Positions 1 to 64,000 of a stretch of 64,000 bases of DNA are shown one piece after another; within the stretch, counting starts at the first letter, position 1, and the number at the start of each line of letters is the position of its first letter. The notes under the pieces were generated by a model. The model did not search any database, was not told the DNA's origin, and saw only the letters and a list, made by a program, of their open reading frames with translations. The translations under genes and the position numbers were made by a program. The stretch comes from Apostichopus japonicus (taxonomy: Eukaryota; Echinodermata; Holothuroidea; Aspidochirotida; Stichopodidae): assembly GCF_037975245.1 (NCBI RefSeq), contig NC_092564.1, positions 15,770,984-15,834,983 of the forward strand, given 5' to 3'.

Positions 1-853
1 CTTCGGGTTTCTTCTCGAGAATCACGTGACCTGTCTTCGGCCAATGAAACTGCACGAAACCAAAATAAATAAATATATAACGATTATAAATTAAATGCTG
101 AACATCTCAATTAGAAGAAAACTAGTAAAACGGTTTTCTCCAAAAATTGATTAACAAAGAATATAGCATATGAACGAAGAATCATCCGTTCCCAATTCCT
201 CACTACTATTGCACTCTTAGTTTGTATTCACTGTGATGCTCTATTTTGGTCCCCACTTTGCATATCTGACCTGGGTCGAAATCAAATTGTTATAATAACC
301 TGGACTAGTCTGAAAGTATACACAATAGAGAGTATATGTATTAAATATTGCTGGAAGGGTTTGGTTATTTAAATGTGTGATGGGATACAGGTTACAAAAT
401 TTGGGTCGAATTGGTGAACATTTGCCAAATGAACATCAATGTTTCCTTGCGTTTCTTAAATCCAGATGGCTGTTGATCCCTCGCGTTTGTTGCTGTTGTC
501 TGTAGTGATGTTTAGCACATTAGACTACTCTAAAGTTACACTCAAACATTAAGCAAAAAAAAAAAAACGACCAATGACTGTAGTTACAACACTGGTCGGA
601 AAGTTCACGGAAATTAAACTCCTTCGCGCCTTGTTACTCTGCGTTACCGTACGCAACTATCACGCATAGGAGAGTACCAGGTTTATTATGGAGGGAGGGA
701 AAGGGGGGGGGGTCGGTACTCTAAAGAACAGCGATACGTAATTGTTTAACTCAGGCTAGTTATCAGAGAGTATAAAGCAGGGAAACGATTAACCTCAATA
801 ATCTGAGGTTGCAGAGGAAATAAATATTGAAAAAAACTGTCTGAATTTCTTAC
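1..853. other. No exon identified; probable intron of the left-hand gene
   Basis: I see no convincing coding segment here. The stretch lies downstream, in minus-strand sense, of the exon at 854-1081, whose 5' splice site opens into it, so it is most simply an intron of that gene. It contains an A-run near 555 and a G-run near 700. Confidence 0.4.
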
Positions 854-1081
854 CTCGTGGTTAGTTTTATAGTCGCCTGCGTTGAATGTGATAGTTTCTT
901 TCGATGTTTCATTTTCTTGTACATAAACCACTTGCTGACCCTTTGAGAGTTTGTTCACCATGTCAGTTATCCCTGCGGCAAACGCCCCTTTTCCCGCTTC
1001 CGTCGCATATCGGTTGAGATTAATCTGCACACGACACATAAATTGCACACGAGCCGCAGCATGACGAAACTTTGCCAATGG
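854..1081 (-). CDS. Internal coding exon of an unidentified minus-strand gene (gene continues off the left edge)
   Basis: This is a 76-codon open exon. A clean acceptor (ctctcaacag) lies before CCATTGGCAAAG and a donor (GAG|gtaagaa) after it, with phase 0 on both sides. It encodes a basic, helix-prone stretch (RHAAARVQFMCRVQINLNRY) followed by a more polar segment ending YKTNHE. The phase matches the donor of the exon at 4779-5308, which suggests one gene with a 3.7-kb intron. The helical basic region before a predicted globular part weakly recalls the N-terminus of cyclic-nucleotide-binding-domain proteins (CNBD2-like). That is an impression from pattern only; the binding domain itself would lie outside the window. 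I do not recognise the gene with confidence. Confidence 0.6.
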
Positions 1082-4000
1082 CTGTTGAGAGTAAAAGAAG
1101 ATCACGTCTGTTTCTGATTCACTTTTTATTTTTTTATTTAATTTGGACCTTTTGTGTTGAGTCTGAAATTTATCAGATTGTCTTCAATTTTTCACATTAC
1201 AAATTAGAGATTCACATCATTTTTTCATATTCAGAGTTCCCTCTTTCCTTATATATACCCTGCACGCATGTGTACATTGTATAATTCCGTGTATGGTACA
1301 TAACGTAGTTGAATCCCCACCTCACCCCCCCCCCCCCCAACACGTGGAATTTGAGCATTTGTCCCTGAATCGAGTTCTGGGTTTTTGTCAAATGAGTCGG
1401 TACATGACAGCCCCCTCCCTAAACCCTTTCATCACTTTCTCCATTCCATCACCCCTTGTTTTATCAATCACGCCTACAGCTGATCTAAAGTTAATCAGCC
1501 GATGTTCTGTAAAAGTCATAGTTACGGAGAGTCAAATGTTCCATAAATGTCGAAAAAGTGAAGAGTCATGCTTATGTTGAATTTGACATGATGATGGACG
1601 TAATGACATATTGTATTTTGTTTCGACATGTTCATACGGAATTGTCACATGTTGATATGAAATTGGACATAAATATATATATATTAACTTTGACAATTCA
1701 CTTTCTTTTTCGACATTTATGGAACGTTTGGCTCTCCGTAGAAAGTATTGGTACTTACATTCTGGTATTTCTTATCGCTCCTATTTTCTTGGCCTCTCTC
1801 CTTTAGTGATAAAAAAAATATATATTTATATATTCAAAATAACGTAATGTTATTATATGAGACAGGGAGAATGGAGTGGATGTGAGCATTTGATATATTT
1901 ATACACATATAATATAGTACACATAATATTTTGATTTGATTTTAAGGTGGGAGGGGCTATTAAACAAAATGGTGCTATATTTTACAACTTTAGAAACAAT
2001 GTTGCGGAATTTTCGACTGCTTAGTTTGTACCCCACATAAATGTTATATAGTTATACACTGTACACTAGGATTTTGTTATTGTAATATTCTGTCCACCAG
2101 GGTTGGGGGGGGGGTACTGACCCCCGGAATTTTTTCTGGGGAGGAGGAATAACCCAGATGTATACGTGATATCGCCCCTAGTCCAGCAATGACACCTTTA
2201 GAGCCGACTCCGGTTCTTTATGACGTAATCGTTCAAGTAGCCAGGACATACTCTTTGTATATTATTCAGCAAACCACACGAAAAGTAAACATGTGCAGGT
2301 GAGTATATATGTGACGTCATCATACTACAACGTGTGAGATTTTACTGTTTGATAAGAGAAAAGAAAAAAAAGACCAGTCCCGATCAATGCTTTACTTGGA
2401 AAGAAAAATGTAACTTCCACAAACGGTGGGCTATACCAATCAATTATATCTTCGCGAAACCAGTTCTTTAATCGATCTCTTTAATTTCTATCCCTTAAAT
2501 ACTTTTAAGTAGTTTAAAAAATTAAATCGATACAAAGCATAAAGAAGGATTACCGACTCTTTTACTTCAAAGGTACCTCTAATCAGGGCCCTCGAGTTTG
2601 CCTTAATGTATTTATGTATAGCTATATGTCAAGTATCGCTGTAGTGGTATTGTTATGTCATGACAGAAGCATCTAAAGAGATTGATGACTGTCAGACAAT
2701 AAGGCCCGTAAATGTTCAAGACAATACACACAACAAAAACCATTAGCGAGCCTGCAATGCATGTTGGGACCTTGCTTGTGATGTAGCATGTCAGTCGCTT
2801 AAGTATCACTAGCTGAGAAACGCCACTTTGCACTCCACCTTCCCCCACCCTCTCTCTCTCTCTTTACTTTCATTCCTCTCAGTCACACGAGACAAAATCA
2901 GGCAGCCCAACAGACCCTCCCTAGCAACCGTTCCACCCTCCTAACGAAAATATTTTCCTTTTTTAAACATAAGTTATATTTCATCTACTACACTCTTATT
3001 TATGTACCGGCCATTTCCCACATAAGAACCACTTTCTATGGTTCGAACAGGATCACTCCTATAACATTCGTAGTCGTTAAGAAGCAGCCTTTTGCTTCCA
3101 GTCGACAATTTTAATCTATCAAACCTATCAATTTTTACACCAAATAAAAATTTGAATTGATTTTAAAGTAAAGACAACCTGTCATATTGTTCATCAAATT
3201 AAAGTTAATATCAGCAAGGAATAAATGATTCCATTCTGTTGTGGTCCAGACCATATGTGAATTTCTGAATATGTGAATTTTTAATGTGAATTTCAATCAC
3301 TGCACGTTAATGCAAACACAAACCGGTAAGTTTTATGGTCAACATGTATTACTTCACTATACGCATACTAATGTATATAGAGTCACACTCCTGTTTCTAC
3401 GTTGCCATGGCATTTTAGCAACGAAACAATTATCAAAATCAACTAAGCAAAGAGTGCAACTTATGCTTTTCCTTCAGCGCAGAACCCCACCCCCCACCCC
3501 CTACCCAAACAATATGCAACATGACCGAGAGATTGTGATATTATCCATGGCTAAGCCGCCCCCCCCCCTTTTCAAAGGCTCCTTTGTTCTTATTTACCCT
3601 TACGACAATATACATTAGAACTGTACATATCTAGCCTGACACAATGAAGACAAAGTGTCATGCTCTACGCTATATCTTGTATGTAAAATACCCTTCTTGG
3701 TATTATCGGTATGAACATGTCACAGATTAAATATTTAATTTATCTAAAACATATATATTTCTCCCGTAAGAAAACATTCTAGTAGAGATTTTGTTTATCA
3801 TTGTACACGGAGTGTAAAATCCGTAGCATATTTTAAAATTGATTCAATTTATCTTTTACAATCTTTTACATTTATGACTGTAAACAAATAACATGATTTT
3901 ATGAAATTATCAAAGTATCAAGCTGCAATGGGGATTTTCGAGGTTTCAAATTGAACGATTTTCTAAGGAATTCAATACTAATCTATGTTATGTTTTGTGA

Positions 4001-4778
4001 TATATGCATTCCTTTAAATGAAGCATACGACAATGGAATAACATATGAAGACAACATGAATGTGATTCAATCCAATCCCGTTGTCTTAAAGCCAACAACT
4101 AATTGCTGAAGTCTAATTATATACGCTAAGGCATTGCGATAGACCCATGCATGCTATTGGTCTCAGCAAAGGAATGAAAATGAAAGAAGTTCATACAGAA
4201 AATAAGTAAAGATATTCGAGTCCAGTATAATTATTTCCTCAACATAGGTGCAATTAAAACCAAATTGGTCACCGAGGGTCGTGAATTCAGCTGTTTATTC
4301 ATCGACACCTTTAAATTATTTTACCTAATAATAAGAGATTTTTAATTGTCAGATTTTTGTTATCCTGCTCAATGGGTAAGAATAATTATTTCTTTTTAAG
4401 GGTATTAAAAATTAAACCCACAGTTGTTGGACGATACAAACTAGTAATTACATTATCGATGTAAGACCTTTTCTTTGATTTAAATTTCAGTAATATCTAT
4501 AAGCGCTGCTTGTGGTTACAAGACCATCAGTATTCGCCCCCAATTCATAGCTTGCTAAAGAAAAAAATGCTACAAGTTTTCAAGAGTAATTCTTGGAATT
4601 ATCTGAATTTTTATAATTATTCATTGACATCGAGGAATGTCTCATAGAGAGGCAGAATGGCTTTGAGGGTCGTAGTAAATGTTTATTGAAGTATGTGTGA
4701 CCATTATTAGACAATCTAGCATATTCAGCAACCCTGATGCCATTTAAAGTCTAATTTAAAGAAAATATATATACATAC
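1082..4778. other. Probable intron between the two left-hand exons
   Basis: This stretch is AT-rich and non-coding in appearance. It contains a MITE (1523-1740), C- or G-homopolymer tracts near 1329, 2105 and 3560, and a short CT microsatellite near 2850. No further exon with compatible splice sites was found, but a small exon could be missed. Confidence 0.4.
1523..1740. mobile_element. MITE with ~40-bp terminal inverted repeats and TA target duplication
   Basis: The left end begins TACGGAGAGTCAAATGTTCC and continues through ATAAATGTCGAAAAAG. The right end is its reverse complement with a few mismatches, ending GGCTCTCCGTA. The inverted repeats are about 40 bp, the interior is AT-rich with no coding capacity, and TA flanks both ends. 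These are the hallmarks of a non-autonomous Tc1/mariner-type element. The family assignment is inferred from the TA duplication only. Confidence 0.8.
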
Positions 4779-5308
4779 TGATCTATCCGAATCCGTGTCT
4801 TCCCCTTTGAGATTTTCTCCTCGCTCAAGAAGACTCTCATCTCGCTGACTTTCATCAATTTCCACTTCTTTGATTAAAATAGTCTCTGATTCCTCGAAAT
4901 CCTTTAATTCGATATTAGTATTTTCCATGTTGTTATAGTTTCTTAAACTATCACGATTTTCGCCATTGCTGCTCAATCCCACCACGCTTGCTGCAGTATA
5001 GGTATTGTCTTATCCTTATCTAACTTGTAATTGAACGCAAGCTCCGTCGCTGCAGAGGTATTTTGACTAATTTTGTTGACTATTCCGTCTGTCATATAAA
5101 TACAAGTATCTTCGTTTGACAATAAACCTTCATTTAACGTTCCGTTTGTTTTCAGACCAAACATATCATTACTTATAGACTGTTTACACTGGTTTTGGTG
5201 GTCGTGTTGTACATCGCCTAGGTGTCGTCTGGGTGTTTCTAAATCTACAACCTCCATCGAATGGTCCAAAGTCTGATGATCAACGGTAGCCATGGTAAGG
5301 GCCGTCAT
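4779..5308 (-). CDS. N-terminal coding exon of the unidentified left-hand gene, with apparent frameshift
   Basis: An ATG at 5308 (alternatively 5293, five codons later) opens a frame of about 110 codons rich in D, E, N, Q, S and T, ending in TGA at 4973-4975. A second minus-strand frame is closed upstream by TAA codons near 5010 and then open from there to 4779. It has the same acidic, disordered composition (for example KDFEESETILIKEVEIDESQ) and ends in a good donor (TCA|gtatgt), phase 0, matching the exon at 854-1081. The two frames exchange within about 45 bases. The simplest reading is one exon for a disordered N-terminal tail carrying a single indel, either an assembly error or a real allele. 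Alternatively the first frame is a short separate ORF. I do not recognise the protein. Confidence 0.45.
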
Positions 5309-8300
5309 AATCACCAAAAGGAGATTAAAACTCAAATAATACACTATCCACACGGATTGATTGCACAAAATGCCATAAGGTTTATTAAATCTATACCGGT
5401 TGTGCTATATTGATCTTCTTCTTAGATTTAAGGCTAGGCAAGATCAGAACAAATGAAAATGTTATTGTTTTAAATCATTTTTATGTTCACAAGTTTCCGC
5501 TTTCAGATATTCAGTTGCCCAAAAAGCAGTGTACTTTTCAGCGCGTTAAAGTTGGCATTTTGAAATATCCATTATAAGGATATACACCGCCTTATACTCC
5601 ATAGAAACAATATCGACTCGAAACTGATATTTCAAGATCCATTCACTCACAATTAACCTAAAAGAACAGTCCAGATACGAAAAGCAAACAGTCGATGAGA
5701 AACATTGACGTGAACAGTTCCTACATGTATGTCAATACTCGTATGCGTCCTTCCAAAACTAGAATAGCCATAGTTACGCGAATTGTAAAACCAAAGAAGT
5801 GTTACTTTATCTACAGTGTAAAAGCAGACTATATACTCACTACAAAAAAAAAGCATTGGCACCCTGCATGCATTAGATAAAATCACTGGCCAATATCGAT
5901 AGTATTGATTTTCTTCGGTCATTAATAAACTTTTCATCTTTTCCAATAGCACAAATCATAAATCTGTACGTTAAACATTTAAAGACAGCCAACCGTGGAA
6001 GAAAAAAATGTTGTCAAATCAGGAAAGCAAGTACCGAAAATCCGTACCTAAGTCGGTATTTAAAGACGGTACTTGATGCTCTTAATAACATGTAAACCAT
6101 ACTTGATGGTACTTCCATGGTACTCGAAGTAAGCCTATTACTTGTGTATTCGGTCTCTCCCAGGGTTGCACAACTAATCGATGGCAGTAGACTACCTTTG
6201 TTGTGGGTATCATAAGAGAAAAATCAATATTAACGGGATGGCAGATTTTAGCCTGCCCATAACATACCAAAGATTCTTTTATTCTCTTCACCCGAGAACC
6301 ATATACGGCTAATACATGGCTATAAATATATGACCATAAGTACTAGGGTTTTAAGGTCTATACACAGATTGGACACTTGCAAGGGGACCACGTCCCTGTC
6401 AGAACTGGATATATATATAGGCCTCTTAAAGATCACTAGAAATTATACTTTGAAGTAACCGAGGTTAAAACAGCTGGGAGATTGTTTAATAACAAAAAAA
6501 TATCCACTATACGTGGGGTGGCGTCTTCGTGGGGGGTCATTATTGCAGAACTTTCTTACACACTGAGTCAGCTAGTCGTGAATATATATAGGATTCTTTT
6601 AGCCCGCTGTAGTGGTTTCTTCAAGAGTGAAATCGTATTGTGCGTGCAGCACATGTATTAATCGATATAGTAAACGCCGAAAGGTTTTGAAGGTCGAAAT
6701 AAACGTCTTTAATGGCAACCAAACAGTTAGTGACGAAGCGTTGTACTCACGCCCAGGGACGTCGAGGGCCCATTTCGGGCCCGGGTACAATAAAGTCACA
6801 AGTAACTCTTTTAGAAGCATTATTAAATTCGTGATAATTACATGTGTCTGCATGAAACTGTTTGTGAAAAACAGAATACATTATTCTTTACCCCATATTT
6901 GCCCTGTCCCCGATTCCTCATTCATAAGGCTTGAGCACGCGTCATTTTTATATATGTTATTGTCATCTTTAATGAGGGTAGTCCTGCTCAGTGCAGAAGC
7001 ACTGCTTTCCATATGAGCCCTCATTGGGGCTACGAAGTATAATGCGTAATACATTTGATGTGACGTAGAAAGATATATAATGTTTTACTCTTTATGTGTC
7101 TTGTGCATGCGCAGTGTCGTGACGTCATGAAAGTAGATGTAGTTAACATTTTAAGTGTTGTTACTGGAAACGATTTCTGTTGTTGATTATCGTATTAGAA
7201 GCTTCAATATATGCCCATTTTCCCTACAAGACACTGAGAACACTGAGAAATTCCGTCAATGGTATGATATTAAATTTTCTAAAAACGGTGGAATAACATA
7301 TTTCTACAGCTGTTTGGATATTTCCTCGGGATAGGTGTATTTTTATCAGAAACATTTCTGGGTTGTAGATCACAAGCCTCCTTTACCGAATTATTAGGCC
7401 TAGCCTAGGTCTCGAGGGTGACGTATTGAAACAAACCATTTCTTCCTGAGCCCGTTTTTGTCTTCTGAAAATTCTCATTTTCTGGCCCCAACTTTTCCAG
7501 ATCCCAGATGATAATCTCAGAAGGTGTTCCGGGGGCAGTGTTTTTGAGGTTGAACTTTTAGCAGAGCTGTACCGTGAGCTCCTTGTAGATGATCCCGGGG
7601 AGGGTGTAGTACCAGTTGATGTAACAGCATGTTGAGGAGACGAGCAAGGTCTTCTTCTTCCAATATACCGGTCAGTACATCTATCTACAATGAATGTGAA
7701 ATATCGTTATTAACTTATAAGTTGTAAACAGTGACTGTACTTTACAATAGATTACAAATTAGCGCCATTTTACACAGCTTCCGACACCGGTAGGGGGTAG
7801 GCGGGGAGGGGTGGAGCAGGGTGTTGTTCCATAACAACTCCCTGGGTGGAGGTCCCAATAACTTTACTCTGGCGTGCAGTCGTCACTGAGCAATGGTATA
7901 ACTCCTAAAACATGATTTCGATTTTATAGCTTGCAACTTTTGCTTTTCCAACATTTTATATCTAAATTTCGATTTTGTATCTCAATATTAACTTTATATG
8001 TTAATATATAACTTTACACTGTATATTATCTGAAATTTTGTGAACACCTTTATCTCAAAATTTCTACTACGTTCTCAAGCATTTACAACGAAATTATCAG
8101 TTGGAATTGAAAAGACTTTTTTCAAATCCACAATGGATTTTTTAACCCGAACAAGTTAGAGTATTTATCTTATTTATCTTATTTTGTTGAAATTTCAGGA
8201 TTTTTTTTTGTCAAACAAAATTTCAACCTTGTTTTGTCGAAATTTCAACGTTGTATGATAAACTTTGGAATTGTTTAACTGTCAAATAAACTTTCAAATT

Positions 8301-8693
8301 AACTGTTGAGATTGCAGCGAAAATTGTTAGTGATTTTGTTCGTCTTTTTGTCGAAATTTCGTGGAAAACTATACATGCGATGGATGGATTATGATACATA
8401 TGAAACCAAAAAATATATCATGATCTTTGACGGACTGAAACTCTTTTCATTCACGTTAAGGACCTTGCTGAATAAACTAGCAACATCCCCATTTCGTCAC
8501 TTTGAAAGGTGAGAGGAAAGTTGTCCCCCTCTGTCCCTTGCTCCTGTATCTGCGACTATATATGTCGTCATTCTTGCAGCTGATTCTGAATAAAGTTTTA
8601 ATTACCAATTTGCCTTACGTTGCACCACTATCAATTCCGATAGTCAACTTGCAAAAAGTCCCCTCCCTTTTTAACAGTATACATCGTGCCCTT
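5309..8693. other. Intergenic region, no gene recognised
   Basis: Short open frames here have no recognisable protein features, no consistent splice sites and biased, low-complexity composition. The region may include the promoter of the left-hand minus-strand gene near 5.3-5.6 kb, but I see no diagnostic element. One TAGGCCTA octamer occurs at 7395. Confidence 0.5.
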
Positions 8694-9111
8694 ATGGAAA
8701 GCCGTTTTAACATTTAATAAGGAATTTCAGATATCTCGAAATAATTTCAGATATCTCAAATTAAATTACAGATATCTCCAGTTTATTTAAGATATCTACA
8801 AATAATTGCAGATATCTTAAAATCAATTTCAGATATCTCGAAATACCAGGGAATTTCAGATATCTGAAATTGAATTCGAGATATCTCGAATTCAATTTCA
8901 GATATCTCGATTTCAATTTCGGATATCTCGAATTCAATTTCAGATATCTGAAATAGAATTTTGGATATCTCGAATTCAATTTCAGATATCTCGAATTCAA
9001 TTTCAGATATCTGAAATAGAATTTTAGATATCTCGAATTCAATTTCAGATATCTCGAATTCAATTACAGATATCTGAAATTTCCCGATTAAATGTTAAAA
9101 TGGCTTTCCAT
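8694..9111. mobile_element. Foldback element 1, filled with GATATC-centred tandem repeats
   Basis: The left end ATGGAAAGCCGTTTTAACAT is repeated inverted at the right end (ATGTTAAAATGGCTTTCCAT) with one mismatch. The interior is about 20 tandem, partly inverted copies of a ~20-base unit containing AGATATCTCGAATTCAATTTC, itself built on the palindrome AGATATCT. There is no coding capacity: an open frame across it encodes only a meaningless repeating SRYLKLN-type peptide. It resembles non-autonomous foldback or MITE elements with internal satellite expansion. Confidence 0.75.
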
Positions 9112-9115
9112 ACGT

Positions 9116-9577
9116 GCCATTTTAACATTTAATCGGAAATTTATGCATATGCATTTCAGATATCTCGAATTCAATTGCAGATATCTCGAATTAAATTTCA
9201 GATATCTCAAATTAGAATTGCAGATATCTTGAATTCAATTTCAGATATCTCGAATTAAATTTCAGATATCTCGAATTAAATTTCAGATATCTGAAATAGA
9301 ATTTGAGATATCTCGAATTCAATTTCGGATATCTCGAATTCAATTTCAGATATCTCGAATTGAATTTCAGATATCTGAATTAGAATTTCAGATATCTCGA
9401 AATCTATTTTAGATATCTCGAATTCAATTTCAGATATCTCGAATTCAATTTCAGATATCTGAATTAGAATTTCAGATATCTCGAAATCTATTTAAGATAT
9501 CTCGAATTCAATTTCAGATATCTGAAATAAGAAACAATTTCAGATATCTAAAATTCCCGATTAAATGTTAAAATGGC
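9116..9577. mobile_element. Foldback element 2, same family, adjacent
   Basis: The left end GCCATTTTAACATTTAATCG is inverted at the right end (GATTAAATGTTAAAATGGC). The interior is again an array of AGATATCT-centred ~20-base units. It abuts element 1 with only four bases between, in a head-to-head arrangement. The pair may therefore be one composite element (8694-9582) whose outer ends are GGAAAGCC and GGCTTTCC and which contains a central junction of two inverted ends. Confidence 0.7.
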
Positions 9578-9589
9578 TTTCCCTATGCC

Positions 9590-12500
9590 CTCTCCATGCA
9601 TTGTACGCTGTTACGAATGTCTGTTTACATACGGTATATACAATTGGCACCTTGGATAATTAATTAGCTATCGTTACTGGAATACAATGCGATTCGTATA
9701 ACTCTGTTTTGCGATTCCGATTCGAATCTCCAACATTTTGTTATCCTCATATTACATCTTGGAATTGTAGACGAGTGCGGGAAACACAGAGGTCTTGTTC
9801 TTGTTCTCGTTTTCTTAATTCTTTTTTACTCTCCCGTCCATGGATATAAGACCAATCTGAATTTGGTAAGAATTTTGAGACCGACTTCACATCGATTGAG
9901 ACCCGCCTTTTGATTTTCACTGGGGGAAAGGTGACACCCCATCCCACCTCTCCCGTATGTATACCCCTCTCTATTAGGGGCAATAGTTCAGAATCACTTG
10001 AGTATTCTATCCATGTTTGATCATTATTAATCTTGACCAACATTGACAATAATCACGACTTTCTACCATGTCATTAGAGAGAGGAGGTGAGAGGGGATGG
10101 GAAAGGGAAGGGTAGGGAAAGGTGAGGGAAGGGAGGAGAAGGGAGGGAGTGGGGCAGTAGTGAAGGATGCAGAGTCTCTATTTTTTTTCGAAGGGGACGG
10201 CAATTGCTTGGCCGTCATTTCTTAAAGAATAACCACCTAAATCGTTAGGTTGCAAAGCGGGAACAATAGAATTTTGCGGATTAATTGGCAGAATTGTCTT
10301 CACTGAATGTTTCTTTTTCTTACCTTATTTTCAATAAGGCTAGGTGGTTCGTCGCCCTGACTTTGAATCACGTGGTTTAAAGCGATTTCGTGTCTCAGCT
10401 TAAATAATTCACATGCAATGGACCGGTACTATCATCTGCGAGTAAGTAGAAGGGTGGGCTTAATTTGGACAACCCCCTCCTCCCCCCCCCCCACGAATTA
10501 AGAAACACAATGTCAACACCAGACTCCTATCCTCTCACTGAACACGGATAGATATGAAGTACGTACCATTTATTTTTGTTACTTACTTGCATTTGTAGAG
10601 CTACTGTTCCCGGACAGTCGTATGCTTGTATGTGATTGGTCCATTTTACTTTCAACTTGCTAAACGAAGGCCCGCACCTATAGCAATTGGTAGTGAACTT
10701 CACAACGTTTTATCAGCTGGTTATGCGGCTGGTCCAGTTCATATCTATGTATCGACTATGACTTCTCAAAGACTCACAGAAGAGGACTGGGAATAAAACT
10801 CTTCACACCGTCTAACCGTCTGTTCTAAGAACCACATAGGCTACCGTATCGCAGGACTTGCAGGTTGATAGTAGCACACCCTGTAAATTAGACAATGGCA
10901 GTTTTGTTTGGATGTAATTTTCTCGATGGCGGATAATTAACGCACGATAGACTTGATCACTTCAATACTTAACATCTTTGTAGTCTCCATGTTGCCGGTT
11001 GACTTATTGCTGCATTGCCTTATTGTACCCAAGTGTCTAAACAACGTACCACTGAATGCATAGGCAGCCTTGCCCTGATTGTGGTTAACGAACTAAAGAC
11101 AAGTATAGCCTATACTAAAGCTGTCACTTTTTTGCGGGAATGACTACAACACTGCGTATACGTATACACTCAGTGTAACTTAGAATTATTTGCTCTTAAA
11201 CACATCGAACGCGTTTACTGAATGCGCAGTACCCAGATATATATATATATATACGTAATATAAGAGCGCTATACAAAATCTTACGCGTACCGTTGTTAGT
11301 ACTAGTAGGCGTCAGATATGTCAAAATCTGCACTAGACAATTAGCTTCAGTAAAGAGTGTTAAATATCACTAACCAGCCTTGCACATTATGTTTTTATCT
11401 TCAAATTTTGTCCTCTTTTCCTCTGCAACCATATCATTGGAGACGTTCGAACAATAAAGACGAAGAACGATGGCAAGATATATCCAAAGTGTAGACTATA
11501 CACTGCACAGAATGTAGAGAACTGCCCAGTAGGCCTACGTTTTGATATGGACGCCTAAAATGACAACAAAATTAGTTAATTGTTATTGACAAACCAATGT
11601 GTATGACGGTATAGTAAACACTCGAAAATAGATACACGCGCACGCACTGAGGTATTACCTACGTACAACATGCATACAGTTATTGCAGGTATTGCTGTGC
11701 ATGAGCGCTCTTGTATCACCGTATGCATGCGCGCACAAAAGTAGACTAGGCCTATTACGCGATAGCTATACTAATCCCGTGCTTAATTGTGTAAAGCAGA
11801 AGACTGCGTTGGTTGCGCCATGTAGCTTCTGTCAAATAGCAATTTACGTGTGTGAAAAATCCCAATGCAAAGAATAAACCTGTCTAAACATAAGTAGCTG
11901 AATATGCTTATGGCAGTTTATGTATGCTACCTGTTGGAAAACACCAAACTGTCTTCACTTATGAACAAGGAAAAATAAACAAACAATGAAAAAAAGTTGG
12001 CAGTATCGGAATAATGTAATACAAGTCTGAAGACAGTTCAGAGGTAGAAACAAATTCAAAGGTTTCTCAATTTACCCAATTTTTGCACCACATGTAGGCC
12101 TACTTCCTTTCATGCGCTTTAATATGTAGGCCTATGCCACACACAAAAAAACGATCCTGATTGAATGAGAGCACTCAGGCAGTCATGCGGATTGATATAA
12201 CACTTTAAACAATCATCTCGTTGAATATTAAAGTGATATCCGCATTCCAAGTACATAATTACGAACTCCTGATAAAACACAGTAAAATGTGACAAAGCGG
12301 TTAGCTTGTGGGCGCGAAAAAACTTAAGTTCTACTCTTTTTTTAAACACACTGATGTGATGGTGTATTTCATCCTGACATAGTTAATGCAAAACGTATAT
12401 TATCTCTCTTTATGCAACTAAAGACCGTCAGAAAATCGATTCGACTCTCGGATTTAGAAGTTGATATTGAATACTTAGAAATGCATGCCGATTTGTGAAT

Positions 12501-12653
12501 GAGCATCAGTCATATTCCCAGGTCAGTATGAAATTACAATTCAAGGGAACTCGTATAAATGGTGTGCTACCTGGAATACGGGCGTACTGCTATCAGCTGA
12601 TTCACGAATACTGCTCGCACTGCAAGTCAGAAGGCCATACAATAAACCTAAGC
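9590..12653. other. Intergenic region upstream of FAHD1, no gene recognised
   Basis: This holds a GGGA-rich purine tract (about 10080-10155), a TA microsatellite near 11238 and four TAGGCCTA octamers at 11530-12127. A 97-codon minus-strand ORF (about 9747-10043) has no recognisable domain or supporting splice signals and is not called. The FAHD1 promoter should lie near the right end, but no canonical TATA element is evident. Confidence 0.5.
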
Positions 12654-14761
12654 ATGCAAACAGAACGGCTAGCGCAGTTTTCCAAGTTTGGAAAGAAGAT
12701 CATTTGCATCGCACGAAATTACTTGTAAGTTGTAATTATAGATCCGACCAGGGAGTTGTTATAAACAACTCCCTGATCTGACCAACTGAAGCCACAGGCG
12801 TTCGCAACGTGTGACACAGTAATTATATGTAAACACTGTTGCGTACGTTGGATCTGACACCAACACATATGGTACAAATTGTAGTTGAAGTGTAGGCCTA
12901 TCATACTTATTGTAATTAGTTTCAGTTATTAATCACAGGAGAGCAAAGCCTACTTAGTAATCAGATATATCCATGCACTTGTCATGATTTCATAGGTCGA
13001 TGTAACCTTTTCTAGCATATGTAAATAATGTAGGCGTGTAACTCTAATTTTAGCAACTGCAATTTGATAATCCTTGATTTGTACTATAACAATAGTATGC
13101 TAGGTCCTGGATAGAAACAAATAAGCATGTCAGATGTGGGTCTTTACGTTGTTATTTCTGTAACACAAAGGCAAAGTTTTGTGCTGTACATGCTGCACAT
13201 ATGTACAAGATACATTGACCTATGGTTGTTCACCATCAGTGGCATCATCAGTAGATTGGTCAACAAGTTCATGGCTGACATGGAGAGCAATAAGTCCACT
13301 CACAAAAAGTCTAAAAAATTTGATTATTGGTAATCAATTTTAGCCATATCATGGCATACTTTGATGAGGGTGGGGTGGGAACTGATGATCTTTTATTCTT
13401 TTAGTCATATTTGATATATTGTATATTATATATTGTATAATAGGATATACTTCACCAGCAGCCTTAGGAAGTGTATTGTTAGTAGATAATGCCTTGGGGG
13501 TTTGGTTATATATAAGGCTATGAAGCTTTTAAATTAAATTTTGCAACCTCCAAGAAAAATAAAAATGAAAATTGTAAGAAAACTAATAACCTTCATGCAC
13601 AGTTTTGTGCACTTGACTTAAATAACAATCATTGCCAGACCTGAGTTATCCAAAGGCTCTACAATCTACCAAAGCAATCTTGCAGCTTGAATAACTTCTC
13701 AACATGTTCTTTGCATCCAGAAGTGAAAAACTGGCAAATTTACAGACACTTAAGGATGCTGGAAAGTTGGGAGAAAATGCCAGGGTTACTGTAAAGGGGC
13801 TAAATATCTAAACAAATGTGTCCCATATTATCTCCTGATAATGCAACATACAATGTGAGGTTTCACCTGTGTTATCTGCTGTGTTATCTTTGTGATTCTG
13901 AGCCTCAGTAATTCTTCCTTTTTTTGCCCTGTAGGGATCATGCCAAGGAATTAGGAAATACAGTTCCAAGTGAACCTGTCTTTTTCCTGAAACCTACAAC
14001 TGCATATCTACAGCCAGGTGCAGGTGCCATTAAGGTAAATATGAACCACAGTGGGCATTTAATTATGTTTGCCCAGTTATATTATTGGAGAGAATCACGA
14101 ATAGTGTCAGTGGAGAGACATGCTTTTGATTAACTATCTTAGAATTTCCCAATTAATGCATGTATTGACAAAATTAGTTTAAATATTCATTACATGTATT
14201 TCTTGAAATCAGTTTTGAAAATTTTAAAATTGATGAAAAATATATACACTACGAACTGCATTACCTTTTCAGATTCCGCCAGGATGTTCCAACCTTCACT
14301 TTGAAGTCGAGTTAGGAGTGGTCATTGGTAAACAAGGCTCCAACATTCCCGAGAGCACAGCGTTGGATTTTGTCGGTGGTTATACCCTAGCTCTTGACAT
14401 GACAGCCCGAGACTTGCAAGAAAAGGCAAAGAAGAAAGGTCATCCTTGGTCGATCGCTAAAGGTTTCGACACATCGTGTCCAGTCGGTCATTTCATAGCT
14501 AAGGCCGCCATTGAGGACCCTGGCAACGTTCATCTGTGGCTGAGAGTGAACGAAGAAAGTCAGCTACGTCAGGATGGCAATACCAGCAACATGATCTTTA
14601 AGATTCCAACGATCATTAGTTACATTAGCAGTTTCATGACACTAGAGGAAGGAGACTTGATATTGACCGGAACTCCGTCAGGAGTCGGACCAGTTAAATC
14701 TGGAGATGTGATAACAGCTGGCCTGGCAGAATTGGCTGAAATCAAGGTCCCTGTAGAATGA
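12654..14761 (+). CDS. FAHD1: FAHD1: acylpyruvase / oxaloacetate decarboxylase (FAH superfamily), complete, 3 coding exons
   Basis: Coding exons are 12654-12724, 13935-14034 and 14273-14761, with GT/AG junctions and consistent phases, giving about 219 aa against about 221-224 in the human protein. FAHD1 hydrolyses acylpyruvates and decarboxylates oxaloacetate in mitochondria. Family hallmarks are all present. The N-terminal GKKIICIARNY segment is followed by the catalytic-lid pair His26 and Glu29 (LDHAKE). The metal ligands are Glu68 and Glu70 (HFEVELGVV) and Asp99 (LDMTARD), and the conserved C-terminal GTPSGVGPVKSGD loop is present. I chose the ATG at 12654 (MQTERLAQFSKFGKK) because it gives the family length. 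An in-frame ATG at 12528 would add 42 residues with no counterpart in the family that I know of, so it could be upstream leader. The gene converges on DHX29, and a SINE begins almost immediately after the stop. Confidence 0.95.
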
Positions 14762-14764
14762 TGC

Positions 14765-15053
14765 AATTTATTTATCATTATTAAGACCTCACCCCTGCTC
14801 AAGATATTGTAAGATTTGTATGTATTTTAGATCCTCCTGCAAGCAGGAACTCGCTAAGAAGCCATCATTGGCTTATCAAAGCCGCAAGCTGACCGAAGTC
14901 AGTCTCTTAGATTCATATTTAACGTCCATGATTATGAATTGTCAATTGTCGACAACTCTGTAACTGGACGACATACATTAATCTTGGAGTGACTCGAACT
15001 CGGGGACCTTATGATTGAAAGGCACCGGCGTTAACCACTGAGCTAACACTCCA
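14765..15053 (-). mobile_element. tRNA-derived SINE directly downstream of FAHD1
   Basis: Read on the minus strand, a tRNA-like head (14985-15053) begins TGGAGTGTTAGCTCAGTGG (A-box region), carries a B-box-like GAGTTCGAGTC, and ends with CACTCCA able to pair with the first seven bases. It is followed by a non-tRNA body (about 14800-14984) containing CTGACTTCGGTCAGCTTGCG and an AT-rich tail towards 14765. The D and T stems are degenerate, so this is not a functional tRNA. The GC-richer central body may be one of the deeply conserved SINE cores, which needs a SINE database comparison. The FAHD1 3'UTR probably runs through it in antisense. Confidence 0.75.
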
Positions 15054-17802
15054 CAATTTCCTGTCAGTAAATCTCCTACTTTATATCCATTATGTATGTT
15101 TCACTGTTAAGTCAAATTTTCATCTTACAGTAGAGCTGATCATTACCTATAGTTAGTAATATTAAAAGGTGCAAGGTGAATTATAAATGCAAACATCAAG
15201 CACAACTCTTCATGTAAGAGGTTGCATGGAAAAAGAGTGGTTGGAGAAAGAGGGAGGGGCAAGTTTCAGGCAAATGGTTTGGGGTGTCAACCAAGCAATC
15301 ACACTACTCATATCAATTTTTAAAATGCCATTTAGAGTGATATATTTTCATTCAGGAGAAGACAAAACTTTCAACTGTGGTGGAATGGTGAGAGGGAAAT
15401 CCATTTGCCTGTGTAGTATTACCACATCTTTCTGGAGTAATGTTAAGTGGATGAGCTAGAAGCCTGCAATATAAAAGTATATAAAAGTGGGGGAGGGAGG
15501 GAACAAGGGGGGGGGGGGAGCGAGGGTAACATGGTGTGGATGCTGATTTGATTACAAATGGAGTTTTCAGATTACTTCATTGAAATTCAGAATATTTTGT
15601 TATTTTACTGATTGAACATGATTTAGTGGATCGACTTTTGTTTACCACTTGTGAAGGCTCTGAACGTTCCCGTTTTGCAAAACATTTTGTGATGCGATAC
15701 CGGATAAATTTATTTGCTGCATGTTGATATGAATGGCCAGGATATTTGAATATATATGAAGGAAGAGTTGGATTGGCAGTGGGGGCACCAAAAATCCAAA
15801 AATATTCATACAAGTGCAATCAAAGGTTTCTTCAAAATGAAGATGAAAACAGACTTGCCAATCCTTAATCTAACAAATTCAGCGACGAAAAATAAAAACA
15901 AATTGAAGTCCAAGGGAATGTAACATCAATTTTTTATTGTAAAAATAAAACCTTTCTTCAAAGTGCCTTGTAATTATTAAGAGAAAGAAATAATGACGAC
16001 TCAAAACGAAACATTTTGTTCTTTGTTTATAGTGTCTCAAAACTTAAGCATACCACTGTATGAATATCTGATAACATCAGGTGTTCCATGTCATTTGGAA
16101 ATTGCATTTGATGAGTCCCAAAGAAATGACATTATAATGCAAATGAATCTATTTCTTTTAAAAAGCTTGTCTTCCTGCATAGATCTATACAAGTTGGCTA
16201 GCATGAGCATTTTGTAACACAGAAGAAAAAACTCCAAAATGGTGATTCCTCTTTATTGCACTAAGAAAAAGCTTAAATATTATTCCATAGGCAGTTGAGA
16301 AACTTCAACCCATAGAGATCTACAAAGAGAAATCATAAAATATGAAATATCATCATCATCATTACCACAATGATTGGGAAATATTTTTCCAAAAATAGAA
16401 CAAATTATTTTAGGTAGAGAGTTGCTAGGAATAGCATCATTCCATGACTCTGAGTCAAGTCAATCCCTTGTTTACAGCTGAAGAGCAGTTTGGAACAGTA
16501 AACTTAACAGCAACATGTTTGTCTGTTACCATGACGATGCACTCAAACACAATTATATTGTTAGTTTCAGTGTACTGATGGCATAACTGGTGTTGACCAC
16601 TTTCACAGTGATTTATCCAGTACAGGTCAAACCCACATTAACATATTAGAATTAAGGTGGGAGTTGTTCTCGTCAAACACTTTACAGCTAATCTTGAACA
16701 GAAAAACTGACCGGAGAGTCAAATAACAAGCTTGTGAAAGGAGAAATTTCTTTGGCCTTTCCCTGGAAGAGTCAAGCTTGCTCTGAAACTGGGGTGTGAT
16801 CCATGGTTTATCCATGGTATGCAAAGAACTGCAGCTTCCGACTGGTAAACCTCTGTAAAGAAATTGATATACATGGATTATCCAACCCCCCCCCCCCCTC
16901 CCCTCCTCAACTGAGTACTGGGGTAGCTCAATATTTGTAATCCTGTGGACACTTGTTGCAAGCACTATTTTATTGCCTTTGTTCTAATGATTACCCAAGT
17001 TACCGATGTGAAGTCAGCGCATAGTTATATAATTGTCGAAATGAAATCCACATCACAGGAGATAAACATGTCATGTGTCAAAGGGTTATAGAAATTTATG
17101 GCTAGAACAGGATTTGAATCCTGTTCTAGCTATAAAAATTTGTTTGCTCCAAAAATAATGTTAAGTTTCTGTCAAGCTCTTTTACTTTCATGTCCTTGTG
17201 AGATCTGTGTATTTGGAAACATTTTCTTACAACATGACACATATTGCCCTTTCTACATCAAATTGGTTTCTCCCAAAGAAATTTGCAATTTTAACAAATA
17301 GTAACATATAAAGAGTGCTGATAGCTGAACCTTGATTCAATTTTAATAGGCTGGTATTGTTTGTATATATGCTACTCCAGAACAAGGTTGGTCTATAAAC
17401 TGGTACTTAATGTTTCAAATTGCCCCCCCCCCACCCCATGAATTTTGCTTTGTACTAAGAAGATGTAAGCCACATTTATATAATAGCAGTATAAAGAACG
17501 CCATGGATACACAAATGCATTTACCCTGCTTCAAGAAAATTCATGATTTAGACATCAAATGATGCATCTTAAGATTATAAATTAAAGTTAAACTTATTTC
17601 TTAACACAGGGTTGTGCTAATAAATGCTTTTTAATGTTTCCCCTGAATGTCAATGGAGGTGTGAGGGGGGGGGTGGGATGCCCCCCTTTGCAAACATCAG
17701 TCACCTCCACTATAGCCACATGTCTTTGTGTTAGAAAGGTCCACTTGTTCTTCATCAAGTCAGGAGGTTCACTCAAACCTTAGGAAGAGATAAGATAATA
17801 AA
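15054..17802. other. Convergent intergenic region between FAHD1 and DHX29 (3' UTRs)
   Basis: FAHD1 (+) and DHX29 (-) both end towards this stretch, so parts are 3'UTR. It contains G-runs near 15510, C-runs near 16886 and 17403, and an AATAAA on the plus strand at 15944. On the minus strand there are an ATTAAA at 17630-17635 and an AATAAA at about 16968-16973, possible DHX29 polyadenylation signals. No coding exon was recognised. Confidence 0.5.
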
Positions 17803-20800
17803 TCACCTCCCTTCACTCTGCAACAGTCCAAGTAGATCCTGAATAATCTTCTCACCTGAAAATGATATGATATAGAATTAACAATTTTACATTATTATAA
17901 GAACAGAAATATTTGAGGAAAAACCAGCCCATCGTGGGATGAACTGAGATGTGGTATTGTCAGGGAAGAGGTGTTGGGAGTGTATAATCAAACTGGAGTG
18001 AAACCTGGGGTTAAAAAATTTCACCTGTGTGCTCTATAATGTTTTGTCCCCCCATTCTGACAGACATTTCAGGTACCAGTAAATTTACCTTAAAAATATC
18101 AAATATTTAAACATACTTTTCATGGGATATGTCATTCAATGATTTTATCCTAAACTAATTTTCAAACTTTTGGGAGTAAAATTGACAAAGCTGGGACCTG
18201 TGTGTATGTACGTGTGAGAGAGTGAATATTACCTTTGCTTTTTCACAACTGTAAATAGAAAAAGAAGGAAAAGTAATGTATGAACACCAAATACTAACAG
18301 CCACCACAGACAGACTGGGTTATGACAAAATATTACAAGCAAAACTACCCACACTATCACAAACAAACACACACGCACCTTGAATGGACATGGTTGGATC
18401 TGCCAGTTTCCGTGACAACAGAGAATCTAACAACACTCTCAGTTCCTTGAAGATAACTGCTGTCTTAGCTGGAGCCTGAGGAGAACAAAATCGACAGTAA
18501 CGAGCTTGGAAGAGTCGTACAGATTCAGTTCATTACAACAATTAAACGGTGATGATAAAAAGTCTTGTAAATTGGCAAAGTGTTACATGTCTATTCTTCT
18601 CGAATCAAGCCGATCAGACTAAAATCTGGCAAAATTTGATCTGCCGTAGTTTATAGAACGTGTACACTGCCCCACATTACAGGGGTCCAATTGACTTTTG
18701 TTGTGCAGTGTGGGATCGACTTTGTCGATACCTTTTGCCTTGACAAGTAATATCAGTGATTATACTGTAGGATAAATGGCTACCTGAAATTTGATCCAAT
18801 CGTCCACACAGATGAGTTGTTCCCTATGTTGCACAGAAATGTCTCCACCGAACAAGAGAATAGGGTACGGAGATATCAAGGTGCTATCGCGCAAGAAAAC
18901 ACGACTCTGTTTGACCTGCAACATAACAAAGGGAAGAACATCATTTTATATTTCTTTTGGAAAATCACTCATGAAAAGACCTGACTTTAAATTCTCTAAT
19001 TCTTCACGAAAAAATGAAAGCTAACATTTCTACTGCTCTTTCCAGATTTACTCAAATTTGTTTTGATCTGGATGACGCATCCTTCGGAAGCCACAAAAGA
19101 AACTAATCAGAGCCAAGTTGCAAGATTGTTTTATTTCTTGCTGTTTCCAATACATTCCACCCATTGTTCTCAAACAGGGTATCTTTGTCAATTTAAGGAG
19201 AAATGCAGAGAATGGCATTAAATTAATTTTCTGGATCAGCTTTAAGAAACCTTTCACATATAGTGAGTTCTTCAGACCAACTCAACTGATGGCTTCTTTC
19301 CTATGCTGTTACATATGGTGAGTTTTTAGACCAACTCAACTGATGGCTTCCGCTGTCAAATATAAATAATGATACACAATACCTTTTCAATGAAGGTGAC
19401 CCAGCCATAGGTTCCAAGGTTCCTATTGACCGATCCTGGATGCAAACAAGCAAACTCTCTTGAGGTGTCTGCCTGAGTTAAGATTGAGAAGTCCCTCTCT
19501 CCGTCTATGGGTGGTTCGTACCTCAATCGGGCTACGTTTGGGTACAGGCCAGCCGTCACGACAGCTTTGATGAGAGCGATGTTATCTTGATTGAGTGGAA
19601 ACTTCTCGAAAGGCGAAACTTCCATGTGACTTATCTTCAAAATGTCCGTGCCGGGGAGAAAGACCGAGTCGGGATTGATGGGTTTTCTGTCCGAGGACGT
19701 CACAAGTCCACAACTACGTATCAGCCTCTGAAGGTCTTTGGCAGCATTCTGAAGAGCAATTTGTTGAATATTCATAGATGTTTAAATAAATCACTTGTGG
19801 GTCACTAATTGTACAAACTGGCAAAACATCTTTTACCCTCTGGTAGTTTGAATGGTAAAGCCGGCTGGAACCCGGGGACCTGCATCAGCTTAAGGCTAAT
19901 CAGAATTAGCCAGTTTTAAGCCAAGTCGGTTTCAGTTTAGGGGAAAATCAATGTGTAGGACTTTTCCAGATTTTGCAGTTGACCATGCTTGATGGTTCAT
20001 GATTAAGATTGCTCAACTTAGTCGTAATCAATTACAGGTAACTACATTTGCAGCGACTTAAATGAGAGCAGGATGTTAAGCAAACAACCCAGTCAATGTG
20101 TCTGCTAATGAATCTTAATGACTAGGTCATGAATCATGATGGCAGAGTTGTGTTAGTTCTATAAAGTGAGAGCAGTTTGCAGAATTGTGTAAGAATTTGG
20201 TATCTTCCAAAACATAACCAAACTGTAAATGTTATCATACCTTTGGGTGAAGGGAGCGGATGGGAATGGAGGGGGCATTGGGGGGGGAGGGAGGTGGATG
20301 AAATGGAAGGAGTGCATTCTCTAGCTTCCTTTCATAGGTAAACCCATGAGGCACTATAGAGAGGCACTGTACCTTGGGCAATTAGTCCATGCAGAAAAAT
20401 TTTGATATATAACACTACTAATAAACAGGAATGGTTAGCCGTTTATGAAAATTGACATTACTTCCAAATCCTCACTAAATTGCTGACCAAACAACAGCTT
20501 TTAGACTCACCTCGATGTTAAGAAGATTATTCCTACTCAGAAAGTTCTTACTGCAGAATGATGACTCTTCTCTTCTGCCTTTCCTTTGAGCAAGTTTCCA
20601 TCTGAAGGGAAAAAACAGAAAACTTGGAGAAATGAGGCTACATGTTCTACATTCAGAAATAACATTCACACATGGATTATGGCATTGCGAATAAAAAAGC
20701 CTTATAGCAAAATACGATCCACTTATACGCAGAGTACTTGGAGAGAGCAATACTGGAACCTGTGGGACTTGAGTCCCTCGCAGCCACTGACCACCATATC

Positions 20801-23800
20801 TTCAGCTGTCATCGATTACCTATGGCCACTCAGCTGAAGATGCACACATACAGTATATACCTAATGCAAACAGTCTGTTCCTGTTAAGTACCCATCTACT
20901 ATTAGACAAAACTCTTCTCTTTTGTTCTCTTATCTTGGCACGCTCGGGAATGAAAATATTCCTCTATGAGGGTCAACACACTGATTAGCAGTCATCAGTA
21001 TAGGACCAAATTGTAACACATTAAATTGCTCAAAATTTGCTCATTTCTCAAAGTATTCTCACATGTTTAGAAAGGTTAGTTAGAACAGCGTGAAAAAGTT
21101 TTGTTTGTGACTTGAACCGCAGTGGTCAATTTTTGACTATCTACCATAGTTGAGGCCTGTATTGTTGACTTTTAAGGGCCACAGTGGCATCAATCCCAAG
21201 ACGTCCTAAACATAGGTCAGACTGAAAACATTAACTCCCCCTCACTCCCTTCCCCCACCCAAAATATAATAAAATGTTTCACTTACCCTGAGTATGCTTT
21301 GAATAATGTGAGATGATCAGATGCAGCGACAGACATGGCCCTCTTAGCCTGGTTGGCTCTGTCTCTCTTTTCCAGAGGGACAATAAACGGTGATTTGTCC
21401 GTCATCGCAGCAGCTATGACAGACTGAAAGTGAAGAGAGATTCAATAATTGACATTACTGTCCTGAACATCAACTTATTATCATCGCAGCAGCTATGACA
21501 GACTGAACGTGAAAAGAGATTCAAGAATTGGCATAACTGTCATGAACATATTACTCCTTCATGTTGAAATAACTTGATAGACAATGATTAATTCCAAATT
21601 AAATGATATTACTTAACAAAAGAACTTGAGGTTTCATGATACAATTTCCAATGAGTAGATAGTTTTGGTCTGCAATATTTTGAAACATGAGATTAATATA
21701 GTCTATTTGCAGGCTTCTTGAATATTGCACATATTTAACAGAATGTCTGGTCACTATCTTTCCACTGGATACTCTCATCATTGGTCCTATCTAATGGGAA
21801 GATTCTAGACTTTTGAGAGAGAAAACCATAATCCCTGCTCTACTTAAACTAATAAAAGACTGCTCGTTATTTTGTGGGATTATAAAAGGTGAAGGGTTGG
21901 GAAATGGGGAAGCAGGAGAGGAGATGCGAGAAAGGTGAAGGTCAAAGAACTAAAGCTACATCATCGGGTACAAACTCACCACAGGTTCCAGACAACCAAA
22001 CAGAGCGGCATAAACCAACATTTTACCCACTCTCACATTGAGTGGTAAAGCTGATAAGTGGTGACCCAATGGGGTGAGCTTTGGCACCTCGGTCATGGTA
22101 CAGGCACCAACCTCTCTCAGTAAAGACATCGCATTACGAACCGCAAGAGAATCTGGAGGATCCACAGCATTCTCAAGAAATTTATCCGGTTCACCAAATT
22201 CGCATTTCTATCGAGAGAACGAGAATGAAGGTCTACGTTGGGCACTGAAGCTTTAATACTGACATACATAATTTGACATACATATTAGATAATAGTCCAG
22301 GGATTCAGTTTTGATAATTTTTGGGGGGGGGTGGGTGGGAGGGGCAGGGCATATACATCTTACAGTTATTGTCAGCAGCCTTCATCCTGTTGGGAACATG
22401 ATTCATTTTACTTTGTATTGCCAAGATAATTATATTTCTTAACCGGTGCTGTGGCCGAGTGGATAAAGGCGGTTGTATGTGAAGCAATGAGGCTTAGCAA
22501 TCGGGAGGTTAGGGGTTTGATTCCCTGCCGGGTCATAGCAAGGTGGGTTTTCATCCAATAGCATGCTACAGTTTTCCCAACAAAAACGACTTTCTAAATT
22601 GAAAAAAAAAAATCCAAATTTGAACTAAAATGTTGAATTGGAAGTCTTTCGACGTGTAAGTTGTAATCCATAAGCCCTTGCGGGTTTCTCCCACATTTGT
22701 GGTGGCTTAAGCGTTGTAAAAATAACTCCTGATTATTATTATTATTATTATTCTTAAATCCCTGATAATACTGGTAGAGTAATTTCTAGAATTCCTTAGT
22801 TTAATATATCCATGAGTCCCTTACTAGTATATGGAGACAGAGTCCCTCCAGTGGTACCCGCTGTATCTCCGGTTGGCTGTATGACCTTAACTGACTGTAT
22901 TTGTACTTTGTGAACATCCTGAAGCAGATACCATCCCTGACCCTGCCTGCTCTACCCTGTCTCTGTTTGGCACTGGCCTGTGAGATGAAAACTTCCTCCA
23001 AGGAACTCATTTTTCTTTGTTCGTTGTACCTGTTGATGAAATCAAAAGAAATCAAATTACGAACAATGCCCGGCATAGGAATCGTGCCCGCGGGGACAGT
23101 GTTCAATAAAAGTTCCACATCTCGGTAAACGTACCACCCCATAGAGATTCTGCATACATAGCCTGATATCATAACCTGGAAATCTTTAGTTTCTCAAACC
23201 TAAGATGAATGTTTTCTTTGCTATTTGATAACACAAGCAAAGATTCAAGTCTTTTGAAAAATACTGCTTTCAAATAATAAAAACAAAAAACTAGCAATTT
23301 CTGAAGCTGTCAGATTTTTGGCATGTAAATGCAACACTTACACTTGTTAGAATTAAAAAGATTTATTAATAAGTTTACTTTAACAATTTAACATTCATTC
23401 TGTAAGAAAAAAAAATCTTTGCAGGTATCTCTCATGCAATATCAAGTTGTTTTGGTTCAATTCATCGAGAAGCCGGTGATGAAATGCAAAATAACTGTTC
23501 AAATTAAAGACACACAAACCAACAAGAGTTTTGAATTGTTCAATTACCTGTTTTCCTTAACTTTACCGGTGTCAATAACAAAAACAGCATCCGGTATTGT
23601 GATTCCAGTCTCGGCAATGTTGGTGGCGAGGACGACTTTCCTCACACCACGAGGAGGTATATCAAACGCAGAGCTCTGATTGGATGATGAGAGCATTGAA
23701 TGGAGGGCAATCAAGAGGTATCTGACAAGAAAAGTAACAAAACATTTTGTACTTTCTGCCCTAAAGGAGAGACTCTGTCCGGGAGAGTCGTTGGAATAGA

Positions 23801-26800
23801 CAGCAGTGGGAAGTGACAGGTTGGAGGAGAGAAGGGAAATTAGGTGGGTGTGAGGGGGGGGGTGGAGGGGTGGGGTGGGAATGTGAAGGGAAGGGAATGA
23901 ACTCAATTTATATTTCTTGAATGTTGAGAGCAGTTTATCTGTTAGTAAAGTGATGAATATTATTAAAGAGACATTCTGGATTCCAGTTGGGTTCACAGGC
24001 AGTCCTTTAATTGATTTTGTTTCTGATCAAAATACTTTGTTCACACAGTCGTTCATGCCTAATAGACTGTCAAAAACACATACATACATACATACACTCA
24101 CACATACACGCACACACTCATTACATAAATACACAAACACATACATACACACCCAAACTGAGTATATAGTGCACAGGTAGAAACAACAGCATAAATGCTG
24201 GACTCATCAATATGTTACAGGATCAATATTTGAGTATATTTGAAACAACTTTCTTTACCTTGCCCCATTCGAGAAAGTTTTGTGAGCTTCCAGCTGTTCG
24301 TACAGTTCTTGTATGTGACTCAGGCCTGGTAAGAATACAAGGACAGCGCCATCTATGGCTGCATAAATTGGATCTTTATCAAGATAGAGCAAAAGTTCCT
24401 GTAAAAGAAATGTAGAGATGTCGATCAATACTCACCAATGCCAGAGACAATTACATGTTACTCAAGTTTCATTAATAACAATTTAGTAATAGGGAGGATG
24501 TCGTTACTGATATGACAAAATGAACCAAATACTCTAAAAATGGGATATAACTGAATGAGTTGTCATGAATTTATCATAGCAACCTTCCTTTTCCTGGCCA
24601 GGTGCATACATAAATTTACCATGACATACAATAGTAAAGAGTTTGTCATGCTGGGGTGCACTTCTCAATGACTTACTGTAATTAACTGTTTATTTACATC
24701 TCGCTGGGGTCTCAACATCTTGCACGGGGTCTCAGTGACTTACTATTCATAACTATATGTTTATTTTACTGTGGTCTAAATATCTTACTGTTGTTTCAGT
24801 GACTTTACTATTCATAAGTATATATTTATTTTACTGGGGTCTTAATATCTTGCTGTGGTCTCAATATCTTGCTGTGGTCTAAGTTACTTACTATTCATAA
24901 CTATTTAATTGTTTTACTGGGGTTTCAATGACTTACTATTAATAACTCTATATTTATCTTGATGTGGTCTCAGTGACTTACTATGATTAGCTCAACATTT
25001 ATCTTGCTGGGGTGCATCCTCTCTAAGCATTTCTGCGTCCTGGAGCTGTATTTGTCAGGATTCAGCCCAACCTTCAAAAACAAACAAAGACAATAAGAAT
25101 CATTGTCTGTGGTAGGATATCAAAGTGAAGAAAAACTCAAGTATTAAAAACATAACAATACCTTACTGCTATCCCATTCCCTCCACCTCTCCCCCTTCCC
25201 TCCACCTCCCACCCCCCTCCCATAGGCACCATTGCTACTATGTTACAAAACTCACCTCTTTGGTGGGTTCAGTGTTCTCTGTATCCCATCGAAGCTGATG
25301 AAGTTAAGAAACAATAATCATAGTAATATACAGTTCTTATAAAGCGCAAAAAACATTAAAAACACCTCGATGCGCTAAAAAAAAAGAGAAAAAAAAGCAC
25401 AGAAACCTAAAAAACAACACAGACAAAAATACACAACTGAAAAAGTACAGAGTAATAAGACAAATAAATTGACAAAATTGTGACCTTAATAAGCCACTGT
25501 GAAGAAGAATATTTTCAGTTGTTTCTTGAAATGTTTTGTGGACGTAGATGTGCTGATATTGACTGAAAGACACAAAATACGGCTTATAAATACACAAAAT
25601 GAAAGGAGAATACAAAAGAACAGAAAAAAGACATTCCATGGAGTGTATTCCTTGCAACAGGACTTCAATCCTGGCAAATCTATACAAAACATAACACTGA
25701 AGCATGAGTTAACGGCCCACTGGTCTGGAACCCTCTTGCACCCCTGGTGCACCCCTCGGGGCAGAGGGGCTGAAAGTGCCAGTTTGAGATGCAGAAACTA
25801 CCAATTTGTAGTTGCTCATGCAAGGTGGTAGTTTCCTCAGTGGCACTGGTTAGTTTACCACAACAGAAGCAGATTATACCACAGTGTGCCCCCGCACTGA
25901 ACTATAAATAACAGCAATCACTATATATATATATATATATATTTTGAATAATTACCTGAACCTTTGAACTATGACCTTTCATCCCTGATACTTTGACCTC
26001 CTGTGTTTGTTCTGTTACATTTGTACTTTTAATTGCGTAAGGTGAATCTGAATCTAGCTCATACCCGGTGAGCTCCAGAACATCTTCTATGTGGTGAACC
26101 TGTCACAAAACATAATATATATTCATATCGCTATTATTATTATTATTACAAATAATTACATCACAAGAAAGTATGATATAGAATGAAGGATCCTGTAATG
26201 AACAAAGTTAAACTGTTGACATACAAATGTTTTTATAGAAACTGACAAATGAATAATGATGTAAGAATGATGAGTCTTATAAAACGGTTTGTAAATATCG
26301 ACAGGTTTAAGGCACCAACCTTCTTCAGGTTTTCTCCTTAAGGGGGTTGGCAAGTCTGAGGTAATAATAACCCTACCAGAGGACCACCTTTATAACGAGA
26401 ATCATTGTCGAAGTCAGAACTAGCAATTTTAAAGTTAGCTGTTTCATGATTGCTTTGTTGAGTGGTCAAAAGTGCACAAAACACACCAGATAGACAAGGA
26501 TATCAAACACAACAGGGAAAACAGTCTATTAGTCCACAAAGCTTTGTTTCAAAGCTTTGTCTAATGGGACGCTGTCTTCCCTGATTCTGTTGGTATGGAG
26601 AATTTTGACTTACCTCCACAGGGAAGGTTCTCCCTGGTATATTTATGATTGGGCATCGTTGAAAATACGATGAGAACTTTGAACTCTCCATCGTGGCACT
26701 CATCAGGATAACCTTCAAATCTTTTCTGACTTGTAAAAGTTTCCTCAAGATTATCAGCAAAAAGTCTGACTGGACGCTCCGTTCATGTACCTGGTTGAGA

Positions 26801-29800
26801 ATGGAATATGCTCAGTCAAAGAGAGAGAGTGTATTTTACATCTTTTAAAAAACTAAATCAAGTCCACCACAATTCAAAACAAAATGTCTACATATTAGAT
26901 ATATATACATATTGGTATGAGTAAGAATATCGACCAAAATTTAGGTTAAAATTGGTGACCAATATCTTACATGCAAATTAGTTTAGGTCCATCTGGATTA
27001 AAAGTGCCGAGTCTTATATTTGGTGGCGGCAATAAACATTTAACCTACCAGACAAGTAAAATGAATATTCTGTTACTATGTGAACGTGGCTTTACCTCAT
27101 CGACGATGACATGTGAGACATTCTGTAGCTTGGGATCCAGCTGCATCTTACGCAGGAGAACACCTGTGGTACAGTAGAGGAGTCTGGTAGCGGGGCTCTG
27201 CTTGGACTCAAATCTAATCTGGTAACCACACAAACAATCCTGGACGAAGAAGAGATAATACGATATGTTCAGAGGTGTAAAGCTATCATGGAGATACAAA
27301 ACACAATCATCATCATTATACATTTCGTTTATTCATTTGTTTTTTCAAAACATATATACATCATTTCTGGCGAATACAGAGAGTTATGGAATTTGAAAGG
27401 AAGTGTATCACAAAAACCCTGGTGGGTTTATCTAGTGATACACTCCCTGTACATAGAGTACATATATATTTATATATGTTATATGTTCAATCCATAACTG
27501 ACATTGCCACTTTGATACAAGCTGTGCATACTTTGTCAATTTTCAGGAAGCAGTTAATTAATTCTTCACATGTTTTTTTTCATCACTATAGTTTCTTTGA
27601 GAGCACAATAATACCTGCAACAACAATTGATTTTGAATTTTCAAGATTTTCCTTGTGAGACCAATTTACCCCTTCTTCACCTTCCCCCTCCCCCCACACC
27701 AAGTTCGTCATTTAAAAGGTGTAATGTAAACCAATAGTATCATCTCTAAGTGTACAGACTTTTATACACAGTATAGCTGTTCCGGTGCTATCAATGATAA
27801 CATCTGTACTCTACAATGCCCCAACCACTCTTACCTTCCCTCCTGGTCCAGCCTCCTCCCCAATCTCTTGGCAGACTCGGTTGGCCAGACTGATAGCTGA
27901 AATCCTTCGTGGTTGGGTGCACATAACAAAGCTGTCAGCACCCCTGCCGGAATTGACGATATCCTAGATAACATAAAGAAAACCATATACGACATCATGC
28001 AGTAGTAAGGAATACATTGATTTATGCTGATAGGCTCCTATAAGTGGCACAGACCAACTCTGGATATGACCCAGACTTCGAAGTATCCCAATTATGTCAC
28101 ACTTCATTGTAAAGAACATAAAGAAATATAAAAAAGAATTTTCTTTTATAACTGTCAATAAACATTCCACAACGATGACATTTTCAAAGCCAATTGTTCT
28201 TTAAGTGAGGGCACACTTGCAGGCAAAAGCTTACATAGAAAAACTTCTCTTTTTGATTTGTGATTGGATCTTTGGCACAACTTACTCATAAAAGATTAGT
28301 TTTAGGGCTTTGCTTAATTTCTTGAATGACTAGTCTGTAATAGTATCCCATAATAGTAGTCTCCCAGGGATAGTCTGCAGAGCCTGATTAGGGATTTTCT
28401 TTTAATTTCTTGAATGACTAGTCTGTAATAGTATCCCATAATAGTAGTCTACTTAGGGATAGTCTGCAGAGCCTGATTAGGGATTTTCTTTTAATGTCTT
28501 GAATGACTAGTCTGTAATAGTATCCCATAATAGTAGTCTCCTTAGGGATAGTCTGAAGGGCACGATTAGGGCTTCGATCTGAATTGCTGTTTGAAGTCAG
28601 TTAATTTTTATAACTAAATGATCATATCATTTTATATGTGTTTGATATGTTTTGATTTTGATATATCGAGATAAGGTTTTCAACTAACCTCATAGAACAT
28701 CTTTCTCTTCAATATAAGTTTTAAAAATTGCCTGCTATCTGACTATCCCTTTAAAAACAGTTCAAACTTGACATCCTCCTTACCTCTAATATAAACTGTG
28801 GTATCTGTGTACTCTTCCCACTTCCTGTCTCTCCTGCGATAAGTATGACCGAGTGTTGATGAAGTTGCTCCAGGATGGCATCTTGATATTGAGAGACAGG
28901 AAGTCCTTGTCTGGACTTCCGCAGCTTCTCGAAGAGCTCTGTACCCTTTGAATTTATAGTCATCAAAAATATAATCATTATCTTGTTTCCAGAAGAGCAG
29001 AGACAAATTTTTATAAAAATTGAGCACAATGCAAATTTGAACGACAAAATATACATATTTTGTAGCTGTAAAGTACATTATAAGTTGCTATAAATTCAGA
29101 ATGGGAAGTAAACACGAGAATTTGAAAGAACGAAGAAAGCTTGAAACTTTGTATCCCTGCTATATAAATGTCTTGATTCATAAATATTTCATTTAAATAA
29201 TAAATACTTTATGCAAAATGAGGACAATGCAAATTTGCATGGCAAAATATACATATAATTTGTCCCTGTAAAGTACATTATAAGTTGCTATAAATTCAGA
29301 AACCTACTGGGAAGTAAACATGAGAATTTAAAAGAACGAAGAAAGCGTGAAACTCTGTATCCCTGCTATAAAAATGTCTTGATTAATAAATAGAATATCC
29401 TCCATCTTAAATCTGGAACTGATGAACGAACCTGTTTTTCCTTCAATAACGTTTTCAGTTTTTCACTGCTTAGTCTTGGGTGATGTCTCTTTGCAGGTGA
29501 GGGACTCTCCTCCTAGAAAATTCAAAATGGTTAAAAATATTTACTGTTTACCATAAATAGTTGGTCAGAAACAAGAAAGGCAATGCATGAAAAGTTTTTG
29601 CTTCCTTTTCGAATAGATCGATTGAAATCAGATAAGTTTTATAAGTAACGATCATTTCATTTTTCATGTTGATTTTGAGATAGCATTTTCAACTTACACC
29701 ATGGAATTTCTTCCTCTCAATGTAACTTTTTTATTGCTTGCTACCAGGTGAATATATTACTCTTTAACAAAAGAAGTCAGTTAGAAACAAGAAAGGCATT

Positions 29801-32800
29801 ACATGAAAACATTTTTGCTCCATTTGGAATAGATCGAAGCATAATAATTATATATTTACTCATACCAGGAATGTGTACATACCAGAGGAATCCTCTTCTA
29901 GTACCTATTTGTCAAAGGGCATGTATAGATTGAAGCTCTTTACCAATTTCACAACTGTACAGACAAATTTCTCGATCAAGACTTTTTTTGGGCTAATTAG
30001 GTTTCTGTATTTAGTTTGTCATGAAACAGAGAGTGATGGTGATAAAGTAAAGACTAGAAAGTTGATAAAGTTACCCCATCTGAGAAATCCTCCCATGTGT
30101 CTAGTTCGTCATCATCTGACAGCTTGCTCTTGGTTTTATTGCCTTCAGATTTGGCTTTGATTTGCTGCAAGAGTTGTCCAACGAACTGATCCCTGGGCTG
30201 GTTGGTAAAGATGTGATATGTCAGAGTTAATGACCGTTGTTTGGAGCCACCATTTTAGAACACACCTGGGTTGACAAATTTTAATGCCATGCTTCCCAAT
30301 TCATTTGTCGTGACCAAACAGCTCCGTAAAGGTTAACTTGATGAGGAAAACAGCTTTGCAGTGCAGGTCTAATTGTCAATGTAAATCAATTTTTTTTATA
30401 CCTTCTAACGACTCAACCAAAACATGTTTTTTTAAACTTCATATATATGACAGAGCACTCTCTGATTGACAGTCAACAAACATTTATCCTAACAAAATTT
30501 TACATTGTAATACATCTTAAACATGTCATTTTAGGCCAAAGAATTCTCATTTTTTTTTCCATAGAGTTTTTGTGTTGCATCTGAGAAACTGTCTTTATGG
30601 TCCATTTATTAGACTATACAGTCGAGTCGTTTAATCGATGAGCCACGGCTGTTTGAAGGATGATTTCTCAAACATTAAAAGTGATATAGAAACACAACCT
30701 AGCATGACAGCACTGTCTATTCAATGGTCTACAATGCACCAAACTTTTTGCCTACACTCATCCATTAAACTCTAAAAGTTAACAACTATGACACTCAGGA
30801 GTTGTTACCATTAAATGTACACTTCCTTCATGAGTATGGATCACAACTAGTCTGGGCAAAACACAACATGAGTTGACAAGGAAAATAAATTGCGATATAA
30901 TCGCTGTAGAGGAGTATAAAATTGCAGGAGAGATCTTCAAAACAACAAACATATACATGAATTGGTAATATCAAAACAGGATTATGTTCCAATCAAAACC
31001 TTATTTTATAGCACCTTGAAAACCCATAAAACAGGCAGGTTTGTTTAATTAAAAATTTGATGTGCCTTACATTATCAGTTTCCAAGAATATTATGTCACT
31101 TTTCTGAGAGACTGGAGTACAAAACTTTTTTTCTTATTGCACTAAAGAACTGAGCACTCTTTGAGGCTTGCTGTTAAATTTGACACAACTAAAGTGTAAG
31201 AGGATATAAATGGGCTGCCAAGAAAACAATCAGAAAAATAAATAAATGTGCTGCTCTGTCATTGGCAAGTTCAACCTGTTTAATTAGAAAATCAATATAC
31301 AGACCCAGAACATTCTCAATTTATAGCATGATGGGTGGATAATCTTCAACATTAAAATGCTCACTTTATTTTGTTCAGACTTCTTTGCCTCTTTTGCTTC
31401 TTTATCGGCGGTCATCCATTCCAGCCAGACATCTCTGTATGGAGGAGGCAGTAGCTGATGGATGGACTGAAAGATCAAATTCATCTTGAGAAGTTGGTTG
31501 CATTTGCGGGGTAAAGTGCTCTCTCCGTGAAAATAAAATGACATTGCATCAGCTCTTTCTTTTTTCGGTTAATTTAATGTCAAAAAAGACGCTTGTGAAA
31601 TCTTGAGAAAGCTAGTAACATTTACAACAAATAACAACAGTTAGCCAAGATCTTCCTTTCCAACCTGGGAAGCAGCCATCCCAAGGGAATCTGTGAAAAC
31701 TTTTGCAGGGTCTGTCCACCAAGAAGGAATCTGTCAACATTTTACATCTAATAAAATGGGTTGAAGTCGTTACTAGCATTTATTGTTGAAGCTAATCACC
31801 AGCTATCAAATTACACCTTAGATAAGAAGAAAACATTCGCAGGATGGCAGAAGTGAGAAACTGACTGAAGTTGAGCATAGTCATGAACAAAAAGACAAAC
31901 TATAAAAATTAGGCATAAACATTTAAGGTCACAAGTTAAGAAATACACAATTGAAAAAGTCACCTGTCCTGGAGCTAGTTTGTAGAGAGCTAAGATACTT
32001 GCTAGATGCTGAGCTTCAATTCCAGTTGGGGTGAGGATGTCAGGGCAGACCACCAGGGGGTCCTGTTTACCCCTTTCTACTTTAAGTCTGAAATGAACAG
32101 AGGTTGAAATAGTTCTGATGACAATTAGCAAAAAAAAAATAAACCACAAAACTTTCAAAATTGCAGAAAGTCACAAAACAATCACTTCTCTTTGTAAAAT
32201 GTTATTCAAACATGACAGGATACTCTATAACAGAGAAACACACAGCTATATATACAATATATAAATATATATAATAATATATAAATATATATAGAGGATG
32301 AAATAAGAGGCAGAGTGAAATATTTGTTTCTTCATAAACTATTCTGCAACATTTGTAACAAAAAACAAAGGGTATGTCTTAGGTGAACTTGCTCCAATTT
32401 GCACTGAAACACTAACATATGATTGAAGTGAAAACACATTAAGAATATTGCAAGAATGTTGGACAAATAATGCCACTTAATGGGAGGCACTCTTTCAATT
32501 TCAGTACACAGACAGTGTCTTATAAAGGAGATATAAGTTTACTTATGGCACAATCCATCATATCAATAGATGGGGCTGTCATACCGGCCCTAACGTGCAT
32601 TGATCTGAACTGTTTAAAGATTTAAAAAAATTAAAATTAAAATTAAATTAAAAGATTTTGTATAGCGTCGAATAAGAGTGACACACTCGCGTGAAAGCGC
32701 TTTATACGAGCTGTTTCAATATTGTTTGAAGAGATTAAGTTCAGAGGCAGCTTCAAACTGCACAACAATATCTAAACACTAACGTATTCTATGGAACTGA

Positions 32801-35800
32801 TATTACAATTCTACTGGTGTACCAACAACTTACTTGCATTTGAAATTATTTTTGACGGAGATTTTGTTATATTTGGGAGGGTTGGTCTTGGGGTGATTTC
32901 TGCGGCACCAGTCGATCAGGAACTGTTTTGGTGATTTTCCCGTCCATGTTTTCTGTGTGTACTCAAAGCTTCGTATATCTTCCTGGGTGGCTTTCTTCTT
33001 TGGGGCTGTGATGGAAAACCAAAGGAAACTTTGTCAAACCTATTATTCATCTGAGCGGAACGGACAGGTAATGAGTATGGCTAGAATTCTATAGCCCCAA
33101 AAACAGTAATGACTGTTCTTGCACCCTATATTACACCTTTCCCAGCTAGTGGGTACATGTAATACCCTGCCCACTACTCAAAGAGAAAGGAAGAAAGGAC
33201 CACTATATGAAGAGAGGCTCAGGTAGGAATCAAGATACCAGTCATAGAAATCATTTCTTCCAAGTTTTTTAAATATAAAATATAAAAATAGGGAGAAGAG
33301 GAAGAGGGGAGGGAGGGGGAAGGTGGGATGGAAGCACATCATAAAGTTGGATTTGTACTCAATCATTGGCTCATGATCTATTGCAAGTATTCTCAAAATT
33401 TAAATTTTTTTGAAGGGCCAAAGAGAAATAACGGTTGAAGCAATGGGCCAGAGAATTCTACCCACAAATCTCACATACCTAGCCTTAGCAATGTGCAGGG
33501 TAGGAAGGTACAGTGCTGAAGATGATATTAAAGGTATTAAGGGCCCGCATACCTGACTAGTGCAAGATCGTAGCACTGCAGGCCCAAATGAAATCTACTG
33601 CAGGCCAGATATGACCTGTACGCTGCCTATTGAGAATCCAAAAGGCCAACGTTTTACAATCATGACCCCATGTCAGATTAATACTCCGCAAGTAGATGTA
33701 TACCGACATTAAGCATTGACCAACCTGGTTCTTTTGGTTTAGCAGCTTCGGCTTCGGCAGAGTTGAACAACGAAAGTGCGCCCTCTATATTATCGGAGTT
33801 GTCTTCCTTGACTTTCTCTGGTTTGTCACTTTCCTTCTTCTCTGACATTTTTACTTCTTCTTGGTTAGTATCCTTTGCGATAGCAGATATTTTCACCCTG
33901 GGATCAAAGTTGCTGTGTTCTTCTAGTTTTTTCAGGTCTGAAATTGGATGAGAACCACCACACACAGTCACAGGTAAGGAAATCACTACAAATCCTGCCG
34001 ATGCACTCACATTGATAGAATGTAGTGATGAGAGTCATTTTCGTTCAGCAAATATAAGTGAACAAAACAGGGTTAAAAATATGTCCTTTTATAGAGGACC
34101 ATGACCTCCCAGATTAATTTAGGCAATATTCACTTCAGGATCTCTTCTCCTCTTTTTCAAATTAGTAAATAAGAGATTCCTTACCTCATTAATTCCTTGG
34201 TGATAGATACGTTTGAATATTTTACCAGTCAATAGACTTACCCCTGTGGTACTTGGCAATTTGGTGTCCAGCCTCTTTCTGAAGCTTTGCATCTCCACGT
34301 CTCTTTGCATCTTGGGCCACTGTTTGACAGTCGAACAGTTTTGCGGTCAGTTCAAGATACTGCTCATTCTGGTGTTCATTAATATAGAGGGGATAAGTTA
34401 ATGTGACGTTCCTTCATTTCTTTGCATATGTTTCATCCAGTGAAACTTTAGAAATATACATATAGATATTAATACAATGATTTTGAAACAACAATACTAA
34501 TAAGCATTTGATATAAATCATAGTTAAATAATTAGTCTTATTAATATACAAGAAAGTAGAATCAAACAAACATTGTTTATAGGCAGAAAAAAAAATGAAT
34601 ACAACAGTGAATTTATATTTGAAGACACAAAAGAACAGGCTTGGAAGTGACATGTTCCTAACAAAATGGGTTCTGAAAAGTTGGGTGTAATTTAAAGGAT
34701 TTCTACAATTGTAATGTAGTTATGTATTTGCATATGTTAATCACATAAGCAGAGCAGATGTAATGATGAAATACGATATATTAAAGGAGACACTTTTACC
34801 ATTTTATAAGTTCTTGTTAAAAGACTTCTATTAAAGGTTACTTCTTCTATTAAAGGTTACTTAAAAATGTCACTTTAAAAGAAAAAGTTATTTCAACCAC
34901 AGGTCACTTACAGGATCAATTTCCTGCTTAGAGATCACACTCTCCTCCTCGTCTTCCTCGGATTCACTGCATTCTTCCGCATATCTTAAAGTCCATTCCT
35001 TGATTGACATCTTGCTGTCTCCTGAGGACGTCTGTTCCTGTAAACAGAATGGAGCTTTGCAGATGCTCAAAGGGTGTGAAGACTTGCACAAAAACGTCTA
35101 ATGCCGGTAATCTGACCTAGTTTCGAATTAGGTGTAACGGAAGTGTTAGACACCACCATCGATCCCAGAAAATACACACACAGCTTGCTACCGTCGGTAA
35201 TTAGACACTAGTGTACAGTCAGTGCATACAGCTGCGGTCAATACCCACAGCACAGTGTACAAACAATACAGCGATGGACATCTCAGGTCCAGCTAAAGAT
35301 AACAAGGTATCACGTTTCATTACTGTCTGCATTTTGTAGCGACACGAACAAAACGTCATTTGCAAGCAACAGAAAATTAACTTTTTCAGATGGCCACAGT
35401 TTGGGGCGAGTCTTCAATGCCTTTAACACTGCCAACAATATGAACAGCTTCCATGTGTGGTTTAAGTAAAAGGAATTATCCGATGAAAGACAATGGTGCC
35501 ATTTAGAAGGAAAAGTTGCATCAACATCAATATGTGTCAATATTTATAGCTTTATCTGGATATCATGAATTACCACAAATTTTTAAAAGGAATTTTTTTT
35601 TTTTGGTTAATGAAAGGATATGATAACATTACATAGGAACAGCTGTCATTCTCTACAATAACCAAAGTCCACTCATTAATAATACATTCTCATATTGTAG
35701 GTGTCCACAAGAGAATTCTCTGAGTACCTTTTATAGTTAAATCAATGTATATCAAACATGCCACATCCTTAAAGATTTGATACTTTTTATCATTTTTTGG

Positions 35801-38800
35801 GCAATTTGTGGGATGTCTGAAATAAATATATGAAAAGTGTTCTTTCTGTGTCAAAACTTGCAGACTCTTCTAACAGCACAAGAGAGGAATTTGCACTGTT
35901 CGAATTTTTTTTTTTCAACACAAGTGACTTAACATTGAATTATTGAACCCACTGATCATGCTGCTAGCCAAACCTACCTTTGTTTTCTTTGGTTCTGGGG
36001 CTACAGTTTGTTTTTGAGGCGGGGTGGCAGGTGGTCGTTTCCGATCCTCTTCTTTGAACCTGGCTCGAATTTTCTCTTTTGCTTTGACATCCATTGCAAA
36101 ATTCTCAGAGAAACCCTCAGGGAGCTCATCTTTAATAAATTTTAAATCAATAAAAATGGTTTAGCCTCTCTAAAACAATTTATAATCCAAAGTATGATAT
36201 TTGTTCATAGGTTATTATCAAAAATTCTTCTTAGAAAATATTGATCTTGTAATGAAAACATGTAGCCACTTTGTACCCATTGAAATGTGTAGGAATTGAC
36301 ACAGAATATGAATTATCGATAACTTATTCCACACAACATGGAAGTTGTGCAGAGAGGTTATTCCATTCACTCAACAGGGTACAAATAAGTGAAGTGCACT
36401 ACACATTGGTGTGTAATGGCAGTTGGCACAAGAGTTACTGTAATGAGATATTGTCCGCATATTTGAATCGGACAATTTTTTATTTTTCATTTTCCAAGAT
36501 ACCATAATTAACTTCTCTATCGTTCCTTTTTACCAAGTTTTAATAAATGACTAACAAGTTTTATACAAAAAGGTTTAGATTAAAATGATACTATGCCTGA
36601 TATGGATAGTTGTAACGTTCAGGTACAAGAAATTATCAGATCTTTTTATTCTATTTTTCCAGCTGGGTATAATTTACACAGAAACATACTGATAATAAAC
36701 ATGAAAGAAATGATCGTTGGGTTTATGAACAGTTTCATTGGCAGACGAGAATAACAAGACAAGAAATTAGTCCTTTTGGCTCCTCACCGTTATTTGAATT
36801 CAAACAAAGCCAGTCAAGTGCATCATTCAAATCCCCTCCTAATCCAATCGTGTTCTTCATTGCATCTGTAATCTGAGCATGCTTGAAACCCACAGAACTA
36901 AGAGAATTGTATAAATCCTATAAATGATAAAAGTATAAAAAAAAAATTGTATGCAAAATATAACTATAATATATAAGTATTTAATTATATAAATGCGGTG
37001 AATATTAAATTGTAGAATTTAACATGCTTTTCTGATTTCTTGAAATATTTGCTAGAATGACACAGAAGAGGTCAATTGTGGCTAAACTTTTACCACTTAC
37101 ATATAACTGCATCCGATTGAGACTCAATAAGACACTTTGCTTTATTTAATTGTAATCATCAATGTAAGATTCATTTGGAGACACTCTAGGGATATAGCTC
37201 TTGAAACTTCTATCAGTTTTAATAGCTTAAAATTGGGGGATACTAATGGATAACAGAGCTTCAGGTGAGACAAATCAGCATTAGATCAAGGGGGGAGGTG
37301 GAGGGGGAGGGGAATGGAGAGGGGAGGGGGAGGGAGGCAGCTGAGTCATCCCACTACTCTGATAAACATATAACAATATGAACAAATATAACACAACTAG
37401 AGGTGACCTCCATAGGAAGTACTGTTGATTATAAATCATCAAACCATAGTGATCAACAACAAAATGATGAATTGATGAAATCTTAATTTTTGATATATTG
37501 CAGATCTACAAGTCTTCAAAAGCAACTTCAAATCATTGCAGGTTATATTCACTTTGTTATGAAGAAGTAAACAGAAGATAAAATTAATCTAGATCTACTT
37601 CCCTCTCTGATGACACATTCATGCAAGCAAAAGAAAGACGAGTAAGGTAACAAAGTTATAACCAGCTGTGGACCCATGGGGAGAATGGGGGGGTGGAAGG
37701 TTGTCAGTGTCAATCCCACGCAGAATATTGAAAGTATTATTAACACAACCGGCGTATAAACCTTAATATAGACCTAATATATAGCTTAAATAAGCCTAGA
37801 ATGCACCATTACATGCCCAAGACTATTTTTTTTTAAGGAGTACACCCAAAACTCACTAATAGGGGGAGGGGGCCTCAATGAACACAGGGCAAACTCCCTT
37901 GTTTTTACAATCCTTGATCCGCCCCTGACAACCAACTGCAATCTATTTTAAAATCTGAGTAATCAAAACCATCACCAAAGAGACACTTAGTGGATGCAAA
38001 GGTGAGAAACCGATAGAGGCATCAAAATTACCGTTAATTTCTTTGTTGTTAACCTCTTTGAAACATTTCTGTAATCAGCCTGAGCTTGTTTAAATTGTAG
38101 AATTTCCTTCACGATGCTCTTCTCAAGATTGGTTGGTAATGTTACCTAAATGAATATCAAAAACAAAAACAAATAATTCAGTCATGTTGTTGAATATGAT
38201 GTAAGCTTTTACTCGCAAAGCAGAGCTAATAGTGTCCCACCGAATAAACATATTTTTGTTAACTTGTTGTTGTTGGTGAATACTCTACTATATTCCCTTT
38301 TGTTGAAGTACAAAATAAATGCTATTCATCATCATGTGATAACAGGAGGGATTATTCCACGAAAGACAATGACCAAACTTAATAAATATTCTGCTTTCAT
38401 TAGGTGGCCTGGCAGGGACATTGTAACTTCATTGAATATGACTGACTGCATCCCACAGCAGGTCACATCACTCACATGCAATGAAAAAACTACTACCAGT
38501 TACCACCAGTGGAGTCAAAATCCAGGTTGGTCTCTGGGTCCTCTGTTTGAATTATTCACTTCCTTCACATTATGAACATGAGGATACATTTTACTTCATG
38601 TCATATATCCCCTAATTGACCCCAGCCCCAGGGTTGAACTTCCATCCCTCTCACCAGGTCTGGCTACAGTTACATGTCTTAAGTTATGAAGAACAGAATC
38701 TACCTTACCAAACTTCCAAATACCGCAAAGATGGTTCACATATATGCTTTGATGCAATGTACTATAAATTTTGACTGTACCTTTAAGATGGTAGGGTCTT

Positions 38801-39886
38801 CCTCATTTGGGTTCTGTTTTGAAACAGGTACGGCCCCTTCAAATGCATACTTCCGAGGACCTGTAAGAGAGAGTCTTGAATATGATATATTTTATTACAA
38901 CACGCTCACAACTTATATGAAAAAAAAAAAAGAAAGATTTTTCTTTCACAAAAGTTCGACATTTTCTCATGATTTTGAAAATTCATCTCCATAATGTGAT
39001 GTTTTATCACAAAACTCTGATGTTTTGTTTGTAATTTTTTAAGGTTTGACTTTCTGTCTCAACATTTCTACATTCCATTCTAACATGTGACATTATCACC
39101 ATTACCTTTCATGTTATATCTCAAAATTTGCACATTATATCTCAAATTTTAAATTTGTAATATTGACAAAAACATTAAAGAATTTGAAAGCAAAAATAGA
39201 TCCCATTATTGTTCATAATGAAGTGTCAGGGTGTATGATGCTAGGAGTTGCCGTTATTGGGATTTTGAGACTTTCTTTTGGACAAACAGCCTTGTCTTAT
39301 CCAGGGAGTGTTCAAACTGCTTGAGTCAACATCTATAGCATGGAACCAGTGTTCCCTTCTGCACCATAAGAAGTGAAAATGGTGTTCCAAATTTATCTAT
39401 TTTAATGACTGCAAGGTGAATATTCTTGCAGCTGGGCGAATAGCCACAATGAAATGCTCAGTTTAGATACTAGGCCTATACTAAACTAAAGCCGACCTAG
39501 CCAAGCCTGACACAAAGTCATTTGTGAATGTAATACAGATTAGGCCTATTCTAATGTCACGCATTGCATTGAGAATTGATGTTTCTACGTCTAGTATTTT
39601 CTTATGGTCCTAACCTGGGTCTTTTACAGGTAAACAAACTAAGTTGGTCCTAAGTTAGGCCTAACCCAATCGCTGTTTGCAATATGGCATCGCAAAACTG
39701 GTACCAGCTATATCTACATAGTAAAGCCTACAATAAGGTTTACGTTTGTCTTGCAAAACACAAGCGGTCAATTTTCAATTACATTATTAAAAGAATAACA
39801 GAAGGCAAATTACCTGAATCAGTGCTTTTACTAGGGACACTGGTCGACGAAATGGGCTTATCAACCCTGTTTTTCTTCTTGCCCAT
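17803..39886 (-). CDS. DHX29: DHX29: DEAH/RHA-family RNA helicase of translation initiation, complete, 30 coding exons
   Basis: Exons in coding order: 39886-39814, 38860-38781, 38145-38032, 36917-36788, 36129-35978, 35037-34912, 34368-34242, 33937-33725, 33005-32834, 32087-31964, 31466-31365, 30197-30075, 29512-29432, 28945-28784, 27963-27835, 27239-27096, 26790-26614, 26099-25956, 25294-25256, 25071-24982, 24398-24259, 23721-23548, 23029-22825, 22207-21980, 21423-21287, 20601-20511, 19748-19383, 18915-18784, 18475-18379, 17855-17803. All phases join, giving 1374 aa (human about 1369). Features: a UBA-like region (90-133, GFKHAQITDAM); an acidic/lysine-rich linker; a dsRBD-like segment (about 390-470, RDVWLEW); RecA1 with GETGSGKST (577-585), TQPRR, DEVH (683-686) and SAT (715-717); RecA2 with LATNIAETGITIPD (912-925) and QRQGRAGR (961-968); then HA2/ratchet and OB-fold (GGDISVQHRE). 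DHX29 binds the 40S subunit and promotes 48S complex assembly on structured 5'UTRs. The start is MGKKKNRV. Confidence 0.97.
19256..19350. repeat. Direct duplication (~61 bp, two copies) in DHX29 intron 27
   Basis: The segment CATATAGTGAGTTCTTCAG plus ACCAACTCAACTGATGGCTTC is repeated about 61 bases later as CATATGGTGAGTTTTTAG plus the same second half. It lies within the intron just below exon 27 and does not include exon sequence. Confidence 0.7.
21402..21560. repeat. Tandem duplication (79-bp period) of the DHX29 exon 25 acceptor and 5' exon edge
   Basis: On the plus strand TCATCGCAGCAGCTATGACA starts at 21402 and again at 21481, followed in both by GACTGAA[a/c]GTGAA[g/a]AGAGATTCAA and further similar bases. 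The first copy is the real start of exon 25 with its 3' splice site. The second lies in the upstream intron and repeats about 20 exon bases plus the acceptor (gttcag|TCTGTCATAG), creating a decoy acceptor. Confidence 0.85.
22443..22752 (+). mobile_element. tRNA(Leu/Ser-type)-derived SINE with (ATT)n tail, in DHX29 intron 23
   Basis: The head has a canonical A box (GTGGCCGAGTGG, 22451-22462) and B box (GGTTTGATTCC, 22514-22524), with the long spacing of a type II (Leu/Ser) tRNA. It is followed by a body containing AAGCCCTTGCGGGTTTCTCC and ends in an ATT microsatellite (about 22735-22752). The acceptor stem does not pair properly, so this is not a working tRNA. It lies antisense to DHX29. Confidence 0.8.
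24081..24150. repeat. CATA/CACA microsatellite
   Basis: Imperfect repeats of ACATAC and ACACAC in DHX29 intron 21. Confidence 0.8.
24655..25019 (-). repeat. Degenerate tandem array derived from the 3' edge and 5' splice site of DHX29 exon 20
   Basis: Exon 20 ends (minus strand) CCCAGCAAGATAAATGTTGA...ATCATA|GTAAGTCACTGAGACC. At least five further units of about 45-70 bases follow downstream in the intron. Each carries a version of CCCAGTAAAATAAATATATA...AATAGTAAGTCACTGAGACC, that is a copy of exon end plus donor. Several retain a perfect AGTAAGT. These are potential decoy 5' splice sites next to the true one at 24982. Confidence 0.75.
25921..25942. repeat. AT microsatellite beside the DHX29 exon 18 donor
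   Basis: A (TA)n run ends about 14 bases from the exon 18 5' splice site at 25956. Confidence 0.9.
28312..28575. repeat. Three-copy tandem repeat (~88-bp period) in DHX29 intron 14
   Basis: CTTGAATGACTAGTCTGTAA starts at 28321, 28409 and 28498. Each copy continues with TAGTATCCCATAATAGTAGT and ends in a GATTAGGG motif. Copies differ at few positions, so the expansion is fairly recent. It is intronic and contains no exon sequence. Confidence 0.9.
29018..29392. repeat. Two-copy direct duplication (~200-bp period) in DHX29 intron 13
   Basis: AAGTACATTATAAGTTGCTA occurs at about 29070 and 29271. Both copies extend upstream through AATGCAAATTTG and downstream through GAACGAAGAAAGC to TATCCCTGCTAT, with scattered substitutions and small indels. 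Confidence 0.85.
30618..30730 (+). repeat. Dispersed repeat family A, copy 1 (DHX29 intron 11)
   Basis: The core ACAGTCGAGTCGTTTAATCG, followed by GATGAGCCACGGCTGTTTGAAG and AGTGATAT, matches the segment at 59505-59620 at moderate divergence and in the same orientation. No inverted ends or coding capacity are visible, so the type is unknown. Confidence 0.6.
33409..33665 (+). repeat. Dispersed repeat family B, copy 1 (DHX29 intron 8)
   Basis: It shares AGCAATGGGCCAGAGA (at 33439) and a downstream GCAAGAT...GCAGG...CAGAT...TATTGAGAA pattern with 52150-52375 in an EPC intron. It begins near GAAGGGCC and ends near AAAAGGCC, which may be remnants of short inverted ends. It is an old, diverged copy of an unidentified element. 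Confidence 0.55.
37840..37928 (-). mobile_element. hAT-like element terminus (solo end)
   Basis: Read on the minus strand, CAGGGGCGGATCAAGG (37912-37927) is followed by AT-rich sequence and then a C-rich run. This is the usual look of the end of non-autonomous hAT elements in invertebrates (CAGGGGCGGATCCAG-type termini). No matching opposite end was found nearby, so this is a fragment. Confidence 0.5.
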
Positions 39887-42800
39887 TCTGAATACGTGTA
39901 AGTAAATCGAGTTGGAAATAAAGTGAACTCCTCAAGTGGTCATGGCGTGGTAGAACAGAACTAAACATTGCTGTACGATCCCTCAGTGCATTGACATTCC
40001 ATTTTCATCAAGTTCATTGCTAACAAGCGCCGTTTGTAACAAATTATTGAACCAATTAAATTAGATATTATGAACTATTTTCTTAGTCTATCGTTTTTCA
40101 TTTTTTTGTTATGTTGTCTTTATGAAATAATTTAGTAAAGCAATAAGGAAGCTGTTTAAGATTTAAAAACATGTAATATAGAGCATTGAAAAGCACACAA
40201 TGTGAATTTGTCCTCTGTTTTCAGGAGATAGGTGTGGGTGAAGGGGAGGCACGACAAAATAGCTAATTCAAGTTATGTTCTAATGTTACATCTAGCCAAG
40301 ATGTGGTACAGCTTTGATGGGAGTGGGGTATGTGGCCTGATGAATAGCAGTAGCCCTACCGAGTCAAAGATATTCTTGGATTTCTGTTTAAACGTAAGCA
40401 TGAAATGGGAGACGAGGGCTACAAGAATTCACACATAGCCAAACTATTTCATTAGTATTTATTCTGTGGGCATACATTGCCCAACAGGTTAAAGAAAACC
40501 CAAAAAATAACTTCAGATACCCTCCCCTAGTTGATACTAAATTTTATGTCTATGTATGTGTTTGTACAGCATGTGTTACAAGTACAAATAAGTTTTTTTC
40601 CATTTGATTTGCCTCAGCCTGTTTCTACCCAAACTTCAGAGAAAGATAAGGAACCAGACACATAGTCTGTAACTGGTCTAATCAGTTAACAGGAGACTTC
40701 AAACATTTTTATCACAGGCAGGTCAAAAGAAACACATTAATCCAGTTCCCCATCTTGATCGATCCTTGCATCGCCGAGATAACATTTTGAAATTTCATCA
40801 GATCATTTGTGACGTCATACATAGACAACACATCAAACCATCTTTGTTCTTGACTAACGTAATGACAAGCCCTACAAAGTTGAAAGAGGTCACTTGTCCA
40901 CACAGTAATACTGTAACTAACAATCCTGTCATATAATTGAATTAGTTTCCCAGTTTATATAATCATTTCAATTTTATAGAAAACCAAAACCAGTTGTTTG
41001 TGTAGTTCATGAATGTCATCACAGATTATTGCACAATGTACTCATACAGTGAATGAACTGATATTTTTGCTTTTCCAACAATGGAACAAGCTATCAATCT
41101 GTACTAAACATTCTTTTTAATTTCCACCCTTCGTTATCCCTTTAAAATAAATAATGAATAAGCACAATAGGTTTTGTCAAGTGAATTGTAGACAAAACAG
41201 ATCTAATATTCACGTCAAAGGGTACCTGATTAATTGTGAATATTAAATAGTTGAGATCAGACCAACGCGAGGAGAATAACCAATGCGAACTACAGCTTTG
41301 ACAAAAAGACCAAAGAAGATACAAAAACACAAAATGTAAATTTCTGCTTCCCTCTTGGGAGTCACCTGAATATGTCTATTTTCTTCTTCTTCTTTATCAC
41401 CCTAAAAATCTAATGTACAACTGTACACGTACAATAATAAACAATTTCAATTCATACTTTTTTCTGTAGCAATACAGTGGAAACTGTGTGTGACACTGCA
41501 CCAATAGTTAACAATATTTTAAATGTGACATTATTTTTTTTTTCAATTTTTATCTTTTACTTAGATGTAGCTGGAATTTTCACCTTTACAACACTGCCTA
41601 GAAGTTTCAACACACTAATTATGATATAAAAGCTAATCTGTTAGGTTATATTATAGATGGTCAAGTTTATGATTAACATTTTAATTCCTTTCATACGGTC
41701 TTTAAGACAATCCATAGCGACCTCGTACCAAAATGCAGACCACTGCCAAAATATACCGCACAAATTTACCAGAAACCCCAACATCATCAAAATCCAGGAT
41801 AGTTTAGTTTAGTCTGATCTACTTTCCTTTCCATCCATACTTGTAGCAAGAATAACTTGCAGGGATCATTCATCAAATGAACACTTTTACAAGTAGTTTC
41901 AGTTCTGTCAACTTCACTTCTGTGAAACGGAGGTAGTGCATTATAGCACAATCCAGCAAATGCGTACATGACAGACACATAAGTTTTTTAGTTTTGTAGG
42001 TGTGTCCAAGGGGCGGATTGGCCTACTGGCTTGGAACCTGTGTGCTGCTTGGTGAGAGGTGCCATCTTTGAGTAGGTAACGATTTTCACTTGGTCATTGA
42101 GAGGTACTTGTGTTGTCTGAGGCACCAAACGCACTGCTTGATTCAAAGTCTCAACACTGCTGGTAGGACCACTGAGCTGGTAGTCATTTTTAAACCATTC
42201 CACCCACCCCTGGTACAAGCATCAAAGTTGCACAGTGACTTTCCAGAGTGAATACAATGGGCTTTTGATGAGATGGAGGGGGAACAAATATATTGCAAAA
42301 GTTCTTCACACATAACAAATACTTCTAGCCAGCCAAGAAATATCCCAGCTATTGCTTTCTCTTTTTATTATTATTTTTAAATGTGGTTTATGTCGGTGCT
42401 AATCTTAATAACATCCCAACCACGTTTCTAAAAATGTAAGTACGTTTTGTAAGGGCTTCTCAACAAGTCACATTTTACAAACGAGTACCTATATATGTAT
42501 ATGACTGCTTAAAACTAACAACACTCAGAGAGAGATTTCCAACAATAACACCCGAAGACTTTAATTGTTAAAACTTTGCTAAGCTTGTACAGTACCACAA
42601 ATGTTATGGAATGGGTCGCTTGGCTGCACAAATGCTCCAGAAACAGCATTGTTGTCAAAGTTTGGCCAAGTGGAAAAATGTTACCCACTACTAAAATACC
42701 TACCAGGAACAGTGTTGTAAATAGTCAATCATTTGTTAGTATACACATCAAACGAGAAAGAGAGAGGGGGAGGAGGGAATTGGGGGAGGGGGAGAGATGG

Positions 42801-44362
42801 GGGTATCTATACAACATCATGAAAGAAAACTGAGGTAGTTTTTAATACATAGCTTCAAGATACAAGGCAGCAACAATATTTGGACTTCAATCTAAATGGG
42901 CTATATTTTACAAATACCACAGAGGTCATTTCAGCAATTTAAAAGTCGAGCAAAATATCAAACTCCTTCAAAGTATCTTACTGTATTAAAACGTGAAAAA
43001 AAACAGTTTGTTTCTAAAAACCTTTGCTGATGACTTGGGTATTTAAGTTAACACTTATTTGCAGCAATGGATGAGCCTTTGACATTCACTTTTAAGAACA
43101 CAGTTTTAATGCTATAGAACTTTAATTTTGTAAGAAATTGCTGAACAAGGTAGGTTGTGAATATTTTCTGTCATGTTTTGTATAATTTGTTCGTACAGAG
43201 AATTCCTAACCTCTCATAATTTGTACCCCTTTCTGTGTAGATTAGATCGGTTTAGGCCCAGTGGGGTTGTCTTGGTAATATATAAAGTCAACCTCAAAAT
43301 TGCACAAATAGGCCGATTTATAAAATCAGCAAATAATAGTAAGCTTCAGAAACTGTTGTACCAAAGTTTGAAATCAATGAGGACCTTTTCTTTTAAAAAA
43401 CTATCAGCTTTTGGGTATCAAATGTATGTGTTTCTCGCAATTGTTTCTGGCAAATTCGGAAACTTGTAATGTTATCTGCTGTGCGTTATAACACAAATCA
43501 TTACGTACCCTGAACACCAAGTTGACGTAGTTTTCTGTACTACTGGAGTGTTGTGCTATGCAGTAATGATGATGATCTCATAGCATATCATGTAATTGTT
43601 ATGGACATTTGCCAAGTTAACTACTATTACTGGTGATGAGTGGACGAACGGTTTCACGGTTCGTCCTGGCTAATGTTGCTACAGAATATCTACAGAATCT
43701 GCACATTATTACACTTATCTTTCATGAGGATGTTGGGGGAGTAGATACCTGTTTTGAAACTAGAGGTTAACAGTGCCAAATCTAGTTTTCAAAATTAAAA
43801 GTCTACTAGCAACAGGAGTTCTCAGATACCAGCCCAGCTAAGGGATGTATGTGACCAGAATGCTTTTGTTTGGTTGTGAGCTCATGCCTTTTATCGTAAA
43901 CCATTTTACTCTGTATTATTTGGACATTCTACCGACAACAAAAACTTCTCTAAAATGGGAATTTTCATGCATGTATGACCTCCCTGTTGTAGCAGATAAG
44001 AGTATGGTGATATAATACTTGTAAAAGAGCCTAGTATTAAGGAATTTGCAGTAGTTTACTTCACTGGTAAGACAAAAAGCAAACATCCAATTTACTTCAG
44101 AATACAACCTCTCCTGACCAACCACCATTGTTTTAGATCTTAACAGTGAAACCATGTTAATTATCCACTGGCACCCTCAGAACGGGCGGGCCAAACAGTC
44201 CATGCAATGCGTACACAAACAGCCTGGAGGTTGACTTAGCAAACAGGTACAGCCCTCTCGTCTTCTCTGCCGTAGACCCCAAACGTCGACACTCTTGGAA
44301 TGGGCGACTTCGACAAAGCTACAAACTTTGCAGAAGAATCATTCTACAACTGGCGGCTCTCA
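39887..44362. other. Region between EPC stop and DHX29 start: probable EPC 3'UTR plus DHX29 promoter
   Basis: EPC ends and DHX29 begins on the same strand here. Minus-strand AATAAA signals occur at 40458-40463 and in the T-rich tract near 42364. Open frames at about 40712-40903 and 41988-42218 (minus) lack an ATG and a compatible splice phase and are not called. A further CAGGGGCGGAT-like end (AAGGGGCGGATTGG, 42008) is visible. No TATA box was recognised upstream of DHX29. Confidence 0.5.
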
Positions 44363-47300
44363 TCACGTTACTCGCATCAGAGGCAGTGATTTATTGTTCC
44401 CAATGTGGCCAATGGTGCTATTTTCTTCATGGTTCTCTCTGCGTGGAAAAAAGAAAAACATGAAGGTGAGCAGTGATTAATCATAATGAAAATATCTTGA
44501 TAACTAGCAAAGGCAAAGGCAAAGACTTAAAAAAAACTCCAAGAGAAGGAGCACTTTGGATCGATTCAGATAACCCTTTCTAGTGACCAGGATTGATGTT
44601 GATTGTACATCAATTTATACAAATTATTTATCTGCATACCAGCTGGTTAATAGTTGATGACATCAACTTCACCAAGCAAAAACCTTAATAACTTGTGAAT
44701 ATTGGCAAACGTTTCAGCCAAGCTTACAATAGCTTAATTGCTTGCAGCTCTTGAATAAATAAACCTCACTAAATTTATTTATAATTGTTAATGTTACTTG
44801 TGCAAAACCAAGTATTTTACTGAAATTAAGCAACCATTTTTGTTAATTTGATACAATAAGTAAAATGGCCAAACCCCCGATATTATGTGGGAACTCCAAA
44901 CAAGAAGCTTCAAAACCTTACCCTGGAATCGCCTGCAAGTTATTCTGGGTTAATTTCTTCACAGATTCCACTTTGACAACGTTGTTTGTGGTCTTAACAT
45001 CGACACTCTGAATGCTAAGAGCTGTGTTAATGGTTATGGGGCTGGCCTTTGAAACCGATATCTTCTCGTTCATCGTGGTGACGCTCTCTTGTTTAATCTG
45101 GACCGAGACTTCGGACTTGGAATCTGCTTTAAGGCCGTCTTGGACAATGTTTTCTGTTACCACCACAGTTTTGGTGGATGGAAGAGGGTAATTCAATTCT
45201 AGTACTGTATCAGCAGGGGCAGTGGAATGACCTTCGGGAACTGCAAAAAGATGATACAGATCGAACATGAGAAAATGTGAGACTTGCGCTGACCACCTCC
45301 TCGGCCATCCAAACCTTGATCTAAATTGACAAAAAGTCTCTACTTGAAACGTCGTTTCTATGAAAAAAGAATTGGCATTGTTCAATTATTTAGGGGAAAT
45401 CATTGTAGTCAAGGTCATAATCAATGTTTTCATATCCTGCATGAGCTGGGCAGACAGAGATTGAAGCACACCCTAATTGGATTCGTCACTAAGATCAATT
45501 CTGGACATTTCCTTATTATAAATAAAGTTCAGCAGGTTTTACTGCAGGGTAGGAGAGCTTCTACATCATTAATCTAATGAAATAATGTTGTAAGACTTTT
45601 CTTTTTTCTCGTGCAGATATACACAAAGTAGTAAGTCCAAAGGCGCAAGAAATAGGTCTAAGGAACTGACAACTATTTCAATTCACCACAGATACATCTC
45701 CTCAGAACTGTCTTTCTCAGACTTAACAAACTATGTTTAAGGCAGTTAGTACTACCTCTGAACATGCCAGAATGACTAAAAATGTTAATCTGCTGTCCTA
45801 CTTCACATCTTTCATGTGCCTTGCTCTATCTGAAACCAGGAACTATATAGGGGGAGGGGAGAGGGGGGGAGGGATAGTGGCTTTGACATGCTTGGTTGTT
45901 TCAAATCATACATATCAACCAACAAACTACAAGACACACAGACCTTTATACGGATTATATACTCACATGATACTTCATGAATCATCATCGCACAAGAGCT
46001 GTTAATTTTTTCTCCTCACAGTTTTGTTCGGCTTAGCACATGACTAGACAATTTCATCCAATTAAATCATGTAACCTGTTAGTGAATGTGTGGCTGTGAG
46101 ATTGAACTAAGACCATCTCGGTCAAAAATCTCAAATAGCTCAAAGTAAATCTGGTCCTCACTTGTAGTAAGTTTTGGTTGTTTACTGAGAGAGGAGAGAA
46201 TTTTCACTTGGCTTTCGAATAACCCAAAACATACCAACTCGCCAAGCACACAAAAGCAATAACTTAGACATGTCGTCGTGGTAATTTGTGTAAACGACCA
46301 CACACCACCTGGTTTTTTTTATTACTCAATGTGACTAGCTACTTGGGTAGCCGGTGCAGATGAGAGACGATTCTTATCTGAGACCCACCTTTTGCGGTAA
46401 GGTTATCCTCAGCGGGGTGACCACCTATATGATTTCCTATCACTGTTCCATTTCTTCCCAGGTTTAGGTTATCAGTCCGTATATCAAGGTTTTGTGTGCC
46501 GTCTGAGGATTTTATCCCCTCCATTGAGTTCACGGCGGCCGTAGGCCTCAATGTCTGTATGAAAGAGACAGGGGTCTGAGGTGTGTCGTGACCGACGACG
46601 TCGACTTCGATCATCTGCGAATCCTGCAAGTCTTGGCTGTTGTCGATCCTTTGAACGATCGGCTGGAGGCCTTGAGCAGCGTTTAACAGGGACTCGGATA
46701 ACATCTCTTGGTTGGCGTCTCCCTCCATGGTAACAAAGTAAGGATCATCCAGATAAATGGGGTCAGCCGGAGGTAACAAAGGCAGTCGACTACTCTCCTG
46801 GTCTGGGGGCGGAGTCTTTGGTCTGAAATGTGGCCTAGAAGGAGGCAAGGAGCACAGGATAAATTTGGATCAAAATGATTTAGTTCTTTAGAAGATATGT
46901 AAGCACTTTGGGCACATATCTAGACTAATAGAATAAAAACAAATGTTTCCAATCAATGCCCAATCCATTTTCCGACCATATTGTTACTATCTTTTCATTA
47001 ACTATAATTGAAAAGGTGTAGAAAAACAAAAGACAAAGATACAAAGTCAAGTCTTTTAAACAATACTACTCATGACACTTAAGATTAAAAAGAACCTCTT
47101 TGTTCTTCCAACTTTGCAACCACACTGATGAATACAGCACAGAATGAAAGACATGATAGTGTAACCACAGACTAGAGATAATCAAGGCGTTTCCCTTACG
47201 AATGAGTCATACACTACATCAAAGGAATTATCAATGCAAATACCAGGCCTGCTACAACTTCTATTCAGCAGGTGTTACTGAGCCTTAGTGTAAGTTGCCT

Positions 47301-50300
47301 ATAACATTACAAGCATATGATTTAACTACCATCAGGTAGATAAGGGATGGTCTTTCCTATTCTTCTCAAAACAGTGCATTGGATACATAAGTGAGTGGGC
47401 ATGGTAGGATACAGTTGTAGAAACATAATTTGTAAGCTGCATGCACACTGAATGGAATGAACACGACGCCCCCACTCATCTCCAAGTCGCGACCTAGTTT
47501 TGATAATTCATGAAGAAGCATAGCTTTGTAACTGATCCTCGCGACGAGTGTTTTCTGTACTCATTTAGGTCACAAAGTTATGTCCCTCTTAATGGTTGCT
47601 TTTATTAAGACTGGGTAGTTTATCGTGAACCTCCGACCAGTCGGGAAAACGCAAAACTTGGAAGTTTTCCCAGACTGAAGCCAAAGTGACATAAAACTAT
47701 CAAAATCTTGATCCATTTCAAGCCTTAAGAACATGCACACCTCCTGACTATCCACAATCTTATTTTGGGGTGGTGGTGGGGTACGACTTTCAAGTCGAGT
47801 TGGGCTGTGGTTTGGCCGTCTTAAAAATGCAGCGAGCCTCTTGAGAGATACTTACATTCTCTTTGCCTTGATTTCTTCCAGTATGTGGGTAAGTGGAAGA
47901 CTAAGTTGTTTATGTACAGGTCTGAATAGCGTCTTCCTATCTTCCTCCTCAGTTCTGTGAGGCAACGGTGATTCTTCCTCTCGGGAGAAGTTCATAAAGT
48001 TGCCCTCAAATTCCCTGAAGTCATCATTGAATGGTGTGTAAGCTCTATCGAGTAGAGCCCTGAAAACGGAACGAAAGCCCAGAAGAGACATTGACCAGCT
48101 TGTCAAAGAAGTAACAATGAGATGCAACAATGGAAAACATCTTGCTCAGTTAGGAAGAATCCATATCAACCAATGGGGATTATATCTGCAGAGTGGCAGT
48201 GTCTATTTTGTGAGAAAAAGATTATGTCCTATCTACACAACCTGGCGCTGCACCCCCCCCCCCCCCACCATCCCAATGAAAAAGGTGGATTATTCTGACT
48301 TATAAAAGAGCATAACAGTACTTGATCAAAATAATGACAATCACCCTCAACTCTTCCCTCACCCCCCCCCCTACCACCCCTCATCCTTAGGCCATTTAAT
48401 GACTTAAAAATAATAAATGCATTATGGTCTCAAAGAAAGACCAGGTATTATTATACATCTCACAACCAAAATTGGGATGGATATTTCCAAGTTCAGGCAG
48501 CTTGATATTATTACTGGAAGCAGATTTCCTTACAAGAAGCCAACCACTCAGTGGCAGTTGCCATTTTCAAACAACTGACTAGGACAACTTACCTGCCACC
48601 CCTGCCTACTCTCCTCCGAGATAAGCCCACACAACGCCTTGGAACTCGTAGGGAGGTACAGCAGTATCTGTACCTCTTATCTTGCATGCTTTTAGCTGAC
48701 TCCTCTGAAGACCAAGGCCACCCGCAAACCATCTCTGGTTGAGGCTAGAATAGAGAAAAAAGTTGCCAGGATATATTAACAAACTACGGCACTTGTCATA
48801 TTGTCATCTGTTGCAATGAAACTCGAGTGATCTTAGACATCAAGATTTAATTCTAAAGAAATTCTTTCAAAGTCTGTTAGTACTGTTTGTTATTACCTTC
48901 ATCATTGTAAGTTGATTATACAATTCATGGATAAGGTTTTCCTGCATGGTTTAAGGAATTGTAGCAAATCTCAAGATTCTCTTATAAACAACATAAATCT
49001 GCTTTAAGATGAAGAGAAAAACAAACATCTCACCAAGTGGTAATTGCATCCCTTTTTCCTTCTGAAAGCAAAAAGACCATCAGGATCTTCTTCTTCCATA
49101 TCTGTTGGAGATTGCACCTGTTACGCAAGAGGAAAAAGAGTTTAACTGTGACTCCAGAATAACTACCTTCACAAACAAATCAATACCAAACAAACAACAA
49201 GAAGTGGGATGACAACACAAGCAACAAATGTCCACACAACTATTCCATTCTGCAAAGTTTGTGATCCAGATGCTTTTGTTTATCACAAACAGGTCCAAAT
49301 GAACACTTGTTCAAATAAACAATGCTTTTTTTTTTAAGGTAAATAGCTGTGTTGGTAAGAGGGTCATGATTCACATCCAATGCAAAATGCTGTTTTATCC
49401 ACATATCCACATAATACACCTTGAAGGGATTTCAGAGAGCTTAACATTTTGTCAACAAGATGGCCACAAACATTGGCAACATTTCAGAAACCCAGGGAAT
49501 AAATGTATCATTCAAATATTGTGTAGCAGTTTCTGAAGGCTCTGGATTTTGTCTCTAAAAGACATATTTGCACTTGCATAACAAGTGGACGTGTTTGCTA
49601 TACAATACAGGATTTTAAATTATTCCCTGGAACCATGTTCATAACTAGAAAGCGGTTAATCTCAGTTGTTTCCAGTTAAGAAATGACGGACTAGAAATAG
49701 GTTGAGAGGAAACACTTACAATTGAAAAGTCATCCTCAGAGGGTCTGAGAGAAGGTACATGTTGTGATTCTGGTCTGGCTGATGATGACAAAGATGTTGA
49801 ATTTTGACGAGGTTTCTCCGAGGAAACCTTGTGCTTCCTCTTCTTGTAGTCTCTTTTCTTCCTAATCATCTCATCCTGAAGAAGAAGACAAAATGAAAAT
49901 ACAAATTGGAGGTGTCAGTCCATGTTAGAAGATGTGTATGCTGAGTACAACTGTTGTAAGTTGTTCGCAGTTCCCCGGTCTGGAGAGATGTTTAAACCAA
50001 GGCCATTGAGATAACAAGCCCCTCCCCTCCCCCAGCCAAACAAAGGCCATAAAAATAGTGAATTGTGATTGAAAGCTTTTCAGAAAATTGCCAGTAACTT
50101 ACAACTATGACTACTTCATTTAATTGAGTGCGTTCTACCATCTACGATACATGTAGTAAAAAAGTATGCATATCCAGCAGATAATCAATGCTGCCAAACT
50201 TCAACTCAAAAATTGAGAAGTTGTACAAGAAGGGCAGTTACAACGTAACCATCATCATGCAGCGTGTTCCCCCCCCACCTCCCCCTGGTGGTGTAAGGAA

Positions 50301-53300
50301 GGACTCTCTGCAGTGCCACTTTACAGGCACTAATAGCAATCTTTCTGCAGGTGGAGTTCATCCACACCCATTCAAGGGGGTGCAAGAAGTATTTCACTCT
50401 TGTAGGGGTAGCAATTAGTGGAGATATATTACTCTACAAACGTCACAAGCTTTTCCTTTTTCACAGAGGGGGCACCTTAAATTCATCTCTAAAAAATCAG
50501 TCTCACCTTGCCACTCCAATATTGGTTGCCGTTAACCAGCGGAATGAATGCAGGCTGCTTCCTGACCAGTTCCTCGCAATCATGCAACACTTGACCAGAG
50601 AAGTCACCCATCTGATACCTATTTTAAAAGAACAGGGTGTGTCATAACTTGAATATCATTTGCTCTGATAAACAATTCTCCGATACCAAACATGCAATGA
50701 CATCTTATATATATTTATATATATGTATACATATATATGCTTACAATACACAAACATGTGATAACCTGGAGTATGAATGCATAAGTTACCAATGTGAATT
50801 ACAGGGACGACTTGTTACATGTTAGTTAAACTTTCACTGAATAACAAGTGTATAGAAAATATCTCATATCTTACTGTAAATGATGCCACAGGGAAAGGTA
50901 GCTGGCTACGACTATGATAATACCTACCAAGTTTGAAATGTCAAAGGTTTGCTGTTTAATGCAATGTCATGTCTTTTAACAGGTTGTGACAAAAAAGTGA
51001 GGTAGAAAATAGACGCGATCAACAGAACAAGGTTTTCAGGACTTAAATACACCAACCATTATGCTATATTATGATCTTTTACATCTGTGAAAGCAACGAA
51101 AAAGTGTAAACTTTACAAAGTATCGAGAAAGAATTTAAGAATCTTTGTGTATTAACACAAGAGTCACTCTGCCTGCCTATCCCACAGCATGAATGAATCA
51201 TTTACTCATATCTCTTCCTGTCAACAATATTACAATAATATCATTTGTGCACCTTACAACATGGCTTACCTCTTCTCAAATATTTCTATGTTCAGATGGA
51301 TGCCCTCTCGTTTACTCTTCTCTCTTCGCTTGATCATTTCAAGCAATGTTCTGGAACGATAACAATGCCACAAATCAAACATAGGGTAGAAACCATTATG
51401 CTTTTGAAAAGATTGATCACATGTACATCCAAGGCCAAATTTGGACAGATTTTTCATTTACCACAATGACATAAATGACAAAATACAAAAACTTCTAATC
51501 ATTTGCAGAAAAATATACGGATAAGTTAGGTCTTATCATTCAATATCCCACAATGATAATGGACATGAAAAGTAGATACAAAAGATTGATACCTTACGTT
51601 CACAATGAGTTAGGATTAAGTTGCTCACATCTGTAAATTCCTTTACTCCACCTGGTTTATTTCACAAAAATGTAAGCTTTTTCATGTCAACCATGTTTTC
51701 ATTACTCACAATGATATTGTTTTATTCTAGACTGGGACTAAACCCCCTAAGAACAATATGAATTACTCACACTGCCTTCGTCAAGTCTCTTTTCAGTTTT
51801 AACATCTTTTCGTATGAGGCCTCATCGTTTTTCCTGTTCTTCCTGGTTTGCATTTTCTCTGTTCGCCTCCTGAAAGCCACATATGGGTTGTTGGTAGTCG
51901 AGCCATCTCGCTTCTCGCCTTTTACTTCCAGAATCAGAGCGTGACCCTACGTAGGAAGGCAATCAGAAAAATGGACAGTGAAATAGGAGAATTGACCAAA
52001 GTTCTGCAAACATAAAATCATATTTTTGTTTTGGCTGTAGCCTTGGGTCATTCTGAAACCATTTCCAAGTTTTCACATACAGAGTGACAACTTTTGAATT
52101 ACATAATGAAAACAAGACGTTTCTTGGCCACAGGTTAATTTAGAGAAAACTCTTACATAGGTAGAAAAATTGGTCGGAGCAATGGGCCAGAGAGAACCAA
52201 AATACCACAGTACCCAGAACAGAGCAGACTGCAGCGCAGGCTGGTTATGTTGATGAAGCCATAGAGGTCCTCTGCCCTTCGAGCAAGATTGTGGTCAGAT
52301 TTATTTGACAGGCTGTCAAATCTCTAGCAGGTCAGATTTTGGCCAGCTGGCTGGTTACTGAGAACTGCTAATTCTTCATTAAGCCATGATCATAACATAT
52401 CAATTGACAAGCTCATAGACTGAAAGCCAGTGATAATTTATCCGGTATCACATCGCAAATTGATGAGCAAAGTGGTTAAATTGCTGTACAAGTGCCAATT
52501 TTTATAGCAGTTTTGTACACAGAAACCATAGCATTTTATAGGAGACAAGAGTTCAGAGCCTTCAAAACTGATAGAAAAATTCGAACACTAAATTTTTCTC
52601 TGAAAGCACAAGTCTTCTTTGTAATAGTCAGCTAGGCAGTTCTGACAGATTTTGTTTACTTTTTTTCCTCTGAATTAACAGGTGGTTTGCAAAATTATCT
52701 GGCAGAGCTAGCCCAACATATAATATATGAAGACATTATGGGCAGGCACTTGCTTCACTTACCACTTTCAGACGTTTGTTCAACCAGTAGTCATACACGG
52801 ACAACGTCAAGTCTTTCTCTGAATTTACGGGTGGTTTGCAAGATTATCTGGCAGAGTTAGCCCAACATATCATATAAGAAGACATTATGGGTAGCACTAG
52901 CTTCACTTACCACTTTCAGACGTTTGTTCAACCAGTAGTCATACACGGACAACGTCAAGTCTTTCTCTGAATTTACAGGTGGTTTGCAAGATTATCTGGC
53001 AGAGTTAGCCCAACATATCATATAAGAAGACATTATGGGTAGCACTAGCTTCACTTACCACTTTCAGACGTTTGTTCAACCAGTAGTCATACACGGACAA
53101 TGTCAAGTATTTATCTGAATTTACAGGTGGTTTGCAAGATTATCTGGCAGAGTTAGCCCAACATATCATATAAGAAGACATTATGGGCAGGCACTTGCTT
53201 CACTTACCACTTTCAGACGTTTGTTCAACCAGTAGTCATACACGGACAACGTCAAGTCTTTCTCTGAATTTACAGGTGGTTTGCAAGATTATCTGGCAGA

Positions 53301-56300
53301 GTTAGCCCAACATATCATATATGAAGACATAATGGGCAGCACTAGCATCACTTACCACTTTCAGACGTTTGTTCAACCAGTAGTCATACACGGACAATGT
53401 CAAGTATTTATCTGAATTTACAGGTGGTTTGCAAGATTATCTGGCAGAGTTAGCCCAACATATCATATAAGAAGACATTATGGGCAGGCACTTGCTTCAC
53501 TTACCACTTTCAGACGTTTGTTCAACCAGTAGTCATACACGGACAATGTCAAGTATTTATCTGAATTTACAGGTGGTTTGTAAGATTATCTGGCACAGCT
53601 AGCACAACATATCATATATGAAGATGTAATGGGCAGCACTAGCTTCACTTACCACTTTCAGACGTTTGTTCAACCAGTAGTCATACACGGACAACGTCAA
53701 GTCATCATCTTCCTTCAAGATAGCTTTGGCTTCCTTAACACTCATTACCTGAATTGGGAAAAAGCAAAACAAAAAGTTTAATCTGAAGCAAATTTCAAAA
53801 CTCTTGTCACACAAAATACATTTCTAACTTACAAATTTACAATTCCTTTCATGCTCTCATTTTGTGATGATTCTTAATGGACCAAACACACAATTCTGTG
53901 TTTTGATTACAGTAATTGGCGAAGATAGTCTAATTGGCTGGAATGTTTACTGCTTTGTTTTGTTTGTTTGCAAGAGATTTGTTTGCTTTTGATCACAAAT
54001 TCAAACACACACCTTGATAACACTTCCGGAGATAACTAATGCATTGGTCTTAGTAAATTCTGTCAGGGAAAAGGGTTATGTTTCACATGTCGAATAGCAG
54101 TTAGTGACCTGTGAATTTACATTCCAATAGAAGTACGGAGAATCTCCAGTTGAACTAATCTGCTATGTTCATGACTGCATTTGTGTAGAACAATGCTCAT
54201 TTTACCTCTATGGTAAATCAACTTCAAATGTGTCCCTGACAAGAGGAAAACCACTTTGGTGGGGATATCATGATCAGTTCAATATCTTGCTTTACATGTA
54301 CAGTAAGGGAAACACTTTTGGCTGTAAAACTATTGCACTAGTTACAGTAACCCCTACCTGACCTTGTACTAATTATGCCTTAAAAGTGTCATAACATTTG
54401 GCAGTCTGTTAGTGCTTTCAAATCAGAGAAATTATCAAATTTTATTTTTACTTTTGAGATCAAAGTTCACTTGTTGAGTATAGAAAACATTCCAATAACT
54501 CACTAGGCAAATTTTCAAGGATAATCAAGACTATTTTGTAGTAGAGAAAGTGATGATTCAATTTAGAAAGGAAGGTTATTAGCCAGTGTATATTCATAGT
54601 GGCATAAATGTTCAAGCAAACATATCATCATTTCACCTGTTTCCAAAAGCATCCCAACCATAAGTTCAGAAATATGTACCAACTGTCAGTTTATTCATAG
54701 AAATATAAAAGTCATTCTTTATGACAGATATGTGACACGTCCATGTTTGGATCCTTCATTAAAAAAGAAGGGGGGGGAGGGGAACAATTTATGCAAAACA
54801 TACTAGCTATCATAAATAACATTCAAGCACAAGCTGTGTTCATCTCGCCGCAAGCCGATTAGCTTTATCCAAATTAGAAATTTAAATGCTCTGGTTCCAA
54901 GCAAGAACAATATTACCATACGATGCAAGTTCTACTGTACATTTTGCCTGTCAGACAACAGGGAACCCACCACACTTCAATGACACATCACAAAACATTA
55001 GCAGTAACTGTACCTTCTGCCCGCTGCCTTTTTCAAGACGATCCATCATTATTTCAAATTTGTAAGAAGTTAGATCAAATGCTTGAGCCTGTTTCTTCAC
55101 CCAATTTTCATCCTCTTCATCCATGTCATAGTCTGGAATGTCTTGTTCCATGCTGAGAGCTGTAATCAAAAGATAAAACAAATAAACATTGTTTGCTGAC
55201 AATATGACATCATCACTGTCATTTTTACATTGCAGGAATACAGTCAAAACAAATCTTTCTCCATGGGGGCACTGTCTTTATTTGTTCTTTCATGTCTCCC
55301 ACATGTGGTGTCCAAATCATGTGAAAACATCTACTAAACAAAAACTGTCAACAACTTTCAATCAACAATGCTTCTTAAAATGCTTCATAGTATCAACAAC
55401 TTATGAATGAATCTAAGAAGCTACAACTACTATCACTAATAAAAGCAAACGTTCAAACAAATACTCTGCACTCTTCTAGGAATAAGTGAAGCCTTTCTTT
55501 GCATACAATGACTTCCAGGAGTGTGACAAAGTGACCACAAAACTGTAACAAGATTGGGGGCAATGTTGCAGACTTATGTTATATTACACAACACTTGTCA
55601 CCAGAGTGCACACCATTTTTGTCTTAGAAAAATCCAATTTTGATCATGTTGATACTGACCTCACCTAAAAACGGCCAGAGACGGATCATTCAATTTTACT
55701 GACCGACCCAGCATGCACACAGGTGTTAATTACTTACGTTGCATATGGATGTACTGCTTGCCCTGCCGAATGTTGGCCTCGTACAACTCATCGTAATATG
55801 CTACACAGTGAGAGGCCTCTGGGGTGGGTATTACTAGATGATTTGCTGTACCATAAACCTGTTGTGCTGATATTGCCCTCTGCAGATGATGTTCCTAATG
55901 TGTGATCAAAAGAATTTATGATACTTAAAGGACTATGGGAGGATTCTGAGATTTACTAAAATGCTAGTCGTACCATACATAAAGCATGCATACACAAACT
56001 TACAGATTAGCAGTTGCTGAACATTACAAGATGCATTGAATTTCGATTTTTCATGCATAATCCGGCACGTACTAAGGATAGATACCGGTCTAAAAATGCA
56101 ATCTGCTACATAAACCTACACACTTTATAATCACACCAGGAAAAGAATGCAATAACAGCATAAGGATTCGTGAATGAAGCTAGTTCTACTAAGGGATCAA
56201 TATCTCCAACTGATAAGTAGGAATAAATGATGCAAATGTTTTCAGGCCTACAATTCCCCCACTTGTGAAAAATGACTATGCTCAAAAAATCTACTGGCTA

Positions 56301-57417
56301 AATCAAGTTCTCTTAGGCATTTTCCTGAATTACAATACACATTCCTTTCTGTACAGAGTTAAAGGAGCAGCACAATAATATTTGCCGATAATAAGCAGTA
56401 CTGCATGACTTTCATTAGATTTGAAAATCACTTGAAATGTGAAGAAAGGGTGGTCTTTTGGAACATTATCTTGCTGAGAAACAAAGTGAGAAATAATTTG
56501 GCGAAGTGACCCCAAATGCGGGGGGGCAATCGTTATTCAAAGCCTATGCAAGAGTCCGAGTAGGCCTTCGCTAGAGCATAAGTGTGCATGGTAAGTATAT
56601 TACCTCATTGGTGTCAGTCCAGTTTACATCCTGGGAATCACAACTACATTCGAACCATGATACTCAATTGTGCTAGTGCTAATAATAATTCTTACTAGGC
56701 CTAAGTAAAATGGGTAGCAACTGGTGTAGCTGAATGCTAGGCATTTCTATTCACTACAGTTTTTTTACGTTATCACACCAAATCATGGGAATTGGGGTTT
56801 TTGATATTAATTTTGATTGTCGTGCCTTTCAGTTATTCCAATTAACACATATAACTAAATTTCAACTACACTAACAACAAACAATAACTAACATGCACTG
56901 TACTTAACTGTAGGAGGTTACCCACTGTAGGAATACTGTGTTGTTCAAGAACAAAGTGTACGTTGCCTAACATGCACATTGTTAACCTTAGGCTAGGTCA
57001 AGATTTTTGCACTAAACTATGACCTGAGTCACGTGACAATTTAAAAATTTGGGATTTTGATACATTTTCGTATGTAAATCGTAAAAAAGGCCACAGTAAT
57101 TCGAACTATATTGGGGAAATCATCGTTCACTGTCAACTGCTTGCAATTATATGAAATATCGACTGTACTACAAGGGAAAACGTTTGACTTAATGAACAAA
57201 ATGGCCGCCTTAGTCTTGCATGTCATCCCAATTTTTCAATGAAAATTTGTCAATGTTTACACACCGATTCCTCCTCCTTTTCCATTCCAGTGGGCATCTG
57301 CGGAACGGCCCGATTACTGGAGGTAAAATCTGGCAAATCAGGCAACTCATTTGTCGTGTACACAGGCATAGGCTTCGTAGGGTCGGGAGCTCGCGCCCTA
57401 AACGACAGCTTGCTCAT
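44363..57417 (-). CDS. EPC1: Enhancer of polycomb homolog (NuA4/TIP60 acetyltransferase subunit), complete, 14 coding exons
   Basis: Exons in coding order: 57417-57265, 55894-55738, 55159-55014, 53748-53653, 51946-51771, 51350-51270, 50618-50507, 49875-49720, 49117-49034, 48744-48593, 48059-47856, 46834-46389, 45240-44922, 44438-44363. Phases all join, giving 785 aa (human EPC1 836, EPC2 807). EPC is a core scaffold subunit of the NuA4/TIP60 histone acetyltransferase complex in the nucleus. Diagnostic segments: MSKLSFRARAPD and NRAVPQMPTGMEKEEES (residues 1-51, start of the EPL1 domain); DRLEKGSGQK; NNPYVAFRRRTEKMQTRKNR (about 205-224); LLEMIKRREKSKRE; DPDGLFAFRRKKGC; RYRYCCTSLRVPRRCVG; HFRPKTP; and a C-terminal ENHEE motif matching the vertebrate RENHES end. 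It is the single ortholog of vertebrate EPC1/EPC2; which symbol applies cannot be decided. The glutamine-rich part of the vertebrate C-terminus is not seen. Intron 4 carries an array of partial exon-4 copies. Confidence 0.96.
52150..52375 (+). repeat. Dispersed repeat family B, copy 2 (EPC intron 4)
   Basis: It shares AGCAATGGGCCAGAGA (at 52178) and the downstream arrangement of short blocks with 33409-33665, in the same orientation and at considerable divergence. It lies just outside the partial-exon array. Confidence 0.55.
52670..53652 (-). repeat. Tandem array: six extra copies of the 3' half of EPC exon 4 with its 5' splice site (148-149 bp units)
   Basis: The donor-side motif CTTACCACTTTCAGACGTTTG recurs with its ACC at 52761, 52909, 53057, 53206, 53354, 53503 and 53651; the last is the real exon 4. 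Each copy repeats the final ~50 exon bases without substitutions except one C/T, plus GTAAGTGA and about 90 bp of intron. Upstream of each copy is AATTCAG, as at the real acceptor, joined to AGAAAG or ATAAAT instead of the first half of the exon. Two sub-types alternate (ACAACGTCAAGTC and ACAATGTCAAGTA). A spliced copy would be 56 nt and would hit a TGA in the phase-0 frame, so the copies look like decoy or poison exons, not protein-coding duplicates. Confidence 0.93.
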
Positions 57418-57640
57418 CTCGAAGCCTTGTGCTGGACCACGAAATATGCCAAAAATTAGCCCCGAGAGGCCAACAGAGAATATAAATCTCTGACACAGTT
57501 CTTCTTGAAAATAATGTTGGTCCTCTCATCCGGAAAGGAAGCGCATTTTCCACCGGATTTCCATAATAGTGATGAAATTTATCTTGACATCTCAAAAACT
57601 GTACGAATAAAACATGGCGGATGCTGTTACAACCATCCCT
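57418..57640 (-). promoter_or_regulatory. EPC 5'UTR/promoter region with YY1-like motif
   Basis: The sequence upstream of the EPC start codon contains AACATGGCGG at 57611-57620, which fits the YY1 consensus AANATGGCG often found near transcription starts of housekeeping genes. A second related site, AAAATGGCCGCC, lies in intron 1 near 57198. No TATA box is seen. The transcription start is not determinable from sequence. Confidence 0.35.
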
Positions 57641-58140
57641 ACATGCTTTGCGAGTTGCCACTCCTGGTGTAATGCGCATGCTCCGTTTTACCCGCTCTAA
57701 GAAATGCATATGTATGAATACATTTGGAACTGGTATAGTGCTTTTCACAAACATGATTGAACTACACACGATCGACTTGCTTTCGGTAGACACTCGTAAG
57801 CCCACAATATAATGAAGGGGCTTAATTACTGTTGGTGATCAAAAGCTGGGGTAATGTTACGACAAAAGTGAATCAGAACAAAATTTTGCGCATTTATCCA
57901 ATCGTAATATTGAACCTTGCTTCTCCACAGCAAGTTTGGCGTCACTAGCCTATTATAAGCACTGTGATTTTGATCTCAGAAATACACGAAAGGGCGCACG
58001 GTTGGGGTGGGGGAACGGAAGGTAGTCAAGTGACATTGAAGAGCGTAGGAAATAACAGTTTTTCTTACATGCTTTTCTGTTATCAAAATGAACAAAACTG
58101 TAAGCAAACTGCTTATCCACTAAAGAGCCTGTGTAGGAGA

Positions 58141-58210
58141 ATGTGTAAAAGAAAGAGGGCCTGACGTTTCGATCCTAGCAGGATCTTTTTACCTCCATGC
58201 TTTTACACAT
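58141..58210 (-). mobile_element. 70-bp nested hairpin, probable retroelement terminal structure
   Basis: ATGTGTAAAAG (58141-58151) is perfectly inverted at 58200-58210. Inside lies a second hairpin, GATCCT-AGC-AGGATC (58171-58185). On the minus strand the inner hairpin is followed by GAAACGTCAGGCCC, which resembles the stem II-GAAA side of a hammerhead ribozyme. However, the CUGAUGA box that should precede stem II is absent. It is best read as a degraded retroelement (for example Penelope-like) end. The identity is not established. Confidence 0.4.
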
Positions 58211-58274
58211 ACTTTTTTGTGTGCATAGGAACCAAAATTTGCGTCATTTCTGCGATACAATGCATGATTACTGG

Positions 58275-58289
58275 CAGTGGCGTAGCCAG
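58275..58289 (+). mobile_element. Solo hAT-type terminus CAGTGGCGTAGCCAG
   Basis: This 15-base motif is a very common terminus of non-autonomous DNA transposons in animals. No partner end was seen nearby, so only the end is called. Confidence 0.45.
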
Positions 58290-59504
58290 TTTTTTGGTGT
58301 GGAGGGTGAGGGCAAGTCAATTTTCTGTCCCCCATTTTCAGGCACATAGCAGTTGCATGATCGCCGTCATGGAGGAGGGGTTTAAATTCTTGTTTTTCGA
58401 AAAGGGCTTAGATGCAAATGGTGCTATCATTTCCATTTTTTAATCTATATTCGTGTACTTAACGTTTCCTTTTTTGGTACAAAAACTTTACCAATTGTTT
58501 GAGGAAAAAAATAATGTGCGCGCCTGCACGGTCGCAAACCATCCGGTTATATCATCACAAATTGAAAAACAATATATGTCAATACAAATATATGGCCACT
58601 CAGAGAGACACTGCAACCGGACCGTTCATTACATTCTCTTTAGTAGTCCCCCCCCCCCCCCAATCATGAAACGCAGTACTAGCAGGTATATGTAAAGAAA
58701 CCTTGTCTTTAGCGTTCATCTTTTTGTCTTAAATTAGTCTACTGGCAAACATTTCGCTGACTTGCCCATGCATGAAATAAAAATAAGTCTGATTTTCTTT
58801 TTTAATAGGGCCAAGTTGATGAGGGCTTTATGTCACATGATGCCCCCTTTTCCCGCTAAACTGTGACCTTGATTATCTACCCCGGCTGCACAAATACGGC
58901 AGAAAATAGTATTGTCAATAGTCTCGGGTCGGTTTCGGCGATAACTGCGTGGTTCCCCTAATACGGTTCGCCCCACTTTCATGCATACGGGAATCAGTAC
59001 ACTCACTCACTGCGGAAGCATGATCATACATGCATAATTTGGTGCCGGTGCCATTCACATGGTTAGCATGCCGTATCCGTATACCGGTATAGGGCTATAC
59101 ATAAATAGCCAGGGACAATTTCGTTTACGTGATATCTTCTCCACATACTAGAAAGAAATATTAGAAGTCATTTCTAGGTCATAAATGAAAATAAAAGAAA
59201 TAAATGTTCATGACACCACGGTTGGCGTACTTATAACTCAGATCTCTATATACAGTATATGGGACATCACGTACGTTCCCGCGGCTCCTCAGCCAAGACC
59301 TAAAGTGTTAACGAAAATAGAGTGTTTTATAAATTATAATAACTCAACCGATGTTCCTCCAACTTTATATTGAAAACAAAAAGCACAGGTGCATGAATGA
59401 CATTCAACACCATTAAGTCCATGTCATTTGAGGCAATAAAAGGCTTGGCGTTGGCTTTTGTGTTGGATCCGAGGAACTACCGTAATGGTGTGTACATTAG
59501 ATAT

Positions 59505-59620
59505 GTACAATCGAGTCATTTTAATTGACGAACCTCAGCTGTTTAAAGGGGCATTTCACACAACTTAACAGTGATATATATATACAACATGTACTGACAG
59601 AAGCCTATCATATCGGTCTT
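59505..59620 (+). repeat. Dispersed repeat family A, copy 2
   Basis: ACAATCGAGTCATTTTAATTG followed by GACGAACCTCAGCTGTTTAAAG and CAGTGATATA matches 30618-30730 in the same order and orientation. Confidence 0.6.
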
Positions 59621-60740
59621 CAACATGTATAGCAATATTAATTTGGTGGCTGAAGTCATCCTTTAAAGTAATGGCAAAGATGACGTCACTTCGGCTCTGT
59701 CCAGTCATAGAAGGTAGGTCTACATGGAAACTAAAATATTAGAATCTTTGTGATAAGAACATAGATATTCCCCGAGGATAATGACTATGGTATAACACAA
59801 ACCTATTCTGCAGGCCAAACGGATCGCTCACCAGTTAATGCTTTGGACGTGTATACTCTAGAACAGGGGCGACTGGAAAGGGTTCAATCGGTAAGGGGGG
59901 GGGGCAAACATCGACTGGGGCTGTGGGACATACATGTTGCTTCAAAACATTCGACCAAATGAATCCTCTGGGTATTATAACCTACCACAAATTCAAGTTT
60001 AAGACTGTTTTTCAACAAGAGGGAACAGCTCAATTCCATTTCCCCAATATAGCACACTACTTATTTTGCAAATCTCTGACCAGTAGAGCACGAGAAACTC
60101 CTTCCGATTTCGAACTTGTTTACTTGTTTACTTGTTTGAAAGATACCCTAGTCTCGACATGTCATTATCCAGGAAAATACAAAAATATTTATTAATATAG
60201 TACAAGGTTTTAATAGCTATTCCAGTTTTCAGGATATTCAGTTTTAAAAACGCTAAACTACCGGAAAGCTCCTTTAAGACTCAGTTGATGACGACGTCGC
60301 CTATACTCGGTGCAGGCCTTAATGTTAGTCCATTAGTTTATAAATCAAACCAAACGTGTCTCATAGTTTAAAGGAGACCCACCAACCCAACCATCATTAT
60401 TTTGTGATAATGTGATAAGTGTCGTGAACAACTTCCACAAACAGCTAAGAAAGCAATTGTCATATTTCGGGAGATTTCCCACATTTAATGTTCCTTCACA
60501 CTCAGGACGAAGACTTGATCAAGTCTTAATATGACATTATCGAGCATCATGTGCCGTCCTCGTTTTACATATTTTCTGCCATTCTTCACAAAGATTTCTG
60601 TCATATAAGCTAAAGATTATGGTTGGGTTTGTGTGTTTTACTATGTATAGCCTACAATAATAGTCGCATGTATTCCCAGTTAAACGCACAGCGTGTATAC
60701 GGTCTATTTAGGCGTCTCTACCTTCGACTCTCTTTGACGT

Positions 60741-60773
60741 TATAGAGTTCCTTCTCTATTAAGGAACTCTATA
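60741..60773. mobile_element. 33-bp perfect palindromic micro-MITE with 8-bp target duplication
   Basis: TATAGAGTTCCTT (60741-60753) and its exact reverse complement AAGGAACTCTATA (60761-60773) surround a 7-base loop. The hairpin is flanked immediately by the 8-bp direct repeat TTTGACGT (60733-60740 and 60774-60781). An 8-bp duplication is the hAT signature. There is essentially no interior, so this is an extremely reduced non-autonomous element. Confidence 0.8.
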
Positions 60774-63129
60774 TTTGACGTACAATCAAAGCGCCCTTAA
60801 CTGTATCTTTGCGTCACTTGTTGCGTGATCGGTCATACAGTGGGTTAAGTATAGTCTCCCTGTATTGTTTACATACGGTATATGACCTCTCTCTCTCGTA
60901 ACTTGAAAGACACACTTTGTGCAAACGAATAGTGAAAAGTGCATTTATCTCTTTTGTTATACTGCAATGCTTCCATGCACAAAAACCATCCAGTTTACCA
61001 TTCTGTAGTATACCATTCAATGGGACCTGGATTGCAACCATAGAAATTGATAAGTTGCAACTAATTACAAGTCGAAACAATAACTGCTTTTTTATTTGCA
61101 CTCGTACGAAACTGATGAAGTCAAGTTATTACTTTAAGACGAAAGGAGCCTGGATAAAAGGGTCACGGAAGTCATAAACAAACAAAAAAATGATTAAATC
61201 ATTCAGTTGAATGGAAGGATCAAATACAAGGGCGTAAATAGTCAGTTTCTTCGGTCAGTGAGATGGCCGAGGTAAAAGATAAGTCTTTCCGTTTCGGAAA
61301 TTTCTTTATTTCATTATATTCCGCTTCATCTCCCTATTATATAGTGCAGATTTTAATGGCTGGTATAGTATATACATACGACGACACACGAGTATTTACA
61401 ATACTGTTTCTAGCCAGTGATTATGGATATTTTACATAACTATAGTTGACATTAAACAGTTCATGCAGTGTCCTATACGCAGAGTCTCTGTTTGAATTTC
61501 AAATCTAAATTTAACACCAAATATTGCCTATAGTTATAATTTTGTTTCCCTGAAACTTCTTGATTACAGTCTCTGCCGCACCCACTTATTCCCACATAGT
61601 GGAACGGTACCGATACACAATGAAATGTCATGCAGTGAGTCTATATATAAGATGCGCCGAGAGTGGCAGCCAAATAGATTTCAAATTTTGATTATTGGAA
61701 ATCAGTTCCGGTCTGCGGTGGGTCGTTTGGCGTGGTTGAGGAATGGGTGGATGTTGGGTGGGGTGGACCTGAAGCAGGGGCGGGATTTTGATGTCTGAAA
61801 GTGGGGGGGGGAGGCAAATCTTGGGGAGGGGTGTAAGGGAAGTTTTGGATTTCATAAAGCCGATAATATAATATGGTGCAATATTTACAGGTTATTTCCT
61901 AGTGTGTTAGTTGTGTACTTGAAATGTCATTACGCTATCTGCATAAAAGTGTTGCCAGATATATTAAGCGACACACAAAGCAACTAAGGGCCTATCTTAC
62001 CGTTATTGAAGGGCTGGGCGGCGCCCTTTGACACTCTCATCGCTGGCACACCGTCTAACAACTTTCTCCTTGTCTATATCAGGTTTTCTCTCAATGTTTT
62101 AATACGGAGCCAAGCTGGATAATCTTAGAGAGCATGTAGGCCTATAGGGCACTGTTACATTGGTACTATAGTAGTATAGTGTGCTACTGCTAGTGGGTTA
62201 CGGATTTACATAAGAATCGTCACAAGGTGTCCATCTTTTAGTTTAGCCTGTGTAATGACATTATAAATAAGTATAACAGTACCGCAAAGTTGTCAGTACT
62301 GCTGTGGTATAACCAACCAAATTACCGACCCCGGATAACAAAAGCCAAAACTCAAGGTAAGGGGAAAAGTGGGGGGAGTCAAATACCCCCTCCCCCCCCC
62401 CAAAAAAAAACACTGTCACCTTTTGAGCATTTCGAGGACGGAAGCGTGAATGGTTGACGCAAACAAATTAGTCATTAAAATATATAAGGCTCGACTCTCT
62501 AGCTCTTGGGCTTCATACAGTATGTACTTATGTCACTTAAGATAGAGAAGAAAACCAAACAACTTATTCCATGCACTCTCAAACCAAATCCTCTTAAAGT
62601 AGAAACTGCTGAATCATGTGATCATAACGGTATTACGTCACGTGAAGTCCCATCGAATGGGAATAGATATACTATACACATTAACACCGTATAACATTGA
62701 CTGTACGGTATATGTTATTGTCAACAGTATAGGAAACACGAATACTGTTTAGGAACAGTCACCCAGGAAAGAACCTGGGCACGACAAACCAAACAACCGA
62801 ACGACTGATCCGCTCTCGACCCCAGTCTCCTTGCATTGAGACTGTAACTGTGTGATCATTGTCTTCACGATTTGAAGAGAGCAGGTATACTACTACACCA
62901 TGATCTTAACCAAAATACCGCTCTAAAAACAAGAATTGATTCAGATAAATACATATAGAGTTGCACAATAAACAGCAAATAATGTAAGGAGCTGTATATG
63001 ATCTTAATACAACTAGAAAGAGACTGAAATAAATACCGAAACATATATCTTATTTGGTGCTTATCTTGTCATGGCCTTTGCGGCCTGTTTTCTATTTTGT
63101 TTCAACATCAGCAATATGTGTATTTTACA

Positions 63130-63680
63130 TCCATTATAAACATTATAAGATGTGCAAAGAATATTTTCTAACATGATATCGTTGGCCTTGAACAATGCTT
63201 TAGCGATTAATCATTTGCAATTAAACAAATACTTATGCATATGCATGGATGTCCATTATAAACATGATAAGACATGCAATTATATTATTTTATGATATTA
63301 TTTATTAGCCTTTAACGATGTTTTCGGTTCGTTCTTTTCTATTTTAATGATTACGTTATGCAAACACATGAATGTCAGGTATAAACATTATTAAAGATTC
63401 ATATTTGCTTTGTTACATAATATTTATAACCTTTAACGATCCTTTCGATTTGTCATTATGTACTTAAACATAGTTGATTACCCTTTTATGCACAAGTAAT
63501 CCAAACTAATAAGGGCCTATGAGCAATTCAAAGGTTGTATTGTTATATGATAACTCACACATTGAACAATGCACGCTTTCGATTTGTTATATAAAATTTC
63601 ATTTTATGATTACATATGCATATTCATGTCTATGAAAAGAATTATAATAACGTGTGCTCTGTTGCATTAATTGGTTTTAT
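63130..63680. repeat. Degenerate ~123-bp tandem repeat, four to five copies, downstream of the partial right-hand gene
   Basis: The landmark TCCATTATAAACATTATAAG recurs in diverged form at about 63130, 63252, 63375, 63499 and 63628. A second landmark in the units is CCTTTAACGAT..TTTCG. Divergence is high, so the array is old. It lies in the 3'UTR or immediately downstream of the gene ending at 63781. Confidence 0.7.
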
Positions 63681-63681
63681 T
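63676..63681 (-). terminator. Candidate polyadenylation signal AATAAA
   Basis: It lies about 100 bases beyond the stop codon of the exon at 63781-63905, on the same strand. The position is plausible, but several AT-rich alternatives exist further on. Confidence 0.35.
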
Positions 63682-63780
63682 GTATTCTTATATGATTCCA
63701 TATGTATAAATGTAGCCCGCGTTATAATTGTTATACCGGTATACCTTCCATTTTTAATTATTACATGATTTCATTGAGTT

Positions 63781-63905
63781 TTAAGGGTCGCACGTCTCTG
63801 GATTGTCAACATAGTCATTAAAAGATGACCTCCATTCAGGGAGATCTTCATTCTTCCATCGGCTAAACTCCTCCCTCCACGCAAGCTCAGCGTCACTGAT
63901 GGTAT
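63781..63905 (-). CDS. Last coding exon of an unidentified gene that continues beyond the right edge
   Basis: A clear acceptor (ttctgaacag|ATACC) is followed by an open frame of about 40 codons with biased, protein-like composition. It includes SDAELAWREEFSRWKNEDLP, then EWRSSFNDYV, and ends NPETCDP and a TAA. It is hydrophilic, tryptophan-rich and acidic, as in a helical C-terminal tail. I do not recognise the family. Entry phase requires one base from the preceding exon outside the window. Confidence 0.55.
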
Positions 63906-64000
63906 CTGTTCAGAAATTAGAAATGGTTCATTGTCTTACAGACCATCAGCTTAAATTTGTCCCCAAAACTAAAAAACTAAAAACTAAAAACTGTTAGAAG

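Follow-up and report, generated by a model that had tools for sequence, protein, structure and literature searches.

The EPC gene, on the minus strand of the window (the whole stretch of 64,000 nucleotides that was analysed), raises the question of why a short coding exon is followed by six tandem copies of its own 3' end, each with an intact 5' splice site. The copies could be splicing elements kept by selection, or passengers of a tandem repeat that spans an exon-intron boundary.

The array at the end of EPC exon 4

With an EPC query, tblastn matched exon 1 (57417-57265) and exon 2 (55894-55739); the ends of exon 3 (55159-55014), exon 4 (53748-53653) and exon 5 (51946-51771) were also placed. 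Exons 2 to 5, when joined, passed the Pfam cut-off for EPL1 (42.9 versus 25.4 bits); without exons 2 and 3, exons 4 and 5 gave no EPL1 match above cut-off, and C2 appeared only below it. Coding exon 4 (96 bp) was identified by the match of its 32-residue translation to PDB chains of Enhancer of polycomb homolog 1 (E 2.2e-5), by tblastn, by its authentic splice sites (acceptor before 53748, donor after 53653) and by the frame, which stays open across the junction with exon 5, its expected splice partner. Intron 4 is 1706 bp long (51947-53652) and contains most of the array. The exon 5 protein has a single match genome-wide, at the EPC locus. A genome search with the EPL1 family found three places: EPC exon 3, a stronger match on contig 20 and one with stops on contig 14; EPL1 domains are also carried by other chromatin proteins. 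At 11405087-11405503 on the minus strand of contig 20, outside EPC, lies an entire EPL1 domain (98 bits), encoded within a single open frame of 526 residues. A search with the EPC C-terminal family yielded one weak match, which lies outside the window and did not reach the cut-off. On the plus strand of the window, an open frame at 14237-14761 belongs to the fumarylacetoacetate hydrolase family (Pfam PF01557, E 2.3e-53).

The array consists of seven head-to-tail units of 148 or 149 bp, c0 to c6, running on the minus strand from 53702 down to 52669. Each unit comprises the last 50 bases of exon 4 and, across the donor GTG/GTAAGTGA, 98-99 intron bases in all. In c0 these bases belong to the authentic exon (its 3' half) and to the beginning of intron 4; the mini-copies of the exon end in c1 to c6 lie at 53505-53554, 53356-53405, 53208-53257, 53059-53108, 52911-52960 and 52763-52812, each followed directly by an intact donor. 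The original prediction had placed the seven donors exactly, with the last exon bases at 53653, 53505, 53356, 53208, 53059, 52911 and 52763. On the minus strand, GTAAGTGA starts at 52755, 52903, 53051, 53200, 53348, 53497 and 53645 within the array and is found at two more places in the window, 21279 and 34904. TRF reported the array at 52668-53703 with period 148, 7.0 copies and 95% matches.

When 671,581,487 bases in 35 contigs were searched with two unit queries, ignoring very common words, each query matched seven places, all in the array. At the sensitivity used, the array unit is thus a single locus, and we set aside a transposable-element origin because the unit queries matched this locus only. 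In the window, neither Rfam (at gathering scores) nor ARAGORN (tRNA search, bacterial code) gave any hit, and RNA folding of three units out of the seven (z-scores -1.75, -0.40 and -0.37) revealed no consistent structure. Tandem arrays as such are ordinary in this genome: one 10-kb stretch at a fixed position from each of 20 contigs (200 kb) held 16 arrays of period at least 40, five with at least four copies and three with at least six. The window itself contains a 21-bp tandem array at 8723-9523 (about 38 copies, 76% matches), whose minus strand is open as a repetitive peptide.

Splice sites and predicted products of the copies

We scored the splice sites of the array with matrices derived from EPC itself. 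The seven donors tie at 10.6 as the best GT sites of exon 4 and intron 4 (the next scores 6.8), a score that is flattered because the matrix, made from eight donors, includes that of exon 4. All six mini-exons are preceded by AATTCAG, and their acceptors range in score from -4.6 to -2.0, compared with 1.0 to 11.7 (leave-one-out) for the nine EPC acceptors (those of exons 3-11, positioned by eye, without exon 2) that make up the whole matrix. Their pyrimidine fraction is 0.55 versus 0.65-0.90 in the nine EPC acceptors. Within intron 4, the mini acceptors are also outscored by several other AG sites.

The in-phase stop ACT TGA, which had been noticed earlier, is present for all six mini-copies. 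Inclusion of any of the six mini-exons (56 nt) shifts the frame and brings a stop after three codons; use of any of the six later donors leads to a stop 17 codons beyond exon 4. These features predict either normal splicing or infrequent products exposed to decay.

Alternative exons are known to arise by tandem duplication of exons (PMC9013439, in the part of that work drawn on here), and the copies might accordingly be viewed as nascent alternative or mutually exclusive exons. The latter, however, are recognised by duplication of the whole exon with both splice sites and with the frame kept, whereas only the last 50 of the 96 exon bases were copied in EPC, the authentic acceptor is absent from the copies, and the mini-exons break the frame almost at once. 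We consider such an origin of new exons highly improbable.

The copies may instead have been selected to reduce EPC output, as decoy donors or poison exons that act via intron retention or nonsense-mediated decay. Early stops in all modelled products, together with donors identical in seven of seven units and an exon part nearly unchanged, are in keeping with such a role, and decoy exons that promote intron retention, in the published account so far as it was consulted (PMC8706089), use several competing splice sites, as would be available within or beside intron 4. Unlike those decoy exons, the EPC copies are tandem, are derived from the neighbouring coding exon and have acceptors that scored weak with the small nine-site matrix, inferior both to the nine EPC acceptors and to several AG sites in the same intron. 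Taken with the mutational evidence below, we regard selection for splicing as unlikely.

Mosaic haplotypes and a clean exon part

Among the aligned units, variable columns number 1 of 50 in the exon part, 0 of the 8 donor bases next to it and 19 of the remaining 91; the earlier observation that the exon-derived 50 bases are essentially unmutated therefore stands, with one variable column among seven copies. Over the 99 non-exon columns, pairs within c1-c5 differ at 0-7 positions, and pairs that include c0 or c6 at 8-14. The array had been described as young or homogenised. Homogenisation holds for the inner five units, and the units have recombined; youth of the whole array is doubtful because of the differences in the edge-unit pairs.

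Two linked haplotypes are formed by one exon base together with the short segment that precedes the mini-exon (c1, c2 and c4 versus c3, c5 and c6), giving the order X X Y X Y Y along c1-c6. A second pair is defined by two intron sites (c1, c3 and c6 versus c0, c2, c4 and c5), with the order T A T A T T A along c0-c6. All four combinations of exon-entry and intron haplotypes are present. The four-gamete test gave at least three recombination intervals in one phasing and two in the other, one of which (columns 7-61) covers the exon/donor core. This mosaic is the behaviour of a minisatellite with exchange. It lacks the strict alternation of two sub-types that had been proposed, and there is no clear support for growth by two-unit steps, although TRF scores for periods of 297 and 445 bp are slightly higher than for 148 bp.

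The haplotypes also bear on whether a repeat was wrongly expanded during assembly. One lancelet array of related anatomy was aberrantly assembled in an early draft, as related in the portion of PMC3087553 used here. In EPC, copies carry different haplotypes, the edge units are the most distinct and the array sits inside a 29.6-Mb contig, so an assembly artefact is very unlikely, but the copy number may be off by one unit or more.

To what extent the clean exon part departs from chance was assessed in several ways. By Fisher tests, which assume independent columns, an assumption that recombining haplotypes violate, the exon differed from the rest (1/50 versus 19/99) with p 0.004 for the seven units, 0.02 when c0 was left out and 0.17 for c1-c5; with the donor added to the exon, p was 0.0004, 0.010 and 0.089, respectively. 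A rotation test, which keeps the clustering of variable columns, gave 12/149 for the exon and 1/149 for exon plus donor. The sole exon change is synonymous in the frame of exon 4 (ACG to ACA, Thr), and one synonymous event carries no weight.

In simulations with simple models and settings of our choosing, on a test of exon cleanness that the data themselves had prompted, at most one exon change was found in 2 of 575 accepted runs under neutrality, 8 of 655 when only the live exon was purged and 174 of 680 when every copy was under selection (acceptance: seven copies, 15-25 variable columns). A cruder simulation (14-26 columns) gave 4/119 for neutrality and 0/125 for the live exon. Cleanness is therefore unlikely under the neutral models and likelier under every-copy selection. 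We dropped the mechanism by which recombination would keep the copies clean by cycling them through the live exon, because the simulations gave it no support. As modelled, neutrality does not explain the exon cleanness well, nor does purging in the live exon, and the clean exon cores are the one feature still partly unexplained.

These simulated frequencies favour copies selected as splicing elements; against that reading, the exon bias is not significant once c0 and c6 are left out. In a particular form of selection, the six copies would be under purifying selection as modules of exon end plus donor without good acceptors, forming a bank of U1-binding decoys that gains and loses copies by unequal exchange and thereby tunes EPC splicing output; we hold this to be quite unlikely.

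A second array in this genome, which serves as an independent comparison, also speaks against selection. Within the stretch 20,006,600-20,009,400 of contig 1, seven ACTGTAG/GTAAGTACATG donors are spaced by 94 or 107 bp. In the numbering of that stretch, an open frame begins with an ATG at 1171, reaches the first donor after 373 bases and carries on in frame over a candidate acceptor at 2388 until a stop (feature 1171-2390). Variation there shows no exon bias (8 events in 74 exon columns versus 4 in 33 intron columns, p = 1). The frame has no Pfam family match, and for that reason we call this locus only a probable second exon-anchored donor array. It was chosen by eye among the matches listed, as was another candidate, at whose edge no convincing exon was seen; the two are not a random sample. 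Genome-wide counts of donor triplets were uninformative, both for GGTAAGT repeated three times (1141+1003 matches versus 1134+815 for the backward control) and for a second triplet count (546+546 versus 745+502). Many of the matches listed belong to one 18-bp satellite of the type GGTAAGTATATGGACAAT, which repeats a donor-like word many times and lies on contig 1 at 9.744, 11.633 and 11.672 Mb.

A splicing role kept by the copies, as decoy donors or poison exons, had been offered as one explanation of the array. The clean exon part is statistically suggestive of it; the weak acceptors, the early-stop products and the unbiased second array tell against it. Judged from the sequence, a splicing role is possible.

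Comparison with lancelet mirages and the likely origin of the array

Minisatellites that span exon-intron boundaries have been described in lancelet genes under the name of mirages, in Adh3, the globins BflGb6 and BflGb9, troponin C and PGBD5 (PMC3087553, PMC3902484); in the sections of these papers that were available, the PGBD5 mirage is added and troponin C cited by PMC3902484. According to the same sections of PMC3087553, BflGb6 has units of 150-160 bp, six in one haplotype and three in the other, with homogenisation confined to the interior of the cluster, and BflGb9 has a 157-bp duplicate of the 3' boundary of exon 2. The EPC array resembles these mirages in its anatomy, with units that span the boundary (intron 4 sequence joined to 50 bp of EPC exon 4), in its similar unit size and in concerted evolution within the cluster from which the edge units are excluded. 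Splice signals lie inside many units of the lancelet mirages, and the EPC donor is intact and identical in all seven. Unlike the mirages covered in those sections, the EPC array is probably from an echinoderm, affects a new gene, and has an exon part much cleaner than the intron part.

We therefore conclude that the array is probably a minisatellite of the mirage kind across the exon 4/intron 4 boundary of EPC, whose later donors would be passengers. From its structure we infer how it arose and how the gene is spliced. The array would have started when about 148 bp spanning the 5' splice site were duplicated in tandem, and the duplicated units would then have been amplified and reshuffled by unequal exchange or conversion, with one exchange interval mapping to the exon/donor core. 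Splicing would run from the first, authentic exon 4 donor to exon 5; given their weak acceptors and the early stops in their products, the six later donors would be passengers. Consistent with normal splicing of EPC, and counter to selection of the copies as splicing elements, the lancelet mirages are reported not to disturb splicing (PMC3087553, PMC3902484); in the consulted part of PMC3087553, regular splicing is judged unaffected, cryptic use is called possible, and mirages are proposed as a source of new introns.

The mirage-type array of EPC shares with the intronic VNTR of human ABCA7 its position as a tandem repeat within an intron. We know of no sign of an exon end plus donor in the ABCA7 repeat unit. 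The length of that VNTR correlates with splicing, as stated in the extract of PMC5954066 on which we draw.

The phylum is indicated by the mitochondrial code. A COX1 frame of 517 residues on contig 35 has AAA in TNHKDIG, GGFGNW and MNNMSFW and reads AGA as serine; the AAA positions are what we take to be conserved asparagines, and one ATA position is presumably a conserved isoleucine. This codon usage is that of the echinoderm and flatworm code (table 9). It points to an echinoderm, and neither the genome size nor the roughly twenty large contigs speak against that assignment. Broken COX1-like pieces on contig 29 (14745-16086 and 30842-31219), beside the intact COX1 of contig 35, represent either mitochondrial DNA copied into the nuclear genome or another mitochondrial contig.

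With a mitochondrial code of the echinoderm type, the mirage class probably reaches beyond lancelets, into a phylum new to it, so that exon-boundary minisatellites would be extended to another deuterostome phylum. The EPC array is a natural setting in which to test how one of seven identical donors is chosen by the cell. Should selection prove to act on the clean exon cores, a bank of donors that varies in copy number would amount to a novel way of controlling splicing.
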